Positions 1 to 64,000 of a DNA stretch of 64,000 nt are shown piece by piece. The translations under genes were made by a program, and so were the position numbers. The notes under the pieces are model-generated. The model searched no databases. It had not been told where the DNA came from and worked only from the letters and a program-made list of their open reading frames with translations. Positions within the stretch are counted from its first letter, which is position 1, and every line of letters begins with the position of its first letter. Origin of the DNA: Gemmatimonadaceae bacterium (GTDB lineage Bacteria; Gemmatimonadota; Gemmatimonadetes; Gemmatimonadales; Gemmatimonadaceae); contig DASXKV010000018.1 of the NCBI GenBank assembly GCA_036496605.1, positions 124,001 through 188,000 on the forward strand, in the 5' to 3' direction.

Positions 1-1
1 G

Positions 2-628
2 CTCGACGAGTGGCGTGCGCGCGCGGTGCCGGATCCGTCGATGCCGCTCGAGGCGGACGACGTCGCGCGGCTCGTCGGTGATTGCCTAGTTTCCCTCGGA
101 CTCGACGAGGCAGCGGCGTCCAACTTCAGTGTGAACACGGTGCACTTCTACCGCCGGAAGGAGATCCTCGACGCTCCGGAGGGACGCACCTCGGCCGCCC
201 GTTACGCACTCCGTCACCTCTGGCAAGCGGTTGGCGCGCGCCTCGCGGGACAGCTCGGGCTCCTCACGCTCGCCGAGGCACGCGACGCGATGAGTGGCCG
301 AAGCGAGACCGTCCTTGTCGGATTCGTTGCCGAGCGAGTGCTCGATGCCCGCGCCCGTCAAGCCGTACGGCGATCGGCGACACCCGTCGTCATGGCGCGC
401 CCGCTCGCGCCGGTCGCGGCGGCGGCGAGCCTAACGACGGCGCGTCCCCTTCCTGGCATCACCAAACGCAGCGCCGGCGCCGAAGCGATTGTCATCGCGC
501 TTCCGGGCAATGCCTGGTGCGTGGTCCCGGCCGTTCACGGTGCCCATCGGTCCGCCGCGGCGGCGCGTGCGCTCGGTCGTGCTCTCACCCACGCGTTGCT
601 TGTCTCCGATGACCCAACAGACTCCTGA
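2..628 (+). CDS. MerR-like helix-turn-helix regulator, 5' end outside window
   Basis: The reading frame is open to the left edge, so the true start probably lies outside the window; internal starts are GTG at 26 and ATG at 41. The segment [18 protein letters not shown] followed by ARYALRHL matches the helix-turn-helix and wing of MerR-family regulators (pattern TIRYYR..GLL.P...G.RRY..). The C-terminal half, rich in Ala and Val, is not recognised and could be an effector or dimerisation region. The gene ends 4 bases before the likely clpP start, so the two are probably co-transcribed, and a role in regulating the protease or stress genes is possible but unproven. Family assignment rests only on the HTH-like segment. 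Confidence 0.6.
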
Positions 629-632
629 GCCC

Positions 633-1265
633 ATGTCGACCTTGCATCTGCCGTATATCGTGGAGCGCTCCAACCGTGGTGAGCGGACGTATGACATCTA
701 TTCGCGTCTGCTCATGGATCGAATCATCTTCCTCGGTTCGGAGATCAACGACGACGTTGCGAACATCATCATCGCGCAGCTGCTCTTTCTCGAGGCCGAC
801 GCGCCAGGGAAGGACATTCAGCTCTACATCAACTCGCCGGGCGGCGACGTCTCCGCCGGTCTCGCCATTTACGACACGATGCAGCACCTGTCCTCTCCCA
901 TCTGCACGATTTGCATGGGAATGGCGGCGAGCATGGGTTGCTTTCTCCTCGCAACCGGAAGCAAAGGGAAGCGCAGCGCTCTTCCGCACGCCCGCATCAT
1001 GATGCATCAGCCATGGGGCGGTACGGCGAAGGGAACCGCCTCGGACATCGAGATCGCGGCAAAGGAGATCATCTACCTGCGCGCGAAGATGTTCGAGTTG
1101 CTCGCCAAGCATTCGGGGCAGCCCCTCGAGCGCATCGAGCGCGAGTTCGATCGCGATTACTACATGTCGGCTGAGGAGGCGCGCCGGTACGGGATCATCG
1201 ATCGCGTCGTCGAGCCAACGAGCGAGGTCGTGGCTCCGGCGAGCGTGATCGAGAAGTCTGCGTAA
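633..1265 (+). CDS. clpP: ATP-dependent Clp protease proteolytic subunit ClpP
   Basis: Serine peptidase subunit that forms the tetradecameric proteolytic chamber used by ClpX/ClpA-type unfoldases in the cytoplasm. From ATG 633 the protein has 210 residues, close to the usual length, and begins [23 protein letters not shown] like typical ClpP N termini. The catalytic triad is visible: Ser100 in MGMAASMG, His125 in RIMMHQP and Asp175 in [11 protein letters not shown]. An in-frame ATG at 609 would add eight residues and overlap the upstream gene; an even earlier ATG at 489 only reads through that gene in another frame. No clpX or second clpP is visible here. Confidence 0.95.
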
Positions 1266-1330
1266 GGCCTGTCGCCGTCCGTCGGTCTTTCGGGATGACA
1301 TGAGAGTTCTCGATCGCTAGTTTCGAGTTC

Positions 1331-2488
1331 ATGTACATGCTGCGTGCGGGAAGTGCACTCGCGTTGCTCGTGTTGATCGGCGTCGCCTCGCCATCACCCG
1401 TCGACAACGGCCTCGCGCGCACGCCGCCGATGGGCTGGAACAGCTGGAACCACTTCGGCTGCAACGTCAGCGAGAAGCTCATCGAGGAGGAGGCGGATGC
1501 TATCGCGGCGAGCGGCATGCGCGACGCTGGCTATCGATACGTCGTCATCGATGATTGCTGGCAAGTGGCGCGCAACGCGCAGGGAGTAATCGTCGCCGAC
1601 AGCGCGCGCTTTGCGCATGGCATCAAGGCCCTCGCCGACTACGTCCATTCAAAGGGTCTCAAGTTCGGCATCTACACCGACGCGGGAACCTTGACCTGCC
1701 AGCGTCGCCCCGGCACGCTCGGGCATGAAGAACAAGACGCGCGTACGTACGCGGCGTGGGGCGTCGATTACGTGAAGGAGGACTGGTGCCATGCGGAACA
1801 GCTCGTTGCGCCGACGCAGTATGCGAGGTTCCGCGACGCGCTCGCCCACTCCGGCAGGCAGATTGTGTTCAGTATCTGCGAATGGGGATCGAATCAGCCC
1901 TGGGAGTGGGCGCCCACGGTCGGCAATCTCTGGCGCACGACGGACGACATCGAGGACAAATGGCCGTCGATGCTGTCGAACCTCGATCAGGACGGACAGC
2001 ACGCCTCGGCAGCGCGACCGGGTGCGTGGAACGATCCGGACATGCTCGAGGTCGGGAATGGCGGGATGACGGACGATGAATACCGCGCGCACTTCAGCCT
2101 CTGGGCGATCCTCGCCGCACCGTTGATGGCCGGCCACGACGTACGCACGATGTCCCCGGCGACGAAGGAGATTCTGCTCAATCGCGAGGTGATCGCCGTT
2201 GATCAGGATTCGTTAGGTAAGCAAGGCATGCTCGTGTGGGAACCGACGCCAGAGCTCCAGGTGTGGTCGAAGCCACTGGCCGACGGCGCGCATGCCGTGG
2301 CGCTCCTCAATCGCTCGGCGACGCCCGCCAAGATCACGGCTTACTTGTCACGCGTCGGTTTGCGCACCGATTCTGCGACGGTGAGGGACCTCTGGGCGCA
2401 TGCCGATCGTGGTCGCGTCCGCCGCGAGTATGCCGTCGAGGTTCCGGCGCACGCCGTCGTCATGGTGAAGATGACGCCGGTGCGTTGA
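1331..2488 (+). CDS. Secreted GH27 alpha-galactosidase
   Basis: Glycoside hydrolase family 27 enzyme, 385 residues, expected to release terminal alpha-galactose from oligosaccharides or plant galactomannan outside the cytoplasm. A hydrophobic signal peptide covers about residues 4-20. The family hallmark TPPMGWNSWNHFGC (31-44) is followed by the (beta/alpha)8 barrel; the nucleophile is Asp151 in DYVKEDWC and the acid/base is Asp206 in RTTDDIEDKW. A C-terminal beta-sandwich region follows from about residue 290. Starts at 1331 and 1337 are both possible. The 3' end overlaps the convergent small membrane gene by 29 bases. Alpha-N-acetylgalactosaminidase is the main alternative within GH27. Confidence 0.9.
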   Translation: MYMLRAGSALALLVLIGVASPSPVDNGLARTPPMGWNSWNHFGCNVSEKLIEEEADAIAASGMRDAGYRYVVIDDCWQVARNAQGVIVADSARFAHGIKALADYVHSKGLKFGIYTDAGTLTCQRRPGTLGHEEQDARTYAAWGVDYVKEDWCHAEQLVAPTQYARFRDALAHSGRQIVFSICEWGSNQPWEWAPTVGNLWRTTDDIEDKWPSMLSNLDQDGQHASAARPGAWNDPDMLEVGNGGMTDDEYRAHFSLWAILAAPLMAGHDVRTMSPATKEILLNREVIAVDQDSLGKQGMLVWEPTPELQVWSKPLADGAHAVALLNRSATPAKITAYLSRVGLRTDSATVRDLWAHADRGRVRREYAVEVPAHAVVMVKMTPVR

Positions 2489-2795
2489 GCGCGGAGCGGG
2501 ATCGCGCTCGGAGCCACAAGGCCCAGAGGATGAGCGGCGGCACGCCGATCCAGAGCGCCGCGGTGAGCGTGTGGACCGACCCGCTCCAGGTAATTCGCCC
2601 CATCTCCTTCACAATGAGGACAAAGGCCCCATCCCCGAAGCTGACGTTGATCTCACCCTTGCCTTTTGGGGCGGTAGCGCGGAGGATGGCCGGTACGGCC
2701 GGGCCGACACTCACGAGAACGAGAGCAGTCCAGTAGGCAGCCCAGCTGAGGAACAGCTGAGCGGGACGCCAGCGAGAGAGGGAGAAGAGGCCCAT
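2460..2795 (-). CDS. Small membrane protein, unknown function
   Basis: 111 residues with two clear hydrophobic segments (about 13-38 and 78-96) separated by a polar loop that contains the run GKGEINVSFGDGAFVLIV. The distribution of hydrophobic residues looks like a real two-pass inner-membrane protein, not a shadow of the galactosidase, with which it only overlaps at the convergent 3' end. I do not recognise a family. No good ribosome binding site is visible before the ATG, which weakens the call. Confidence 0.55.
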   Translation of the reverse strand: MGLFSLSRWRPAQLFLSWAAYWTALVLVSVGPAVPAILRATAPKGKGEINVSFGDGAFVLIVKEMGRITWSGSVHTLTAALWIGVPPLILWALWLRARSRSALNAPASSSP

Positions 2796-2944
2796 CGGAA
2801 TCGCGTCGCGAAAGGTTGAATGGCTCTCTCAATGATACGCCGTCGCCGCGCCGTCGTTTCGCGCCCAACCCGTCCGGCTGGTGATTCGCGGATCGGGCTG
2901 TACAGTATAGCACTCCATCAACCACCCATCTCACCAATCCCCAG

Positions 2945-3418
2945 ATGCGGCTCCGTTCATTGCTCGCTCTCTCGATACTCCTGGGCGCCAGCTCGCCTGT
3001 TCGCGCGCAAGACGCCGAGAAAAGTGCCATACTGGCCACGGTTCAGAAGGTGTTTACCGCCATGCGGACGCGAGACACCGCGCTTTTGCGTCAGGCCTTC
3101 GATACGAGCGCGCGGCTCGTCGGCGTTGCGGCGAGAAGCAACCCACCGGCCGTCCGCCTAACGCCTCCCGAGCGTTTCGGCGCCTCGATCGCCTCCGCGC
3201 CTGCGGGAGACGTCTGGAACGAACGCATCTGGGATCCGGAGGTGCGCATCGACGGCGACGTCGCGCAAGTCTGGGCCTATTACACCTTCCATCGCAACGA
3301 CGCCTTCAGTCACTGCGGCGTCGACGCGTTCATGCTCCTCAAGGTCGGCGGCGAATGGAAGATTACGCAGCTCGCCGACTCGCGGCGCACGACGGGATGT
3401 ACGCATGTGAACGACTAG
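2945..3418 (+). CDS. Secreted NTF2/SnoaL-like protein
   Basis: 157 residues with a cleavable signal peptide (about 1-21, ending SSPVRAQ). The mature part starts with a helix of the type ILATVQKVFTAMRTRDTALLRQAF and ends with strands VAQVWAYYTFHRN and FMLLKVGGEWKITQLADSRR, the pattern of NTF2-like cone folds (SnoaL/DUF4440 group). These proteins are often accessory or small-ligand-binding; no catalytic residue set can be assigned. The TAG stop is the beginning of a CTAGGG repeat that separates it from the convergent exporter gene. Confidence 0.75.
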   Translation: MRLRSLLALSILLGASSPVRAQDAEKSAILATVQKVFTAMRTRDTALLRQAFDTSARLVGVAARSNPPAVRLTPPERFGASIASAPAGDVWNERIWDPEVRIDGDVAQVWAYYTFHRNDAFSHCGVDAFMLLKVGGEWKITQLADSRRTTGCTHVND

Positions 3419-3480
3419 GGCCTAGAGTCTAGGGCTAAAGAGGCAAACCCTACTCCCTAGCCCCTAGCCCCTTCTCGGGT
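3417..3480. terminator. CTAGGG-rich inverted repeat between convergent genes
   Basis: Between the NTF2-like gene and the exporter gene lies a stretch whose left half repeats CTAGGGC / GTCTAGGGCT and whose right half repeats CCCTAGCCCCTAGCCCC. The halves can pair and would form a hairpin read from either strand, but without a clean T tract. One of several copies of a window-wide repeat family (see findings). Confidence 0.5.
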
Positions 3481-5108
3481 CAGTGCGCTTCACCCATTCC
3501 TGTGCCGCCGCGGGGCTTGCGAAGCAAGAGAATCGCGGGAGTGGTGAGCAGGAAGCTCTTCAGGATGAGCATCCACGTATCGTTGTAGCTGAGCATCAGC
3601 GCCTGCGCCGTGAGCGCCTGGTCGACGGCGGCGTACGCCGCGGCCTGAGCTTTGACGTACGAGAAGCCCAACGCTATGAAGTGCGACAGCGCGCCCTGGA
3701 ATCGCTCGATGAACGCGGGGTTCGCCGCATACGTGTTCGCGACGAGATCGGCGCGGTGGAGCGCCGTGCGACCCTGCAGGTAGGTCGTAATGATCGCGAT
3801 GCCAAAGGAGCCACCCAGCTGGCGCGCCAGGTTGATCATGCCAGATGCCTGCTGCGCTTCGCTCGGCTTGAGGTTCGCGTACGCGACGTTGTTGATCGGC
3901 GTGAAGAGGAAGCCCAGCCCGATACCGCGAATGATCAGCGGATAGCGCGCGTCCGCTTCACCGGCGACTGTCGTTAGGTGGCCGAGTTGCCACATCGAGT
4001 ACACGAAGATGGCGACGCCGATATAGATCAGGATTCTCGCGTCGACGAGCGGCCGTGCGCCGTTCAGGAGACGTCCGCAAACGATCGCGGTGCAGGCCGT
4101 CGCGATACCACCTGGCATCAACGTCAGCCCCGTCTCGGTCGGCGTGAAATGGAGAAGGTTCTGCGTGAACAGCGGGTAGAGAAAGACGCCGCCGTACAGG
4201 CCAAAGCCCATCGTCACGAACAGGAAGATCGAGCCCGCAAGATCGCGGTTCTTGAGGATCCGGAAGTTCACGACCGGATGTTCGTTTCGGGGCGATAGCT
4301 CCCACCACAGCATGGCTGTCAACGCCATGCCGGCAACGAGGCTCAATCGAATGATCAGCGCGTCGTTGAACCAATCCTTCTCCCGACCTTCCTCGAGCAC
4401 GTACTGGAGCGACGCGAGCCCGACGGTCAGCAAACTGATACCGACCCAATCGATCGGACCGCTTCGTCGCTTCGCGTGCGGTGGGTCGTGCAGAAAGCTC
4501 GTGACGAGAAAGACCGCGACGATGCCGATCGGAATGTTGATGAAAAAGCACCAGCCCCAGTGATAGTTGTCGGTGATCCAGCCGCCGAGCGTCGGCCCGA
4601 GGGTTGGCGCCACGATGATCCCCATGATGAAGATCGCTTGCACCAAGCCCTGCTGCTCGCGCGGAAAGATCTGACGCAGCGTTGCCTGCGCCGTCGAGAG
4701 AAGGGCGGCGCCCCCGGCGCCCTGAACCACGCGCCACAATATGAGCTCGCCAAGACTGCTCGATGTGCCGCAGAGAAAAGACGCGACGACGAAGAGCATG
4801 ATGGAGAAGGCGAGGTAGTTCTTCCGTCCGAACGTTGCCGTGAAAAAGGCGGTCATCGGCAGCACGACGACGTTGGAGAGGATATAGCCAGTGCTCACCC
4901 ACGCGATCTCCTGGATCGTCGCGCCGAGATTACCCGCCATTTGCGGGAGGGCGACGTTGATGATCGTCGTGTCGAGCACTTCCATGATCGCCGCCGTGAT
5001 CAGGCCGAGGAGGATCAGCCAGCGATACTCCTCGATCTCCGAATCGGCCTGGGCCGGTCGCGGTGGCGATGCGGCGGGCGTGCCGTCACGTATCGCTTCG
5101 GTGGACAC
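3480..5108 (-). CDS. DHA2-family MFS multidrug exporter (EmrB/QacA type)
   Basis: 542-residue inner-membrane proton antiporter with about 14 hydrophobic segments. LDTTIINVALPQMAG at the end of the first membrane segment is motif D1 of the DHA2 family, and the antiporter motif C is seen as GPTLGGWITDNYHWGW. It probably exports hydrophobic drugs or metabolites. A cytoplasmic N-terminal tail of about 28 residues precedes the first segment. No EmrA-type periplasmic adaptor lies next to it, although EmrB proteins usually have one; the upstream gene on the same strand is a CpxP-like protein 72 bases away. Confidence 0.88.
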   Translation of the reverse strand: MSTEAIRDGTPAASPPRPAQADSEIEEYRWLILLGLITAAIMEVLDTTIINVALPQMAGNLGATIQEIAWVSTGYILSNVVVLPMTAFFTATFGRKNYLAFSIMLFVVASFLCGTSSSLGELILWRVVQGAGGAALLSTAQATLRQIFPREQQGLVQAIFIMGIIVAPTLGPTLGGWITDNYHWGWCFFINIPIGIVAVFLVTSFLHDPPHAKRRSGPIDWVGISLLTVGLASLQYVLEEGREKDWFNDALIIRLSLVAGMALTAMLWWELSPRNEHPVVNFRILKNRDLAGSIFLFVTMGFGLYGGVFLYPLFTQNLLHFTPTETGLTLMPGGIATACTAIVCGRLLNGARPLVDARILIYIGVAIFVYSMWQLGHLTTVAGEADARYPLIIRGIGLGFLFTPINNVAYANLKPSEAQQASGMINLARQLGGSFGIAIITTYLQGRTALHRADLVANTYAANPAFIERFQGALSHFIALGFSYVKAQAAAYAAVDQALTAQALMLSYNDTWMLILKSFLLTTPAILLLRKPRGGTGMGEAH

Positions 5109-5180
5109 TTGTGTCAGTGGCTCGATTGCAGACTCTGGATTCTAGTGCCCGAGGCAAGTCTGCGAGGCCTAACGACCGAC

Positions 5181-5714
5181 CTATTCCGGCGGGTGGTCGC
5201 GCCCGGTCGTCAGCGCGGCGTTCGTGCGCGCCTCCTTGACCATCTGCAGGGCGTGCTGCAGTTGTTCCCCCGACAGCACCTCGTACGCGTCCTGCTCGGC
5301 GCTGTGCATGTTCGATCGCAGCGTGTCGAGCGTGCGCTCGACGTTGGGGTCGCCCGGCTCAGGCAGGTCACCCTTCGAGCGCATTGGTTCGGCGCGCTGG
5401 CGCTTGGCCTCTCCGAGCGAGTCGAGCTCGCGCATCAACGGCGCATTCAGCGAATCAAGTCGGCGTTTGATCACCGCGACGCGGGCCAGCTGCTCAGTGG
5501 TGAGGGATAGATCCCTCGCGTGGGCGATGATGATGTTGACGCCGTTGGCGAGACGCAGCTCGAGCGCTGGGCCGATTTCCTTCATGCTGGGATCGTCGCG
5601 GCCTGGTGACCTGCCGACTCCCATGCGACTGCCGCCACCGGGTAACTGCGCGCCGGCGGCCGCGCTGGACACGAGCACCAGCGCGGTCGCGATGGACAAT
5701 GCCGAATGTCTCAT
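5181..5714 (-). CDS. Exported CpxP/Spy-like protein
   Basis: 177 residues with a signal peptide (about 1-22, ending AAAGAQ). The mature part is mostly helical with the pattern DLSLTTEQLARVAVIKRRLDSL and a later VLSGEQLQHALQMVKEA, typical of LTxxQ-motif proteins of the CpxP/Spy group that act as periplasmic chaperones or stress sensors. It lies upstream of the exporter on the same strand and 10 bases downstream of nothing but the ADOP gene stop region, so all three minus-strand genes could share a transcript. The periplasmic role is inferred from the family pattern only. Confidence 0.65.
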   Translation of the reverse strand: MRHSALSIATALVLVSSAAAGAQLPGGGSRMGVGRSPGRDDPSMKEIGPALELRLANGVNIIIAHARDLSLTTEQLARVAVIKRRLDSLNAPLMRELDSLGEAKRQRAEPMRSKGDLPEPGDPNVERTLDTLRSNMHSAEQDAYEVLSGEQLQHALQMVKEARTNAALTTGRDHPPE

Positions 5715-5724
5715 GCCACTAAGA

Positions 5725-8166
5725 TTACTCCGCGCGCATGGCGATGATGGGATCCACGCCAGCGGCCCGACGTGCGGGGAGATAGCTCGCCAGACATGCG
5801 ACGAGCACGAACACCGTTGCTACTCCCACAAAGGTCAAAGGGTCCGCCGGGGCAACGCCAAAGAGCATCGTCGCGATGAGTCGGGTCAGAACGAATGCGC
5901 CGGCAATCCCGATGAGGATGCCGAACAGCGTGAGCGTCAATCCCTGCCCGATAACGAGGCGAACCACACGCTCACTCTGGGCTCCGAGGGCAATGCGAAT
6001 GCCGAGCTCGCGGGTCCGCTGGCTCACTGCGTATGAGATCACGCCATAGATGCCTAACGCGGCGATCAGCAGTGCGATACCGGCGAAGGAGCCGAGGAGG
6101 ATTGCGTAGAACCGCGGCTGCGCTACGGAATCGGACACGACGTCGGTCATCGTCTTGACGTCGAAAACGGGCAGGTCGCCATCCACTTCCTTGATGGCCG
6201 CGCGCGTGCCGTTGATGGTGAGCGACGGCGAGACCGTGGCGCGAACCAGCACGCTCAGATCACCGATCGGTCCCTGGTCGAACGGCACGTAGACCGTCGA
6301 GGGCGCGGCTTCATTCGCACCGAACGATTTCACGTCCCCCGCGATGCCGACGATCTCGCCGCCCGCCGTGACCGTGTCGGCCTTGTTCGCCGAGCGCTGG
6401 CGTCCCCAGCCGAGCACGATGTGCTTGCCGAGCGCGTTCTCGTTAGGATAGAACTGTTTCACGAATGCCTCGCTGACGACGACTGCTTGCGGCGCGTTAG
6501 GCAGGTCGGTGGCTTGCAAGCCACGACCGGCAACGATCGGAATTCGGAGCGTCGAGAAGAAAGCGGGCGTGACGACGCGGACATCCGCGACCAGGCGTTT
6601 ATCGGGCGTGCTTGGCGGCCGATCGGTGCGCTCGAACGTGATGCGCATTCCGTCCTCCGAGAGCGGGCGGCCGAATGCCACCGCCGCGGATTGCACCTCG
6701 GGTAACTGTCGCACGCGCTCGAGAAGCTGATCGACGAAATTGATCGCTTGCTGATCCCATGGGTACTTCGTATTCGGCAGGGACACGCTCATCGTCACGA
6801 CATTCTCGGGGCGGTAGCCGGGATTTACGTTCGTCAGCGCGACGAAGCTTCGCGCGAGCAGCCCGGCACCGATGAGAAGAATGACCGCGAGCGCCATCTC
6901 GGCGACAACGAGGGCCCCGCGCGTACGGCGCGTACCGCGTCGCCCGCTCGAACCGCGTGTGCTCTCCTTGAGCATTTGCCCAACGTTGGTCTTCGCGGCA
7001 TGGAGTGCGGGGGCGAGGCCGAAGAGCAAACCCGCGACGATCGCGACGACGACGCTGAAGATGAGAACACGTGCGTCGATCGTCACGTTTGCGAGCCGCG
7101 GTACGCCGCGCGGACCGAAGGTCTTCACGCCGTCGACGGCCCAGGCGGCGAGCGCCGTCCCGACGACAGCGCCACCCAGCGCGAGGAGCATGCTCTCCGT
7201 CACGAGCTGACGCACGAGCTGGCGCTGGCCAGCGCCTAACGCAGTGCGGACCGCGATCTCGGTCTCGCGCGTCGACGCGCGTACGAGCAGCAGATTGGCG
7301 ACGTTCGCGCACGCGATCAGGAGCACGAAGCCGACACCGGCGAGCATGACGACGAGCGCCGGGCGTACGTTCCCGACGATCGCCTCGCGCAACGGAATCA
7401 CGGTCGCTCCGAAATTCGCGTTACTCTCGGGATATTGTTGCGCCAGGCGTCGCGCGATCTGCGAGAGCTCGAGCGCGGCACGCTCGACCGTCGCGGTCGG
7501 AGCGAGCCGTCCGACGCCGCGCAGGAAATGCGCACCGCGATTGGACGGGTCGTCCTCGCCATTCTCGGGAATCAACGGAAGCCAGACGTCGTTGTCCCGT
7601 GGAATGTCGATGCGGGGAACGACGCCGAGCACCGTGTGCGGCCGGCCGTCGATGATCAACTGCCGTCCGATGACGGCGGGGTCGCTTCCAAAGTGAGATC
7701 GCCACAGCGCCTCGGAGAGCACGACGGTGAAGGCCGCAGCCTTTGCGTCGTCACCGCGAACGAAGCCGCGACCGAGGAGTGGCGAGATACCGAGGATGTC
7801 GAAGAAGTTGGCGTTAACGCGAGCGCCGGTGAGCCGAATGGGATCGCCGTCCGTCGCCGTGAGATTGTGGGTGCCGCCATCGATGCCCGACATGGCCGAC
7901 ACGAGCCTGCTGTCCGCGCGATAGTCTGTGAAATCCGGCAACGACATCGGATTTCGCTGTCCATCGCGCCCGACGGAGGAGACCGACACGACACGCGATG
8001 GGTCACGCAGTGGGAGCGGCTCGAGCAGAACGCCATTGACGATGCTGAACACGGCGGTCGTCGCGCCGATGGCCAGCGACAGCGTGCCGACGACGATGGT
8101 GGTGAAGCCAGGCGTGCGCATCAGCTTGCGCGTCGAATAGCGAATGTCGCGGAGCAGGGTGTCCAC
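5725..8166 (-). CDS. ADOP-family orphan ABC permease, no prefix domain (ADOP1)
   Basis: 813-residue membrane protein with the duplicated MacB_PCD-FtsX-MacB_PCD-FtsX plan of acidobacterial duplicated orphan permeases. I chose GTG 8166 because the conserved N terminus MDTLLRDIRYSTRKLMRTPGF starts there; the frame is open for 83 more codons of low-complexity sequence upstream. Visible marks are TLSLAIGATTAVFSIVNGVLL near the first membrane segment, LLIACANVANLLLVRAS in the first FtsX domain, LALGIYGVISYAVSQRTRELGIR in longer form in the second, and PARRAAGVDPIIAMRAE at the end. There is no ATPase gene nearby. The substrate is unknown; MacB relatives move peptides, lipids or antibiotics. It is divergent from the padR-ADOP2 pair. 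Confidence 0.88.
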   Translation of the reverse strand: MDTLLRDIRYSTRKLMRTPGFTTIVVGTLSLAIGATTAVFSIVNGVLLEPLPLRDPSRVVSVSSVGRDGQRNPMSLPDFTDYRADSRLVSAMSGIDGGTHNLTATDGDPIRLTGARVNANFFDILGISPLLGRGFVRGDDAKAAAFTVVLSEALWRSHFGSDPAVIGRQLIIDGRPHTVLGVVPRIDIPRDNDVWLPLIPENGEDDPSNRGAHFLRGVGRLAPTATVERAALELSQIARRLAQQYPESNANFGATVIPLREAIVGNVRPALVVMLAGVGFVLLIACANVANLLLVRASTRETEIAVRTALGAGQRQLVRQLVTESMLLALGGAVVGTALAAWAVDGVKTFGPRGVPRLANVTIDARVLIFSVVVAIVAGLLFGLAPALHAAKTNVGQMLKESTRGSSGRRGTRRTRGALVVAEMALAVILLIGAGLLARSFVALTNVNPGYRPENVVTMSVSLPNTKYPWDQQAINFVDQLLERVRQLPEVQSAAVAFGRPLSEDGMRITFERTDRPPSTPDKRLVADVRVVTPAFFSTLRIPIVAGRGLQATDLPNAPQAVVVSEAFVKQFYPNENALGKHIVLGWGRQRSANKADTVTAGGEIVGIAGDVKSFGANEAAPSTVYVPFDQGPIGDLSVLVRATVSPSLTINGTRAAIKEVDGDLPVFDVKTMTDVVSDSVAQPRFYAILLGSFAGIALLIAALGIYGVISYAVSQRTRELGIRIALGAQSERVVRLVIGQGLTLTLFGILIGIAGAFVLTRLIATMLFGVAPADPLTFVGVATVFVLVACLASYLPARRAAGVDPIIAMRAE

Positions 8167-8420
8167 GTGGAGGTTGGTGGAATTGTGCGTCGAGCGTGGA
8201 GCGAAGAGGGCGGAGCTAGAGTGTGGAAAGTAGAGGGTGATATGGAACAGCCGTGCCGTCGCCAAGGTTGTCCAACTACCGTGACCACAACGGCTTGGTT
8301 TCTCACCCAAGGCGCTCGACGTTCGCTTGTGGGATCGGCGGTCCCGAAAACGGACGCTGGAGTCCAGGCAAGAAGCAGCTTCCGGCTGTCTCCGAATGAC
8401 GGCTGTTGACGCCAACCGAG

Positions 8421-8432
8421 GATGTAGACATC
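8421..8432. promoter_or_regulatory. Candidate PadR operator GATGT-AG-ACATC
   Basis: Inverted repeat containing ATGT/ACAT half sites, the half-site form known for PadR-family repressors (ATGT spaced from ACAT). It lies 58 bases upstream of the padR ATG at 8490, where autoregulation would be expected. The spacing between half sites (2 bases) is shorter than in classical PadR sites, so the call is tentative. Confidence 0.4.
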
Positions 8433-8433
8433 A

Positions 8434-8451
8434 TACACCCATACGGGTGTA
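8434..8451. promoter_or_regulatory. Inverted repeat TACACCC-ATAC-GGGTGTA upstream of padR
   Basis: Seven-base perfect arms with a 4-base spacer, followed 8 bases later by another TACACCC half site (8459-8465 region). Its position directly upstream of padR and adjacent to the ATGT/ACAT repeat makes it a candidate operator for PadR or another dimeric regulator. Confidence 0.45.
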
Positions 8452-8489
8452 GTTTCTCTACACCCTTCGCCCCTAGCCCCTTTCTCTCG

Positions 8490-8837
8490 ATGCCTCTTTC
8501 ACGGATCGAGCTTCTTCAGGGCACGCTCGACATGATCGTGCTGCAGACCCTCCGTTGGGGGCCGCGACACGGATACGGACTCGTGCAAATGATCCGCACG
8601 AACTCGCGCGGCGTGCTTCAGGTGGACACTGGTTCGCTCTATCCCGCGCTGCATCGGCTCGAGCGAGAAGGTTCGATCGCGGCATCGTGGGAGATTTCCG
8701 AGAACCGCCAGCGCGTGCGCGTGTATCGCCTAACGCCGTCCGGTAAGAAGCGGCTCGCCGCGGAACGATCGAAATGGGAGCAGCTGTCGGAGGCCATCAG
8801 CGGCATCTTCGTGCCGCCGCCGCAGGAGGAGACATGA
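8490..8837 (+). CDS. PadR-family transcriptional regulator
   Basis: 115-residue winged-helix regulator. It shows the ADOP-associated PadR signature LLQGTLDMIVLQTL, GPRHGYGL, TGSLYPALHRLEREGSI and RVRVYRLTPSGKKRL. I chose ATG 8490, which gives the same 115-residue length as the other two PadR proteins of this window. The stop overlaps the start of ADOP2 as ATGA, so the two are translationally coupled. PadR proteins usually repress adjacent transport genes and their own promoter; the ligand is unknown. Confidence 0.9.
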   Translation: MPLSRIELLQGTLDMIVLQTLRWGPRHGYGLVQMIRTNSRGVLQVDTGSLYPALHRLEREGSIAASWEISENRQRVRVYRLTPSGKKRLAAERSKWEQLSEAISGIFVPPPQEET

Positions 8838-11515
8838 GTCCATTCTGGCGCAGCCACGATCGACGCAACGAGGACCTGAACGACGAGATTCGCGCCCACC
8901 TCGAGATGGCGACGCGCGATCGCATCGCGCGCGGCGAGTCACCCGAGGAGGCCGCACGCAACGCGCGCCGCGAGTTCGGCGACGTCACGACGGTTCGCGA
9001 GGTCACCGGCGATATGTGGTCTGGACAGTCGCTCGATCGACTCATGCAGGACTTGCGCTGGGCGATACGCAGCGTGACGCGCGCCCCCGGCTTCGCGCTC
9101 GTCGCCATTCTCACGCTCGCGTTAGGCATCGGCGCGAATACGGCGATCTTCAGCGTCGTCAACGGCGTCTTGCTCGAGCCGCTGCCATTCCCTCATTCCA
9201 ACCAGCTGGTCTTCATCACCAGTCAGTTCCCCACACTCGGCTTCGACCAGTTTCCCGTCGACGCGGCCGAGTACCTGGAGTTCCACGAGCGAAACCGCTC
9301 CTTCTCCGACGTCGGCGCGTATGTCACCAGTGCGGTGAACATCGGCGCGGCAGGGCAGCCGCCGGCGCGCGTCAACTCGGGCATCGCCACCGCGAGTCTC
9401 TTTCATACATTGGGCGTCTCACCGCGAATGGGCCGTGCCTTCACGGACGAAGAGACACGGCCCAACGCCGCCCCGGTTGCCGTGCTCTCGTCCGAGCTCT
9501 GGCAGAGCACGTTCGCCGGTGAGCGCGACATCGTCGGCCGACAGATCGACGTCGACGGCGTGAAGACGACGGTCGTTGGTGTGATGCCACCCGGATTCGA
9601 TGTCCACGATCAGAATGTCAAGATCTGGCTGCCGCTGACGCTAGATCCAGCGCAGCGACAGCAGTATCGCGGCGGCCACTTCCTGCTGCTCATCGGCCGT
9701 CTCGCGTCTAACGTGACGCTCGCGCGGGCCAGAGTGGAGTTGCAGTCGCTCCTCGCGCAATGGCCGGCGCAGGATGGCGCCGATCCAAACGCGGCACCCG
9801 GCGCGCCGGGATTTGTTCACACGCCGACGACGACAAAGCACCGTCTGCGCTACGACGACCTGCAGAAGGACGTGGTCGGAAGCATCGGCACGGCGCTCGT
9901 CGTGCTCCAGGCGGCTGTCGGCCTCGTACTGCTCATCGCGTGCGCGAACATGGCGAATCTCATGCTCATGCGTGCCGAGACCCGGCACAAGGAGCTCGCG
10001 GTTCGCGCCGCGTTAGGCGCGGGGCGTGGGCGGCTGATGCGGCAGTTCGTGACGGAGAGCCTCGTCTTCTCGCTCGCGGGCGGTCTCGCTGGTCTCGCGC
10101 TCGCCTACTGGGGAGTCCACGCTCTCGTCGCTGCCAACGCCGGAAGCATCCCGCGCGCGTCATCGGTCGCGCTGGATGGTCGAGTGTTGCTCTTCACGTT
10201 GCTGCTCTCGATCACGACCGGTTTGCTATTCGGCCTCGCGCCGCTGCTGCATCTGAGCACGCGCAGCATCGGCCTGACGCTACGCGACGCGGGGAGTCGC
10301 ACGACAGCGGCCGCATCGCGCAATCGCGTTCGCCGGGGACTCGTCGTCGCGGAAATGGCTTTCGCCGTTATGCTCGTGGTCGGCGCGGGGCTATTGCTGC
10401 GCAGCTTCTGGAACCTGATGCGGGTCGATTCTGGTTTCGATCACTCGCATCTCACGACCTTCGGCGTCGTGCTTCCGTTGGCGACGTATCGAGACAGCAC
10501 TCGGCCCGTCGCCTTCTTCAACGATCTGACGGGGCGGCTCGGGGCAGTGCCGGGTGTGCAATCCGTGGCGGCGATGAGTGGGCTGCCACCGCGGCGGCAG
10601 GTGAATGCCAATGATACGAGCATCGAGGGATACGTCCCGACGCCGAACGGTCCGGCGCAGAACGTCGACTACTACCAGTATGTGACGTCGAATTACGTCT
10701 CGACGATGGGCATTCCGGTCGTCGCTGGCCGCGCATTCGGGCCATCCGACGGGCCGCTCTCGACGCCCGTGGTGATGATCAACCAGACGATGGCGAAGCT
10801 CTTTTACGAGAACACCAGCCCAGTAGGTCGACGCGTTCAGCCTGGTGGGTCGAAGGTGTGGTTCACGATCGTCGGCGTCTTGAAAGACGTGAAGCAGGGC
10901 GGGGTCGACTCCCGCACGGGAACGGAGCTCTACTTCGATTACGAGCAGCAGCCGGCGACGCGAGGTTTTGCTCCGCTCAATATGAACGTCGTCATTCGGT
11001 CGCCGCTCGAGCCGGCGGCGCTGGCGACGACGGTGCGCCGCACCGTCAACGCGCTCGATCCAACGCTCCCGATCGTGAGCTTCCGCAGCATGGACGACGT
11101 GTTCTCCGATTCGGTGAGTCGGCCGCGGTTCCTCGCCCAATTGTTAGGCATCTTCGCCGTGGTGGCCCTCGCGCTCGCCGCAATCGGCACGTACGGCGTG
11201 CTCGCCTACTCCGTTGCCGTTCGCCGACGCGAGTTGGGTATCCGAATGGCGCTTGGCTCCAGCCAGCAGGGTTTGCTCTCGCTCGTGCTGCGGCAGGGCA
11301 TGGCGCTCGCCGCGCTTGGTCTTGTCGCTGGCTTGTTAGGCGCGCTGGCGGTGACGCGTCTCGCGTCGTCGCTGCTCTTCGGCGTCAAGCCGGCAGATCC
11401 GCTGACGTTCATCGGCGTCGCCGTATTCATGATGGTCGTCGCCTTCCTCGCGTGCCTGGTGCCGGCACGTCGAGCGACGCGGGTGGACCCACTCGTGGCA
11501 CTCAAAGCCGAGTAA
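8834..11515 (+). CDS. ADOP-family orphan ABC permease with prefix domain (ADOP2)
   Basis: 893-residue permease coupled to padR by a 4-base ATGA overlap, which fixes the start. Residues about 1-80 form the permease prefix domain (DEIRAHLEMATRDRIARGES, then EEAARNARREFGD), absent from ADOP1 and ADOP4 of this window. Then follow a first membrane segment near [20 protein letters not shown], a MacB-type periplasmic domain, an FtsX domain with LLIACANMANLMLMRAETR, and a second copy of both ending in PARRATRVDPLVALKAE. No ATP-binding subunit is adjacent. Function is inferred from family only: an exporter or mechanotransmission-type permease under PadR control. Confidence 0.9.
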   Translation: MSPFWRSHDRRNEDLNDEIRAHLEMATRDRIARGESPEEAARNARREFGDVTTVREVTGDMWSGQSLDRLMQDLRWAIRSVTRAPGFALVAILTLALGIGANTAIFSVVNGVLLEPLPFPHSNQLVFITSQFPTLGFDQFPVDAAEYLEFHERNRSFSDVGAYVTSAVNIGAAGQPPARVNSGIATASLFHTLGVSPRMGRAFTDEETRPNAAPVAVLSSELWQSTFAGERDIVGRQIDVDGVKTTVVGVMPPGFDVHDQNVKIWLPLTLDPAQRQQYRGGHFLLLIGRLASNVTLARARVELQSLLAQWPAQDGADPNAAPGAPGFVHTPTTTKHRLRYDDLQKDVVGSIGTALVVLQAAVGLVLLIACANMANLMLMRAETRHKELAVRAALGAGRGRLMRQFVTESLVFSLAGGLAGLALAYWGVHALVAANAGSIPRASSVALDGRVLLFTLLLSITTGLLFGLAPLLHLSTRSIGLTLRDAGSRTTAAASRNRVRRGLVVAEMAFAVMLVVGAGLLLRSFWNLMRVDSGFDHSHLTTFGVVLPLATYRDSTRPVAFFNDLTGRLGAVPGVQSVAAMSGLPPRRQVNANDTSIEGYVPTPNGPAQNVDYYQYVTSNYVSTMGIPVVAGRAFGPSDGPLSTPVVMINQTMAKLFYENTSPVGRRVQPGGSKVWFTIVGVLKDVKQGGVDSRTGTELYFDYEQQPATRGFAPLNMNVVIRSPLEPAALATTVRRTVNALDPTLPIVSFRSMDDVFSDSVSRPRFLAQLLGIFAVVALALAAIGTYGVLAYSVAVRRRELGIRMALGSSQQGLLSLVLRQGMALAALGLVAGLLGALAVTRLASSLLFGVKPADPLTFIGVAVFMMVVAFLACLVPARRATRVDPLVALKAE

Positions 11516-11593
11516 GAGGGGCTAGGGTATTTGGAGCATAGAGACTAGGGAACGACGCCCTAGCCCCTATGCTCTAGCCGCTGGCCCTCGGCT
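11516..11593. terminator. CTAGGG-type inverted repeat between convergent genes
   Basis: Starts right after the ADOP2 stop. The left part GGAGCATAGAGACTAGGG pairs with CCCTAGCCCCTATGCTC on the right around a short loop, so it can act as a bidirectional terminator between ADOP2 and the convergent lipoprotein gene. No strong T tract. Confidence 0.55.
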
Positions 11594-11596
11594 CGT

Positions 11597-11854
11597 TCAC
11601 CAGCTCCAGTCGCCGAACGGCGAGAACGGTTGTGCCGCCTGCCAGCCCATCGCACTACTGCGTAGCGCGCTTTGCATCCGGCGCGTCGACGCGGCGCTAT
11701 GCTGGCCATAGATGACCGACGACTCCGTCCCGTAGCCGAGCTCACGCCCATTCTCGCGAGCGCGGAGGGGAACGTGGAAGCAGCCGCCCAGGGCGGCAGC
11801 CGCCGCGACGGCGATGAGAGTCTTAGCAACCGACAGTGCCCGTGCGTCACGCAT
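11597..11854 (-). CDS. Small lipoprotein, unknown function
   Basis: 85 residues from the ATG at 11854, which has a good GGAGG ribosome binding site 8 bases upstream. A lipoprotein signal peptide runs to the lipobox ALGGC at about residue 25. The mature part is only about 60 residues and ends with the aromatic run FSPFGDWSW. I do not recognise a family. A longer frame begins at 11929 but lacks a ribosome binding site. Confidence 0.65.
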   Translation of the reverse strand: MRDARALSVAKTLIAVAAAAALGGCFHVPLRARENGRELGYGTESSVIYGQHSAASTRRMQSALRSSAMGWQAAQPFSPFGDWSW

Positions 11855-12088
11855 CCCGACCTCCGCGTTTGGATTTGTATACAAGGTCTCTCTCACAGGT
11901 GCCTTTTCGCAAGATCCCGAGACCTCCAAATGAAGACACCCATCTCCATGGCTGACCCCTAATCCATCGCCGAACGTGAGCGAGCACGAGCGCCGCGGAC
12001 CATCTACGCCATTCTGACCGGCGATCTCGGGTTTTGTGCTGCGGTGCTCGATCGGGGAGTGGGCAGCCGTGCGCTATCTTGTGCACCG

Positions 12089-13264
12089 ATGAGTGACATC
12101 GTCTTTCACGATCCTCCGCGCTTTCCGCGCGGATTTCGCTGCGCCAGCCGATTGGCTGGGCTCAAGAACGAGGGAAAAGATCTCGCCCTGTTCGTCAGCG
12201 ACGTCGATGCCGCCGCGGCGGCGATATTCACGCGCAATCACTTTCCTGGCGCGCCGGTAATCGTCGGACGGGAAACGATCCGCGGCGGGCGGCTGCGCGG
12301 CGTGGTCGTAAACAGCAAGGTGAGCAACGTCGCGACCGGCGAGGGCGGGCTGGCAGACGTCCATCGCATGGCGACCGCGGCGGCGTCGGAGATCGGAACG
12401 TCGGGAGATCGCATGCTCGTGAGCTCCACCGGCGTCATAGGTGTTCGCCTGCCGATCGAAAAAATCGAGGCAGGGCTACGCGGCATGGCCTCCGAACTTC
12501 AGCACGATCCGCTCGTCGGGGCGGCCGGGATCATGACGACGGACACGCATCCCAAGGCTCTCTCGGCGAGCGTTGGCGGTTCGACGATCACGTGGGTCGC
12601 GAAGGGCTCGGGAATGATCGAGCCGGCGATGGCAACGATGCTGTCGTACATCTTCACCGACGCGCGGCTCGAGGCGGCAACGCTGCATCGGATGCTCGTC
12701 GAGGCGGCCCAGCTGTCGTTCAACATGCTCTCGGTCGACACCGACACCAGCACTTCCGATACCTGTGCGATCCTCGCGAATGGCCTCGCCGGCGAGGTAT
12801 CGGAGCGCACATTTCAGGAAACGCTAAACACCGGCAGTATCCGCATGACCGAGATCCTCGCGCGCGATGGCGAAGGCGCAACGCATCTTCTTCGCGCCAC
12901 GGTGCGGGGAGCAGCAACCGAGAGCGACGCACGCCGAGTGGCAAAATCCCTCGTGAATTCACCGCTGGTGAAGACGATGGTGCACGGTGCGGACCCGAAT
13001 GTCGGCCGGCTCTTGATGGCCGTCGGCAAATGCTTCGATTGTACGATTCGTCCGGGGGCCACCGACGCGTGGATCAACGGACATCAGGTCGTGCGAGGCG
13101 GCTCGCGACTCGACTTCGATGACGCGATTGTGCGGACGGCACTTCGCGAGGAAGTTGTCGATCTCGAGGTGTCGCTGGGCGTGGGCGCCGCGAGCGCTCG
13201 CGCGTACGGGTGCGACCTAACGAAGGGGTACATCGAGGAGAATGCCGCGTACTATTCGAGCTGA
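12089..13264 (+). CDS. argJ: Bifunctional ornithine acetyltransferase / N-acetylglutamate synthase
   Basis: Arginine biosynthesis enzyme that recycles the acetyl group from N-acetylornithine to glutamate, and in bifunctional forms also uses acetyl-CoA. From ATG 12089 the protein has 391 residues, normal for ArgJ. The self-cleavage site is visible as EPAMATMLSYIFTDA with the nucleophile Thr183, which becomes the first residue of the beta chain. Other marks are VVVNSKVSNVATG, GIMTTDTHPKA and the C-terminal GYIEENAAYYSS. It stands alone here: no other arg gene is adjacent. An ATG at 12044 is in frame but adds unconserved residues. Whether it is mono- or bifunctional cannot be told. Confidence 0.93.
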   Translation: MSDIVFHDPPRFPRGFRCASRLAGLKNEGKDLALFVSDVDAAAAAIFTRNHFPGAPVIVGRETIRGGRLRGVVVNSKVSNVATGEGGLADVHRMATAAASEIGTSGDRMLVSSTGVIGVRLPIEKIEAGLRGMASELQHDPLVGAAGIMTTDTHPKALSASVGGSTITWVAKGSGMIEPAMATMLSYIFTDARLEAATLHRMLVEAAQLSFNMLSVDTDTSTSDTCAILANGLAGEVSERTFQETLNTGSIRMTEILARDGEGATHLLRATVRGAATESDARRVAKSLVNSPLVKTMVHGADPNVGRLLMAVGKCFDCTIRPGATDAWINGHQVVRGGSRLDFDDAIVRTALREEVVDLEVSLGVGAASARAYGCDLTKGYIEENAAYYSS

Positions 13265-13316
13265 AGCTGCCTTGACAAGCAGGCTGTCCGACACTCAACT
13301 GCTCACTTCTTCCGCC

Positions 13317-14336
13317 ATGCGCACAATCCTTCTCGCGTCAGCGCTGCTGAGCATCGGGTCTCTCGCCGCGGCACAAGGACCAGCACTCGTGGTCCTCAAC
13401 AAAGCAGAAGCCACGGCGTCGATCATCTCTCTTGCCGACGGACGGACGATCGCGACGATGCCCGTCGGTGACGGGCCGCATGAAATCGCGATCTCGCCGG
13501 ATGGCCAGTGGGCGGTCGCGGCGAACTACGGTGGGCGGACGGCGGGGAATTCGCTCACGGTGCTCGATCTGCGCCATCGAAAAGCGGTGCGCACGATCGA
13601 CCTCGGCCCGTATGCTCGTCCGCACGGCATCGCGTGGATGCCGGACGGAAAGCGCGTTGTCGTGACGTCGGAGCAAGCCAAGGCCCTGGTCATCGTGGAC
13701 GTGCCTAATGGCAAAATCGATCGCGCCATCGAGACCGGACAACCTGGTCATCTCATGACGCTCGCCAAGGACGGACGTCGAGCGTGGACGGCGAACATTC
13801 AGTCGGGAAGTGTATCTCTCGTGGACCTCGACAAGGGCACCGTGATCAGGACGGTCGTCACCGGCCGTGGCCCCGAAGGTCACGACGTGTCGCCAAATGG
13901 GCGGGAGCTGTGGGCCGCCGATCGCACGCTGAATCGCATCACCGTACTCGACGCGAACACGCTCGATTCGATCGCCAGCATGCCGACCGGTGAGTTTCCG
14001 AACCGGCTACACTTCACGCCCGACGGGCGATGGGTCCTTGTCTCGAACATCCGCTCGGGCACCGTCGACGTCATCGATGCCGTGTCGAAGCGGACCGTCG
14101 ATCACATCACCTTCACGTTCGACTCGACGAAGGCGAATCCGACGATGCTGGGCGCGATGGGACAGACGCCGCAGCCGGAGGGCATCCTCATCGCGCCCGA
14201 TGGGAAGCGCGCATGGGTCGCGCTTTCGGCGATGAATCGCATCGCCGAGGTCGACATCGCGAACCGACGGGTACTGCGGTACCTAACAACCGGCCAGGAG
14301 CCGGACGGCATGGGCTACGTTGCGGCGCTACCCTAA
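13317..14336 (+). CDS. Exported YVTN-type beta-propeller protein
   Basis: 339 residues with a signal peptide (about 1-19, ending SLAAAQG). Repeated blades have the pattern ISPDGQWAVAANYGG, WMPDGKRVVVTSEQ, FTPDGRWVLVSNIRSG and IAPDGKRAWVALSAMNR, typical of YVTN / cytochrome-D1-like seven-bladed propellers. No haem ligand motif is visible, so a binding or scaffold role in the periplasm is more likely than catalysis. The TAA stop is formed by a copy of the heptamer CCTAACG discussed in the findings. Confidence 0.8.
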   Translation: MRTILLASALLSIGSLAAAQGPALVVLNKAEATASIISLADGRTIATMPVGDGPHEIAISPDGQWAVAANYGGRTAGNSLTVLDLRHRKAVRTIDLGPYARPHGIAWMPDGKRVVVTSEQAKALVIVDVPNGKIDRAIETGQPGHLMTLAKDGRRAWTANIQSGSVSLVDLDKGTVIRTVVTGRGPEGHDVSPNGRELWAADRTLNRITVLDANTLDSIASMPTGEFPNRLHFTPDGRWVLVSNIRSGTVDVIDAVSKRTVDHITFTFDSTKANPTMLGAMGQTPQPEGILIAPDGKRAWVALSAMNRIAEVDIANRRVLRYLTTGQEPDGMGYVAALP

Positions 14337-14339
14337 CGA

Positions 14340-14864
14340 CTACAGGTAGCGAGCGACGGCCATTGCCGACGCGGACAGCAGCAGCAGCCACGCGGAGATC
14401 GTGAGCGCGCGCGCCAGCCTGGCTTGCAGCGGTCCCGTCTGCGCAACCAGCTCCGCCGGAGGCGCTCCGCCGCCGCGTTGGGATTCCATCTGCTGAGCGA
14501 GATCGCCCAGCTTGCGCGCCGCGCGGCGGCCCATGGCGCCGTCGACACCAGCCGCGATGATCGCGAGCAGCGCACCAACCCCGAGCGCCATTCCCATCGG
14601 TGAACGCCCGAAGCCAGCGCCACCGGCGCGCGAATCCATCGCGAAGAGAACCAGGCCCGCAAGGATTGCCAGCGCCATGGAGATGTTGATCCATCGCTGG
14701 AGGCGTTGTTGTCGCATGAGTTGCGACATCAGCGGCCCCGCGCTCGGTCCGACGGCGCGAATCGCAGGGATGAGAAAGCCGGCGAGGACGAGAGTAGAGC
14801 CGACCCAGAAGATGCCGGCGACGATGTGCACGAGGCGCAGGAGCGCCATGAGAGGTCCGGACAT
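14340..14864 (-). CDS. Four-helix integral membrane protein, unknown function
   Basis: 174 residues from ATG 14864, with hydrophobic segments near 8-30, 57-75, 90-110 and 155-173. The first contains LLRLVHIVAGIFWVGSTLVLAGFL with a His and a WVG motif, which resembles CopD/DUF2269-type haem- or copper-linked membrane proteins, but I cannot make a firm assignment. It starts 4 bases after the stop of the aldo/keto reductase gene, so the two form an operon. Confidence 0.7.
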   Translation of the reverse strand: MSGPLMALLRLVHIVAGIFWVGSTLVLAGFLIPAIRAVGPSAGPLMSQLMRQQRLQRWINISMALAILAGLVLFAMDSRAGGAGFGRSPMGMALGVGALLAIIAAGVDGAMGRRAARKLGDLAQQMESQRGGGAPPAELVAQTGPLQARLARALTISAWLLLLSASAMAVARYL

Positions 14865-14868
14865 GTGC

Positions 14869-15783
14869 TCAACTATACACTGCCAGAGCGTCGACCGCAG
14901 CACGTTCCTCGGCTGACAGCTTCCAATCAGCGGCGGCCGCGTTGGCTCGTATTTGCTCCGGCTTCGTTGCACCGGCGATGACCGAGGAGACCATCGGATG
15001 CGCGAGGAGCCAGGCGAACGACAGCTCGAGCAGCGTGTGCTTTCTACTCTCGGCGAAGTGAACGAGCTCCTCGACGATGGAGAGATTCTCATCGGAGAGC
15101 GTGTCGTTTCCTTCGGCGAGCCGAGTGCCCTTCGGCACGGGTCTATCCTTCCGATACTTCCCGGTCAACAACCCGCTGGCGAGTGGAAAGTACGGAATGA
15201 ACGCGAGACCCCGTCGCTCGCATTCGGGGAGCACATCGGCCTCCGGTTCGCGGTGGATGAGACTGTACTCATTTTGTACACTCACAGAACGAGCATGTCC
15301 CGGCTGCACTGCGTGCTCTGCCTCGCGAATCTGATCGACGGAGAAGTTCGAGCAGCCAACCTCGCGCACCTTGCCGGCGCGAACCAATTCGTCGAGGGCA
15401 CCGAGGGTCTCGGCGATCGGAGTCGTCGAATCGGGAGAGTGGAGCTGAAAGAGATCGATGTAGTCGGTGCCGAGTCGCTGCAGGCTCGCGTCAGCAGCGC
15501 GTCGAACGTTCGCTGGTTGGCCCCGCCGATCGCGCGGCGCGCTCTTGTGGCCGAACTTCGTCGCGATGATGGCGTCGCGGCGTCTCACTCGTAATGCACG
15601 GCCGAGGTATTGCTCGCTGAGGCCATCGCCGTACAACTCCGCGGTATCGAAGAATGTGACGCCGGCGTCGAGCGCCGCGTGCACAACGCGGGCTGTGGCA
15701 TCGGCGTCGAGACGGCGACCGAAGTTGTTGCCGCCAAGACCGACGATCGAGACTTCGAGCGATCCGATGTGTCTTCGTTGCAT
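14869..15783 (-). CDS. Aldo/keto reductase
   Basis: NAD(P)H-dependent oxidoreductase of the AKR superfamily, 304 residues from ATG 15783. The catalytic tetrad is complete: Asp46 and Tyr51 in FFDTAELYG, Lys76 in IATKFG and His115 in FQLHSPD. The strand-loop GCSNFSVDQI and the C-terminal LLAHPMVSSVIAGATKPEQI are typical of the AKR11/YdhF-like bacterial group. The substrate is unknown. The frame is open to 15852 but the start at 15783 matches the family N terminus (MQRRHIGSLEVSIVGLGG). Confidence 0.9.
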   Translation of the reverse strand: MQRRHIGSLEVSIVGLGGNNFGRRLDADATARVVHAALDAGVTFFDTAELYGDGLSEQYLGRALRVRRRDAIIATKFGHKSAPRDRRGQPANVRRAADASLQRLGTDYIDLFQLHSPDSTTPIAETLGALDELVRAGKVREVGCSNFSVDQIREAEHAVQPGHARSVSVQNEYSLIHREPEADVLPECERRGLAFIPYFPLASGLLTGKYRKDRPVPKGTRLAEGNDTLSDENLSIVEELVHFAESRKHTLLELSFAWLLAHPMVSSVIAGATKPEQIRANAAAADWKLSAEERAAVDALAVYS

Positions 15784-16034
15784 GCGAGTGAGCGCTTCGC
15801 GAGAGGGAGTGGTCAATTTGGCGAATTTCTCGTGTCGAGCGGCATGGTGCATTCCGCGGGTGTGGCGCAGGTCACGATGAGCGAGTGAATTTCACGGTCG
15901 CGGCCGCTCGGGTCGCGGCTCGAATCGGGGCGCGATATCTACGATCAGTACGCTTCTTGCTCAACCGAGCCTCCGCTGTGTACCGGCGTCGTTGAGGACG
16001 ACCGGCCATTTCAACGGACCCTGGAGGAACCCCC

Positions 16035-16688
16035 ATGCCCACGACACTCGGGCGTCAGTGCATCAGCGCGCTCGCGGCCGCGACGCTACTCGTTGCCTGC
16101 AAGCCGAAAAGTGCAACGACAGACACCACGTCAGCGGCCGGAGCGGTCGCAACGGGATCGGACTCGGCGAATCGCGCGCGAATGGACAGCACCAATGCGA
16201 ATGCGACTCCGAATGCGAACGCGAATGGCGGATGGACGGACGGTCAGATCCTCGCCTTTGCCACGGCGGCGAACAAGGGCGAGATCGCCGAAGGGAAGCT
16301 CGCCGAGACGAAGGCGACCAACGCGAAGGTGAAGTCTTTTGGTCGGCTGATGGTGTCCGATCACACGGCGATGCTCCACGAGGGCACCTCGTTCGCGAAG
16401 AAGAACAACATCACGGCCGATTCGACGAAGAACGACGTCATCGATTTACAGAAGAATGCGCTCGACGAGATGAAGGATCTTCAGACGAAGCCGAAGGGCA
16501 ACGACTGGGATAAGGACTTCATCGACAAGGAAATCGATGGCCACAAGGCGGTGCTCGACAAGCTGCAACAGGCGCAGAACGCCACGACCAATCCGCAGCT
16601 GAAGGACATGCTCACCAAGGCGACAGCCAAAGTGCAGGATCACTTGACGAAGGCACAGGCGATCAAGGATTCGACGCTGAAGAGCTGA
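16035..16688 (+). CDS. DUF4142 lipoprotein
   Basis: 217 residues. A lipoprotein signal peptide ends with the lipobox LLVAC at about residue 22, followed by a Thr/Ala/Asn-rich linker with the low-complexity run NANATPNANANG. From residue 67 the helical DUF4142 domain runs ILAFATAANKGEIAEGKLA, FGRLMVSDHTAMLHEG and FIDKEIDGHKAVLDKLQ, a ferritin-like four-helix fold with conserved His residues. These proteins are envelope-anchored and of unknown function; metal or stress roles have been proposed. A GGAGGA ribosome binding site precedes the ATG. Confidence 0.85.
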   Translation: MPTTLGRQCISALAAATLLVACKPKSATTDTTSAAGAVATGSDSANRARMDSTNANATPNANANGGWTDGQILAFATAANKGEIAEGKLAETKATNAKVKSFGRLMVSDHTAMLHEGTSFAKKNNITADSTKNDVIDLQKNALDEMKDLQTKPKGNDWDKDFIDKEIDGHKAVLDKLQQAQNATTNPQLKDMLTKATAKVQDHLTKAQAIKDSTLKS

Positions 16689-16747
16689 ACAAGGGGCTAG
16701 AGTCTAGGGGTTGGGGGCTAGGGTGTTCGACCTTGCCCCTAGCCCCT
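16689..16747. terminator. CTAGGG-type inverted repeat between convergent genes
   Basis: Left half AGGGGCTAGAGTCTAGGGG and GGGGGCTAGGG pair with GCCCCTAGCCCCT on the right, which overlaps the end of the esterase gene. Sits between the convergent DUF4142 and esterase genes, and could terminate both. Confidence 0.5.
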
Positions 16748-17563
16748 CTGCTTATTCTGGATCCATTCAATCGCCGCCTTCGCCACGTCGGGCGGCACCG
16801 TGTGCGGACCGACGAACTCCTTGAGCTCGACCACGTAGCCCGCGTTCGTTAGGCGGGTCGCGAGGCGGCGGCCACAACCGTCGATCGGAAGAATGCGATC
16901 GTTCGTGCCGTGCGAGATGAATACGAGGGGGTGTCCGACCTGCGCCGCGGGCGCGAGGATACAGGGCGAGAAGGCGATCACGCGCGAGAACAGGTCGCCA
17001 TTCGTGATACCTAACGACAAGGCGTACGACGCGCCGTCGGAAAAGCCCTCGATGACGACGCGCGACGGATCGATGGCGCACTGCTCGAAGACGTGCCCGA
17101 GCGCGCGATCGATGAACGCCACATCGACGCTGTACGGTCCGTAGAGAAAATCCCACGTGCGGCCCCGCGAGTCGGGCGCGACGAGCACGACCCCAGCGGC
17201 GTCGGCGAGCGGCAGAAACGGAGCGATGCCGATCTCCGCCGATTGCCCGGCGCCATGGAGCATGAGTACGAGCGGCGCGGGCCTACTGGGATTGTACCTC
17301 TCGGGGACATACACGATGCCATCGCGGCCCGAGGCGAGACCTAACGAGCTGCGACCGATCACGGGGGACAGGCGTGGCCTGCCGGGTCGAGCCGTCAGCC
17401 GCCCGGGCGCTTGTCGCGGGGCATCCGTGGCCGGTGTCGAGCGACAACCGTCGATGACGACCCCAGCGAGCGCAATCGCGAGGCGGAGCGCATCGCGTCG
17501 CGTCATGGTGCGGTCGGCGAATGACAGGTCGTCGTCGTTAGGCGCTGGGGTGTCCCGGATCAT
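16739..17563 (-). CDS. Exported alpha/beta-hydrolase (PHB depolymerase/LpqC-like esterase)
   Basis: 274 residues from ATG 17563; ATG 17506 is an alternative that starts directly at MTRRDALRL. That twin-arginine-like segment followed by a hydrophobic stretch ending VIDGC suggests a Tat-exported lipoprotein. The hydrolase domain shows the oxyanion region LVLMLHGAGQSAE, the nucleophile Ser in the elbow GFSDGAS, the acid in SHGTNDRILP and the His in VGPHTVPPDV. The family splits esters such as polyhydroxyalkanoates or feruloyl esters; the substrate here is unknown. A longer frame to 17644 is open but unconserved. Confidence 0.82.
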   Translation of the reverse strand: MIRDTPAPNDDDLSFADRTMTRRDALRLAIALAGVVIDGCRSTPATDAPRQAPGRLTARPGRPRLSPVIGRSSLGLASGRDGIVYVPERYNPSRPAPLVLMLHGAGQSAEIGIAPFLPLADAAGVVLVAPDSRGRTWDFLYGPYSVDVAFIDRALGHVFEQCAIDPSRVVIEGFSDGASYALSLGITNGDLFSRVIAFSPCILAPAAQVGHPLVFISHGTNDRILPIDGCGRRLATRLTNAGYVVELKEFVGPHTVPPDVAKAAIEWIQNKQRG

Positions 17564-17665
17564 CGTCGCGAAGCTACCGCGCTGCGAGGCGCTGTCCACC
17601 TGCCTGTGACGAAGCGACGCCTCCCAGTGCCGAACGCCCCCCATGGGAACGTTCGCCAGCTTCGC

Positions 17666-20371
17666 TCAATCGCGAAGGGCCGTCGAAGGATCGAGTCGCG
17701 CCGCCCGGCGTGCGGGGATCCAGCTCGCGGTGAGCGCCGCGAGTCCGAGCAGGGCTGCGACGATGCCGAACGTCAGCGGGTCGGACGGTGCGACATCGAA
17801 CAGCAGCGCGCCGAGCGCACGCGTCGCCGCGAACGCCGCAAGCAATCCCAGTCCGACACCCGTTAACGCGAGGCGAACGCCCTGCCTAACGATCAAGCGC
17901 AACACTTCGCTCTGCTCGGCGCCGAGCGCAACGCGAATGCCGATCTCACGCGTGCGCTGCTTGACGCCGAACGCCACGACCCCGTAGACGCCCACTGCCG
18001 CGAGCACGAGCGCCGATGCCGCGAAGAGCGCCAGGAGGACCGAGCTGAATTGTGCCTGCGCCGAGGCATCGTCAACACGCGACGCGAGGGTGCGCACGTC
18101 GTATACGGGCGCCGCAGGAACCAAGTCGCCAATCAGCGATCGCGCCGGCCTGGCGAGCGTCGTTGGATCCGCAACGGTGCGAAGGTAGACGATCGCGGAT
18201 GGACGCGGTGCTTGATAGTAGGAGACGTACGCATCGAACGCGGGCACCGAATCGATCGTATGAAATCGCACATCGCCGACGACGCCAACGACGTACGCGG
18301 TGTCGAATCCACCCATGCCGATGCCGACTATCTTGCCGATCGGCGACTCGTTAGGCCAGAGGCGACGCGCCGCCGTGGCGTTCACGAGAAGAGCCTTGCG
18401 GGCGCCGCGGCCATCGGCGTCGGTGAAGACGCGCCCGGCAAAAAGCGGGACGCGCATCACCTTGAACCAGTCCGGTGTTACCCAATGGACTCCGATCTGA
18501 GGCTCCTTTCCTGTGATTTCTTTCGCTCGGCCGCCGAGCCAGATCACGGTGCTGTTGCAGCCTCCCGCGAGGGGCGGGCAGTCACCGAGCGCGACCGACT
18601 CGACGCCAGGCAACGCGCGGAGGCTGGCAAGGAGGGATTGATAGAGTGCCGGCAACGAGTCGGTCGCGTTGCCGTGCGCGGGGCTATTCATGCGCAGGGT
18701 TAACACCCGGCGCGCATCGAAGCCCGGATCGACGCCAGTGAGCTTCGCGAAACTGCGGATCATGACACCCGAGCCGGCGAGTAGGACGAGCGCGAGCGCA
18801 AGCTCGAGCACGACGAGACAGTTGCGTGTTGTTAGGCGTCGAAACAGTCCGCCACGCACCGGCGGCTCGGCCGACCCTTCCTTCAGCGCGTCGGTCAACG
18901 ATGGCCGCGTTGCCTGCAACGCGGGCACCAGACCGAACAGCAAACCGGTCATCACGGCGACCGTGCCCGCGAAGGCCAACCCGCGCCAGTCGAGCCGAAT
19001 CGTGCTGAAGTTGACCGCACCGAGGCCGGCGAGGCGATGCGGGCCAAGCGCTCGCTCTGGGCTCAAGGTCGATAGCAGGTGCGCGCCCCACCAGGCGACG
19101 CCGACGCTCGCCACCGCCCCGAGCGTCGAGAGCACAACACTCTCGGTGAGAAGTTGCCTGACGAGACGCCGCCGCGACGCGCCAATCGCCAATCGCACGG
19201 CGATCTCACGCTGCCGTGTCGACGCGCGCACGAGGAAGAGGTTCGCGAGATTGGCACACGCAACGAGAAGGACGAACCCGACGGCACCGAGCAGCACGAG
19301 CAGTGATCGGCGCACGATGGGATCGACTCGCGCGCCATCGAGCGGGCGTGCCGTCGCGCCCCATCCCGGCGTGCCATCCGAGGGGAAGGCGTAATTCACG
19401 CGCGTCCCCAGCAAGGCCGCGTCGCTGCGCGCACGACGAGCGCTGATGCCCGTCGCCAAACGGGCGACCATCGTGAACTCGTGATCCCACGCCTCGTTCG
19501 GCTCGAACATGTAGGGCCGGCGCGCACCGATCGTCATCCAGAAATCGCCTTGGCCCGTAAGGCCGCGGAAGCCGGTCGGCATGACGCCAATTACCGTGTA
19601 GGGCGCTCCCTCGATGTCGAGGGTTCGGCCGAGCACAGTCGGATCCGCATTGAGGCGCCCTTGCCAGAAGGCGTAACTCACGAGCACCGAGCGCTTCCCG
19701 TTAGGCAAGTTCTCGTCGGAGAGAAAATTCCGCCCGAGGAATGGGTGAATGCCCAGCGTCGGTAGGTAATGCTCGTCGACGACTTCGGCGTGCTCCCGAG
19801 TGGCCTGGCCGAGGCGCAGTGTCACCGACTCGCCGCTCGAGAGCGCGAGGTCGGTGTAGTCGCGTTGCGCGTCGCGAAACGCGTTGGCTTTGAGGTAGGA
19901 CCAGTCGTTGTCATGCGCCGGCTCACCGTGCCGGGCGGCAACGGTCAAGCTGACGAGCATGAGCCGATCCGGTTCGCGGTACGGCAGTTGGCGCAGCAGC
20001 ATCGCGTCGACAGCGCTGAAGATCGCCGTGTTGGCGCCGATGCCTAACGCCAGCGTGAGAATGGCGACCGCCGTGAACCCAGGGGTCCGTCGCAGCGTCC
20101 GGAGCGCGAAGCGCACGTCCTGCCGCGCCATGTCGACGAAGTCGAGGCCGGACATGTGGCGAGTCTCCTCTTTATGGTAGGTGGGATTGCCGAAGCGCCG
20201 CCGCGCCCGATCGCGTGCGTCCTGAGGCGACAGGATGCCGCGTCCGGCGTGTTGCTGCTGCATCGCCTCGAGCGAGAGATGGAAACGGAGCTCTTCGTCG
20301 ATCTCCCGGTCGTAAGACCGCTGCTGAACGAACACCCGCAGACGATGGCGAAGCCCGTCGAGGAGCGACAT
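17666..20371 (-). CDS. ADOP-family orphan ABC permease with prefix domain (ADOP3)
   Basis: 901 residues from ATG 20371, located 5 bases after the stop of the upstream padR. The prefix domain ([17 protein letters not shown], then [13 protein letters not shown]) occupies about residues 1-80. The first membrane segment carries [21 protein letters not shown] in longer form, the first FtsX domain [18 protein letters not shown], and the second [20 protein letters not shown], ending [16 protein letters not shown]. No ATPase partner. PadR-controlled exporter or signalling permease is the family-based inference. Confidence 0.9.
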
Positions 20372-20376
20372 GTGCC

Positions 20377-20724
20377 CTAGGCGCGCTCGAGGATGCGCTG
20401 TATCGCCGCGAGCACGCGGTCGAAGCTCGTGATCTCGGCGCCGAGCTGGCGCCGCCCCGCCGGCGTGAGGGTGTAATAGCGTGCGCGCCGCCCGGTTGGC
20501 GAGGGTCCCCACTTCGACGTGACCCAGCCTTTCTTTTGCAGGCGCTCGAGCGCGGGGTAGAGCGAGCCCTGTTCCACCGTCAGCACGTCACCCGAGAGGC
20601 GCTCGATGTGCTGCGCGATGGCGTAGCCATGCATCGACTGCAGCGTGAGCGTTTGCAGAATCAGCATATCGAGAGTGCCCTTGAGCAGCTCTTCCTTCTC
20701 ATTACGGCCTTCGTCACGCGCCAC
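20377..20724 (-). CDS. PadR-family transcriptional regulator
   Basis: 115-residue winged-helix protein with [46 protein letters not shown] and [15 protein letters not shown]. It precedes ADOP3 by 5 bases on the same strand and is expected to repress this pair. Same length as the two other PadR proteins in the window. Confidence 0.9.
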
Positions 20725-20757
20725 GCGCCCCTGCCAAGTCTATATGAAGAGCTTCTA

Positions 20758-20769
20758 CCTATCGATAGG
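20758..20769. promoter_or_regulatory. Perfect palindrome CCTATCGATAGG upstream of padR
   Basis: A 12-base perfect palindrome, extendable with mismatches to TTCTACCTATCGATAGGAAGAA, 34 bases upstream of the padR ATG on the minus strand. The surrounding segment (about 20738-20790) is unusually AT-rich for the window and also holds CATATG. Likely PadR operator overlapping the padR promoter. Confidence 0.5.
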
Positions 20770-20853
20770 AAGAAATCCTACATATGGGTACGGGGGCTGT
20801 CAACGCGGGGCTTCCTCGGACGCTAACTTTCCCTGAATCACGCTACCTCGACG

Positions 20854-22338
20854 ATGACTACGGAGTCCTTCGAATCATTCCCGACGTCGGCAGCCTCCTT
20901 CGTCGCCATTGCGCCAAGTGCCGGTGCGATCGACGCGGAGGCGCTGCGTTGCGTCCAGATCTTTGCCGATCTCCGACCCGACGAGCTCGCGTGGATTGCG
21001 GCGAACACCGAACGCGTCGAGCTCGCGCCGAGACAGCTGCTCCTCGTCTCCGGCCAGCCGGCCGAATGGATGTTCATCGGCATCCAGGGTACGGTCGAGG
21101 TGCGGCGTGAGCAGCTCGGATCGAACGTGCCGGCGTACGTCTTTCACGCGGGCGACATCGCGGGCGTCATACCCTTCTCGAGGATGAAGCAGTTCGTGGG
21201 GAATGGCCGCGCGGCGACGCACGCGATCGTCGGTCGATTTCCGCGGGCGCTCTTCCCCGAGCTCCTGCAGCGGATACCAGTGTTGGCGCCACGCTTTGTC
21301 GCATTCCTCGCCGATCGCGTCCGCGACGCGACTCGGCGCGAAGCCCAAATCGAACGGCTGCTCGCGCTCGGCAAGCTCTCGGCTGGGATCGCTCACGAAT
21401 TGAACAATCCTGTGTCCGCAATTCTCGGATCGTTTGCGGACGCAGGTCGTCGGCTCCGCCAGCGAGGAGAACTCGTCGTTGAGCTGGTACGGTGCGGTGC
21501 GTCGCCGGACGCACTCATGCGACTCGAGGAGCTACGTCGCAGTGTGGGTCCGGAGCGCCGGACGATCGATCCGCTGACGCGAAGCGACAACATTGAGACC
21601 ATGGACGCCTGGCTCCGGGAGGTGGGTCTCACGGATTCGTGGGCGTATGCCGCGACGTTCGTCGACGCGGGCTTCGACGCGTCCGCGCTTTCGAGGGCGA
21701 TGACGGGCATGCCTGACGCGGCACAATCACCGGCGCTTCGCTGGCTCGAATCGGGATTGGCGCTCGAGGCGCTGTTCACGTCGGTGGAGCACGCTGGAAC
21801 GCGCGTCGCGGAGATTGTCGACGCGGTGAAGGGATACACCAATCGCGATCGTGGCCGAGATATGAGCGAGGTCGACCTTCGGCAAGGGCTCGATGCGACG
21901 ATTGCGCTCTTCGCGAGTCGCTTTCGCGAGCGGGGCGCGACCCTCACGCGTGAATTGGACGTTCAGTTGCCGCGCATGCGCGCGTATCCCGGCGATCTGA
22001 ATCAGGCCTGGTCGCATCTCATCGACAACGCACTCGACGCTGTCGCTCCGCTTGGGGAGAAGGGACGCGTTGTCATTCGAGCATCGCGCGATGATGGCTG
22101 GGTGCAGGTCGAGGTGCGGGATAACGGGCCCGGGATACCCGAGGCGCTTCAGGAGCGCGTGTTCGAGCCGTTCTTCACAACGAAGGAGCCCGGACACGGA
22201 ACGGGACTCGGCCTCGACATCACGCGCCGCATCGTCACCGATCTGCACGGCGGTGAGTTGACGCTCGAATCCAAGCCCGGCGACACCCGGTTTATCGCTA
22301 GGCTGCCGCTGACGACGGTCGCGACGCTTGGGGTCTGA
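20854..22338 (+). CDS. Soluble histidine kinase with N-terminal cNMP-binding-like domain
   Basis: 494 residues without membrane segments. Residues about 30-155 look like a cyclic-nucleotide-binding/Crp-type sensor fold (IFADLRPDELAWIAANTERVEL, then a beta-roll with WMFIGIQGTVEVRRE). The kinase core follows: H-box LGKLSAGIAHELNNPVSAI with the phospho-acceptor His181, N-box AWSHLIDNALDAV, G1 box VRDNGPGIPEAL, F-box FEPFFTTKEPGHGTGLGLD. A long helical insertion (about 195-335) lies between H-box and ATPase domain. No response regulator is adjacent, so its output partner is unknown. The sensor domain may bind a nucleotide or simply act as a scaffold. Confidence 0.88.
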   Translation: MTTESFESFPTSAASFVAIAPSAGAIDAEALRCVQIFADLRPDELAWIAANTERVELAPRQLLLVSGQPAEWMFIGIQGTVEVRREQLGSNVPAYVFHAGDIAGVIPFSRMKQFVGNGRAATHAIVGRFPRALFPELLQRIPVLAPRFVAFLADRVRDATRREAQIERLLALGKLSAGIAHELNNPVSAILGSFADAGRRLRQRGELVVELVRCGASPDALMRLEELRRSVGPERRTIDPLTRSDNIETMDAWLREVGLTDSWAYAATFVDAGFDASALSRAMTGMPDAAQSPALRWLESGLALEALFTSVEHAGTRVAEIVDAVKGYTNRDRGRDMSEVDLRQGLDATIALFASRFRERGATLTRELDVQLPRMRAYPGDLNQAWSHLIDNALDAVAPLGEKGRVVIRASRDDGWVQVEVRDNGPGIPEALQERVFEPFFTTKEPGHGTGLGLDITRRIVTDLHGGELTLESKPGDTRFIARLPLTTVATLGV

Positions 22339-22424
22339 GAAGCTAGGAGTGAGGGGCTAGAGGCCAGGGGCTAGGCTCAGGGTCCGCTATCCCCTAGCCC
22401 CGATTCCCTAGCCCCTCACCCAAG
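22338..22424. terminator. CTAGGGG-type inverted repeat between convergent genes
   Basis: GAGGGGCTAGAGGCCAGGGGCTAGG (overall left half) pairs with CCCCTAGCCCC and CCCTAGCCCCTC on the right. It separates the histidine kinase gene from the convergent SDR gene and likely terminates both transcripts. Confidence 0.5.
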
Positions 22425-23207
22425 GCCCCGCTCGAAAGCCCCCACATCCTGGAAATACCGTACGACCGTGTCTGGCTGACCGCGCTGCGTGTAGATCTCC
22501 TCGCGCGGTGAATCGATGAGCGACTCGATCGCGGCGGCCGCGTCGTCGGCAGTTTGCACTTGAGGTCCGCCACCGCCGGGATGCGACGCCCATGTTACCG
22601 CCGGCGTCCCGCCAAGTGCATTGCGTGCGAACTCCGTCGTCACCATGCCCGGCATAACGAGTGACACATTGATGCCGGGATACTCTCGGCGCAGATCCAT
22701 TCGGAGATTCGCTGTGAGCGAATTGAGCGCGGCCTTCGCTGCGTTGTACGCGGAGCGATAGGTCGCGACCGGGACGCGAGAGAGGAATGTCGAAACGTTG
22801 ATGAGATGACCGCCGCCGCGGTCCTTGAAGTGCGGAACGATCGCCTGCATTCCGTACAAAGCCGACTTCACGTTCACGGCCATCATCAGGTCGAATTGCT
22901 CGTCAGTGAGCTCGAGGACGGAAGCGTTGATGCCGCGCCCCGCGTTATTGACCCAGATGTCCACGGAGCCGAAAGCGTGGATCGCTTCGTCGCGAAGACG
23001 CTCGACGTCGGCGCGCCGCGTGACATCGGTGACGACGGGGAGGGTATCCGAGGGTATCTCATTACTGAGAGCGCGCAACGCGTCGCCTCTTCTCGCGCCT
23101 AGAACGAGCCGGAACCCCTTCTGGCCGAGTCTCCGCGCAAGCGCCGCGCCGATGCCGCTGCTCGCGCCGGTGATCACCGCAACCCCTTGGGTCTGCATGT
23201 TGCGCAT
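22416..23207 (-). CDS. Short-chain dehydrogenase/reductase
   Basis: 263-residue classical SDR. The NAD(P) site is TGASSGIG (13-20), the structural motif is NNAG (87-90), and the active site shows Ser139 in NVSTFLS, Tyr154 and Lys158 in YNAAK. The Arg pair at 39-40 after the second strand favours NADP(H). C-terminal DDAAAAIESLIDSPREEIYTQ occurs in SDRs of unknown substrate related to the YqjQ/DltE group. Start ATG 23207; MQTQ at residue 4 is an alternative. Confidence 0.9.
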   Translation of the reverse strand: MRNMQTQGVAVITGASSGIGAALARRLGQKGFRLVLGARRGDALRALSNEIPSDTLPVVTDVTRRADVERLRDEAIHAFGSVDIWVNNAGRGINASVLELTDEQFDLMMAVNVKSALYGMQAIVPHFKDRGGGHLINVSTFLSRVPVATYRSAYNAAKAALNSLTANLRMDLRREYPGINVSLVMPGMVTTEFARNALGGTPAVTWASHPGGGGPQVQTADDAAAAIESLIDSPREEIYTQRGQPDTVVRYFQDVGAFERGLG

Positions 23208-23267
23208 GGTTTCGGGTTCGAGGGCTCGCGAGACGCGAACCGTTACAGTGAGTAGCTTACACGGTCC

Positions 23268-23984
23268 ATGGCCAGGAAAACCTGTCTTTCGTGTGCCGCA
23301 GCGCTCGCGACGCTGATTCTTGTCTTAGGTGGCGTCCAGCGTGCCGCTGCTCAGGCGTCGGCCGCGACCAAGGATACGAGCGACGGCGGGCTGCCGACGC
23401 TCATGCTCCGGGCGCCATCCACGTACGGCGGCTGGATTGCCGCGGCCCGACACTCGGCGTTCCGCACGCGCACGGGCGCGGTGGGCTATCGTGACTTCTA
23501 CCTCGCGAGCGCGCGCTTCGGATGGCAGGTCGGTGGAGACGACGCGTCTCCGGTGCGGGTGACCTATTTCATCGACGTCATTCCGGCGGCGGTGTCGACG
23601 GGTATGCCGGAGTATCAGTGGGACTCGCGCTGCCAGCCAACGACGTTTTGCCCCGGAGCGACGCCGATCCCGCACAACGTGTACGGATTCGGCCTCGCGC
23701 CGATTGGGTGGTCGCTGGGTGTGGGAAATGGACGGGCGCGCCTGACGATTGAAGCGGCCGGTGGCGGTCTATGGTTCGACCGACGCGTGCCCGATCCGCT
23801 TGCGGCGCGATTCAATTTCACCGCGTCGGCGGGACCAACCCTCGAGCTGCGCTTGAGATCGGTGGAATCACTGCGCCTTGGCTATCTCTGGCACCACACG
23901 TCCAATGGTGGGACGGGGCACGTGAATCCCGGATTGAATTCCGGGATTCTCACTGCTGGTTTACTCTGGCGCGCCTTGCGCTAA
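23268..23984 (+). CDS. PagL-like lipid A 3-O-deacylase / acyloxyacyl hydrolase
   Basis: 238 residues with a signal peptide (about 1-29). The mature part alternates hydrophobic and polar residues as in an eight-stranded outer-membrane barrel. Near the C terminus LWHHTSNGGTGHVNPGLNSG carries the PagL signature: His210, Ser212 and Asn213 in H-x-S-N, followed by NPGLN. PagL removes the 3-linked acyl chain from lipid A in the outer membrane. This fits a Gram-negative envelope. The acidic third residue of the triad cannot be fixed from sequence alone. Confidence 0.78.
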   Translation: MARKTCLSCAAALATLILVLGGVQRAAAQASAATKDTSDGGLPTLMLRAPSTYGGWIAAARHSAFRTRTGAVGYRDFYLASARFGWQVGGDDASPVRVTYFIDVIPAAVSTGMPEYQWDSRCQPTTFCPGATPIPHNVYGFGLAPIGWSLGVGNGRARLTIEAAGGGLWFDRRVPDPLAARFNFTASAGPTLELRLRSVESLRLGYLWHHTSNGGTGHVNPGLNSGILTAGLLWRALR

Positions 23985-24596
23985 CTACTGTCCCGTTGCG
24001 GGTTGCAGCGCCGTACTCCGCACAATCTCGACGCTGTAACCATCTCGGCTGAGCAGGTCCCTCAGCGCCCTCGACGCAGCACTATCAGCGTGAACGAGAA
24101 GACCCGACTCCTCGCCCGCGGTGTAGAGCTGGTGTCGCACCTGACGCTGAATAGCATCGCGGTCTTCCGGCCGGAACGGATTGAAGAGTCCCGCGCTTTC
24201 GTCGTATGTCCGGACGTCGAGCACCTCGACGGACATGAGGCGCGCTCGCGGTAGTGTAATCGTTATGCGGCGGGCCTCCTGATCGATGCGGACGTCGGTC
24301 GCGGTGCCGAGATCGATCCCGGCGCTCACCTTGCCGGTCACGACGAGCAATGCGCGCTTCGTGAAGCCATAACGAGAGGCATCGTACACGACGACGTCGC
24401 GAAGCGTCATCTCCGTGGATACGAGCTTGGCGACGTCCTGAAGCTGCTGGACGACGAGATCGTGGCTCACGCGTGGCGGCTCCGGCTTCGGCAGCAACGT
24501 AAAGCTTATTGCGCGGTTGACCATCCCGGCGCCAATGGCGACCACGATCAGCAAAAGCGCGATGAACGCGAGCCAGGCAATTTTCCGAGTCCACAT
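23985..24596 (-). CDS. DUF4230 membrane-anchored protein
   Basis: 203 residues from ATG 24596. One N-terminal transmembrane segment (about 4-26) is followed by a domain with the DUF4230 pattern: strands around ALLVVTGKVSAGIDLGTAT and ITITLPRARLMSVEVLD, then a helical region RDAIQRQVRHQLYTAGEESGL and a C-terminal strand. Function unknown; the domain is thought to lie outside the cytoplasm. Its stop is adjacent to the stop of the PagL-like gene (convergent, no gap). Confidence 0.8.
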   Translation of the reverse strand: MWTRKIAWLAFIALLLIVVAIGAGMVNRAISFTLLPKPEPPRVSHDLVVQQLQDVAKLVSTEMTLRDVVVYDASRYGFTKRALLVVTGKVSAGIDLGTATDVRIDQEARRITITLPRARLMSVEVLDVRTYDESAGLFNPFRPEDRDAIQRQVRHQLYTAGEESGLLVHADSAASRALRDLLSRDGYSVEIVRSTALQPATGQ

Positions 24597-24686
24597 CTCC
24601 TGCCTCTGGGTCGAGGACCCGACTGGCGACGGGGAATTGCCCCTTCGATGGACGAGCGGCATTATCCGCGGGTCAATCCTCCTTCC

Positions 24687-26366
24687 ATGCAGATCATGCA
24701 CCGACAATTGATGTTTGTTCTCGCGCTCGCCGCGACGCTCTCATCGACGGCCCGTAGTCAGGCGTCAGACACGGTTTACGACGTCGTGATCCGCAACGGG
24801 CGCGTGCTCGACGGCGAAGGGAATCCATGGATCGCCGCCGACGTGGCGATCAAGGACGGTCACTTCGCTCGCATCGGCCGCGTTGCCGGACACGGCAAGA
24901 CCGAAATCGACGCGAGGGGCAAGTACGTTTCGCCGGGCTGGATCGACATGATGGATCAGTCAGGCGGCGTGTTACCGCGGAACGGGCTCGCCCAGAACAA
25001 ACTGCGCGAGGGCGTGACGACTGCAATCGGCGGTGAAGGTGGAACGCCGGTGCCCGCGTCGCGCATCGGCGAATACTTCGCGACCCTCGAGAGACAGGGG
25101 ATCAGCATCAACTTTGGCACGTACTTCAGCGAGACGCAGACGCGCGTCGCGGTCCTGGGTCGCTCGGCGCGGGCCCCGACGGCGGCGGAGCTCGATCGGA
25201 TGCGTGCAATTATGGACACGGCGATGCACGCGGGCGCGATGGGCATGACGACGGCGCTCATCTATCCGCCGTCGAGCTACGCGACGACCGATGAGCTGGT
25301 CGAGGTAGCGAAGGCCGCCGCGCCGTTAGGCGGCATCTATGCCAGTCACATTCGTGGAGAAGGGAAGGAAGTCGTGCAAGCCGTTGGCGAGGCGATCGCC
25401 GTCGGCGAGCGGGCCGGCATGCCCGTCGAAATCTTCCATCTCAAGGTTGCATATCAGCCGGGATGGGGCGTGCTGATGGATTCGGTTCGCGCCGAGGTCG
25501 ATGCGGCACGGGCGCGAGGCGTCGACGTCGCCGCCGATATGTACGTCTATACGGCGGGCGGCACGGGGCTCGAGGCCACGATTCCGAGTTGGGCCTTCGC
25601 GGGTGGCATCGATTCGCTCAAAGCGCGTCTGGCCAATCCAACGATTCGCGCTCGACTCAAGCACGAGCAACAGACGGGCGTTGCTGGTTGGTGGAACATC
25701 ATCGAGGCTGCGGGAGGATGGGAGGGCATCGTCCTCGTAAACGCGCGCAATCCCGCGAACAAGAAGTACGAGAACAAGAGCATCGCCCAGATTGCGAAGG
25801 AGACCGGAAGGGATCCGTCCGACGTCGCGTTCGATCTCGTAGCGCAGGGGCAGGACCGCGTGATGGCGATCTACCACATGATGGGAGAGCAGGACATCGA
25901 GACCGCGCTGCGCTTTCCGTGGACGAGCATCGGCAGCGACGCAGGCGCAATCCTCACCTACGGCGAACCGGACGAGACTGGACTGCCGCATCCACGCAGC
26001 TTCGGGAATTTCCCGCGTGTCATCGCTCGTTATGTGAAGGAGCGGCATGTACTCACGCTCGAGGATGCGATCCGCAAGATGACGTCGTGGCCGGCGACCC
26101 GGATGCGATTGGCGAATCGCGGCGCGATTCGAGACGGGAACTGGGCTGACGTGACGATCTTCGATCTCGATCAGCTCCAGGACAAGGCCACTTACGAGAG
26201 CCCGATGGAGTTTCCGACGGGGATCGACTGGGTGCTCGTGAATGGCGTCGTCACGATCGATCGTGGTCGGCACACAGGGGCAAAAGCGGGACAGGTGCTG
26301 CGCGGGCCTGGATACGTCTGTACCCCGAACACCGGCAGCACCTGTCAATCCGTTTCAGCGCGGTAA
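24687..26366 (+). CDS. Secreted N-acyl-D-amino-acid deacylase-like amidohydrolase, atypical metal site
   Basis: 559 residues with a signal peptide (about 1-25). The frame matches D-aminoacylases throughout: VIRNGRVLDGEGNPWIAADVAI, SPGWIDMMDQSG, GMTTALIYPPSSYATTDEL, IYASHIRGEG, EIFHLK, FPWTSIGSDAG and a C-terminal LANRGAIRDGNWADVTIFD. Residues 86-91 read IDMMDQ where typical members have a His-x-His metal pair, so the first metal site is altered. Such variants are common in some soil phyla (from memory, PGFIDMLGQSE forms). Expected role: release of D-amino acids from acylated or dipeptide substrates outside the cytoplasm. An ATG at 24696 is an alternative start. Confidence 0.82.
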   Translation: MQIMHRQLMFVLALAATLSSTARSQASDTVYDVVIRNGRVLDGEGNPWIAADVAIKDGHFARIGRVAGHGKTEIDARGKYVSPGWIDMMDQSGGVLPRNGLAQNKLREGVTTAIGGEGGTPVPASRIGEYFATLERQGISINFGTYFSETQTRVAVLGRSARAPTAAELDRMRAIMDTAMHAGAMGMTTALIYPPSSYATTDELVEVAKAAAPLGGIYASHIRGEGKEVVQAVGEAIAVGERAGMPVEIFHLKVAYQPGWGVLMDSVRAEVDAARARGVDVAADMYVYTAGGTGLEATIPSWAFAGGIDSLKARLANPTIRARLKHEQQTGVAGWWNIIEAAGGWEGIVLVNARNPANKKYENKSIAQIAKETGRDPSDVAFDLVAQGQDRVMAIYHMMGEQDIETALRFPWTSIGSDAGAILTYGEPDETGLPHPRSFGNFPRVIARYVKERHVLTLEDAIRKMTSWPATRMRLANRGAIRDGNWADVTIFDLDQLQDKATYESPMEFPTGIDWVLVNGVVTIDRGRHTGAKAGQVLRGPGYVCTPNTGSTCQSVSAR

Positions 26367-26383
26367 CTGATTTCCAGACGAAA

Positions 26384-26422
26384 AAATTCGCGTGTCACGA
26401 GACTTCCGTGACACGCGAATTT
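26384..26422. terminator. Strong bidirectional intrinsic terminator
   Basis: A perfect 16-base inverted repeat (left arm AAATTCGCGTGTCACG, 7-base loop, matching right arm) is flanked by an A run on the left and TTCTTGTTTT on the right. It therefore has a U tract in both directions and lies exactly between the convergent D-aminoacylase-like and outer-membrane genes. Confidence 0.9.
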
Positions 26423-26454
26423 CTTGTTTTCGGGTCTGCGAAACTGCTCTGTGC

Positions 26455-27174
26455 TTAGATCCCGTAGGACAGGTTCAGACCGAAGACCATCTTGCCCTGA
26501 TCGATGTAGACTTTCTGAATGCCAAGGCTCGCGCCCCAACCATTGCGGTGCGAGAAGCCGAGGCCAGCGCCGGTCATGAAGCGCGTGCCGCTCTCCGACG
26601 TGCCACCGGTCGGGCTCATACGGCCCCAGCCGAGGCCAGGCGTAACGAACGGAGCGAAGGTCATGTCGCCGCTCTTGAGCACGAGCGCGAGGGGCACGCC
26701 AGCGCTGAACGAGAGCAGACCAAGATCCTGCGGATTGGCCCAGCCGAAGTCAGCACGTGCACTCATGGTGAAGAGGTTGGCATCCTTTCCATTACCCAGC
26801 GCCCAGGCGCCGAGGTTCGTCTCGGCATTCAGGCCGAGCATCATGTTGCTCTTCGATCCCTGCGCGCTCGGGCTGAAGAAGCCGAGGCTGCCCCCGAGCG
26901 AGAAACCGCTCACGGGCATCGAAATGGACGCGCCGAAGGAGTTGAAGCCGAGGGCGTTGTCGGACACGTGGCCGTACTGGCCCGCGATCGAGTAGCCCTT
27001 GGCGATTCTTCCGAGCATTGCGCTGGTGACGACCGGCGTCATCGCGCCGACCGGCGTGCCCGACAGGGCCACGTAGCCGGCGACGTCGTTGATGCTCGGG
27101 CCTTGCTGCGCCTGAGCAGACGCAACGACTCCCAGCGACGCGAGCGAAGTCAGAACGATGGCGAACTTCCGCAT
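26455..27174 (-). CDS. Exported beta-barrel-like envelope protein
   Basis: 239 residues from ATG 27174, preceded by GGAGG. A signal peptide (about 1-22, ending ASAQAQ) is followed by strands rich in Gly and aromatic residues: FSLGGSLGFFSP, MMLGLNAETNLGAWALG, FSAGVPLALVL, FAPFVTPGLGWGRM and FMTGAGLGFSHRNGWGASLG. The last residues MVFGLNLSYGI resemble an outer-membrane insertion signal, though the end is Ile rather than Phe. No specific family is recognised; a small outer-membrane barrel is the best reading. Confidence 0.72.
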   Translation of the reverse strand: MRKFAIVLTSLASLGVVASAQAQQGPSINDVAGYVALSGTPVGAMTPVVTSAMLGRIAKGYSIAGQYGHVSDNALGFNSFGASISMPVSGFSLGGSLGFFSPSAQGSKSNMMLGLNAETNLGAWALGNGKDANLFTMSARADFGWANPQDLGLLSFSAGVPLALVLKSGDMTFAPFVTPGLGWGRMSPTGGTSESGTRFMTGAGLGFSHRNGWGASLGIQKVYIDQGKMVFGLNLSYGI

Positions 27175-27285
27175 GATCCGTCCTCCAAAAGGAGTGGGTG
27201 TGATCGAGTTCACATCGGCGGGCTCTACCTTCTGGCCGCCGCTAGGGGGACGAACAGTCCATTTGCCAGGCAACTATTGACCTAT

Positions 27286-27315
27286 TTGTAAACCCCTTGA
27301 CTTTTCTGGTATGAT
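27286..27315 (+). promoter_or_regulatory. Candidate sigma70 promoter of the blaI-M56 operon
   Basis: TTGTAA at 27286-27291 and TATGAT at 27310-27315 with an 18-base spacer, in a locally AT-rich stretch 40 bases upstream of the GTG start. The only promoter in the window I would place with some confidence by eye. Confidence 0.5.
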
Positions 27316-27330
27316 GTTGAAAAATCAACA
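27315..27330. promoter_or_regulatory. Inverted repeat TGTTGA-AAAA-TCAACA, candidate BlaI-family operator
   Basis: Six-base perfect arms with a 4-base spacer, overlapping the last base of the candidate -10 element and ending 24 bases before the BlaI-type start codon. BlaI/MecI repressors bind as dimers to such sites and control their own operon, so autoregulation is likely. The sequence differs from the staphylococcal TACA/TGTA boxes. Confidence 0.55.
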
Positions 27331-27354
27331 CACCCCGAATCGAGAGGTCTGCTG

Positions 27355-27747
27355 GTGTCGCCGCATAAGACTGACGAAGGGCTCACCCGTCGTGAGCGCC
27401 AGGTGATGGACATCTTGTTCCGTCGCAGCGAGGCGACCGTGTCGGAAGTAATGGCCGACCTCCCCGATCCGCCGACGTATTCCGCGGTGCGCTCCATTCT
27501 TCGTATTCTCAGCGAGAAAGGACTGATCACGCACCGCGACGATGGACCTCGTTATGTCTACCTCCCCGCGAAGAGCGCCGAGCGCGCTCAGGAAGACGCG
27601 CTGCAGCACGTCATCAGCACCTTCTTCGACGGGTCTCACGAGCAGGCGATGACTGCACTGCTCAAGATCTCCGACGCCGAGCTCACGGACGGCGAGATCG
27701 ATCGGCTGCGTGAGCGCATCCGCAGCGCTCGGTCGAGCGGGAGATGA
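27355..27747 (+). CDS. BlaI/MecI-family transcriptional repressor
   Basis: 130-residue winged-helix repressor with a GTG start. The HTH region LTRRERQVMDILFRRSEATVSEVMADLPDP and the wing PRYVYLPAKSAERAQ follow the BlaI/MecI pattern, and the C-terminal dimerisation helices run ALQHVISTFFDGSHEQAM onward. In the known systems a BlaR1/MecR1-type M56 protease triggers loss of the repressor after a signal outside the cell. Its stop overlaps the start of the M56 gene as ATGA, so both are made together. The regulated genes are this operon and possibly others. Confidence 0.92.
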   Translation: MSPHKTDEGLTRRERQVMDILFRRSEATVSEVMADLPDPPTYSAVRSILRILSEKGLITHRDDGPRYVYLPAKSAERAQEDALQHVISTFFDGSHEQAMTALLKISDAELTDGEIDRLRERIRSARSSGR

Positions 27748-29873
27748 CGATGAGTGCTTTCATATATCAGCTGACGCAGACCGATCTCGTTGCCTGGCTC
27801 GTCAAGGCGACGATCCTGCTCATCGGCGCGCTCGGCGCGACGGCGCTACTGCGTCGCGCGTCCGCCGGCACTCGTCACCTCGTGTGGCTGGCGACGCTAG
27901 CCGGGATTCTTCTCCTGCCGGCGGTCTCGCTGTGGGCGCCAGTCCGGCTCGCGATCGTGCCAAGGACATTCGTGCCGTCGCTGCCGCAAGTGACACCGGC
28001 ACCGACTCCCGCTGCATCGGCGCCAGTCGTTGCCGAGCCGAATCGCATCGACGTCGCGGCTGCCCCTGCGCCTATCAATTCCGCGACAATCACGCCGGTC
28101 ACGGCTAACGAACGGACGTTTCCGCTCTGGACGACGATCCTCCTCGTCTGGGCCGCGGTCGCGAGCGTACTGCTCGCCTGGCTGTCGTTTGGCGCCCTCT
28201 CTGTCCGGCGCATCGTTCGTGCTGGTCGCGCCCTCGACGAGCGCGCGTGGCAAGCGCCGCTCTGCGAGATTGCCGATCGGCTCGATCTCGATTCGGTGCC
28301 GCGGCTGCTCCTGAGCCCCCTCATCGAGATGCCATTCGCGTGTGGTATCCTCGACCCGACGATCGTACTGCCGACGAGCGCCGAGCAGTGGAGCGATAGC
28401 CGCCGTCGCGCGGTCCTCTTCCACGAGCTGGCGCACGTCAAGCGGCGTGATCTCGTTGGCCATACGCTCGGCCGTGTTGCGTGCGCCATCTACTGGTTCC
28501 ATCCGCTGGTGTGGACGGCGGCGCGCCGGCTTCGCGCGGAGAGCGAGCGAGCGTGCGACGATCTCGTGCTGTCATGCGGGGCGCGGGCGAGCGACTATGC
28601 GGATCATCTGCTCGACATCGTGATCAGTGTCCGGCGCTACGGCGCGCCGGCAACGGCGATGCCGATGGCGAGGCGTCGCGAGCTGGAAGGGCGCGTCCTC
28701 GCGATCCTCGATCCAGCGGTCGCGCGCGTTGGCCCGGGCCGGATTCAGTCGGCGACGTTGCTCCTCGGCTTCGGCGCGCTCGCGCTCTCGGTGGCAGCGA
28801 TGGCACCGCGCGCAGAACGGAAGGCGCTGAGCGGGGAGCGTGGTGCGCAGAGCGTTGAGCGTCACGCACAGAGCGTAGAGCGTACGACGCGGAGTGTCGG
28901 GCGTACGGCGCAGATCACGACTGTGGTCACCAATTCGCATAACGAGACGAACCGAGTAGTACTCTCTCGTGACCCAGCGCCAGAGGCGACTCCCGCACCG
29001 ACGCCAACTCCCAGCCCGACGCCAGCCGCGTCGTCGACTGGTGCGGAAACGCTCACTGACGCGTTAACGAAGGTCAGCACGTTCGCGGTTCGACAAGCGG
29101 CGGCGGCGATCTCGGCCGCCGTTGGCGGCAAACAGGCGAAGGAGGGAGTCGATTCTGCCAAGGTTGCGCTTCTTCTCAAGGTCCTTCGGAGTGATCCGGA
29201 TGCCGATGTACGTCGCATGGCGGCGTGGGGGCTGAGCGAAGCCGGCGATTCACCGACGGTGGTCGAGGCACTTGCCGTGGCAGCGCGCAGCGACGAAGAC
29301 GACAACGTGCGTGAAATGGCAGCGTGGGCACTGTCGGATTCGCGCCGGGATAACGCGCATCGCGCGCTCGCCGACGCGGCGCGGCGCGACGCGAGCGACA
29401 AAGTGCGTGAGACAGCCGTCTGGGCACTTGGCAACTCCGAGCTGCGTGACGAAGATCGCGATGTCATCGAGGCACTCTTGACTTCGGACCCGAGCGACAA
29501 CGTACGTGAGTCGGCGGCGTGGGCACTGGGCAACTCGGCTCGGCGTCCCGCAGCGAGGGCGCTCGTCGTTGCGTTAGGCGACAAGAGCCCGCACGTGCGC
29601 GAGACGGCGGCCTGGGCGCTCGCCGAGACCGAGGACGACGACACGGCGCCAGCAGTATCGGAAGCGTTCAGGCGCGAGACGAACACCGAGGTGCGGCTGG
29701 CCGAACTACGCGCACTCACCTTCCTGCACGTGGATGATGAGAGTGTGATCAAAGAGGCGCTGACCTCGAAGGACGCGGATATGCGCTCGCGCGCCGTGCG
29801 GATGCTCGCGGGATCGTCGGGATCGTGGCCCGAGCCGCGTCCCCGCCCACGTCCCCGTCCCATGCCTGATTGA
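27744..29873 (+). CDS. M56 (BlaR1-like) membrane metalloprotease with C-terminal HEAT-repeat domain
   Basis: 709 residues. Transmembrane segments lie near 13-35, 45-68 and 128-155; the zinc protease motif is His227-Glu-Leu-Ala-His231 (HELAH) with the later ESERACDDLVLS; a fourth segment is at 336-353. This is the BlaR1 plan, in which the protease loop faces the cytoplasm and everything after segment four lies outside. Here that outer part has no penicillin-binding domain. It has a repeat-rich linker (361-390, SVER-AQ units), a Pro/Thr spacer, and about six HEAT repeats (480-690; AAWALGNS-type units). It ends with SWPEPRPRPRPRPMPD. Coupled to BlaI by ATGA; ATG 27750 is an alternative start. 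Confidence 0.88.
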   Translation: MTMSAFIYQLTQTDLVAWLVKATILLIGALGATALLRRASAGTRHLVWLATLAGILLLPAVSLWAPVRLAIVPRTFVPSLPQVTPAPTPAASAPVVAEPNRIDVAAAPAPINSATITPVTANERTFPLWTTILLVWAAVASVLLAWLSFGALSVRRIVRAGRALDERAWQAPLCEIADRLDLDSVPRLLLSPLIEMPFACGILDPTIVLPTSAEQWSDSRRRAVLFHELAHVKRRDLVGHTLGRVACAIYWFHPLVWTAARRLRAESERACDDLVLSCGARASDYADHLLDIVISVRRYGAPATAMPMARRRELEGRVLAILDPAVARVGPGRIQSATLLLGFGALALSVAAMAPRAERKALSGERGAQSVERHAQSVERTTRSVGRTAQITTVVTNSHNETNRVVLSRDPAPEATPAPTPTPSPTPAASSTGAETLTDALTKVSTFAVRQAAAAISAAVGGKQAKEGVDSAKVALLLKVLRSDPDADVRRMAAWGLSEAGDSPTVVEALAVAARSDEDDNVREMAAWALSDSRRDNAHRALADAARRDASDKVRETAVWALGNSELRDEDRDVIEALLTSDPSDNVRESAAWALGNSARRPAARALVVALGDKSPHVRETAAWALAETEDDDTAPAVSEAFRRETNTEVRLAELRALTFLHVDDESVIKEALTSKDADMRSRAVRMLAGSSGSWPEPRPRPRPRPMPD

Positions 29874-29957
29874 CGGTTGATGCGCACCGGGCTCACGCCC
29901 GGTGCTCGAGCTTGCACGCAAGTGCTGAATATTCAGCAGTACTTTCCGGAGGAGACG

Positions 29958-31322
29958 ATGATTCGTTCGAGTTTTCTAATCATGAGTGTCTTTGTGACGA
30001 CGAGCTCACCGCGAATCGCGCCGAGCGTCGCAATTGCCACCATGCACCACCACACGCCGGACGTCCGCGAGCTTCTTACGAGCGCGCGCGGCGTCGCGCC
30101 GTCGATCTGCCTGCTCGCCGGCGACGGCGTTGCGTCGACCGGACGCTGGGGTGGCGGCAGCTACTGGGATGCGCCGGCAATGTCGATCGGCGCAGAAGTG
30201 CGGATGCGTATCCGCGAAATGATGCGAGCGCGACTCAATCGCGACGATGAGCGGGCGCTGCTCGATGCCCTCGGTGCCGACGACGCCTGCGTTCGGCACC
30301 TTGCGGCGATGATCATCGGCCGGAGCGAGGACAAGACGTTCATCGCGCCACTCACGGACCGAACGAGTGCATCCTCGGCGGGCGAGCGACAGTCGGCGGC
30401 GATTGCGCTCGGCTTGTTAGGCGCTAAGGATGCCGTCGAACCGTTGCTCCGAGTGTTGCGTGATCCGTCGCCGGACGTGCGCGCCGACGGTGCGTGGGCG
30501 CTGGGCCGGATCGGCGACAAGAGCGCGGCACGCAGCGTCGCGACGCTGCTGCGCGATCAGTACCCGGATGTCCGCGGGGCGTCGGTTGTCGCGCTTGGTC
30601 GGATGGAAGCAAAGGATAACGTCGATGAGCTGATGCGCGTGCTGCGCGACGACACCAGCCCGGAAGTACGGCGTGTCGCGGCGTGGGCGCTGGGTCAGCT
30701 CGAGGCGCGAACGGCAGTCGGCGGACTGTCGTCCGCGCTGCGAACGGATCGCAGCAGTGACGTGCGCGAAATGGCGGCGTGGGCGCTTGGCCAGATGAAC
30801 TCGCGGGAAGCGGCCGACGGCCTAACGAATGCGCTCAAGAATGACGATAGCGCCGACGTTCGAGAGACGGCCGCCTGGGCGCTCGGCGAGATGAACATGC
30901 GCAACAGTGCCGACGCACTTGCCGACGCGCTGGGGCACGATCGCGAGAGCGAGGTCCGTGCGACGGCGGCGTGGGCGCTCGGTCAAATTCACTCCGATCG
31001 CGCCCCGGCAGCGCTCACGGCGGCCTTGAGGGACAACGACGACGACGTACGGCTCAAGGCGGCGTGGGCGTTGAGTCAGATCGCCGATCCGTCGACGATT
31101 CCCGCCGTGACCGACGCGCTCAAGCAGGATCAGCCCGAACGCGTTCGCCAGGCATTGGTGCGCGCGCTGCTGCAGTCGGGCGAGCACAACGAGGACGCGC
31201 TCAGCGGCTTGCTGCAGTCGAAGGACGACAAGACGCGCGAGCTGGCGGTGCGTGCGCTCGCAGGTCGTCGTGGGCCGTGGCCCTGGCCGTGGCCCTGGCC
31301 GAGACCGAGGCCGATGCCATGA
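29958..31322 (+). CDS. Exported HEAT-repeat protein with Trp/Pro/Arg tail
   Basis: 454 residues from ATG 29958, preceded by GGAGGA. The N terminus MIRSSFLIMSVFVTTSS looks like a signal peptide or anchor. A unique region with Gly/Trp (GRWGGGSYW, 62-70) leads into about ten HEAT repeats of roughly 31 residues (about 100-435) with the consensus VRETAAWALGQM and near-identical DNA in the middle copies. The C terminus is GPWPWPWPWPRPRPMP, matching the tail of the M56 protein just upstream. It lies 84 bases after that gene and is likely in the same operon. Function unknown; a partner or ligand-presenting protein for the M56-HEAT sensor is my inference. Confidence 0.85.
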   Translation: MIRSSFLIMSVFVTTSSPRIAPSVAIATMHHHTPDVRELLTSARGVAPSICLLAGDGVASTGRWGGGSYWDAPAMSIGAEVRMRIREMMRARLNRDDERALLDALGADDACVRHLAAMIIGRSEDKTFIAPLTDRTSASSAGERQSAAIALGLLGAKDAVEPLLRVLRDPSPDVRADGAWALGRIGDKSAARSVATLLRDQYPDVRGASVVALGRMEAKDNVDELMRVLRDDTSPEVRRVAAWALGQLEARTAVGGLSSALRTDRSSDVREMAAWALGQMNSREAADGLTNALKNDDSADVRETAAWALGEMNMRNSADALADALGHDRESEVRATAAWALGQIHSDRAPAALTAALRDNDDDVRLKAAWALSQIADPSTIPAVTDALKQDQPERVRQALVRALLQSGEHNEDALSGLLQSKDDKTRELAVRALAGRRGPWPWPWPWPRPRPMP

Positions 31323-31388
31323 AGGGTTGAGGTTGAGGGTCGAGGGTTTGCCCTCTGCCCTCTGCTCTGAACCCTCAACCCTCTGCCC
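31323..31388. terminator. GAGGGTTGAGG-type inverted repeat between convergent genes
   Basis: AGGGTTGAGG on the left pairs perfectly with CCTCAACCCT on the right, with further complementary GAGGG / CCCTC units between them. It separates the HEAT operon from the convergent ADOP4 gene and looks like a variant of the CTAGGGG intergenic family. Confidence 0.55.
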
Positions 31389-33826
31389 TATTCGCTTCTC
31401 AACGCTCTCATCGGATCGACGCTCGCGGCGCGGCGAGCTGGGATCCAGATCGCGACCATCGCGACCGAGAGGAGCACGACCGGCACCGTCGTGAATGCGA
31501 TAAGGTCGATTCCACCGGAGCCGTAAAGAATCCCATGGAGTAGCCGCGCGGCGACAAACGCGCCAGCCAGGCCAATTGCCGCGCCGAGGACGACGAGCGT
31601 CATGCCCTGGCGCATTACGAGGCTCACGACCTCGCGGCGCCCGGCACCGATGGCCATTCGAATGCCGATCTCGCGGGTGCGCTGGGAGACGGAGTAGGAC
31701 ATCACGCCGTACACGCCGACGGCGGCGAGGACGAGACCGAGGATGCCGAAGAGGCCGAGGACGGCGCCGACGATCCGCGCCGGAAAGAGCGCGACGCCGA
31801 GGAAGTTGTTCATCGTACGGACGTCGGTGAGCGGCAGGTCGGGATCCATCGCGGCGACTTCGGCTCGAAGGCGCGGCGCGAACCGCGCCGGATCGCCGGC
31901 GGTGCGTACGTGGATGACGAGTGCGGTGCGATGGAACTGGCCGAGTGGCAAGTACATGAACGGTCGCGGCGCTTCACCTAACGAGAAGTACTTGGCCGTC
32001 GCAACGACGGCGACGATCGTGCGATCACGTCCGGCGGTCTTGACGCGCTTGCCGATGGGATCCTGGCCGGGCCAGAAGCGATCGACGAAGCGCTGATTGA
32101 CGATGATGGCAGGTTCCGCGGTGCTGTCGTCGTGCGCGGAGAAGTCGCGTCCGCGAAGCAGTCTCATGCCCATCGTGGCGAAGTAGCCCGGCGACACGGT
32201 GTTGTAATTGATGCTCATGCTCTCATTTTTCGTCGGCGTGTACCCGGGGATGCCGACGCCCATGTCGGAGCTGCTGAGACCAAGAATGACGTCGTCTGCG
32301 AAGGCAACATCGCGGACAGATGGCATCTCAGTGAGCCGCGCGAGCAAGCGTCGGTAGAAGTCGTCGACACGCGCGCGATCATAGCCGTTCATTCCGGGAT
32401 CGACGGCGGCGAGCAGCAAATTGTCGCTCGAGAAGCCTTTGTCGATCGCCGTCGCCGCGCGAAGATTTCGCACGAAAAGACCCGAGCAAACAAGAAGGAT
32501 CAGCGACAGCGCCATCTGCGCGACGACGAGCGGGCGGCTCATTCGTGCGCGCGATCCTCCAGCCGGCGCTTCGCCTTTGAGCGCGGGAACCAGTGAGGGC
32601 CGGGTCGCCTGGAGTGCCGGGACAAGACCGAACAACATTCCCGTCAGCAGCGCGACGACGAGCGTGAAGAGCAGCACCGCACCGTTGAGCCGGAGGTCCG
32701 GATCGATGGGGATGTCGATTGGTAGGCGAACACGATTCACGATCGAGATTACGCCCCATGCGACGACGAGACCTGCCACGCCGGCGGCAAGCGAGAAGAC
32801 GATGCTCTCCGTGAGAAGCTGCCTGACGAGTCGCCCGCGGCCAGCGCCCAGGCTCAACCGCACCGCCATCTCGCGGCCCCGGTCATGCGCACGAGCGAGG
32901 AAGAGATTCGCGACGTTGACGCAGGCGATGAGCAGCAAGAGGATCACGACCGCCATCACGACGCTCGAGAGAGCGACCTGCGTACCGTGGAACTTCGGGT
33001 GAATCCCCGCCTCGGCCTGACTGAGCAACAGCATGCCGGAGTCCTTGTACTCGTCGGGATAGAGCTCTCGCAACTCCGCGATGATCGCTTTCATGCGATC
33101 GCTCGCGCGCTCGATCGTGATGCCGGGTTGGAGACGGGCGACGCAGTTCAGGTAGTTCGCAGCGCGATCCTCGAGATGATGGCCGGAGCTCGGCTCGATC
33201 TCGGAAAGCTGCATCAGCGGCACCCAGAGCACGGGGACGACGATGGCTACGGGCCCACGGAATTCGGGCGGTGTGACGCCCACGATCGTGTAGCGATGGC
33301 CATTGAGCAGAATCGATCGCCCAATGATCTGCGGGTCTCCGCCGAACACCGACTGCCATCCCGCGTTGCTCAGAACCGCAACGGGATGCGCACCTGGCTT
33401 CGTGTCTTCGTCCGGCGTAAAGGTCCGACCGCGCGACGCGTGGACGTCGAACGTCGAAAAGAAATTGGCCGAAACGATCTGCCCCATGATCCGCTCGGTG
33501 CGTCCACCAGCGGAAAGGTTGATTGGCGCGAAGTCCCAGACGGCGACTCCGGAGAAGACGTCGGTGGACCGTTGGCGGACGTCGAAGTAATGCGCGGGCG
33601 ACGTGGCGCCGTATTGATAGCCTGGCCAGGTGCGAAAGATCTGCACGAGACGCGACGCGTCGGGCACACCGGGAAGGGATCGCAGGAGCATCGTCTCGAT
33701 CGCGGAGAACACAGCGCTGTTCATTCCGATGCCGAGAGCGAGCGTGAGGATCGCGATTCCGGTAAAGAGCGGACTCTTGCGAAGGAGTCGACCAGCGTAG
33801 CGCAGGTCGTGCAGAAGGGTGGTCAT
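31388..33826 (-). CDS. ADOP-family orphan ABC permease, no prefix domain (ADOP4)
   Basis: 812 residues starting MTTLLHDLRYAGRLLRKSPLF, directly with the first membrane segment region ([20 protein letters not shown]) and without the PadR-linked prefix domain. FtsX domain one has LLIACVNVANLFLARAHDRG and domain two AVGVYGVMSYSVSQRTREIG; the end is PARRAASVDPMRALRSE. There is neither a padR nor an ATPase gene next to it. Divergent from the oxidoreductase operon. Substrate unknown. Confidence 0.9.
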   Translation of the reverse strand: MTTLLHDLRYAGRLLRKSPLFTGIAILTLALGIGMNSAVFSAIETMLLRSLPGVPDASRLVQIFRTWPGYQYGATSPAHYFDVRQRSTDVFSGVAVWDFAPINLSAGGRTERIMGQIVSANFFSTFDVHASRGRTFTPDEDTKPGAHPVAVLSNAGWQSVFGGDPQIIGRSILLNGHRYTIVGVTPPEFRGPVAIVVPVLWVPLMQLSEIEPSSGHHLEDRAANYLNCVARLQPGITIERASDRMKAIIAELRELYPDEYKDSGMLLLSQAEAGIHPKFHGTQVALSSVVMAVVILLLLIACVNVANLFLARAHDRGREMAVRLSLGAGRGRLVRQLLTESIVFSLAAGVAGLVVAWGVISIVNRVRLPIDIPIDPDLRLNGAVLLFTLVVALLTGMLFGLVPALQATRPSLVPALKGEAPAGGSRARMSRPLVVAQMALSLILLVCSGLFVRNLRAATAIDKGFSSDNLLLAAVDPGMNGYDRARVDDFYRRLLARLTEMPSVRDVAFADDVILGLSSSDMGVGIPGYTPTKNESMSINYNTVSPGYFATMGMRLLRGRDFSAHDDSTAEPAIIVNQRFVDRFWPGQDPIGKRVKTAGRDRTIVAVVATAKYFSLGEAPRPFMYLPLGQFHRTALVIHVRTAGDPARFAPRLRAEVAAMDPDLPLTDVRTMNNFLGVALFPARIVGAVLGLFGILGLVLAAVGVYGVMSYSVSQRTREIGIRMAIGAGRREVVSLVMRQGMTLVVLGAAIGLAGAFVAARLLHGILYGSGGIDLIAFTTVPVVLLSVAMVAIWIPARRAASVDPMRALRSE

Positions 33827-33924
33827 TGTTGGTCCTCGACCGTTAGCCGTCAGCAGTACGACACTAGTCAGTACTGAGTACGGAGCAGCCCCGGAATGGT
33901 TTAGCCGCGAACGGAGATCGCTGA

Positions 33925-35829
33925 TTGACTGGGCCTGCTCCCGATACGATCATCCACTTCCAACTCCGACCGAGGAGCGGCGAGCGAGTGGCCACCGACG
34001 TCAGCAATCCGCAGTACTATCACAAGGTCGTCGACTGCCAATGGGCGTGTCCGGCGCACACCAATGTGCCCGAGTACATCCGTCTCATCGCGCAGGGACG
34101 TTACACGGAATCGTACCTCCTCAATCGCGAGTCAAACGTCTTTCCGGGGATTCTCGGCCGCACCTGCGACCGGCCGTGCGAGCCCGCCTGTCGTCGAGGG
34201 CGCGTCGACGGGAAGCCGGTGGCCATCTGCCGGCTGAAGCGCGTCGCCGCGGATCTTCGCGACGACGTTCGCGAGTTTCTTCCGCCGATTCCGTCGCAGA
34301 AGAACGGCAAGCGTGTCGCGCTCATCGGCGCCGGGCCAGCCTCACTCACGGTCGCGAACGACCTCATGCCGCTTGGCTACGAGATCGTGATCTATGAGAA
34401 GCATCGACGTGCGGGCGGCCTGATGCGGGTCAACATCCCGTCGTTCCGATTGCCGGCGGAAGTGCTCGACGAGGAAACGCAAATGATCCTCGACATGGGC
34501 GTGGACATTCGGTACGACACGCCCGTGACGAGCATGCGCGCGCTCCTGGATGAAGGGTATGACGCGATCTTTGTCGGGAGTGGAGCGCCGACGGGGAAGG
34601 AGCTGGAGATTCCGGGACGACACGACACCGATCAGATCTTCATCGGCATCGAATGGTTGGCGAACGTGCACTTCGGCCACATCGACCGCATCGGTGAGCG
34701 TGTGCTCATTATCGGCGTCGGCAACACGGCGATGGATTGCTGCCGAACGTCGCGCCGTCTCGGCGGTGCCGACATCAAGGTGATCGCGCGCCGATCACGT
34801 CCGTATTTCAAGGCATCACCGTGGGAGTTGGAGGACGCTGAAGAGGAAGGCGTCGAGGTCGTCGAGAACCATTCGCCCAAGCGATTCGTGGTCGAGAGGG
34901 GAAAGCTGGTTGGGATGGAGCTCGACAGGTTGCGTTGGTTCGAGCAGAGCGGGAAGCAGAAAAGTGAAGTCGTCGAGACGGTCGTGATTCCGTGCGACTC
35001 CGTGATTCTCGCCATCGGGCAGGAGAATGCGTTTCCGTGGCTCGAACGGGACCTCGGCGTCGAGTTCGACGAGAACAACATGCCGAAGGTCGATAAGCTT
35101 ACGTTCGCGAGTTCACGCGCCGGTGTTTTTTTCGGCGGCGACGCGTCGTGGGGACCGGCGAACATCATCTGGGCCGTGGAGCACGGGCATCAGGCGGCGA
35201 TCTCCATTCACAATCACTGCATGGGTCTACCGCTGACCGAGCGGCCGGCGTACGGCATGAACCTGGTGAGCGCGAAGGTCGGGATGCACGCGTGGAGCTA
35301 CAGCAACGATTACAGCTCCGCGATGCGGACGAAGATGACGCATGCGGATCTTACGCGGCGCTTCGCGAAGCTGTCGGTCGAAGTCGAGCTGGGGTTCACG
35401 CCAGAGCAGACGGCAACCGAGGTAGAGCGATGTCTCAACTGCGATATCGAGACACACTTCACGTCGAATCTCTGCATCGAGTGCGACGCCTGTGTCGACG
35501 TATGTCCGGTGAATTGCCTAACGATCGCCCCGGGCGGCTCGGAGGTTGATCTCAGGTCGCGGCTCTCCGCGCCGGCCACGAACCTCACGCAGGAGATTTA
35601 TGTCTCGGATTCCTTGCCACAGACCAGACGCGTGATGGTGAAGGACGAAGACGTCTGTCTGCACTGCGGTTTGTGCGCCGAACGGTGTCCGACGGCAGCG
35701 TGGGATATGCGGAGGTTCGATCTGCTTGTGCCGTACGCCGGGAAAGAGGGGCTAGGGGCCGGGGGCTTGGGGCTAGGGCCTTCTCCAACGAGTCCGCGCG
35801 CGCCGTCGACCCTCGTCCCCAGCCCCTAG
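33925..35829 (+). CDS. GltD-like FAD/NAD(P) oxidoreductase with [4Fe-4S] domains (2-oxoacid oxidoreductase partner)
   Basis: 634 residues from TTG 33925 (GGAG 8 bases upstream); GTG 33988 is a plausible alternative. N-terminal Cys cluster CQWACPAHTNVPEYI / CDRPCEPACRRG is the Fer4_20 domain of GltD-type proteins. FAD site GAGPASLTVANDL and NAD(P) site GVGNTAMDCCRTSRRLG follow, then two ferredoxin-type clusters, CIECDACVDVCPVNC and CLHCGLCAERCPTAAW. With the two following genes it resembles the KorABC arrangement known from Thauera, where such a subunit links the 2-oxoacid oxidoreductase to NADP. The last 28 residues are translated from a CTAGGGG repeat and are probably dispensable. Confidence 0.88.
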   Translation: MTGPAPDTIIHFQLRPRSGERVATDVSNPQYYHKVVDCQWACPAHTNVPEYIRLIAQGRYTESYLLNRESNVFPGILGRTCDRPCEPACRRGRVDGKPVAICRLKRVAADLRDDVREFLPPIPSQKNGKRVALIGAGPASLTVANDLMPLGYEIVIYEKHRRAGGLMRVNIPSFRLPAEVLDEETQMILDMGVDIRYDTPVTSMRALLDEGYDAIFVGSGAPTGKELEIPGRHDTDQIFIGIEWLANVHFGHIDRIGERVLIIGVGNTAMDCCRTSRRLGGADIKVIARRSRPYFKASPWELEDAEEEGVEVVENHSPKRFVVERGKLVGMELDRLRWFEQSGKQKSEVVETVVIPCDSVILAIGQENAFPWLERDLGVEFDENNMPKVDKLTFASSRAGVFFGGDASWGPANIIWAVEHGHQAAISIHNHCMGLPLTERPAYGMNLVSAKVGMHAWSYSNDYSSAMRTKMTHADLTRRFAKLSVEVELGFTPEQTATEVERCLNCDIETHFTSNLCIECDACVDVCPVNCLTIAPGGSEVDLRSRLSAPATNLTQEIYVSDSLPQTRRVMVKDEDVCLHCGLCAERCPTAAWDMRRFDLLVPYAGKEGLGAGGLGLGPSPTSPRAPSTLVPSP

Positions 35830-35838
35830 CCCCTCGAC
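35740..35838. repeat. CTAGGGG repeat running into the 3' end of a coding region
   Basis: GGGGCTAGGGGCCGGGGGC and GGGGCTAGGGCC on the left face CCCAGCCCCTAGCCCC on the right, about 50 bases apart. The left copies are translated as Gly/Leu-rich residues of the GltD-like protein, and its TAG stop lies inside the right copy. Unlike most family members it separates genes of the same direction. Confidence 0.7.
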
Positions 35839-35839
35839 C

Positions 35840-37636
35840 ATGGTCAACGACTTCGCCTTCAAGATCGCTACGGTCAACGGCACCGGCTCGGCCAGCGCCA
35901 ACGGCTTGCTCATGCAGTCGATTTATCGCATGGGCATTCCAGTGTCCGGGAAGAACGTATTTCCATCGAACATCCAGGGATTGCCGACGTGGTACGAGAT
36001 CCGCGTGAGCAAGAAGGGCTACACATCGCGCCCCGCGCACATCGACCTCGTGGTCGCGCTCAATCCGGCGACCTACGCGAAGGACGTCTCAGCCGTTAAG
36101 CGTGGCGGGTGGCTGCTCTACGATTCGTCATGGCCGCTCGACGCCGCGCTGGCGCGCGACGACATTCAGATCCTTGGCGTGCCGTTCGGGCAACTCTGTG
36201 TCGCAGCCTTCGCCGGAGACCGCGAGCGCACGCTGATGCGCAACATTGCGTACACGGGTGCGCTCGTCGCGCTGCTCGACATCGACATGGACGTCATCGG
36301 CGAAATGATCCGCGAGCAGTTCGCGAAGAAGCGCTCTTTGCTCGACTCGAACTTCCGCGCCCTTCATCTCGGCTACGATTACACGAAGAAGCATTACGCC
36401 TGTCCGCTGCCGATTCGGCTCGAGCGCATGAACGCGACGCGTGATCAGGTTCTCCTCGACGGTAACACGGCGGCGGCGTTGGGCTGCCTCTATGCCGGCG
36501 CGACGGTGGGTGCCTGGTACCCGATCACGCCCGCGACGTCCCTCATGGAGGCCTTCAGCGGGTTTTGCAAACGCTATCGCGTCGATCCCGAGACGAAGCG
36601 CAACAACTTCTGCATCCTGCAGGCCGAAGACGAACTCGCGGCAGCCGGCATCACAATCGGCGCCGGGTGGGCGGGTGCGCGCGCGTTCACCTCGACGGCG
36701 GGTCCCGGGATCTCGCTCATGAGCGAGTTTATCGGGCTCGCGTACTACACCGAGATCCCGGGGGTCTTTTTCGACATCCAGCGTACCGGTCCGTCCACCG
36801 GCATGCCGACGCGCACGCAGCAGGCGGATCTGCTCTCGATTGCGTATCTCTCGCATGGCGACACGAAGCACATCGCGCTCTTTCCGTCCAGTCCCGCTGA
36901 GTGCTTCTCCATGTCGGTGACGGCATTCGACCTCACGGAGCGATTCCAGACACCCGTGTTCGTCGTCTCGGACCTCGATATTGGGATGAACGACTGGATG
37001 GTGCCGCGCCTAACGTGGGACGACAGCTATCGGCCCGACCGCGGCAAAGTGCTCGGCGCCGACGATCTGGAGCGCGTCAAGCGCTTCTCGCGCTATCTCG
37101 ACGTCGACGGCGACGGCATCGCCGCCCGTTCACTTCCCGGCGTGCATCCGAAAGGCGCGTACTTCGTGCGCGGTTCCGGTCACGACAAGCACGCCGCGTA
37201 CACCGAGGACGCCGACGAATATCGAGAGGTCGTCGATCGTCTTGCGAAGAAGCTCAAGACGGCGGAAGGAGCTGTGCCCGAGCCGGAAATGCACCGGAAC
37301 GGGGGAAAGATATCGGTCGGAATCGTCGCCCTTGGCGGGACGCACGCGGCTCTTCTCGAAGCGCGTGACGCGCTTGCAGCTAATGGGATCGAAGTCGATT
37401 ACATGCGCATCAAGGCGTTCCCCTTTGGGACGGTGGTGCGGGAGTTCCTCGAGACGCACGAGACGATTTTCGTCGTCGAGCAGAATCGCGACGCGCAACT
37501 CCGATCGCTCCTCGCGATCGAGACGGGACTGGCGCGCGATCGGATGACGCCGGTGTTGGATTACGGCGGGATGCCGCTCACCGCCGACTTCGTCACGTCC
37601 GAAGTCACGCGGCACCTGGAGGCACGCGTTGCATGA
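35840..37636 (+). CDS. 2-oxoacid:acceptor oxidoreductase, fused gamma-alpha subunit
   Basis: 598 residues. Residues about 1-190 are the gamma domain (NGTGSASANGLLMQSIYRMG, PSNIQGLPTWYEIR), and 200-598 the alpha subunit with YPITPATSLMEAFSG, ILQAEDELAAAGITIGAGWAG and TSTAGPGISLMSEFIGLAYY. This is the fused two-subunit form used by KorA-type enzymes, which oxidatively decarboxylate 2-oxoglutarate (or another 2-oxoacid) with CoA. The active site is completed by the beta subunit, whose start overlaps this stop (ATGA). Substrate assignment to 2-oxoglutarate is by resemblance, not proven. Confidence 0.9.
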   Translation: MVNDFAFKIATVNGTGSASANGLLMQSIYRMGIPVSGKNVFPSNIQGLPTWYEIRVSKKGYTSRPAHIDLVVALNPATYAKDVSAVKRGGWLLYDSSWPLDAALARDDIQILGVPFGQLCVAAFAGDRERTLMRNIAYTGALVALLDIDMDVIGEMIREQFAKKRSLLDSNFRALHLGYDYTKKHYACPLPIRLERMNATRDQVLLDGNTAAALGCLYAGATVGAWYPITPATSLMEAFSGFCKRYRVDPETKRNNFCILQAEDELAAAGITIGAGWAGARAFTSTAGPGISLMSEFIGLAYYTEIPGVFFDIQRTGPSTGMPTRTQQADLLSIAYLSHGDTKHIALFPSSPAECFSMSVTAFDLTERFQTPVFVVSDLDIGMNDWMVPRLTWDDSYRPDRGKVLGADDLERVKRFSRYLDVDGDGIAARSLPGVHPKGAYFVRGSGHDKHAAYTEDADEYREVVDRLAKKLKTAEGAVPEPEMHRNGGKISVGIVALGGTHAALLEARDALAANGIEVDYMRIKAFPFGTVVREFLETHETIFVVEQNRDAQLRSLLAIETGLARDRMTPVLDYGGMPLTADFVTSEVTRHLEARVA

Positions 37637-38688
37637 CGTCGATTCAGAAGCCGCCCGTTAGGCACCCGTCGCTGCAGATCAACGCGCTTGGTCTCACGAA
37701 GCGCGATTACGAAGGCGCGATGTCGACGCTCTGTGCGGGCTGCGGGCACGATTCGGTGACGGCAGCGATGGTGCAGGCCTTCTTCGAGCTCGACATCCCG
37801 CCGCATCGCGCGGCGAAGATGAGCGGCATCGGATGCTCGTCGAAGACGACCGCGTACTTCATGCGGCAGTCGCACGGATTCAATTCGGTTCACGGACGCA
37901 TGCCGTCCGTCGCGAGCGGGGCAAACGCCGCCAACCGCGATCTGATCTACATCGGCGTCTCCGGCGACGGCGACTCACTCTCGATCGGCCTCGGGCAGCT
38001 GTGTCACGCGATCCGGCGCAACGTCGACATGCTATATGTGCTCGAGAATAACGGCGTCTACGGCCTAACGAAGGGACAGTTCTCGGCCTCCGCGGACGTG
38101 GGGTCGAAATCGAAGCGCGGAGAGTCGAACGTCCAGCGGCCGATTGACCCCGTGTTGCTCGCGTTGAGTCTCGGCGCGACGTTCGTCGCGCGTGGATTCT
38201 CGGGGGATAAGACGCGACTGGTACCGATGTTGAAAGCGGGATTGCGGCACAAGGGGTTTGCGCTCATCGACGTGATCTCGCCGTGCGTGAGCTTCAACGA
38301 TCACGAAGGATCGACGAAGAGTTATCGCTTCACGCGCGAGAATTATCACGAGCTGGCGCCAGTCGATTTCGTCCCCCTGCAGCGCGAGATCACCGCAGAG
38401 ACCGAGCAGGGCGCCAGCGTCTCGGTGACGATGCACGACGGCAGCATTCTCCGCTTTCGCGAGGTCGCCAGTGAATACGATCCCACTGATCGCGACGCCG
38501 CGTACGCGCATGTGCGCGCGCGTCAGGACCGCGGCGAGATCGTCACTGGCCTGCTGTACATCGACGAGCGCTCGGCGGACATGCACGAGACAGCACATAC
38601 CGTTGAGCGACCGCTCGTCGACGTGCCGTTCGAGGCGCTCTGCCCGGGGAAAGCGGAACTCGAGAAGCTGATGGATGAGTACCGCTAG
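37633..38688 (+). CDS. 2-oxoacid:acceptor oxidoreductase, beta subunit
   Basis: 351 residues, start overlapping the alpha stop by 4 bases. The thiamine diphosphate site is GDGDSLSIGLGQLCHAIRRN through LENNGVYGLTKGQ, and the early CAGCGHDSV and GIGCSSKTTAYF motifs are typical of KorB-type subunits, where Cys residues bind a [4Fe-4S] cluster. Forms the catalytic heterodimer with the previous gene product. Electron acceptor is probably the GltD-like protein encoded first in the operon or a ferredoxin. Confidence 0.92.
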   Translation: MTSIQKPPVRHPSLQINALGLTKRDYEGAMSTLCAGCGHDSVTAAMVQAFFELDIPPHRAAKMSGIGCSSKTTAYFMRQSHGFNSVHGRMPSVASGANAANRDLIYIGVSGDGDSLSIGLGQLCHAIRRNVDMLYVLENNGVYGLTKGQFSASADVGSKSKRGESNVQRPIDPVLLALSLGATFVARGFSGDKTRLVPMLKAGLRHKGFALIDVISPCVSFNDHEGSTKSYRFTRENYHELAPVDFVPLQREITAETEQGASVSVTMHDGSILRFREVASEYDPTDRDAAYAHVRARQDRGEIVTGLLYIDERSADMHETAHTVERPLVDVPFEALCPGKAELEKLMDEYR

Positions 38689-38689
38689 A

Positions 38690-38714
38690 CTGGCTAGGGG
38701 CTAGGGCCGGCTTT
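38690..38714. repeat. CTAGGGG element between convergent genes
   Basis: TGGCTAGGGGCTAGGGCCGG directly after the korB-type stop. Only one arm of the repeat family is present, so a hairpin is less convincing here. Confidence 0.5.
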
Positions 38715-38717
38715 GAC

Positions 38718-39257
38718 TCACTCTCTTGCCTGACTTCCCGGCCAATCACGCTGCGTGATGCGGCAGTGGGGATGCTGGACGCTGTTCGCGGCGGCAGGCA
38801 CGAGGCACTCATATCGCGCGGTGTGATCACCAACCGCGTCCGCATGTACCATCAGCGTATGCTCATCGACGTGCGAGACGTCGCGCAGGCGGAGCAGCCC
38901 GCGAGCATTGCCGAAGTTGCGTTCGTCGTCGGCGCAGGCGGAATGCGTCAGCAGACGTGCCGGACCGTGGCCGCTCAGCGCGTGCATGACCGTACTGCTC
39001 GGATCGGTATCGGCGCCGTTCGTTGCCGCGATGCTGAGGCACACCTTGTCGGCGCTGTCGCCGATCACTTCATCGAGCAGAGCGCGGAACGCAACGGTGA
39101 CGTCGGCATCGCTCATCGCGACGTGCGGTGTGACCATCGGCGCGACCATCGGTGATGGGGTGGTTACCGTCGACGAGGCGGGGCGCGTGGCACACGCTGC
39201 CGACGCCGCAAGAACGAGTGAAGGCGTCCAAGCAGCCAATCGAGAATGAAGAGTCAT
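38718..39257 (-). CDS. Exported small protein, unknown function
   Basis: 179 residues from ATG 39257, with GGAG 8 bases upstream. A signal peptide ends near ASAACATRP at about residue 24, possibly a lipoprotein site although the lipobox is weak. A Thr/Pro/Val spacer follows, then a domain starting VTVAFRALLDEVIGDSADKVCLSIAA that contains paired Cys residues. I do not recognise a family. The longer frame up to 39719 is antisense to the next gene and is not supported. Confidence 0.55.
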   Translation of the reverse strand: MTLHSRLAAWTPSLVLAASAACATRPASSTVTTPSPMVAPMVTPHVAMSDADVTVAFRALLDEVIGDSADKVCLSIAATNGADTDPSSTVMHALSGHGPARLLTHSACADDERNFGNARGLLRLRDVSHVDEHTLMVHADAVGDHTARYECLVPAAANSVQHPHCRITQRDWPGSQARE

Positions 39258-39423
39258 ATCAGGAGCTCCGAACGTCAAAATCAGCGCCGAGACGGAACGA
39301 TCGTGGGTGAAAGACGACTCGGAAGCGCGGGTGGTGACGGTCATCACGGGGTGCTGGGATGAATTCGTGCCTCGACCGACGCGGACGTTACGCCCGAGCG
39401 CGCGCGTCGTCCCCACAGTGTCT

Positions 39424-40215
39424 ATGCCGCGACGCCACAGAATTGATTGTCCGCACGAGCGCCGCCCTGGGATGGCGGTGTGCCTACACTGCCTCCACGC
39501 CGAGCGGCTCGCGGCGCGTGATCGTCGCCAGCGAATGATCGTACGTCTCGTCGCGTGGACGCTGAGTATCGTGGTCGTCGCCGTCGTCGGTGCCGCCGGG
39601 GTGAGTGCCGCGATGAGGCAACCAGAGCCGCCGGCGCCACCGCGGACGCCGAGACGCGCCGCAGCGAGTCCGGTGGTGGCCACGCACGATTCGACACCGC
39701 CTGCGGCAGCGACGCCCACTGTTCAATTGCAAGGAGCGCCGTCCGTGCCGGCGCAGGTCGTTACCGACTCGGCACCCCATGCGCCGGCTACTACCGTCGC
39801 CGTCGCTGCGCCGGCCGCAATCGCGCAAGATTCTGCGTCAAAGCCAGCTCCATTGTTCGGGCCGATCATTCCACAAGGACGTACCGACTTGCAGGACAGC
39901 CTCTACGCGGTGCGACGTGGCGAGACCGTGGTTGTGAACTTCGATACCGGCCCGGCTCGCACGCGCCGCGCGGACAAGTTCGAGTCGGTCGTTAGGCAGA
40001 CGCTGCACGTCGTCTACGGCCCGGTTGCCGACACGCTGCTCGCTGCCGTGCCGAGCGGAAAGCTCGTTCTGGCGAGCGAGCTCGTGACGACGCTTCCGAG
40101 GCGAGGTATTCATTTTCAGGGCGCCCATGGACCCAAGCTGGCGCTGTGGCCGGTAACGAGACCCGGGCACAACGGTCTCCTTGTCTTCGCTTACCGCACT
40201 GTGGTGGAGCGCTAA
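39424..40215 (+). CDS. Membrane-anchored protein with N-terminal Cys/His cluster, unknown function
   Basis: 263 residues from ATG 39424. Residues 9-25 (CPHERRPGMAVCLHCLH) have a zinc-ribbon-like Cys/His pattern on the cytoplasmic side; one transmembrane segment follows (about 38-63, IVRLVAWTLSIVVVAVVGAAG). A long Pro/Ala/Thr linker (70-145) then leads to a C-terminal domain (about 150-263) with LYAVRRGETVVVNFDTGPARTRR in longer form and VAAVPSGKLV-like strands. Similar small proteins are common in related genomes but I cannot name a function. Confidence 0.62.
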   Translation: MPRRHRIDCPHERRPGMAVCLHCLHAERLAARDRRQRMIVRLVAWTLSIVVVAVVGAAGVSAAMRQPEPPAPPRTPRRAAASPVVATHDSTPPAAATPTVQLQGAPSVPAQVVTDSAPHAPATTVAVAAPAAIAQDSASKPAPLFGPIIPQGRTDLQDSLYAVRRGETVVVNFDTGPARTRRADKFESVVRQTLHVVYGPVADTLLAAVPSGKLVLASELVTTLPRRGIHFQGAHGPKLALWPVTRPGHNGLLVFAYRTVVER

Positions 40216-40251
40216 GGAAGTCCAGTCTGGCGGAGTGCGGTCGGCGGTTGC

Positions 40252-41904
40252 ATGATCGTCATGACCATGCGCACCAAGCCGGACCTTCTCGAACAACCCG
40301 TGGAGCGGGCGGCACGCCTTGTCGCCTTGCGTCTGCTCGATAACGCGGCGAAGGCGCGCAAACGTCTCGACGGCGATGCGGACGCGGACGCACTGCACGA
40401 CTTCCGCGTTGCGATCCGACGCCTGCGCAGCTGGCTGCGCGCTCTGGGCCCCTGGTTGGAGAAGAGCGTCCCGAAGAAGGCGCGGCGGCGCCTCGAGAAG
40501 GCGGCTCATCTCACGGGCGACAGTCGTGATGCCGAGGTTCACCTCGAGTGGCTGCGCGAACAGCGCGCCGCGCTCAGCGCGCGACAGCGTCGCGGTCTCA
40601 ATTGGCTCATCGAACAGATCGAGACGGCCAAGAAAGACAATGATCGCGCGGTCTTCACGAAGAGCGCGAATGCGTTCGACCGTGCGCGAAGCAGCCTCTC
40701 CGACAACCTGCCGGTGTACAGCGCTCACGTCGATAGCCACAAAGAGGCGTCGCGACGCCAGTTCTCGGCCGTCATGGCGGAGTTGCTCCACGATCACGTG
40801 GCGGTGCTCGCCGAGCGCCTAACGCGAGTCGAGGCCTTCGAAGACGAGAAGGGTGCCCATGCGGCACGGATTGCCGGCAAGCGACTGCGCTACCTGCTCG
40901 AGCCGATCGCCGAGCACGTCGAAGGCGGCGCCGATCTCGTGAGCGATCTGTCGAAGTTGCAAGACACGTTCGGCAGCTGGCACGACGTGCACGTCTTCTC
41001 GAATACCATCGTCCGCGCGAGCGAAGATGCCGCGGCGGAAGAGGGACGAAATGTGTCGGAGGCCGTAGTCGAAGGAGAGGATGCGCGGCGCGCGCTGCGG
41101 ACGGACCGACAGCACCAGATTCGTCTTGGCCTCCTCGCGCTCGCTGGCCGGCTGCACGAGCGAGGGCAGGAAGCGTACGCCGACGCGAAGGACAGATGGC
41201 TGAACGCCGGTCCGTCGTTCGTCGAGCGCGTGGAGTCCGTATCGCAGTCGTTGATGGCGCACGCCTCGAGAGGGCAGGAGATCGAGCACAAGTATCTCGT
41301 GCGCGAGTTACCGGCCCTGCCTGACGACACGACCGTCGTCGAGATCGAGCAGGGATACATACCGGGCAGGGAAATCGTCGAGCGTCTGCGTCGAGTGCGC
41401 TCGGTGGATGGCGAAGTCTTGCGCCATGAGCGAACGGTGAAGTTGGGCAAAGGCGTCGTGCGCACCGAGATCGAAGAGGAGATTCCCGCTGAGTTGTTCG
41501 CGCGCATGTGGCCGCTCACGGATGGGCGTCGGCTTCGCAAGCGCCGTCACGTGGCGCAGTGCGGACGACACACCTGGGAGGTCGACGAGTTCCTCGATCG
41601 CGACCTGGTTCTCGCCGAAGTCGAGCTCAGCGACGCGCATGAGGATGTCGACATCCCGGAGTGGCTCGCGGCCGTACTGGTGCGCGAGGTCACGGACGAA
41701 CGCGAATACACGAACGCCGTGCTCGCGTCAGGAGATCGGCGCGTTTCCGAGGAGCCGGAGAAAGATCTCGAGCACGAGGACGAGGGACGTGCCAGCGGCG
41801 ACGGCGCCACAGACGACGCGCGCATAACGAACCAGCGTCGCCTTGCGTCCAGCTCGCGCTGGCGCCGTGAAGAGCCAGCGGTCAGCGAGCCCCCAGGCGC
41901 CTAA
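40252..41904 (+). CDS. CHAD-CYTH fusion protein (polyphosphate-related)
   Basis: 550 residues. Residues about 15-290 are a CHAD domain: conserved His and basic helices ALHDFRVAIRRLRSWLRAL and KGAHAARIAGKRLRYLLEP, which bind polyphosphate. From residue 343 a CYTH (triphosphate tunnel) domain begins with the diagnostic ExExK, EIEHK (343-347), continues through GEVLRHERTVKLGKGVVRTEIEEEI in pieces, and ends near residue 490. The order CHAD then CYTH is reverse to the commoner CYTH-CHAD. The last 58 residues are polar, antisense to a membrane-protein gene, and end at a TAA made by the heptamer CCTAACG. Likely acts on polyphosphate or triphosphates. Confidence 0.88.
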   Translation: MIVMTMRTKPDLLEQPVERAARLVALRLLDNAAKARKRLDGDADADALHDFRVAIRRLRSWLRALGPWLEKSVPKKARRRLEKAAHLTGDSRDAEVHLEWLREQRAALSARQRRGLNWLIEQIETAKKDNDRAVFTKSANAFDRARSSLSDNLPVYSAHVDSHKEASRRQFSAVMAELLHDHVAVLAERLTRVEAFEDEKGAHAARIAGKRLRYLLEPIAEHVEGGADLVSDLSKLQDTFGSWHDVHVFSNTIVRASEDAAAEEGRNVSEAVVEGEDARRALRTDRQHQIRLGLLALAGRLHERGQEAYADAKDRWLNAGPSFVERVESVSQSLMAHASRGQEIEHKYLVRELPALPDDTTVVEIEQGYIPGREIVERLRRVRSVDGEVLRHERTVKLGKGVVRTEIEEEIPAELFARMWPLTDGRRLRKRRHVAQCGRHTWEVDEFLDRDLVLAEVELSDAHEDVDIPEWLAAVLVREVTDEREYTNAVLASGDRRVSEEPEKDLEHEDEGRASGDGATDDARITNQRRLASSSRWRREEPAVSEPPGA

Positions 41905-42108
41905 CGCGGACAACGCTACGCCGAGCGCGGCCACGCGCGGATACCCATGCAGGCCAAAGTCGAGCGCGAGGGGAATACCGAACTGCAGCAACTTGTAAAT
42001 CCGGGAGGGGACGGTGGTTCGCGCGAAATGAGTCAATACGCCGCCCAACGTCGGCTCCGCGACGTCGGCTGAATGTTGCTCAGCAGTCCGGGTCGGCAGT
42101 CTCGTCAC
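41728..42108 (-). CDS. Membrane protein, last gene of S9-peptidase operon
   Basis: 126 residues, GTG start overlapping the upstream DUF4412 stop as GTGA, which strongly supports it as a real gene. Hydrophobic segments near 43-55, 60-78 and 95-118 suggest a three-pass inner-membrane protein. No family is recognised. Its last 59 codons overlap the 3' end of the CHAD-CYTH gene on the opposite strand by 177 bases. Confidence 0.7.
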   Translation of the reverse strand: MTRLPTRTAEQHSADVAEPTLGGVLTHFARTTVPSRIYKLLQFGIPLALDFGLHGYPRVAALGVALSALGAWGLADRWLFTAPARAGRKATLVRYARVVCGAVAAGTSLVLVLEIFLRLLGNAPIS

Positions 42109-42827
42109 GGCGCCTTGAACGGGTTCATTTCCTCGAAGCTCGCGGGACGGACGAAGAGCGTCGCCGGCGGCGTCGTTCGATCGAGCTTCGTCGCGACCAT
42201 GCTCACAGTCTCGCCGTTGCGGGACATCATGCGCATGCGGAGCACAACCGCACCGTTTTTGAACGTGCGCATGAGACTCGCCGTCGGCGAATTGCCGCCG
42301 ACCGTCGCTGGGCTATCCGCGTCGATGTCCGTCGCGCCCTCGAAGTAGAGAAAGTGCCCCAGCCCAGTCGTGATGCACCATTCGTCACGAGGAGTGCTCT
42401 TGAGCGTGTACACATCGCAGGTGTAACCGGCGATTGTCTCCTGCCGGTGACTCGGCTTGATGTCTTCGAGCGCCTTGCGCACATCGTCTGTGTGCTCGTC
42501 GCCGCGCTGGCCCATCGCGTCGCGAAGCGTTTTGAGATTCGTCACCATGTACTTCTTCATGCCCGGCAGAACCGTGGTGACATTCCCGTTTCCATAATCG
42601 AAGATCTGATAGGTCTGAGCTTCGGGCGGCGCGTCGGCGGGGAGCACGAAATCCTGACGCACGAGCTTGTCGCGTGAGCTGATGCTGATCTGCATCTGCT
42701 TATCGCTCAACGTGACGTCGTAGGTGATCGTACCCGTAAAAGTTTTCTGCGCGCCGGCCCGTGCCGTGATCACGACGATCGGGATCAGGACGACCAGCTC
42801 ACGAATGGAAAAGCGAATCGTCTTCAC
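42105..42827 (-). CDS. Exported DUF4412-type protein (second copy)
   Basis: 240 residues from GTG 42827, which overlaps the upstream stop by 4 bases (GTGA). Signal peptide to about residue 26 (ITARAGAQ). The mature domain begins KTFTGTITYDVTLSDKQMQIS and contains FDYGNGNVTTVLPGMKKYMV, a paired-Cys hairpin YTCDVYTLKST..DEWCITTGLGHF and a C-terminal FVRPASFEEMNPF. This matches the DUF4412 / lipoprotein-localisation-like fold found in envelope proteins. It is a paralogue of the preceding gene product with the same order of motifs. Confidence 0.75.
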   Translation of the reverse strand: MKTIRFSIRELVVLIPIVVITARAGAQKTFTGTITYDVTLSDKQMQISISSRDKLVRQDFVLPADAPPEAQTYQIFDYGNGNVTTVLPGMKKYMVTNLKTLRDAMGQRGDEHTDDVRKALEDIKPSHRQETIAGYTCDVYTLKSTPRDEWCITTGLGHFLYFEGATDIDADSPATVGGNSPTASLMRTFKNGAVVLRMRMMSRNGETVSMVATKLDRTTPPATLFVRPASFEEMNPFKAP

Positions 42828-43552
42828 GGCGACGGCACCACCGTATTCGCTTCGACGAAGCCCGGCGGCACGGCGAAGAAATCCATCGAGGGCGTCGAGT
42901 GATCGATTCTGGTAGCAATCATGCTGATCTCTCGGCCGTCGGCGCTTGTCATGTGCACTCTCAGAACTGCTGCCCCATTCTTGAATTTCGTCGGCGCCGT
43001 GCGAGGCAACTTGTCGTCGTTGAGAAAGGCCGCCGTCGTGCCGGCGCGGAGTTGGCCCAGCTGACCCTCGAATGCGAGGAAATGACCCAGTTCGGTCGTG
43101 ATACACCATTCCGCGCCGGGCGTGCTCTTGAGCGTGTAGATCTCGCACCGCAAGCCGAGGATCGACTCGCGACGGCCAGTTCCTTCGATGTCGGCGAGTC
43201 GCTCACGCTCGAGCGCGCGGAGCTCGGTGACCGATCGGGGATCGCCGAGCGACTCACGGAATGTGCTGATCATCATCCGCGTGAAGCGCTTCGTCGAAGG
43301 AGAAATCGTGGTGATCGTTCCGTGTTCGTAGTCGAACACTTCGTATGTCGTTGTCACGACGCCGACCGAATCCGGAAGGCTCGTGTCCTGTCGAACCCTC
43401 TTGTTGCGAGCCGTGATGACGAACTGGCTCGGCTTGCCATCGAGGACAACGTCGTAGCTGACGCTGCCCTCGAAGACCTTTTGTGCGCCGGCGGATACGC
43501 GCACCGAGCTCACGATCAGAAGTACGAAGACAACGACGTGTGAGACGCGCAT
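42824..43552 (-). CDS. Exported DUF4412-type protein (first copy)
   Basis: 242 residues from ATG 43552, 11 bases after the S9 peptidase stop. Signal peptide to about residue 23 (VRVSAGAQ). The mature part KVFEGSVSYDVVLDGKPSQF, FDYEHGTITTISPSTKRFTRM, LRCEIYTLKSTPGAEWCITTELGHF and FFAVPPGFVEAN runs parallel to the next gene product. DUF4412 domains are thought to be periplasmic or outer-membrane associated. Function unknown; tandem duplication is evident. Confidence 0.75.
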   Translation of the reverse strand: MRVSHVVVFVLLIVSSVRVSAGAQKVFEGSVSYDVVLDGKPSQFVITARNKRVRQDTSLPDSVGVVTTTYEVFDYEHGTITTISPSTKRFTRMMISTFRESLGDPRSVTELRALERERLADIEGTGRRESILGLRCEIYTLKSTPGAEWCITTELGHFLAFEGQLGQLRAGTTAAFLNDDKLPRTAPTKFKNGAAVLRVHMTSADGREISMIATRIDHSTPSMDFFAVPPGFVEANTVVPSP

Positions 43553-43563
43553 GATCTCCAGGG

Positions 43564-46524
43564 CTACTCGATTGGCTCCCCCTTTTTCACCTGGGGCACG
43601 CCGTCGCTCATCCACTTCGGTTCCGGCTTGTCCATCAGGTAATGATCGAAGAACTGCTTCATCCTGATCTGAAAATCCTTCTGGTTCTCCTTTCGCGCCA
43701 GATGGTGCGGCTCGCCCGGATACGACAACAGGATGACGTGCTTCCCCCAACGACGCGCCGCACCGTAGAACTCCAGGCCCTGGTGCCAATCGACGGCGTT
43801 GTCGGCGGTGCCGTGAAGGATGAGGAAGGGGGTGGAGATGTCACGAACATGGAAGATCGGCGACTGATCTTCGTAAAGGTCCTTTGCCGTCCACGGCGTG
43901 GCGCCGTCGCCCATGCGCACCTGTCCGAGCTCCATGATCCCTTGCTGCAAGGTGCCCGTGCCCGGGTAGGTCTCGTCATAAAAGCTGATGAGATCCGTCG
44001 GCGGGGCACCGGTGACCACAGCAGCGAACAGCTTCGAGCGAGTGAGGATATACGAGCTCTCATAACCGCCCCAGCTGTGCCCCTGGAGCCCAATGTGCTG
44101 CGGATCCGCATAGCCGAGCTCGATGACTTTCTTCACGGCGCTCTCGACGCAATCGACCGCTGAACTGCCGGGCTTACCAATTTCATAAACAACGTCCGGC
44201 TGGAGCACGAGATACCCGTTGGACGCATAGGTCGAGATGTGGGGCCGGTCGTCGTACACGGGCATGGAGAACGTGTGATGCGTGTTCGACATGATCTCGT
44301 AGAAATACACCAGCATCGGATACTTCTTGCCTGGCTGGTATCCCGCGGGGAGGGTCAGCGTCCCTTGCAACTTCTTCCCTTTGCCGTTGGTGTACTCGAT
44401 GAGGACCTTGCTCCCCCAGGCGTACTCGTTGAGCTGCGGGTTGGCGTCCGTCACCTTGCGCGGTGAGGCGAACGCTGTCGTCGATACCCAGTAGTCGGGG
44501 AATTCCTTGAAGGTTTGCTCGGTGAAGACGACGCGATCGGCCTTCTCCGCTTTCTGCGCCTGGCCGATTTGCTTGTCGGCAAAGACGAGGGGCACGGGCG
44601 CCTTGCCGAACGACGCGGTCCAGTAGCCCGTCTTCTTCGTCCACTCGCCATACGCGGAAAGGAGGACCGGTTTCGACAGATCGAGTCCCTCGTCATCGTC
44701 GCCGCCGAGGTCAGTGCCGAAGATGCCGCCGCCGCGGCCGCCTCGGCCCGCACGCCGGTCGAGCCTAACGACGCGGAACTGAATCTGCTGCGCCGTGCCG
44801 ACGCCCTGGGTGAGCTCGATCGCCTTCCCGCCATCGAGCGGAATGGCCCACACGTCGTACTTGTGGTTGAGGAGGACATACTTTCCGTCCTTCGACCAAC
44901 CGGCAACGCCGTACGTTGGCAGCTCATACGGGTGATCGTCGTCGACATCGACGAAGCTGAGCTTCTCGCCGTCGTCGAGATCGACCGTCTTCATCGTCTC
45001 GAGGTTCACGGCCTTGACGTGCTTGTCCTTGAGGTAGAGGAACCACTTGCTATCCGGGGACGTCCCCATCGTCCTGACGACCGTGCGCTCGATGAGCGTC
45101 CGCTCACCAGTTTCGGTGTTCACGCGATAATAATCCGCGTGGCCGCCGCCCCAGGCGACTTCGCCCCGATACGTGCTGTCGTCGCGGCCGATCGCCCATT
45201 TGCCGTTGGCGGTCGGGACCACCTGTGTCATGTCTTCGCTACCGAGCTTCACGAAGCGCTTGGTTGCCAGCACGATCGACGCGGGCGTCGTCGTTCGGCG
45301 CAATTGCTGGATGCGGATCATCTGCACCGACTGCGGATCGGGATCCTTCCAGTGCCAGACGTCGACGTTCGCCTGCGGATCGCATTCGCTTCGCTCCGAG
45401 CAGACGTCGCTCTTCGCCGTCTCGGCGTCCTGCTGCTTGATGCCGACGAAGACGCGTGAGCCGTCGCGGCTGAAGCGCGGCGATGAGTACTCGCTCAAGA
45501 CCATCATCTTGGGGAACGAGGCGTCTTTCGAGGGATCGTACTCGACTTTCATCGACTTCGGCGTGCCAGGCTCGGACCAGGTGAGAAGCACGTTGTCGCG
45601 CTGCTTCTTGTCGCTCGCCTTCGTGCCACGCAGCACGGCGAGGTTCGACCCATCCGCGCTCCATTGGACCTGATCGTAGATCTGTGCGGCGCCGTCGAGT
45701 GTCTTGGTCCCGCCGCTCGCGAGGTCGATCAGGTAGACGCCGTTCCCGAGGTGCTCGGCGGCGTCGATGGTGTAGGCGAGGAGACGTCCGCTGTCGTCGA
45801 AGTCGTATTGATTCACGTTCCCGACGTTGCGGCTGGCGCCTGACGAGAGATCGCGGAGCAGCAGATCGGCGCCGTCGTGCGTCGTGTCCGCCACCGCCTT
45901 GTTCGTACGGACGGCGAGCCAGTGTCCGCCCTTGGCGAACTTGAAGCTCGCAGCGTTAGGCACGTCGACCTTCGCGCCGCTCTCGAGGTCGAGAAGCTCG
46001 AACCTGCGAGCCGTCGCTTCGGCCGCCACGGCCGCGCCGGCGCCGCCACGGCCCCCGCGTCCACCTTGCGCGCCCCGTCCGCGGCCTTTCGAGCCGGGCG
46101 AGTTCAGGTAATAGCCAATGAAGCGCGAGTCGTCCGAGAAAGCTGGCCCGTTGGCCGCCGCCGCACCGAAACCGCCGCCGCCATCGCCACGGCCCGCGGC
46201 GGGCGCGGTGCCGGCGTTCACGCTGTACACCTTGTCGCCGTCGAGCAACTTCACGAACAAGGTCGCGTCGCCGTCGTTGGGTTGCAGCGTGTACGTCATC
46301 CACTTCCCGTCAGGCGAGATCGCCGTCGACGTGATCCGATTCCAGCGGCCATAGTCCTGCAGGTTCAGAACTTTGAGGGCGCCTGGGTCTTTCCTGTTCG
46401 TCGCTCCCTGCTGGGAGGGGACACCGGTGTTGGCCTGGGCGAGGGCGCTGCTGGAGGAAATGCCGAGAAAGGCGAACGCGAGCGTAGTTCGCCGCAATGC
46501 GGCGAAGGAGGACGGGCGGGACAT
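43564..46524 (-). CDS. Secreted S9-family (prolyl oligopeptidase-type) serine peptidase
   Basis: 986 residues with a signal peptide (about 1-30). An N-terminal beta-propeller region (to about residue 680) shows TolB/DPP-like blades such as WSADGSNLAVLRG, FSRDGSRVFVGI and WSKDGKYVLLNHKYD. Two Gly/Arg-rich insertions (about 115-145 and 590-610) are low complexity. The C-terminal alpha/beta-hydrolase carries Ser in GLQGHSWGGYESSY, Asp in HGTADNAVDWHQG and His in GEPHHLARKE. It likely cleaves peptides outside the cytoplasm. First gene of a coupled operon with two DUF4412 genes and a membrane protein. Confidence 0.9.
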   Translation of the reverse strand: MSRPSSFAALRRTTLAFAFLGISSSSALAQANTGVPSQQGATNRKDPGALKVLNLQDYGRWNRITSTAISPDGKWMTYTLQPNDGDATLFVKLLDGDKVYSVNAGTAPAAGRGDGGGGFGAAAANGPAFSDDSRFIGYYLNSPGSKGRGRGAQGGRGGRGGAGAAVAAEATARRFELLDLESGAKVDVPNAASFKFAKGGHWLAVRTNKAVADTTHDGADLLLRDLSSGASRNVGNVNQYDFDDSGRLLAYTIDAAEHLGNGVYLIDLASGGTKTLDGAAQIYDQVQWSADGSNLAVLRGTKASDKKQRDNVLLTWSEPGTPKSMKVEYDPSKDASFPKMMVLSEYSSPRFSRDGSRVFVGIKQQDAETAKSDVCSERSECDPQANVDVWHWKDPDPQSVQMIRIQQLRRTTTPASIVLATKRFVKLGSEDMTQVVPTANGKWAIGRDDSTYRGEVAWGGGHADYYRVNTETGERTLIERTVVRTMGTSPDSKWFLYLKDKHVKAVNLETMKTVDLDDGEKLSFVDVDDDHPYELPTYGVAGWSKDGKYVLLNHKYDVWAIPLDGGKAIELTQGVGTAQQIQFRVVRLDRRAGRGGRGGGIFGTDLGGDDDEGLDLSKPVLLSAYGEWTKKTGYWTASFGKAPVPLVFADKQIGQAQKAEKADRVVFTEQTFKEFPDYWVSTTAFASPRKVTDANPQLNEYAWGSKVLIEYTNGKGKKLQGTLTLPAGYQPGKKYPMLVYFYEIMSNTHHTFSMPVYDDRPHISTYASNGYLVLQPDVVYEIGKPGSSAVDCVESAVKKVIELGYADPQHIGLQGHSWGGYESSYILTRSKLFAAVVTGAPPTDLISFYDETYPGTGTLQQGIMELGQVRMGDGATPWTAKDLYEDQSPIFHVRDISTPFLILHGTADNAVDWHQGLEFYGAARRWGKHVILLSYPGEPHHLARKENQKDFQIRMKQFFDHYLMDKPEPKWMSDGVPQVKKGEPIE

Positions 46525-46617
46525 CGATTCTCCGGGAGAGCGTGACGCTCAACTATACGCCGCAGCGGGGCAGGGCGCTGGCACCCTGAGCACCGTCAAG
46601 CAGTTGCGTCGTCCCCC

Positions 46618-46824
46618 CTACGCCAGCTTTGGCTTCCAGATCGCGGCGTCGATGATCGACCAGAGATGGACCAACCAGCCCAAGAGGATGAACCAGAGCG
46701 CCGCGGCGAGACAGAACTGGAAGATGGCCATCAAGAGACGGCCCTGAAGCAGTTGACCGAGACCCGGAACAAAAAGACTGCACAGCGCGGCGATGACGTT
46801 TCCGGCCGAGCCCTGACCTGACAT
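46618..46824 (-). CDS. Small TM2-like membrane protein
   Basis: 68 residues with a GGAGG ribosome binding site before ATG 46824. The run SLFVPGLGQLLQGRLLMAIF followed by a second hydrophobic segment ending LWSIIDAAIW is the TM2-domain pattern of two-pass membrane proteins of unknown function. Stands alone between the S9 peptidase gene and the metalloprotein gene, same strand. Confidence 0.75.
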   Translation of the reverse strand: MSGQGSAGNVIAALCSLFVPGLGQLLQGRLLMAIFQFCLAAALWFILLGWLVHLWSIIDAAIWKPKLA

Positions 46825-46904
46825 TGCGATTCCTCCGAGAGAGTGGAGCGGGCGCGAACGCGCGCCTTGTGCACTACGGCGATGGCGCGACTGCGGATTC
46901 GTCG

Positions 46905-47546
46905 TTAGGCGTTCGTGTCCCTGTCGTCGAGGCCCGCACGGCGCGCGATCGCGCGCTTCATCCAGTCCGGCGCCGAGAGGGCGGCAACATCCGCCTGCTC
47001 CACACGACGGCCGGCCAATTCCCAGTCGATCACCGGCGCAACCTCGTCGTCGGCGCCCGCGAGACTCGCCAATGCCCGTTCGACCACGGGCGCCCCATCG
47101 GGCACCATCATGCCAAACTCGACCTCGGCACGCCGGCAGAAACGCTCGTGCTTCGCCGCGCAGGACGGATCGTACCTGACGCCGGCATTGTCGAGTCGCG
47201 CGTGCATCGCTTCATGGAGGATCGTCGCCGCGACCTGCGTCGGCGTGAACTCGCGGTTGACGACAAAGGTGAGCTCGACGAGACAGATGCGCGTCTCGGG
47301 GAAGTAGGCGCCGCGACAGGGGAATCGCCGGATCTGGATGCGCGCGAAGTCGCGATGCATGCGGCGAAAGTGGGACGGCTGATGCCGCTCGATCAGCCCG
47401 AGCGCGGCGTCGAGACGCGAGAACACGTCCTCGCTCTCGATGTCGGGTCGCGTGTTGCTGAGTGTGATGGGGAACCCGCGGACGAGACGGTCCTCGGGCA
47501 AGTCAGCGCCAGCGCGACGGAGCAGAGTTTTTATCTTGCTAAACAT
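46905..47546 (-). CDS. Putative zinc metalloprotein with HEAMH motif, unknown family
   Basis: 213 residues without signal peptide. The central helix QVAATILHEAMHARLDNAG carries an HExxH zinc motif (His111, Glu112, His115), and AKHERFCRRAEVEFG 20 residues later offers a Glu (134 or 141) as third ligand, giving a gluzincin-like arrangement. The rest is not recognised: an N-terminal region with RLVRGFPITLSNTRP and RIQIRRFPCRGAYF. It could be a cytoplasmic protease or a SprT-like metalloprotein. The TAA stop lies inside a CGTTAGG heptamer. Confidence 0.7.
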   Translation of the reverse strand: MFSKIKTLLRRAGADLPEDRLVRGFPITLSNTRPDIESEDVFSRLDAALGLIERHQPSHFRRMHRDFARIQIRRFPCRGAYFPETRICLVELTFVVNREFTPTQVAATILHEAMHARLDNAGVRYDPSCAAKHERFCRRAEVEFGMMVPDGAPVVERALASLAGADDEVAPVIDWELAGRRVEQADVAALSAPDWMKRAIARRAGLDDRDTNA

Positions 47547-47576
47547 TCTCGTTACCGGGGAGCTAATGTGCCGCGC

Positions 47577-48104
47577 TCAGCGCTGTGCCCCTTCCCGCCA
47601 GATCGGTCGTGCGTTCCCGCCGGCGTCTTCATAGAACTTTACCGCGCCCGGGACCTGTGCCTTGGCGACGAGAATGATCTGGCCGAGATGCAGCGCAAAG
47701 TGTTGAACTACCTGATACACGGCGTCGAGCACCGACACATCCCGGGCTTGTACACGGCGACGCTCGGATAGTTGCTCGGGACGAAGCTTGACCAATACCG
47801 CGTCGGCCTCGTCGAGCGTTTGCTCGATACGGCGCATCAACTCCTCGCGCGTTGCCCCTTCGCGCGTCGCGAACTCGCCCGCCCGGTTGCGGACATCCGC
47901 TGCGCCGCCGACCGCGCCGACGATCCACTGCCGAACATTGCCATCGAGGTGCATCACCAGATTGCCAACGCTGTTCGACTCCTCGTTAGGTCGCCACCAC
48001 AACATGTCTGGCGGAAGCGTGTCCATGGTCCTCCGCAACTTGATGCGGAACTCGTCGGTGAGATAGGCGCGAGAGCGGTCGATGAAATTCTGCTCGACTG
48101 GCAT
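47577..48104 (-). CDS. DinB-superfamily protein (DUF1572-like)
   Basis: 175-residue four-helix protein. Metal-binding His residues expected for the DinB/YfiT fold are visible in NLVMHLDGNVRQWI and VVQHFALHLGQIIL. Members act as thiol-dependent S-transferases (bacillithiol or mycothiol) or have unknown roles. The N-terminal region DEFRIKLRRTMDTLPPDMLWWRP in pieces is typical of DUF1572. Same strand as, but separated by a CTAGGGG element from, the upstream pair. Confidence 0.85.
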   Translation of the reverse strand: MPVEQNFIDRSRAYLTDEFRIKLRRTMDTLPPDMLWWRPNEESNSVGNLVMHLDGNVRQWIVGAVGGAADVRNRAGEFATREGATREELMRRIEQTLDEADAVLVKLRPEQLSERRRVQARDVSVLDAVYQVVQHFALHLGQIILVAKAQVPGAVKFYEDAGGNARPIWREGAQR

Positions 48105-48107
48105 AAG

Positions 48108-48134
48108 GGCTCGGGGCTAGGGGCCTAGGGGACC
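48108..48134. repeat. CTAGGGG element between co-directional genes
   Basis: GGCTCGGGGCTAGGGGCC followed by TAGGGGACC, directly upstream of the DinB-type gene start. Family member without an obvious second arm. Confidence 0.5.
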
Positions 48135-48171
48135 AGCATTCGTTCGCGCTCTGCGCTCCGTGCGCCACGCA

Positions 48172-48624
48172 CTACACATCGTGCGCATGCTCGGCGTCGT
48201 CGAGCGCAACGTCGGCCATCTCGAGTTGCACGTGCGATACGAGATCGCGCGCGGCGTTCCAGTCGCGACGCGCAATGCGCAGGGACACGCGTCCGCCGGT
48301 CGCCGTCGGGACGAGCTCCAGCGGGCCGATGCCCATGGTGCGCAATTCGATGTGCGGCCTCCACCAACGCCGGCGCAGGTCGATGCCTGCGAGATGAGCG
48401 GTCGGCAGCACGAGACGCTGCGCCGGCACGGACTGTCGCAGATTGCGCACGCTTCCACTCTCGATCTCGCTGATCTCGATGCTTCCCGACCACTCGAGGG
48501 TCAAACGATCGCTCTCCCACCGAGCGATGCCGTGCACCTGGTACACCTTCGACTGCACGCGTCCACGGTCGACATTCGTTTCCTTGCCGAGCGCGAGCGA
48601 GAAGGGAACGGCCAGTATGGGCAT
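48172..48624 (-). CDS. Small protein, unknown function
   Basis: 150 residues. Its ATG overlaps the stop of the upstream membrane gene (ATGA), which supports it as real. It contains alternating strands such as KVYQVHGIARWESDRLTLEW and RVSLRIARRDWNAARDLVSH and ends in an acidic tail with VALDDAEHAHDV. No family recognised and no signal peptide. An opposite-strand frame covers the same region but lacks such support. Confidence 0.6.
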   Translation of the reverse strand: MPILAVPFSLALGKETNVDRGRVQSKVYQVHGIARWESDRLTLEWSGSIEISEIESGSVRNLRQSVPAQRLVLPTAHLAGIDLRRRWWRPHIELRTMGIGPLELVPTATGGRVSLRIARRDWNAARDLVSHVQLEMADVALDDAEHAHDV

Positions 48625-48902
48625 CAGTCAGCCGTGCGGCGTGCCCGACGACGATGGCTTGCGGGCGACACATCGATCGCCAGCGCGATGATGAGTCCGA
48701 TCACGGGCCAGAGGGTCCACTGGCCGCCGAACCAATGCAGGACTGCCGTATACCAGAGCATTGTCGTCGGCAAGAAGATGAAACCCAAAACCGGGTACAA
48801 CGGCGTCTGAAAGATTCCGTTGAACCACGTCGACAGGAAATACAGGCAGAGAATGACCAGCCGCGGCGCGGCGAGCGCCAGAATCAATAAGAGGCACGGC
48901 AT
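48624..48902 (-). CDS. Small inner-membrane protein, unknown function
   Basis: 92 residues with three hydrophobic segments (about 2-25, 35-55 and 62-78), rich in Trp and Tyr (FLSTWFNGIFQTPLYPVLGF). The C terminus is basic. Translationally coupled to the next gene on the same strand by an ATGA overlap. Function unknown. Confidence 0.65.
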   Translation of the reverse strand: MPCLLLILALAAPRLVILCLYFLSTWFNGIFQTPLYPVLGFIFLPTTMLWYTAVLHWFGGQWTLWPVIGLIIALAIDVSPASHRRRARRTAD

Positions 48903-48989
48903 AGGGCGAATTCTGGGCTTTTCGATTGCATGCGGGAAGAGGCAGCAACGTGCTTGCCATTCGGCGGCTTGGTCTGCTTCTTCGTGGAC

Positions 48990-49829
48990 ATGACGACACT
49001 ACGCTTGGCCGCGCTCCTCGTTGCAATTGGCTCGTTCAGGACATCGCCACCACCCGCGTACGAGGTGTACGCGGTCCGGTTTGCGACCGTCGAGGGCTAT
49101 CCGACGCGCTATCTCGTTGCCGGCGCGGACTCGACACGGCGAACGACGCTCGCGTTTACGCTCTGGCTCATTCGCGGTGGCGGACGGACGGTTCTCATGG
49201 ACGCCGGTTTCTATCGCGACAAGTTCGTCTCGCGCTGGAAGCCGACCGGCTTCGCCAAGCCGAGCGATGCCCTCGCCGTGCTCGGCGTAAAGCCAGAAGA
49301 TGTTACCGACATCGTCATCTCGCACGTGCACTGGGATCACCTCGACGGCGCAGATCTGTTTCCGAAGGCGCGTGTCTGGCTGCAGCGCGACGAGTACGAA
49401 CACTACACCAACGACAGCGGTGCAGTCCTCGACCGTGCGATCGACGCCGATGACGCAAAGATGCTTGCCGCGCTCAAGCGAGCCGGCCGCGTGCAGCTCA
49501 TTCCCGGCGACTCGATCGAAATCATGCCGGGGATCACGGTATTCACCGGTGGAAAGCACACGTTCGCGTCGGAGTTCGCGACGGTGCACGCGAGTCTCTC
49601 CGGCGGCCGCACGGGCACGATCGTCCTCGCGAGCGACAATGCATATCTCTACGAGAATCTCGAGCGCCATCGGCCCATCACGCAGTCGCTCGATACGACG
49701 TCGAATCTCCGGGCGCAGGCGCGAATGGCGACGTTGGCGTCCGAGGCGCGACTCATCGTGCCGGGCCACGACGTCGAGGTGTTCACGCACTTTCCGAAAC
49801 CCGGGAACGGCATCGCGCGCATAGAATGA
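48990..49829 (+). CDS. Exported metallo-beta-lactamase-fold hydrolase (AHL-lactonase-like)
   Basis: 279 residues from ATG 48990; the first 20 residues form a short signal peptide or anchor. The metal-binding motif is intact: His112, His114, Asp116, His117 in SHVHWDHLDG, with later ligands in GGKHTFASEF, LASDNAYLY and the final His in VPGHDVEVF. The arrangement resembles N-acyl-homoserine lactonases (AiiA/AttM type), but other lactone or ester hydrolases share it. The stop overlaps the next start (ATGA), so the enzyme is co-produced with an arginase-fold protein. An ATG at 48930 would extend the frame. Confidence 0.82.
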   Translation: MTTLRLAALLVAIGSFRTSPPPAYEVYAVRFATVEGYPTRYLVAGADSTRRTTLAFTLWLIRGGGRTVLMDAGFYRDKFVSRWKPTGFAKPSDALAVLGVKPEDVTDIVISHVHWDHLDGADLFPKARVWLQRDEYEHYTNDSGAVLDRAIDADDAKMLAALKRAGRVQLIPGDSIEIMPGITVFTGGKHTFASEFATVHASLSGGRTGTIVLASDNAYLYENLERHRPITQSLDTTSNLRAQARMATLASEARLIVPGHDVEVFTHFPKPGNGIARIE

Positions 49830-50674
49830 AGATCCAGTTTCTCCTCGTGCCGTATGATTCCGGCAGGCGCGAGTGGCGGATGGGGCGGGGACCGTCGTTT
49901 CTCCTTCGACACGGCGTCGGGAGTAGCATTCGCGCACTCGGACACGAGGTCGACGCGGAGTACATCGAGCCCGGAAGCGTGGATCAGTCAAACCCGCCTG
50001 CATCAACCGAGATCGCGACGAGCTTCTCGCTGTACCGGCAGGTTGCGGAGCGCGCGCGTGAAGCGCGATTACGCGAGGCACTGCCGATCGTGCTCGGAGG
50101 CAACTGCGGCGTCACGTTAGGCGCAATCGCGGGCCACGGCACGGCCGGCGTACTGTGGCTCGACGCGCATGCTGACTTCAATACACCGGAGACGACGGCG
50201 AGTGGATTTCTCGACGGGATGGCGCTGGCAACCCTCACGGGGCGCTGTTGGCGCACGATGGCGTCACGAATTCCTGGTTTCGCTCCCGTGTCTGACGAGA
50301 ACGTCGTGCTCGCTGGAGTGCGAGACCTCGATCCACCCGAGGAAGTTCTTCTCGAGCAATCGCAGGTGACGGTGGTCCGTGGAGTGGAGACGCTCACTCC
50401 CGCACTGGACGCTCTGCGCGAGCGTGTGAGTCGGTTGCACTTTCATCTCGACGCCGATGTTCTGGATGCGGAACTGGCGCGCGCGAACTCCTTCGCCGCG
50501 CGCGGCGGCCTAACGATTCCGCAATTGGCCGACGTCGCTCGGCTCGCCGCGGCGCGGTTCGAGATCACCTCGGTCGCGGTGACGGCGTACGATCCGGCGA
50601 TCGATACATCGGCCTCGGTTCCACCGGCGATCGCCGCGGCTCTCGAGGCGCTTCTCTCATCCGGCACTCACTAG
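49826..50674 (+). CDS. Arginase/agmatinase-fold protein with His-to-Cys change in the first metal motif
   Basis: 282 residues. Ureohydrolase motifs are present: LGGNCGVTLG (91-99) at the place of GGDHS, WLDAHADFNTP with Asp113, His115 and Asp117, and HFHLDADVLDAE with Asp209 and Asp211. The Mn-ligand His of GGDHS is Cys94 here and Asp93 is Asn, while the other ligands are kept. Hydrolysis of arginine, agmatine or another guanidino compound is possible, or another C-N hydrolysis. Translationally coupled to the metallo-beta-lactamase gene. Its TAG stop sits in a perfect terminator hairpin. Confidence 0.8.
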   Translation: MKIQFLLVPYDSGRREWRMGRGPSFLLRHGVGSSIRALGHEVDAEYIEPGSVDQSNPPASTEIATSFSLYRQVAERAREARLREALPIVLGGNCGVTLGAIAGHGTAGVLWLDAHADFNTPETTASGFLDGMALATLTGRCWRTMASRIPGFAPVSDENVVLAGVRDLDPPEEVLLEQSQVTVVRGVETLTPALDALRERVSRLHFHLDADVLDAELARANSFAARGGLTIPQLADVARLAAARFEITSVAVTAYDPAIDTSASVPPAIAAALEALLSSGTH

Positions 50675-50697
50675 CACTGGAAAAGTGCTAGTGAGTG
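50665..50697. terminator. Perfect 14-bp hairpin between convergent genes
   Basis: CACTCACTAGCACT and its exact complement AGTGCTAGTGAGTG are separated by GGAAA. The hairpin includes the stop codon of the arginase-fold gene and lies before the stop of the convergent TonB receptor gene. It lacks a long T tract but is a convincing bidirectional stop structure. Confidence 0.75.
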
Positions 50698-50705
50698 ACC
50701 GGTGC

Positions 50706-52766
50706 TCAGAACACTGTTTTCAACGTTGTGAATATGGCTCGTGGCTGTCCGGGATCCACGATATGACCGGCGACCAACTCGGGATATGCACGATCGAAGA
50801 CATTGCGCACGCCGACCTCGAGGCGCACCGATCGCCATTGAGCCGTGCCGCTCACGTGCGCGAGGCCGTATGAGCCGAGCACGACGCCCGGCTCGTCGAA
50901 CGGCGAATACGGTCCGACCCAATTACCGGCCAACCGGACACTCCACCATGTCCGCGACGGCGCGATCTGCAGTGCCGCCGTGCCGACGTATTGTGCCGTG
51001 TTGTACACGCGCAGCCCGTCGAGGGTGGCGGGCGGTTCCGTCTCGTCTTCGGAAACGGCGACGAGATGGTCGTAGCGCGCATCGAGAAACGTCCAGTTGG
51101 CATCGATGCTCGCCGTGGTGGTCACCGGGACACGCGCGTCGAGCTCGAGACCTTGCCGGCGACTGGCACCGCCGTTGCTCGCTTGCCCGGTGAGTGGGTT
51201 GAACGTTTGCTCATTGCTGACGTTCATTCGGAAGACCGTGGCCGTCGCACTGAACGGCAAACCACTTACCTCGCGGTCGAACTTGAGCCCGGTCTCGTAA
51301 TTCCAGGCGACGATCGGCGCGAGCGTTGGATCGCTGATCACGCCGTCAGTCGAGCGGAAGCCTTTTGAGGCATTCGCGTAGAGACCGAGATCCGAGGTGA
51401 GATGCAGCAGCGCGCCAGCCTTTGGCGAAAAGACGCCGTGGGTCGCGCTGAGCGCCGAGCTTCCATCATCCGGGACGCTGCGCGTTCCCAACTCGTCGAA
51501 GCGCGCGCCCAAGTCGAAGCGCAACCGATCGCCGACGTCATAGTGCGACTGCGCGAAGAGGGCCCCTGACAGCTGCCGGGCCATGATCAGGGCGTTGATC
51601 GAATCGCGAACGCGCGCGGTGGTGAAGTAGTTCTCGTAATTCGTGTGATCCCAGCGTTCTTCCGTGCCGAACGTGATCTCGCCGTGCTCGCCCTCCCACG
51701 TGAGCGCACTCGTTAGGCCGTAGCCATAGCGATGGTCCTCCTCCTCCGTCTGGCTACCCGATCCCTCGAATCGGCCGCCGGCCGGTGGAATCGTGAGAAA
51801 TAGCTGCCAGCGTCCCTGCGTCGCGTAGACCGTCGTTCGCCACAGCAGCGCGCTCGAGATGAAACGCAGACTCACCCGCTCCTGGCCTCTTTGCTTGAAG
51901 CCGCCGTCGCTCGGGTTCGAGACGACGCGGTAGTCGTGCGCCGCGAACTCGTCTTCGCTCAGGAACCCCGCCGACCGCCAGTGTGTGCCATACAGCTCCG
52001 AGCCGGCATCGATCGTCCAGCCGGGCGCGATGTCGTGCACGATACGAGCGTGGCCCTGACCGAGATCGAATCCGGCGTTCGGCCGGAACCCGTCCTCGTG
52101 CTGATATCGCGCACCGAGCACGCCGCCGCCTCGCGCGCCGTGATCGAAGCCCGTGAGAAGCATTGCATCGCCGCTGCCAAACGAGCCGCCTTCCGCCGTG
52201 AACTCGGTGCCGCGCATGCGCTCGAGCGTGCGCACGTTCACGACGCCCGCGAGCGCAAAGTTGCCGAACAGGGCGCTCGTCGGACCGCGCACGACGTCGA
52301 TGTCGCGCACGCCGCCGGGAAACAGCAAGCTGAAATCATTGTAACCTTCGGCGTGTCCGTTGATCGGCTCGTTGATTGGCACGCCGTCGATCCACAATGC
52401 AAGATCGGTCGAGTGGTCGGAGCTGAAGCCACGCAACGACGCGTCCGAAGCGAAGCCCGGACCCTGTCCTTGCTGGTGCACCTCGAGTCCAGCCGCCTGC
52501 CTCAGCAGGTCGTACGGACTGTTGGCCGGGGTGACCTCGATCGTCGATGCGTCGATATGCGTCGCGTCGATCGGTTCGACGCGCGCGGCGGGCGTGGCGA
52601 CGATCGTCACCGGACGCAGCACCGTGCGGCGGAGCGAGTCGCGCGAGGCGCTGTCAGAGCGCGGTGGAGTGGGCGGAGGCTGCTGCGCCGAGGCGCCCAA
52701 CGATAGGCCGCACAGCGCAGTACAAGCGACGGACGCAAGCGCGGCCGCGCGAAAAAGCGGGGACAT
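50706..52766 (-). CDS. TonB-dependent outer-membrane receptor
   Basis: 686 residues from ATG 52766. A signal peptide (about 1-27) is followed by the plug domain with IDASTIEVTPANSPYDLLRQ, SLRGFSSDHSTDLALWIDGVPINEPIN in pieces and VVRGPTSALFGNFALAGVVNV, then a barrel that ends in Phe (TLKTVF). It imports a substrate across the outer membrane with TonB energy. An upstream His/Cys-rich exported peptide on the same strand hints at a metal as ligand, but siderophore or sugar substrates cannot be excluded. No TonB/ExbBD genes are in the window. Confidence 0.9.
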   Translation of the reverse strand: MSPLFRAAALASVACTALCGLSLGASAQQPPPTPPRSDSASRDSLRRTVLRPVTIVATPAARVEPIDATHIDASTIEVTPANSPYDLLRQAAGLEVHQQGQGPGFASDASLRGFSSDHSTDLALWIDGVPINEPINGHAEGYNDFSLLFPGGVRDIDVVRGPTSALFGNFALAGVVNVRTLERMRGTEFTAEGGSFGSGDAMLLTGFDHGARGGGVLGARYQHEDGFRPNAGFDLGQGHARIVHDIAPGWTIDAGSELYGTHWRSAGFLSEDEFAAHDYRVVSNPSDGGFKQRGQERVSLRFISSALLWRTTVYATQGRWQLFLTIPPAGGRFEGSGSQTEEEDHRYGYGLTSALTWEGEHGEITFGTEERWDHTNYENYFTTARVRDSINALIMARQLSGALFAQSHYDVGDRLRFDLGARFDELGTRSVPDDGSSALSATHGVFSPKAGALLHLTSDLGLYANASKGFRSTDGVISDPTLAPIVAWNYETGLKFDREVSGLPFSATATVFRMNVSNEQTFNPLTGQASNGGASRRQGLELDARVPVTTTASIDANWTFLDARYDHLVAVSEDETEPPATLDGLRVYNTAQYVGTAALQIAPSRTWWSVRLAGNWVGPYSPFDEPGVVLGSYGLAHVSGTAQWRSVRLEVGVRNVFDRAYPELVAGHIVDPGQPRAIFTTLKTVF

Positions 52767-52851
52767 GACGGTTCCGGATCTGAGGGACGGACGCGGCGCA
52801 ATCATCGCCACGTCGGGCCGTCGCGGCGCCCGAATGGCGCCGCGCACGCAA

Positions 52852-53217
52852 TCATCCGGCGATCGCGGGTGGGCCGAGTGCGGGAGGGAGAGTGATCTGG
52901 ACGTCCGCGGACCTAACGAGTCTCGGGACGGTGACGTCCGGTTCTACGAAGCTGACAATGCGGGTTGGCGCGATCGTCGGTGTCGTCGCGAGCTGCGCAC
53001 GCGCACCCGGGCAGCACGCGCCAGGACAGGTGCAATTATGGTGGCTCTGCGGAGTGTGCTGGTGCTGCGGGTGATGCGACGCATGTGACGAGGTGCGGCC
53101 GACGTCGTGCACCGGGCATGCGTGGATGGCTGCGGGGTCCGCGGTAAAGACCGCGAGCCAGCAGCCGAGCAGCAGCGAAGCAGCTCGTTGAATCCACGAG
53201 ACCGAGCGGGAACGCAT
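52852..53217 (-). CDS. Exported His/Cys-rich peptide upstream of TonB receptor
   Basis: 121 residues from ATG 53217. After a hydrophobic N-terminal segment (about 8-28) comes a cluster SSHASHHPQHQHTPQSHHN followed by CTCPGACCPG, dense in potential metal ligands. The rest is Pro/Val-rich (RIVSFVEPDVTVPRLVR). It lies 85 bases upstream of the TonB receptor on the same strand, probably one operon. A periplasmic metal-binding or metallochaperone role is inferred from composition and context only. Weak point: no family match and the frame is short. Confidence 0.6.
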   Translation of the reverse strand: MRSRSVSWIQRAASLLLGCWLAVFTADPAAIHACPVHDVGRTSSHASHHPQHQHTPQSHHNCTCPGACCPGARAQLATTPTIAPTRIVSFVEPDVTVPRLVRSADVQITLPPALGPPAIAG

Positions 53218-53290
53218 CGGCACAAAGTTAAGGTTCGCGTCAGGCGGCCAGAAGGCCGCAGCGGAAAAGACCGCGATATAGAAACGCAAA

Positions 53291-53310
53291 GCGGGCGCAG
53301 ATGCGCCCGC
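53291..53310. terminator. GC-rich hairpin terminator
   Basis: GCGGGCGCA and TGCGCCCGC form a perfect 9-base stem with a 2-base loop, followed on the minus strand by TTTGCGTTTC. It lies just downstream of the minus-strand lipoprotein gene and upstream of the His/Cys-rich gene, so it likely ends the lipoprotein transcript. Confidence 0.65.
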
Positions 53311-53349
53311 TCCATAGAATCCTGTCCTCGTTGAACTGGTTCGGGGTCG

Positions 53350-54030
53350 TTAGAAGATGATCCCACCCCCGCCGCGGATGACCGTGCCTGGATTCTGGGG
53401 GAACCTTCCTCGGCGACCGCGGCCGTCAGATCGCGGGTCGCAGTGATCACCGTCGACGACACCACCGCGGAGGATTGCGCCGAAGATACCCCCGATAATC
53501 GATCCGATGCCATCGCCAGTGCCCGGGCTGCGACCGCCGCCGTTGCCGGCGCCTGGGTTCGGACCACCGCCATCGTGCCCGTGGGCGCCCTCGCCGCCAT
53601 TCGGATTGGTCGGCGTTGGCGATGGACGCGGAACTGCAGGGGCCGATGGATCGGGCACCTGCTCGGTGGTCGGCGAAGGCGCCTTCTGCGTGACCTCGGT
53701 TTCCGGCTCTTCGGCGTTCGCGACCACCGATGGCTCCGGACGCGCCTTCACGGTTGGGTGCTTAGACCTCACGGCCTTTGGACCGGAGGTGGCTTTCTTC
53801 AACGCTTTCGAGGGCGAAGGAGCTGGAGAAGTCGGTATTTCGGTGAGAGGGAAGCTCGACGCCGCCTGTTGCGAGGCCAGGTCGAGGCCGGACGAGGACG
53901 CGAGCTGCAGGTCTCGTTTGAGATCGTCGCTCATCGCTCTCTTCGCCGGCGTCCCATTTCTCCCGCACGCTGCGACAACCACGGCCGACATCGCGACCGC
54001 GAACATCGAGGATCTCAGGACCGTACGCAC
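53350..54030 (-). CDS. Pro/Gly-rich lipoprotein, unknown function
   Basis: 226 residues from GTG 54030, chosen because GGAGG lies 5 bases upstream and the signal peptide then starts correctly (MRTVLRSSMFAVAMSAVVVAAC, lipobox VAAC). The mature protein is low in order: a Ser/Ala/Pro-rich linker with basic patches, a Pro/Thr segment, then Gly/Asp/Asn-rich stretches (GGGRSPGTGDGIGSIIGGIF) and a C-terminal RGGGGIIF. The function is unknown; composition suggests a flexible envelope linker or spacer. Confidence 0.65.
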   Translation of the reverse strand: MRTVLRSSMFAVAMSAVVVAACGRNGTPAKRAMSDDLKRDLQLASSSGLDLASQQAASSFPLTEIPTSPAPSPSKALKKATSGPKAVRSKHPTVKARPEPSVVANAEEPETEVTQKAPSPTTEQVPDPSAPAVPRPSPTPTNPNGGEGAHGHDGGGPNPGAGNGGGRSPGTGDGIGSIIGGIFGAILRGGVVDGDHCDPRSDGRGRRGRFPQNPGTVIRGGGGIIF

Positions 54031-54293
54031 GTGTGCCTCCAAATAGAAGCGTCCACCCGACATGCGGTGGGGTGTGGTTGCATGCGAGGCGTCGCGCGCT
54101 TCTATAAAGCAGCAGCTACACCAGCGCGTAACCGCGCCGATCATGCGTTAATTGCTGCAAATGCAGAAGTTGCGTCCTCCAGTCGAGACAAAGCGATCTC
54201 ACGGTGTGGACACTTGACCTCGCCGCTACAGGACGGATCACACGGGTATTATCCGGAACCCTCGTTAGCCGATTCCCCTTCCGGACATGCGAC

Positions 54294-54842
54294 ATGCTCC
54301 GTCTTTCGACGTTGCCCATAGCTGCCCTGGCGCTCATTGCCGTCCTCGGCTGCAGTGGCGGCGCCGATCTCACTCCGGCCGAGCGCACTGCAATCGCGAG
54401 CGAGATCGACGCGAAAGTGCGGTCGGCGTACGATCTGTCGGTGCCGAACGCAGAGCAGCGAATGCTCGCGTTGTATGCCGATACTGGGCGGATCGTGTCG
54501 GCAAGTGGTGGGCGGGTTGTTGCGTCGCGCGATACGCTCGCGAAGGGTATCGAGCTGTTCTGGCAGAACGTTGGGGTGAACATGCGCCAACCGAAGTGGA
54601 TCTGGACGCACACCTATGTCGACGTGCTTTCACCCGAGTCGGCGGTGTTCACGGGGACGTACCGCGTGCCGCATCTCACGCCGCGCGGTCAGCCGCACGA
54701 GTTGGCGGGGGCGATGACACTCGTGTTCGAAAAGCGCGGATCGAAGTGGGGTGTGGTGCAGGAGCACCTGTCGGATGTACCGGTTGCCGACATGGCGATG
54801 GATTCGACCATGAACATGAAAGACGCAACTGACCGCCGTTGA
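54294..54842 (+). CDS. SnoaL/NTF2-like lipoprotein
   Basis: 182 residues from ATG 54294. Lipoprotein signal peptide ending AVLGC (about residue 20). The mature domain AERTAIASEIDAKVRSAYDL, MLALYADTGRIVSASGGRVV and SAVFTGTYRVPHLTPRGQ ... LVFEKRGSKWGVVQEHLS fits a DUF4440/SnoaL cone fold, which commonly has binding or unknown roles. Divergent from the Pro/Gly-rich lipoprotein. A Met/Asp tail (ADMAMDSTMNMKDA) ends the protein. Confidence 0.78.
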   Translation: MLRLSTLPIAALALIAVLGCSGGADLTPAERTAIASEIDAKVRSAYDLSVPNAEQRMLALYADTGRIVSASGGRVVASRDTLAKGIELFWQNVGVNMRQPKWIWTHTYVDVLSPESAVFTGTYRVPHLTPRGQPHELAGAMTLVFEKRGSKWGVVQEHLSDVPVADMAMDSTMNMKDATDRR

Positions 54843-54851
54843 TCAGTTGCG
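54824..54851 (+). terminator. Hairpin at the end of the SnoaL-like gene
   Basis: CGCAACTGA and TCAGTTGCG form a 9-base stem with a 10-base loop around the stop codon, followed by CCCTTCATT. Possible intrinsic terminator between convergent genes. Confidence 0.55.
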
Positions 54852-54862
54852 CCCTTCATTGC

Positions 54863-57682
54863 TCACTGCACGGCCCCCGCTGCCCCCGCGCGCCTTGGAT
54901 CAGCTCCTGCCGTCACGACGCCATCGTGGATCGTAAGCGCTGCGCCGTATCCTTCCCGCAGCTCTCCAAGCAACGACACGAGTCGCGGACGATACCCTAA
55001 CGACACCAGACGGCGCATGACCTCGGGTGAGAAGCCATCCTCGAGCTCGACGACGATGCCGCTGTCGGATGGACCGCGCGAGCCCGGCAGAAACCGTGGG
55101 AGCTCGAGCGCGGACTGCGGGTCGAGATGCTGATCGATGATGCCGACGAGTGTCTCGAACACGGCGGACGTGATCCACGCATTGCCGGCCGCGCCGACGG
55201 CCGCTACCGGTTTGGGCGTTCGCCCCGAATCGAAGACGATCGTCGGAGCGATGGTGCTGCCGTGGCGTGCGAAGGGAAGGCGTGCGCCGTACGCGTTCGG
55301 GTCTGTGCTGTACGACGCGAGCTTGTCGTTGTAAATGAAGCCGAGTCCGGGGGTAACGTAGAAATTCCCGCCCCAGGTGCCTAACGTCTGCGTGACGGCG
55401 ACGACGTTGCCGTCGGCGTCGGCGACCGTGAAGGCGGTCGTGCCGGCCGCGTGGTGAAAATGCGTGGAGTCGCCGTCGTCAGCGTCGGGTGTCTTCGTCG
55501 CGGCACAGGGGAGCGAATCGCTGCGGAGGAGGTCGAGGCTGAGCGCCTTGCGCGAATCGAAACAGCGCCAGCGCGCCCGCGCTGTGTCACGGCTGGTGAA
55601 GGCCTCGAGGTTCACGGGCCAGAGTCCGGGATCGGCGATGCGATTGCGGCTCGATGGAACGAGGAGCCACGCCGAAAGCATCGCGTGCAGCGTCGCCGGA
55701 TCTTCCGTGTATGGTTTAGGGTCTTTGTATTGCTCGAGGAGGTTGAGCGTGCTGACAAGCTGGGCCCCGCCCGCGACGGGCGGTGCGCTCGAGTACAGCG
55801 TGAATCCGCGATAGCTCCCCGAGACCGGGTCGCGTTCGGCGGCGTAATATCGCGAGAGGTCGGTCAGCTGCATCGCGTTCCCCTTGCCGCGGAGGTCGGC
55901 GACGATGCGGCGGGCAATCTCACCGCGATAGAAGGCGTCGGCGCCGCCTTTCGCGATCTGCTCCAACGTCCAGGCGAGATCGGGATTGCGGAGCGTGTCC
56001 CCCGCATGGAGAGGTTGTCCGTTCCGGAAGAAGAGCGCGCGCGGTCCGTCGTACTTGAGAAAATGCTCACGCTCGGTGGCGAGCGTCGCCGCGAGGCCCT
56101 CGCTGACGACGCATCCATCGCGAGCGGCACGGATTGCCGGTGCGAGGATGTCTGCCCAGCTCACTTTGCCGCTTCCATATTTTCTGACGGCGAGATACAT
56201 GGCGGCGACCGTACCGGGCACGTTGGCGAGCACCGGTCCGTCGTCGGGGAGACGGCCGTTCGGCGCGAGGGCGCCGTTGGCGAGCCCCGCGTCTTCCGGG
56301 ACCCGCGACATGAATTCAATCAGTCGCGGAGTCTTCAGGTTCGTGCGATACACGAGCATCTCACCGTACCCGCCTGGGCCGCTCGCGTCTGGCTCGACAA
56401 CGCCTAACGTGAAGGACACCGCGGCTGCCGCGTCGACGACATTGCCGCCCTTGCGAAGGATCTCGATTCCCGCCGCCGTCGCAACGGGGTGCGCGCTCGA
56501 GATTGCCGCGCGGCCTGACGCCGTCGATCGATACGAAGGGCGCTCGCGAAGCATCGCGTGCAACACGTCGCGAAGCTCGTCCTCGGTGCGCGCGGCGACC
56601 GCGCGCGGACGATATCGGCCGACGAGCGACTCCCACCTCGTACGCGCGGCGCTCGCGAAGGGCCCGTTATAGTACAGCGTCGTCGTCCGCGTCGCGAGCT
56701 CGTCGAGCGCAGCAGCATTGTGACGCATCCGTTCGTCGTCGCGTGTGAATGGCGCCGTCGCGGCAGCCGGCGCGGCGCCAATTCCAGCATCGGGAATGGG
56801 AGGGACATCGACCGTCCAGATTCCACTCGGCGCGCTCAAGAGATCGTGCGCCTCACGATCGCCGAGACGGTTGGGATCGCCGTTGTAGTCGACGTCCTCG
56901 TCAGGCAGCTCGACCAGCGTCAGGTGATTGGCGTCCGGATTCCATGCCGTCGCCGCGTGCCGAGCGCTCACGAGATTCGTATAGTGTCCGTCGATCGGGA
57001 CGACGTAAACGCCGCGACGCGGAGCCGCGGTCGTGTAGGTGAGCCGCTCGCCGTTAGGCGACCAGGAGGGGTGCTCGATCCCGGCCGCGGCCAGGACGGT
57101 CGTGTCGGCCCCGCGGAGGTCGGCGGCCGCGGCAAGCCGCCGAATGACGAGTCGCCGCCCCGACTCCGCGAGCTCGACGAACGCGACACGTTCGCCATTC
57201 GCCGAGATCGCTGGCCATCGCTCGGCGATGTGCTCGTTCGTCAGGCGATGCTCGTTCCCATTCGTCTCGCGAACCCAGATGCGTGCTGCGCTGCCGCGGC
57301 CGCGGACGAAGAGAATCCGGCCGTCGGCGGCGATCGCCGGTTCCCCTTCGTCGTCGGCAGTGCCGAGCACGCGCGTCGGCGCCGCCGCGGCGCCCGTGTC
57401 GCCGAGCGCGACGCGCCAAATGTCGAAGTTGCCGCCACGGTTCGAGGAGAAGACCAGCAACTTACCGTCGGCGGTCCACGCGGGCTCGCGATCCCAGCCT
57501 TGGCCGGCGGTGATGCGCGTCCATTTCGCGTCCCTTGACACGATCCACAAGTCGCCGCGCACGCTGAGAGCGAGCCGGCCATCCGGTGCATAGGCAGGGT
57601 CGCGAGCGCCGGCGACAGTTGGCGATTGTGCGCGCGCGGCAACGATGGGGAGAATGAGGAGCCAGGTGATCAGGCGCATCAC
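54863..57682 (-). CDS. TolB-type propeller fused to gamma-glutamyltransferase
   Basis: 939 residues with a signal peptide (about 1-19). Residues 25-300 hold at least five TolB/PD40 blades (YAPDGRLALSVRGDLWIV, WTADGKLLVFSSNRGGNFDIW in pieces, WSPNGERLTYTT). Residues about 385-939 form a complete Ntn-hydrolase gamma-glutamyltransferase: early AISSAHPVATAAGIEILRKGGN in pieces, GPGGYGEMLVY, VPGTVAAMYLAV, and the catalytic Thr748 in AAGTTAFTVADADGN, which is exposed by self-cleavage, then WGGNFYVTPGLGF. GGTs split gamma-glutamyl bonds, for example of glutathione, outside the cytoplasm. The propeller fusion is unusual and may bind a protein or cell-wall ligand. Confidence 0.88.
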   Translation of the reverse strand: MMRLITWLLILPIVAARAQSPTVAGARDPAYAPDGRLALSVRGDLWIVSRDAKWTRITAGQGWDREPAWTADGKLLVFSSNRGGNFDIWRVALGDTGAAAAPTRVLGTADDEGEPAIAADGRILFVRGRGSAARIWVRETNGNEHRLTNEHIAERWPAISANGERVAFVELAESGRRLVIRRLAAAADLRGADTTVLAAAGIEHPSWSPNGERLTYTTAAPRRGVYVVPIDGHYTNLVSARHAATAWNPDANHLTLVELPDEDVDYNGDPNRLGDREAHDLLSAPSGIWTVDVPPIPDAGIGAAPAAATAPFTRDDERMRHNAAALDELATRTTTLYYNGPFASAARTRWESLVGRYRPRAVAARTEDELRDVLHAMLRERPSYRSTASGRAAISSAHPVATAAGIEILRKGGNVVDAAAAVSFTLGVVEPDASGPGGYGEMLVYRTNLKTPRLIEFMSRVPEDAGLANGALAPNGRLPDDGPVLANVPGTVAAMYLAVRKYGSGKVSWADILAPAIRAARDGCVVSEGLAATLATEREHFLKYDGPRALFFRNGQPLHAGDTLRNPDLAWTLEQIAKGGADAFYRGEIARRIVADLRGKGNAMQLTDLSRYYAAERDPVSGSYRGFTLYSSAPPVAGGAQLVSTLNLLEQYKDPKPYTEDPATLHAMLSAWLLVPSSRNRIADPGLWPVNLEAFTSRDTARARWRCFDSRKALSLDLLRSDSLPCAATKTPDADDGDSTHFHHAAGTTAFTVADADGNVVAVTQTLGTWGGNFYVTPGLGFIYNDKLASYSTDPNAYGARLPFARHGSTIAPTIVFDSGRTPKPVAAVGAAGNAWITSAVFETLVGIIDQHLDPQSALELPRFLPGSRGPSDSGIVVELEDGFSPEVMRRLVSLGYRPRLVSLLGELREGYGAALTIHDGVVTAGADPRRAGAAGAVQ

Positions 57683-57710
57683 ACAACGTTAACGGCGCAA
57701 CAGCCATTCG

Positions 57711-60416
57711 CTAATCGGCTCGCAACGCAACGTTCGGATCGACACGCGTCGCCCGACTGGCTGGAACGAGACTCGCCAATACCGCCACTCCGAGCAGCGT
57801 CAGTGTCGCCAGGACATAGATCAGCGGATCCTTTGGCGAAACGCGATACAGGAGGGGCGCGATAAAGCGCCCGGCGACGAGCGCGATTGTCCCGCCGATG
57901 ACGATGCCGGCGATAGCGACGCGGAGTCCGCTACCGACGACGAGCCGCAGGACATCGCGGGCCTGCGCGCCAAGCGCGATTCGGACGCCGAGCTCGTGAC
58001 TTCGCTGCGTCACATTGTACGCGATGACGGAATACAATCCAACGGCAGCGAGCAGCAGAGCGAGTCCACCGAATAGAGCGAACATCGTTGCGCCGAGGCG
58101 CCACGGGCGCACGTTGGGCTCGAGGATTTTGGTCAGCGGCGTCACCGTTACGTACGAGACTCCCGGCATCACCCGCTGGAGCTCGCGCCTAACGGTGCCG
58201 ACCATGTCCGCGGCCTCGCCACGCGTCCGAACGAAGAGCCCATTTCCACCGTTGCCGGTCTGACTCACCGGTGCGTAGTACTGCAGCCCGGCGGGCTCCG
58301 TGAGGTTCCGATCGACGATGTCGGCAGCGACGCCGACGACGGTCGAGCAGGGCATCGTGTCGGCGCCGATGCGAATGCACTGGCCTAACGGTTCGGCTTT
58401 CAGGAAGGCCCTTCGCGCCATCGACTGGCTGACGACGATTACGCGCGGCGCGTTCTCCACGTCCGCGGCGGTGAACCCACGTCCGCGAATAATGCGCGTT
58501 CCCATCGTCGCGAAGTAGCTCGGCGAGACCGTGTTAAACAGAAAATCGCCGCGGATCGAGTCTTTCGCCTGGGTGAAGAGATCGTTGCTCCAACTCATCC
58601 AGAAGGGCACGGAAACTGTCAACGTGGCGTCCGCCACGCCCGGAAGGGCGTGCGCACGCTCGACGAGATCGCGGCGGAGAGCGAGCCCCGCGACGGAATC
58701 GAGATGCATCCCGCGCATCTCGATCGAGACGAAGAGTATGCGCGGCGTGTCGTAGCCGAAGTCGAGCTCGTGCACGTTGCGCAAGCTGCGCACGAAGAGT
58801 CCCGTACCGACGAGGAGTACCACGGAGAGCGCTCCTTGCACGACGAGGAGCACGGTCCGTGTCCGCGAACGATGGTACGTGCCTTCGCGCGCGCCGGCCT
58901 TGAGAGCCGCCGAGACGTCGGTGCGGCGGGCGAGGAGAGCGGGCGCGAGCCCGGTCAGCACGCCGACGCCGACCGCCGCAAGGCTCGTGAAGATGAGCAT
59001 TCGTGAATCAGCGAAGAGCGGCGGCCACTCGACGTCGGGGAGCATCGCCGAGCGCAGAATCGTCCCGCCCCACTGCGCGACGGCAAGGCCGGCGGCGGCA
59101 CCGAGGACGGCGAGCACCAGACTCTCGGTCAGGAGCTGAACGAGCAGGCGTCCCCGGCTCACGCCGAGTGCGACGCGGACCGCGATCTCACGTCGCCGCC
59201 GGAATGCTCGTGCAAGGAGAAGGTTGGCGACGTTCGCGCACGCGATGATCAACACGATCACCGAGACGCCGACGAGCCAGGTCGCGACTTTCGAATTCGC
59301 ACCCTGATTCGGTCCTCGCTCCTTGAGCACGGAGGCGACCACCGCCCGCGGTCGCGCAATGTCGATCGGCGTGTGCCGCTCCTGCGCGAGGTAGCTCCGC
59401 TTATATGCGTTGGTCAGATCGGCGTTGGCGGCGACCTCAGTCACCAACGGCTTCCGCCTGACGAGCATCTCCATCCAGGTCATGTTGTGCGACGTGTACC
59501 ACTTCGACGCGTCGACCATACCGGCGACGAAGATGTCGCTCACTCCGGTACTGATTGGAATGAATGCGACGGCGCCGACCGGATCCATGCCCACGAATCC
59601 GCGCGGCGCGACGCCCACGATCGTGTAGGTACGTCGGCCTAACGAGATCGACTTGCCGAGGACGTCGCGGCTGCCGCCGAAGCGGGTCTGCCAGTAGGTA
59701 TAGCCGAGCACGGCGACCGTCGCTCCCTCGGGCGTGTGGTCCTCCGACGGGCCGAAGTAGCGGCCGAGCGCTGGCGGGGCGTCGAAGAAGCGCCAGAAGG
59801 CCGCGCTCACCATGCTCACGCGCCGCTCGGCAGTCTCCTGCCCGGTGTCGACGGCGAGGTCACAGTAGAAGAACGCGGCGGTCTGCGAGAATGACGTCGT
59901 GTAGTTCGTGAGCTCCACGTAGCGCTTGTAGCTCATGTTCGGCGTGAGCTGCTCCACGCCATCGAAGCTGCGGCCGAGATAGACGACGTTCGTTTCCGTG
60001 GCCGCGGCGAGGAAGGGCGGTGGACGCAACAGCAGTCGGTCGATGATGCCGAACATCGTCGCGTTGGCGCCGACGCCGAGCGCGAGCGCAAGGACGACGA
60101 CGGCGGTGAATGACTTAGTCGCCCGCAGCCCGCGGACGGCGTAGCGGAGGTCTTGCAGGATCGCGCTCCACCATTCGGCGCGCCTCGCGTGCTGAGCCCG
60201 AGAGCGATCGATCGCCTCGAGGCGGGTCCGTGTGCGTTCGACGTCGCCAAAGCGGCGTTCTGCTTCGCGGTGCGCGTCGGACTCGCACATGCCACTGTCC
60301 ATGTAGTGCCTCACGGTCATGTCGAAGTGGAAACGCAGCTCGTCGTCGACGGCGCGCGCGACGCGGCGCGGGCCGAGGTCGATCCGGAACAGGCGACGAA
60401 TGCCGCGGGGTAGCAC
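57711..60416 (-). CDS. ADOP-family orphan ABC permease with prefix domain (ADOP5)
   Basis: 901 residues from GTG 60416, 6 bases after the padR stop; same length as ADOP3. The prefix domain reads VDDELRFHFDMTVRHYMDSG and DAHREAERRFGD. Membrane and FtsX marks are VLALALGVGANATMFGIIDR, LIIACANVANLLLARAFRRR and AVGLYSVIAYNVTQRSHELG, ending PASRATRVDPNVALRAD. No ATPase partner. Expected to be controlled by the preceding PadR protein. Confidence 0.9.
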   Translation of the reverse strand: MLPRGIRRLFRIDLGPRRVARAVDDELRFHFDMTVRHYMDSGMCESDAHREAERRFGDVERTRTRLEAIDRSRAQHARRAEWWSAILQDLRYAVRGLRATKSFTAVVVLALALGVGANATMFGIIDRLLLRPPPFLAAATETNVVYLGRSFDGVEQLTPNMSYKRYVELTNYTTSFSQTAAFFYCDLAVDTGQETAERRVSMVSAAFWRFFDAPPALGRYFGPSEDHTPEGATVAVLGYTYWQTRFGGSRDVLGKSISLGRRTYTIVGVAPRGFVGMDPVGAVAFIPISTGVSDIFVAGMVDASKWYTSHNMTWMEMLVRRKPLVTEVAANADLTNAYKRSYLAQERHTPIDIARPRAVVASVLKERGPNQGANSKVATWLVGVSVIVLIIACANVANLLLARAFRRRREIAVRVALGVSRGRLLVQLLTESLVLAVLGAAAGLAVAQWGGTILRSAMLPDVEWPPLFADSRMLIFTSLAAVGVGVLTGLAPALLARRTDVSAALKAGAREGTYHRSRTRTVLLVVQGALSVVLLVGTGLFVRSLRNVHELDFGYDTPRILFVSIEMRGMHLDSVAGLALRRDLVERAHALPGVADATLTVSVPFWMSWSNDLFTQAKDSIRGDFLFNTVSPSYFATMGTRIIRGRGFTAADVENAPRVIVVSQSMARRAFLKAEPLGQCIRIGADTMPCSTVVGVAADIVDRNLTEPAGLQYYAPVSQTGNGGNGLFVRTRGEAADMVGTVRRELQRVMPGVSYVTVTPLTKILEPNVRPWRLGATMFALFGGLALLLAAVGLYSVIAYNVTQRSHELGVRIALGAQARDVLRLVVGSGLRVAIAGIVIGGTIALVAGRFIAPLLYRVSPKDPLIYVLATLTLLGVAVLASLVPASRATRVDPNVALRAD

Positions 60417-60417
60417 G

Positions 60418-60437
60418 AGTGGCTAGTGGCTAGTGGC
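60418..60437. repeat. CTAGTGG tandem at the padR/ADOP5 junction
   Basis: GTGGCTAGTGGCTAGTGGCGG spans the padR stop codon (TAG) and the short spacer before the ADOP5 start. A degenerate relative of the CTAGGGG family. Confidence 0.4.
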
Positions 60438-60770
60438 GGGTGCGTGCGCGACCTGGAGCACCTTGAAGACCGCGCGCGCATAACGAGCAAAAACGTCGGT
60501 CTGGCTGCGCAATTGCTTCCGGCCGACGGCCGTGAGCTCGTAGTACTTGGCCTTGCGGTTGTTCTCGGATACACCCCAGTCGCTCGCGAGGAGACCGCGT
60601 TTTTCCATACGGTGGAGCGCGGTGTAGAGCGCACCTTCCTCGATCTGGAGATCGTCGTCGGTGGTGTCGCTGATCCAGCGAGCAACCGCATACCCGTGCA
60701 TCGGCCCCCAGGTGAGGGTTTTCAGGATGAGCAAGTCGAGGGTGCCCTGGAGGAGGTCGAGGTCGGCCAC
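60423..60770 (-). CDS. PadR-family transcriptional regulator
   Basis: 115 residues from GTG 60770, with AGGGG upstream; this start gives the same length as the other two PadR proteins. Motifs are LLQGTLDLLILKTLTWG, PMHGYAVARWI, IEEGALYTALHRMEKRGLL and KAKYYELTAVGRKQL. Precedes ADOP5 on the same strand and is expected to repress the pair. A frame extending to 60824 adds unconserved residues. Confidence 0.88.
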   Translation of the reverse strand: MADLDLLQGTLDLLILKTLTWGPMHGYAVARWISDTTDDDLQIEEGALYTALHRMEKRGLLASDWGVSENNRKAKYYELTAVGRKQLRSQTDVFARYARAVFKVLQVAHAPATSH

Positions 60771-61126
60771 GTTAACCCCTGAAGTGTTGAGGGGAACGAT
60801 GCGGACACGCACCTGCGGAGTCAAGTGCGGGGCGCGGCGAGAAGGGCGCGGCGAGAAGGGCGCGTCGAAGAGGGCGCGTCGAGAAGGGCGCGTCGAGAAG
60901 GGCGCGTCGAGAGGGGCGACAAACGACCGAGCTGTGAGCCTGCAGGGCCGAGATCTCAGCTGCCTGCTCGCAGCGCTTGGCTGGCGACTCGGTTGGTCAA
61001 CGCTCTCATCGACGCGCTCTCATCGACGCGCTCTCATCGACGCGCTCTCATCGACGCGCTCTCTTCGGCGCGCCGTCTTCGACGCGCCGTCTTCGACGCG
61101 CCCATTCGACGCGCCTTTTTCGCGCC
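60771..61126. repeat. Two inverted 14-bp minisatellites
   Basis: 356 bases without a supported gene. From about 60833 to 60918 a 14-base unit GGGCGCGTCGAGAA is repeated about six times with small changes. From about 61003 to 61125 a 14-base unit CGCGCTCTCATCGA, grading into CGCGCCGTCTTCGA, is repeated about nine times. The reverse complement of the first unit, rotated, is CGCGCCCTTCTCGA, so the arrays are inverted versions of one repeat around an 85-base spacer and could fold into a long imperfect hairpin. The right array touches the stop of the CPBP protease gene. Frames through the arrays encode only Arg/Glu/Gly repeats and are not genes. Confidence 0.85.
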
Positions 61127-61852
61127 TTACGTGCCCGCCTCCGCCTCTTCCGACTTCAGCCGCCCGCGCGCGCTTATAGCCGCCGTGACGTCGTAGACCG
61201 CGTGCACTCCCATCGCCACATATAACGTCCCCGTCGCCGCGACCACGGCTTGCATAACGAGGCCGATCGCGAAGACCCAGCCCATGCTCTTCGCGCCCTG
61301 CGGATAGTGCGCCACGGCAAACGCGGCCGCGCTGAGAAGAACAGCGACGATGAAACTCGCTGTCGCGGACGCGAGCAGGACGACGAGCACACCGCGGTAC
61401 GCGGTCTCCTCGGCGATCCCGGCGGCAAGGGAGACGACGAGCCAGAGCGCCCACTGTCGGGTCGTCTGCGGCAGCAGATGACGCATCCAGAGTGATCGCC
61501 GCTCGTCAGGCGTCCGAAGGTGCCACGACAAGGCCCCAACGCTGAGCAGCAACGTCAGAGCGCCGGCTGCGATAGCAATCGTCCCCAGCCTCAGTCCCGT
61601 CCACGACCAAAGCGCCATCCCTTCCGTCCGCGCGACGAAGAAGGCGAAAATGAAGAGCAGGAGCTGCACGAGAAGCGCTCGCGTCAGCAGATCCGAACGG
61701 CGAGGAGCCGCGCGTCCCCGGCCTCCCGCGATGATCGATCTGCTGCGCACCGCGGCGATCGGCATGAACACAAGCACCACGAGCACGAAAACGGCCGACT
61801 GCACGTCGAGCCGAAATGGCGTCAATGGCGGAAATCGAGAGCCGATGAACAT
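61127..61852 (-). CDS. CPBP-family intramembrane metalloprotease (CAAX protease-like)
   Basis: 241 residues with about seven hydrophobic segments. The CPBP motifs are in order: EETAYRG (Glu148, Glu149, Arg153), the His182 in FAVAHYPQG and the His217/Asp221 pair in GVHAVYD. Bacterial members process membrane proteins, serve in bacteriocin immunity, or are of unknown role. Followed downstream by the inverted minisatellite and padR. The start ATG 61852 is the first in the frame. Confidence 0.85.
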   Translation of the reverse strand: MFIGSRFPPLTPFRLDVQSAVFVLVVLVFMPIAAVRSRSIIAGGRGRAAPRRSDLLTRALLVQLLLFIFAFFVARTEGMALWSWTGLRLGTIAIAAGALTLLLSVGALSWHLRTPDERRSLWMRHLLPQTTRQWALWLVVSLAAGIAEETAYRGVLVVLLASATASFIVAVLLSAAAFAVAHYPQGAKSMGWVFAIGLVMQAVVAATGTLYVAMGVHAVYDVTAAISARGRLKSEEAEAGT

Positions 61853-61948
61853 GGGCGATCTTGAGCGTTCCGGCCGTATGCGTCAGCTTGCCTATGTGCC
61901 ACCGTACGACGCGCGGCTGAACTGGTCAAGCATCATTCATCTGGAATC

Positions 61949-62848
61949 GTGCCCGAGCTACCCGATATCACCGTTTACGTCGAGGCGCTGAATCGTCGCG
62001 TCTCGGGCGCGACGCTCGAGGACGTGCGGCTCAGGAGCCCATTCCTTCTTCGCAGCGTGGATCCCCCGATTTCGGCGGTAAAGGGAAAGATCGTCAGCGA
62101 TGTCAGACGGCTCGGAAAGAGAATCGTGTTTGCGTTCCAAGACGAGCTCTATCTGGTGCTGCACCTCATGATCGCTGGGCGGCTGAAGTGGCGCGAAGCG
62201 GGGAAAAAAGCCTCCGGGAAGATCGACCTCGGGGCGTTCGACTTCTCCACCGGCACCTTGCTTCTCACCGAGGCAGGCAGCAAGCGACGTGCGTCACTTC
62301 ATATCGCGCGCGGCACGGATGCGCTCGCCAATTTCGATCGCGGCGGTCTCGAGGTCCTCGGCGCAACCGTCGAGCAATTCGCCGAGCGCCTGACGAGCGA
62401 GAGCCATACGGTGAAGCGAGCGTTGACGGATCCGCGCCTGTTCAGTGGCATCGGCAACGCGTACTCCGACGAAATCCTGCATCGCGCGAAGATATCACCA
62501 GTGAAATTGACGCGTCGTCTGAGTGGCGCAGAGACGGAGGCACTCTTCGACGCGACGCGGGCGACGCTGATCGAATGGACCGATCGCCTCCGCGAAGAAA
62601 CGGGAGACGGATTTCCAGAGAAGGTCACGGCCTTTCGCGACGCGATGGCTGTGCACGGCCGCTACGGCGAACCGTGTCCAGTGTGCGGCTCGCCCGTGCA
62701 GCGGATTCGTTATGCGGACAACGAGACGAACTACTGTCCAACCTGTCAGACCGACGGGAAGCTGCTCGCGGATCGCGCGCTTTCGCGTTTGCTGAAAGCA
62801 GACTGGCCGCGATCCTTGGAAGAGCTGGAAGAGATCAAACAGCGATAG
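61949..62848 (+). CDS. Fpg/Nei-family DNA glycosylase
   Basis: 299-residue base-excision repair enzyme with a GTG start. After removal of the first residue the catalytic N terminus is PELPDI (Pro1, Glu2 in mature numbering). The H2TH region with [20 protein letters not shown] and a C-terminal zinc finger ([13 protein letters not shown], then CPTCQ) are complete. The PELPD in place of PELPE and weak similarity elsewhere do not allow a choice between MutM (8-oxoguanine) and Nei (oxidised pyrimidine) specificity. No ribosome binding site is obvious. Confidence 0.9.
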
Positions 62849-62852
62849 GCTG

Positions 62853-62884
62853 CTTGTCATCCTTCGCTTCGCTTCGGATGACAG
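62853..62884. terminator. Hairpin between convergent glycosylase and PhzF genes
   Basis: GCTTGTCATCC and GGATGACAGC form an imperfect stem around TTCGCTTCGCTTC; the TGTCATCC/GGATGACA arms are exact. No T tract. Likely bidirectional terminator. Confidence 0.6.
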
Positions 62885-62885
62885 C

Positions 62886-63809
62886 TCAGCCTCTCTCTGG
62901 CGCGAGTTGCATTCGCCCTTCACAGACTACCACAGAAGTGCCTCCGCACCGGACAGCCGTGATCTTGCCGGCTTTCTTGTCCACCTCCACTTCGAGAATG
63001 CTCGGTCGGCCCATCTCGAACCCCTGCTCGATGACCCAGCGCAGGGTGCCGTCGAAGCGTGGATCTCTCGCGGCGAGATAGCCGCCGAGTCCGACGGCGG
63101 CGCTTCCGGTAGCTGGATCCTCCGGGACGCCGACGAGAGGAGCGAACATACGGGCGCGCACGTCAGACGTTGGGCGCTCAGCCTCGAGGGCGAAGACCAT
63201 CACCTTGTCCGTCACATAGCCGCGTAGCGTCTCCTCGAAGAGATCCGGCTTGACGCGAGCACACGCGACGGCGCGTTTATCGCGCAGCGGAACGAAGAGA
63301 AATGGCGTACCACAGGAGATGGCCTCGCCGGGCATATCGCTTCCGACGAGGTCATCCGTCGTCAGGGAGAGCATCGCGGCAAGGCGCTCGGGACGCGGCG
63401 GCGGGGTAAGCACTTCGGGCAGCTTTGCTACGGTGAGCTGCGCGAACGTCGGCTTGCCGTCCGTCGCACGAATCGTCACCGGCACTGGCCCGACGCCCTC
63501 CTCGAGGACGATGTGCGTCTCGTCACCGGTGAGCTCGACCGCGCCGATGGTCGCGAGGACATGCGCGGTGCCGATCGTCGGGTGGCCCGCAAACGCCAGC
63601 TCGCTGCCAGGGGTAAAGATGCGTACGCGGCAGGTATGCTTCGGATCGGTAGGCGGAAGCACGAAAGTCGTTTCGGAGTAGTTGAACTCTCGTGCGATGC
63701 GTGGCATAAGCTCAGGAGCAATCCCCGACGCGTCGGGAAAGACGGCGAGCTGGTTTCCGCCGAAGACGTGGTCGGTGAAAACGTCGGTGGTGAGATAGCG
63801 GGGGTGCAT
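62886..63809 (-). CDS. PhzF-family isomerase-like protein
   Basis: 307 residues from ATG 63809. The diaminopimelate-epimerase-like fold of PhzF proteins is seen in YLTTDVFTDHVFGGNQLAVF, the catalytic Glu46 in FNYSETTFVLP, FAGHPTIGTAHVL and the second-half loop PEDPATGSAAVGLGGYL. PhzF of pseudomonads isomerises a phenazine precursor, but most homologues, including this one without other phz genes, have unknown substrates. The frame is open to 63959 but the earlier residues run through a repeat. Confidence 0.9.
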   Translation of the reverse strand: MHPRYLTTDVFTDHVFGGNQLAVFPDASGIAPELMPRIAREFNYSETTFVLPPTDPKHTCRVRIFTPGSELAFAGHPTIGTAHVLATIGAVELTGDETHIVLEEGVGPVPVTIRATDGKPTFAQLTVAKLPEVLTPPPRPERLAAMLSLTTDDLVGSDMPGEAISCGTPFLFVPLRDKRAVACARVKPDLFEETLRGYVTDKVMVFALEAERPTSDVRARMFAPLVGVPEDPATGSAAVGLGGYLAARDPRFDGTLRWVIEQGFEMGRPSILEVEVDKKAGKITAVRCGGTSVVVCEGRMQLAPERG

Positions 63810-63814
63810 GGACC

Positions 63815-63905
63815 GGATGAGGGGCTGGGGTTTAAGGGCCAGGGGTTCGAGTGCGAGAGGAGACTCATTCATCTCGCCCCTATGCCCCCAAGCCCCTAAC
63901 CTAAA
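63815..63905. repeat. CTAGGGG-family repeat upstream of the PhzF gene
   Basis: GGGGCTGGGGTTTAAGGGCC and AGGGGTTCG face CGCCCCTATGCCCCCAAGCCCCTAACC about 35 bases later. The remainder of the window to 64000 holds no recognisable gene; a gene may start beyond the edge. Confidence 0.45.
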
Positions 63906-64000
63906 GTCCAATGGCTTTGTGCCCGTAAGCTTTTGGTCATTTCTCGCTTCGCGCGACAACGTTGATCGCGCGCGGCGATTACCAATTCGATTGACGCATA

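Follow-up and report, generated by a model that had tools for sequence, protein, structure and literature searches.

Inverted 14-bp minisatellites in a Gemmatimonadaceae genome as probable arms of a dispersed hairpin element linked to intervening-sequence proteins

The PF05635 family consists of the 23S rRNA intervening-sequence proteins (IVP), which are four-helix bundles. In the 23S rRNA intervening sequence (IVS) of Coxiella burnetii, an S23p open reading frame (ORF) lies between terminal inverted repeats with a 28-bp terminal stem, tandem heptameric repeats in variable number are located just upstream of the ORF, and transposition and mobility are named as hypotheses (PMC4990558). IVP genes have also been described in cas loci (PMC3936711; figure legend of PMC10910872). 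The locus analyzed here is part of a 64,000-nucleotide stretch (the window) of a Gemmatimonadaceae genome, and a comparison with the IVS shows likenesses as well as clear differences. As in the IVS, an IVP-family ORF can be found between terminal inverted repeats that make a long stem (PMC4990558), and the terminal inverted repeats of the window element form such a stem, but the internal IVP/S23p ORF is missing from the window element itself and present in a relative on contig C16. Unlike the IVS, the window element lies between protein genes and not inside a 23S rRNA gene, the arms are longer arrays, and gene-less copies exist. The IVP loci considered here were also not seen in 23S genes, as judged by a weak word test in which none of 80 loci (the best of at least 568) exactly matched any of ten words from 23S sequence.

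Other described systems share some of these features. Eukaryotic foldback transposons (FB, Galileo, and Tetris) likewise possess long terminal inverted repeats that are internally repetitive, whereas the element reported here is bacterial, about 290 bp in length, linked to IVP, and has no transposase found. RAYT is the transposase of the REP/REPIN systems, and we know of no link between IVP and the P6b stem of the Nostoc trnL intron. This stem resembles the arms in having seven-nucleotide repeat motifs with whole-unit indels but is situated inside a group I intron (PMC4476775), and REP/REPIN-RAYT systems also include gene-less palindromic repeats dispersed in bacterial genomes but differ in size and architecture (PMC3116915, PMC3733652). 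The BrickBuilt MITE of Porphyromonas gingivalis is, like the present element, dispersed, intergenic, bacterial, and provided with a minisatellite; its small inverted ends enclose a single 23-nt array (PMC4596501), whereas here a center is surrounded by two inverted arrays. The ribosomal IVS with heptameric repeats is already known, while the open-access literature among the matches listed contained no recognizable description of the wider non-ribosomal class, either as IVP genes that stand free between tandem arrays in inverted orientation or as gene-less satellites.

The window element and its fold

The window element is located between the end of one gene and the start of another, both on the minus strand: a CPBP (Rce1-like) protease gene (61127–61852; PF02517, E = 7.9e-18) and, downstream of the element in the reading direction, a padR regulator gene (60423–60782, exact start not fixed; PF03551, E = 2.3e-19). 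A MacB/FtsX permease gene (57711–60416, minus strand; PF12704 and PF02687), named "ADOP" by the earlier reader, completes the context. Between padR and the permease gene, at 60418–60437, there is a perfect 7-bp tandem repeat of AGTGGCT (2.9 copies), whose period is the commonest one at IVP loci.

The two 14-bp arrays in inverted orientation that the original prediction described are real, spanning 60830–60918 and 61001–61126. By TRF, the left array (60830–60918, plus strand) has a period of 14, 6.4 copies, and a 92% match, and the right array (61001–61114, minus strand) a period of 14, 8.2 copies, and a 90% match. Reading by core gives six units of the form GCGCG(T/G)CGAnnnnn in the left arm, with cores from 60832, and eight in the right arm, to which a degenerate outer unit is added that reaches 61126 and brings the arm directly against the CPBP stop codon (61127–61129). 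The arms had been taken for reverse complements of each other, which holds for the period of 14 and for the 9-base core GCGCGTCGA common to both, but not for the remaining five bases of the unit, where left and right arms have no variant in common (cosine 0.0). The sequence gradation noted along the right array was seen as well; its five-mers run, from outer to inner, as ATGGG, AGACG twice, AGAGA, and TGAGA four times, a blocky structure that is compatible with unit expansion. The interval between the arrays (60919–61000) had been read as about 85 unique bases and is instead an imperfect palindrome that resembles the centers of elements on C46, C58, C60 (copy C60b), and C35 (E = 4e-8 to 8e-5), and weakly that of a fifth on C67 (E = 0.012). 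An Rfam scan over the window returned no match at the gathering score, and no IVP frame was found in the window.

The very long imperfect hairpin that had been proposed was borne out by folding calculations, both for RNA of either strand and for DNA. The minimum free energies of the arms as RNA are -205.5 (plus strand) and -184.8 kcal/mol (minus strand), with z values of -10.2 and -8.0 against dinucleotide shuffles; none of 100 shuffles folded as well, and folding as DNA gave a z of -9.4. When the right arm was turned round in silico, the plus strand of the 289-base element went from -198.5 to -138.9 kcal/mol; a large share of the pairing is owed to the inverted orientation of the arms.

A dispersed family with convergent arms

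A genome scan for other 14-base units, as the original prediction had envisaged, found the unit GCGCGTCGAnnnnn (with its core recurring in steps of 14) as 225 exact adjacent pairs (81 + 144) in the 5.97-Mb genome, compared to none for a reversed-pattern control, and no exact adjacent pair of this family was found in 59 relatives. The unit is carried at about 26 places (24, plus the end of contig C54 and C63, the latter as matches only), some of which may be halves of one element, since contigs often end inside arrays. Thirteen contigs (C19, C32, C40, C45, C46, C48, C49, C50, C52, C54, C55, C58, and C60) have one end within about 10 bases of a 14-bp array, and assembled array lengths are therefore lower bounds. 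Ten places are two-armed, and all ten have the plus arm followed by the minus arm in a convergent layout. Five places are one-armed: at C3, C4, and C60a a single arm was detected with DNA present on both sides, and C50 and C54 end in a minus arm with no plus arm found further in. In these respects the family has the properties of a MITE or foldback element, its copies being scattered over unrelated sites and provided with terminal inverted repeats but not with a transposase gene.

In nine of the ten two-armed elements the center measures 59–112 bp and falls into one of two similarity classes, one of six members (C18, C35, C46, C58, C60b, and C67) and one of three (C19, C41, and C44). The tenth center, that of C16, is about 485 bp long and holds an IVP gene. 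Comparison of the centers found no clear similarity between the gene-less ones and the IVP-bearing C16 center, and so does not establish that the former arose by deletion from a copy with a gene. At the outer edges (n = 30), purine agreement is 0.93–1.00 at positions -1 to -6 and 0.50 at -7, and at most edges the array begins in one unit phase; the definition of a first unit partly conditions this phase test but does not force the agreement at -1 to -5. A target motif was sought at the same edges and rejected, as T at -7 (11 of 30) and TAG or TAA from -7 (9 of 30) are too weak for a target site. Arm-to-arm homogenization was likewise discarded as a rule, with a high cosine in only three of the ten elements (C16, C35, and C67) and p = 0.11 for same- versus different-element comparisons.

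Three sites (C67, C18, and C35) were compared with the congener G001, and absence of the element is clean at C67 only, where 45 bp separate the matched flanks in G001:C132 versus 518 bp in this genome, a result read from match coordinates, as the alignment of the site came out badly. The window locus in G001 carries a short one-sided GCGCGCGAG-type array and a heptamer repeat (the alignment being uncertain inside the gap), and the C35 site carries other short repeats. These two loci are not empty sites, and they suggest that one intergenic place may receive insertions more than once or stay occupied for a long time. No target duplication was found, the intergenic DNA of the congener being too diverged at the sites seen. 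Dispersal of the element across the genome is shown, and movement is suggested by one site, C67. The G001 regions that match the window and C35 sites, G001:C65 and G001:C185, have a similar heptamer repeat around CTATGGA, hinting that these may be common insertion places.

IVP genes between inverted flanks

The connection of this family to IVP was found at two places, C16 and C10, that carry the window unit together with an IVP gene. The C16 element encodes a PF05635 protein in its center and contains little besides this frame, and at C10 a second PF05635 gene adjoins a 16-unit array of the same 14-bp unit at the contig start. Eight of the 11 PF05635 genes in this genome lie between pairing flanks, scoring 51–262 compared to a maximum of 31 at 400 random control positions in the window; among the three lacking a two-sided signal, one is at a contig start and has an array on its open side. 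At seven of the eight passing loci, the gene is flanked on either side by a tandem array; the units vary from locus to locus and measure 7 bp (several sequences), 14 bp (two kinds), or 17 bp. One divergent clade (SH-aLRT 98) unites the four IVPs whose arrays have units of 14 or 17 bp. The remaining locus, L103 (G000:C8), has its IVP gene between 128-bp inverted repeats that are 97.7% identical and have no called tandem units, possibly young arms or arms of a different kind. Two genomes of the genus each have an IVP match with 17-bp arrays to its left and right, and the units of these look similar (L107, G000:C59, and L321, G002:C199).

In G001, the nearest relative of the C16 IVP (53% identity) is framed on either side by 14-bp arrays of the GCGCGCGAG type, and the same type of unit forms arrays on about nine other contigs. 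A noisier unit search of G001 with one mismatch allowed gave 33 matches versus 16 for the reversed pattern. In both genomes, then, the unit of the scattered arrays recurs beside an IVP gene of that genome.

PF05635 is present in 95 of 118 genomes of the family, often in several copies. Pairing flanks were found at 25 of 29 relatives' IVP loci (the best-scoring of many more matches), several of which pair with no called tandem units, and when flanks of different relatives' loci were combined crosswise (757 pairs) the 95th percentile of the score was 26, the 99th was 35, and the maximum was 250. A scan of bacteria and archaea located IVP loci in many phyla, and among the best 80 of at least 568 loci (five left out for short flanks) 49 of 75 have pairing flanks, with 26 below the threshold, versus 0 of 174 control positions in those loci. 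Against neighboring ORFs, a stricter control, 81 of 112 IVP loci passed among the matches listed compared to 4 of 73 ORFs, two of these four being themselves IVP genes (8 of 120 loci not counted). Loci L220 and L229 each contain two IVP genes about 1.3 kb apart, the second of which likewise lies between pairing flanks of its own.

A single period is found in both flanks of 79 of 120 IVP loci versus 12 of 360 controls, among the matches listed; it is 7 in 54 of these loci, 8 in 17, 14 in 5, 9 in 2, and 17 in 1. Mapping of the periods onto the tree of the proteins gives nine changes for periods 7 and 8, where the minimum of 300 label shuffles was 10. This tree holds 113 of 120 rows (seven were left out as their matched stretch translated with a stop), is open at 59 of 110 inner branches, and has a long branch, L107, in the 14/17-bp clade; with such weak resolution, the tie between period and lineage is suggestive only. 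Distantly related IVPs (L188, L194, and L213) likewise have period 14, so that period is no strict mark of lineage. Virus contigs gave no exact match to a three-unit pattern and contained 11 IVP loci, with inverted flanks scoring 32 or more in five of the eight tested (three were left out as the same match as a fourth).

Candidate explanations

Within the family, a blind search for inverted array pairs found 16 in the 686 kb taken from eight IVP-rich genomes and none in the 617 kb taken from eight IVP-free ones. At least one pair is present in six of the eight IVP-rich genomes; half of the 16 come from one genome, G018, and some, with periods of 11, 12, or 15, might represent repeats within coding sequence. 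No IVP frame underlies any of the 16. IVP genes are tied to inverted, mostly tandem-repeat flanks in many phyla, and inverted arrays are absent from the eight IVP-free relatives sampled.

The window arrays are the arms of a dispersed hairpin element that is probably mobile, one with all ten two-armed copies in convergent layout, related centers, a consistent outer edge, and one G001 site that lacks it. On balance, we favor a reading of the window feature as a MITE-like copy, without a gene, of a foldback element linked to IVP; inverted minisatellites make up its arms, and its center is short and palindromic. The solved structure 2gsc (XCC0516) matches an IVP of this genome (E = 3.4e-28), and this homologue is a homopentamer of four-helix bundles with a toroidal shape (PMC4990558); Avd, which is similar to PF05635, works with the reverse transcriptase of diversity-generating retroelements (PMC10053308). 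The arms, as a DNA hairpin or as double-stranded RNA, might be bound by an IVP oligomer, and gene-bearing elements would act in trans on gene-less ones; it is by this route that we infer IVP to mobilize the gene-less copies. The element would spread selfishly and be tolerated between genes, its arms presumably lengthening and shortening by unit slippage, with drift in unit and copy number while core pairing is kept. More tentatively, and with rather less confidence than for the window element, IVP proteins may be the gene of a widespread bacterial and archaeal foldback class in which inverted 7- to 17-bp arrays serve as the substrate; in this class, period would largely go with protein lineage, and satellites lacking the gene would be moved in trans with no known recombinase. 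Many free-standing test cases are at hand in the IVP genes of many phyla that lie between inverted, mostly tandem-repeat flanks and in the gene-less copies. The pattern offers a candidate substrate, the arms, together with testable rules, namely that gene-less copies need IVP and that period tends to follow protein lineage. One class of minisatellites found between genes would likewise be accounted for by IVP-linked elements, as would some of the breaks in the assembly, such as those at the thirteen contig ends in this genome.

Reverse transcriptase was considered as a required partner and rejected: RVT_1 is found in 17 of the 118 genomes compared to 95 for IVP, is absent from the eight sampled IVP-rich genomes, and has one locus in this genome (C38). 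IVP is not known to be a recombinase or nuclease and has no known catalytic role. This leaves room for a mobile foldback element moved by another enzyme, a transposase or recombinase, with the IVP gene as cargo and arrays that grow by slippage, and dispersal with fixed edges would suit any transposon. We consider this unlikely, if the most serious of the alternatives, as the C16 element holds little except the IVP frame, IVP and inverted flanks are paired across many phyla (among the matches listed), the occurrence of inverted arrays goes with that of IVP in the genomes sampled, and a reverse transcriptase is not required, the C38 locus notwithstanding. A structure useful to the host, with the hairpins acting as terminators, mRNA stabilizers, or insulators and spreading like BIME/REP sites, would agree with the great stability of the hairpin, the intergenic position of the window element, and the location of several elements near gene ends. 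It is nonetheless improbable given the mixed contexts (among nine elements with neighbors called by a crude ORF rule, some gene starts and some gene ends face an element), the variation of unit and center, and the absence of the element at the C67 site in the congener.

IVP-linked movement is also to be preferred to an account with no mobility at all, in which the inverted repeats beside IVP genes had a single origin and slippage in the stems multiplied short tandem units. The locus-specific unit sequences and the ready slippage of tandem units would be explained in this way, but related centers in gene-less copies at unrelated sites, and a C67 site without the element in the congener, make it very improbable. 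The original proposal of a single local array that was inverted, or of palindromic growth at the window site, accounts for the period of 14 and the core common to both arms but can be dismissed as highly unlikely, because two-armed elements with related centers exist elsewhere too (ten two-armed places in all among about 26 with the unit, nine of them with centers in the two related classes) and the window arms have no five-base variants in common.

Other repeats accompany these elements in the genome. A second 14-bp family, GCGCGCGAGnnnnn, is present on C15 (64.7–65.3 kb, and 80.8 kb to the end) and C49 (23.2–23.5 kb), and its copy at 64.7–65.3 kb of C15 encloses an IVP gene. On C45, C58, and C60 (L053, L071, and L061), 14-bp arrays directly adjoin 7-bp repeats of the AGAGGGT type. 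Units of this type characterize another IVP locus (L100 on C40), and the elements on C45, C58, and C60 seem to be nested or clustered.
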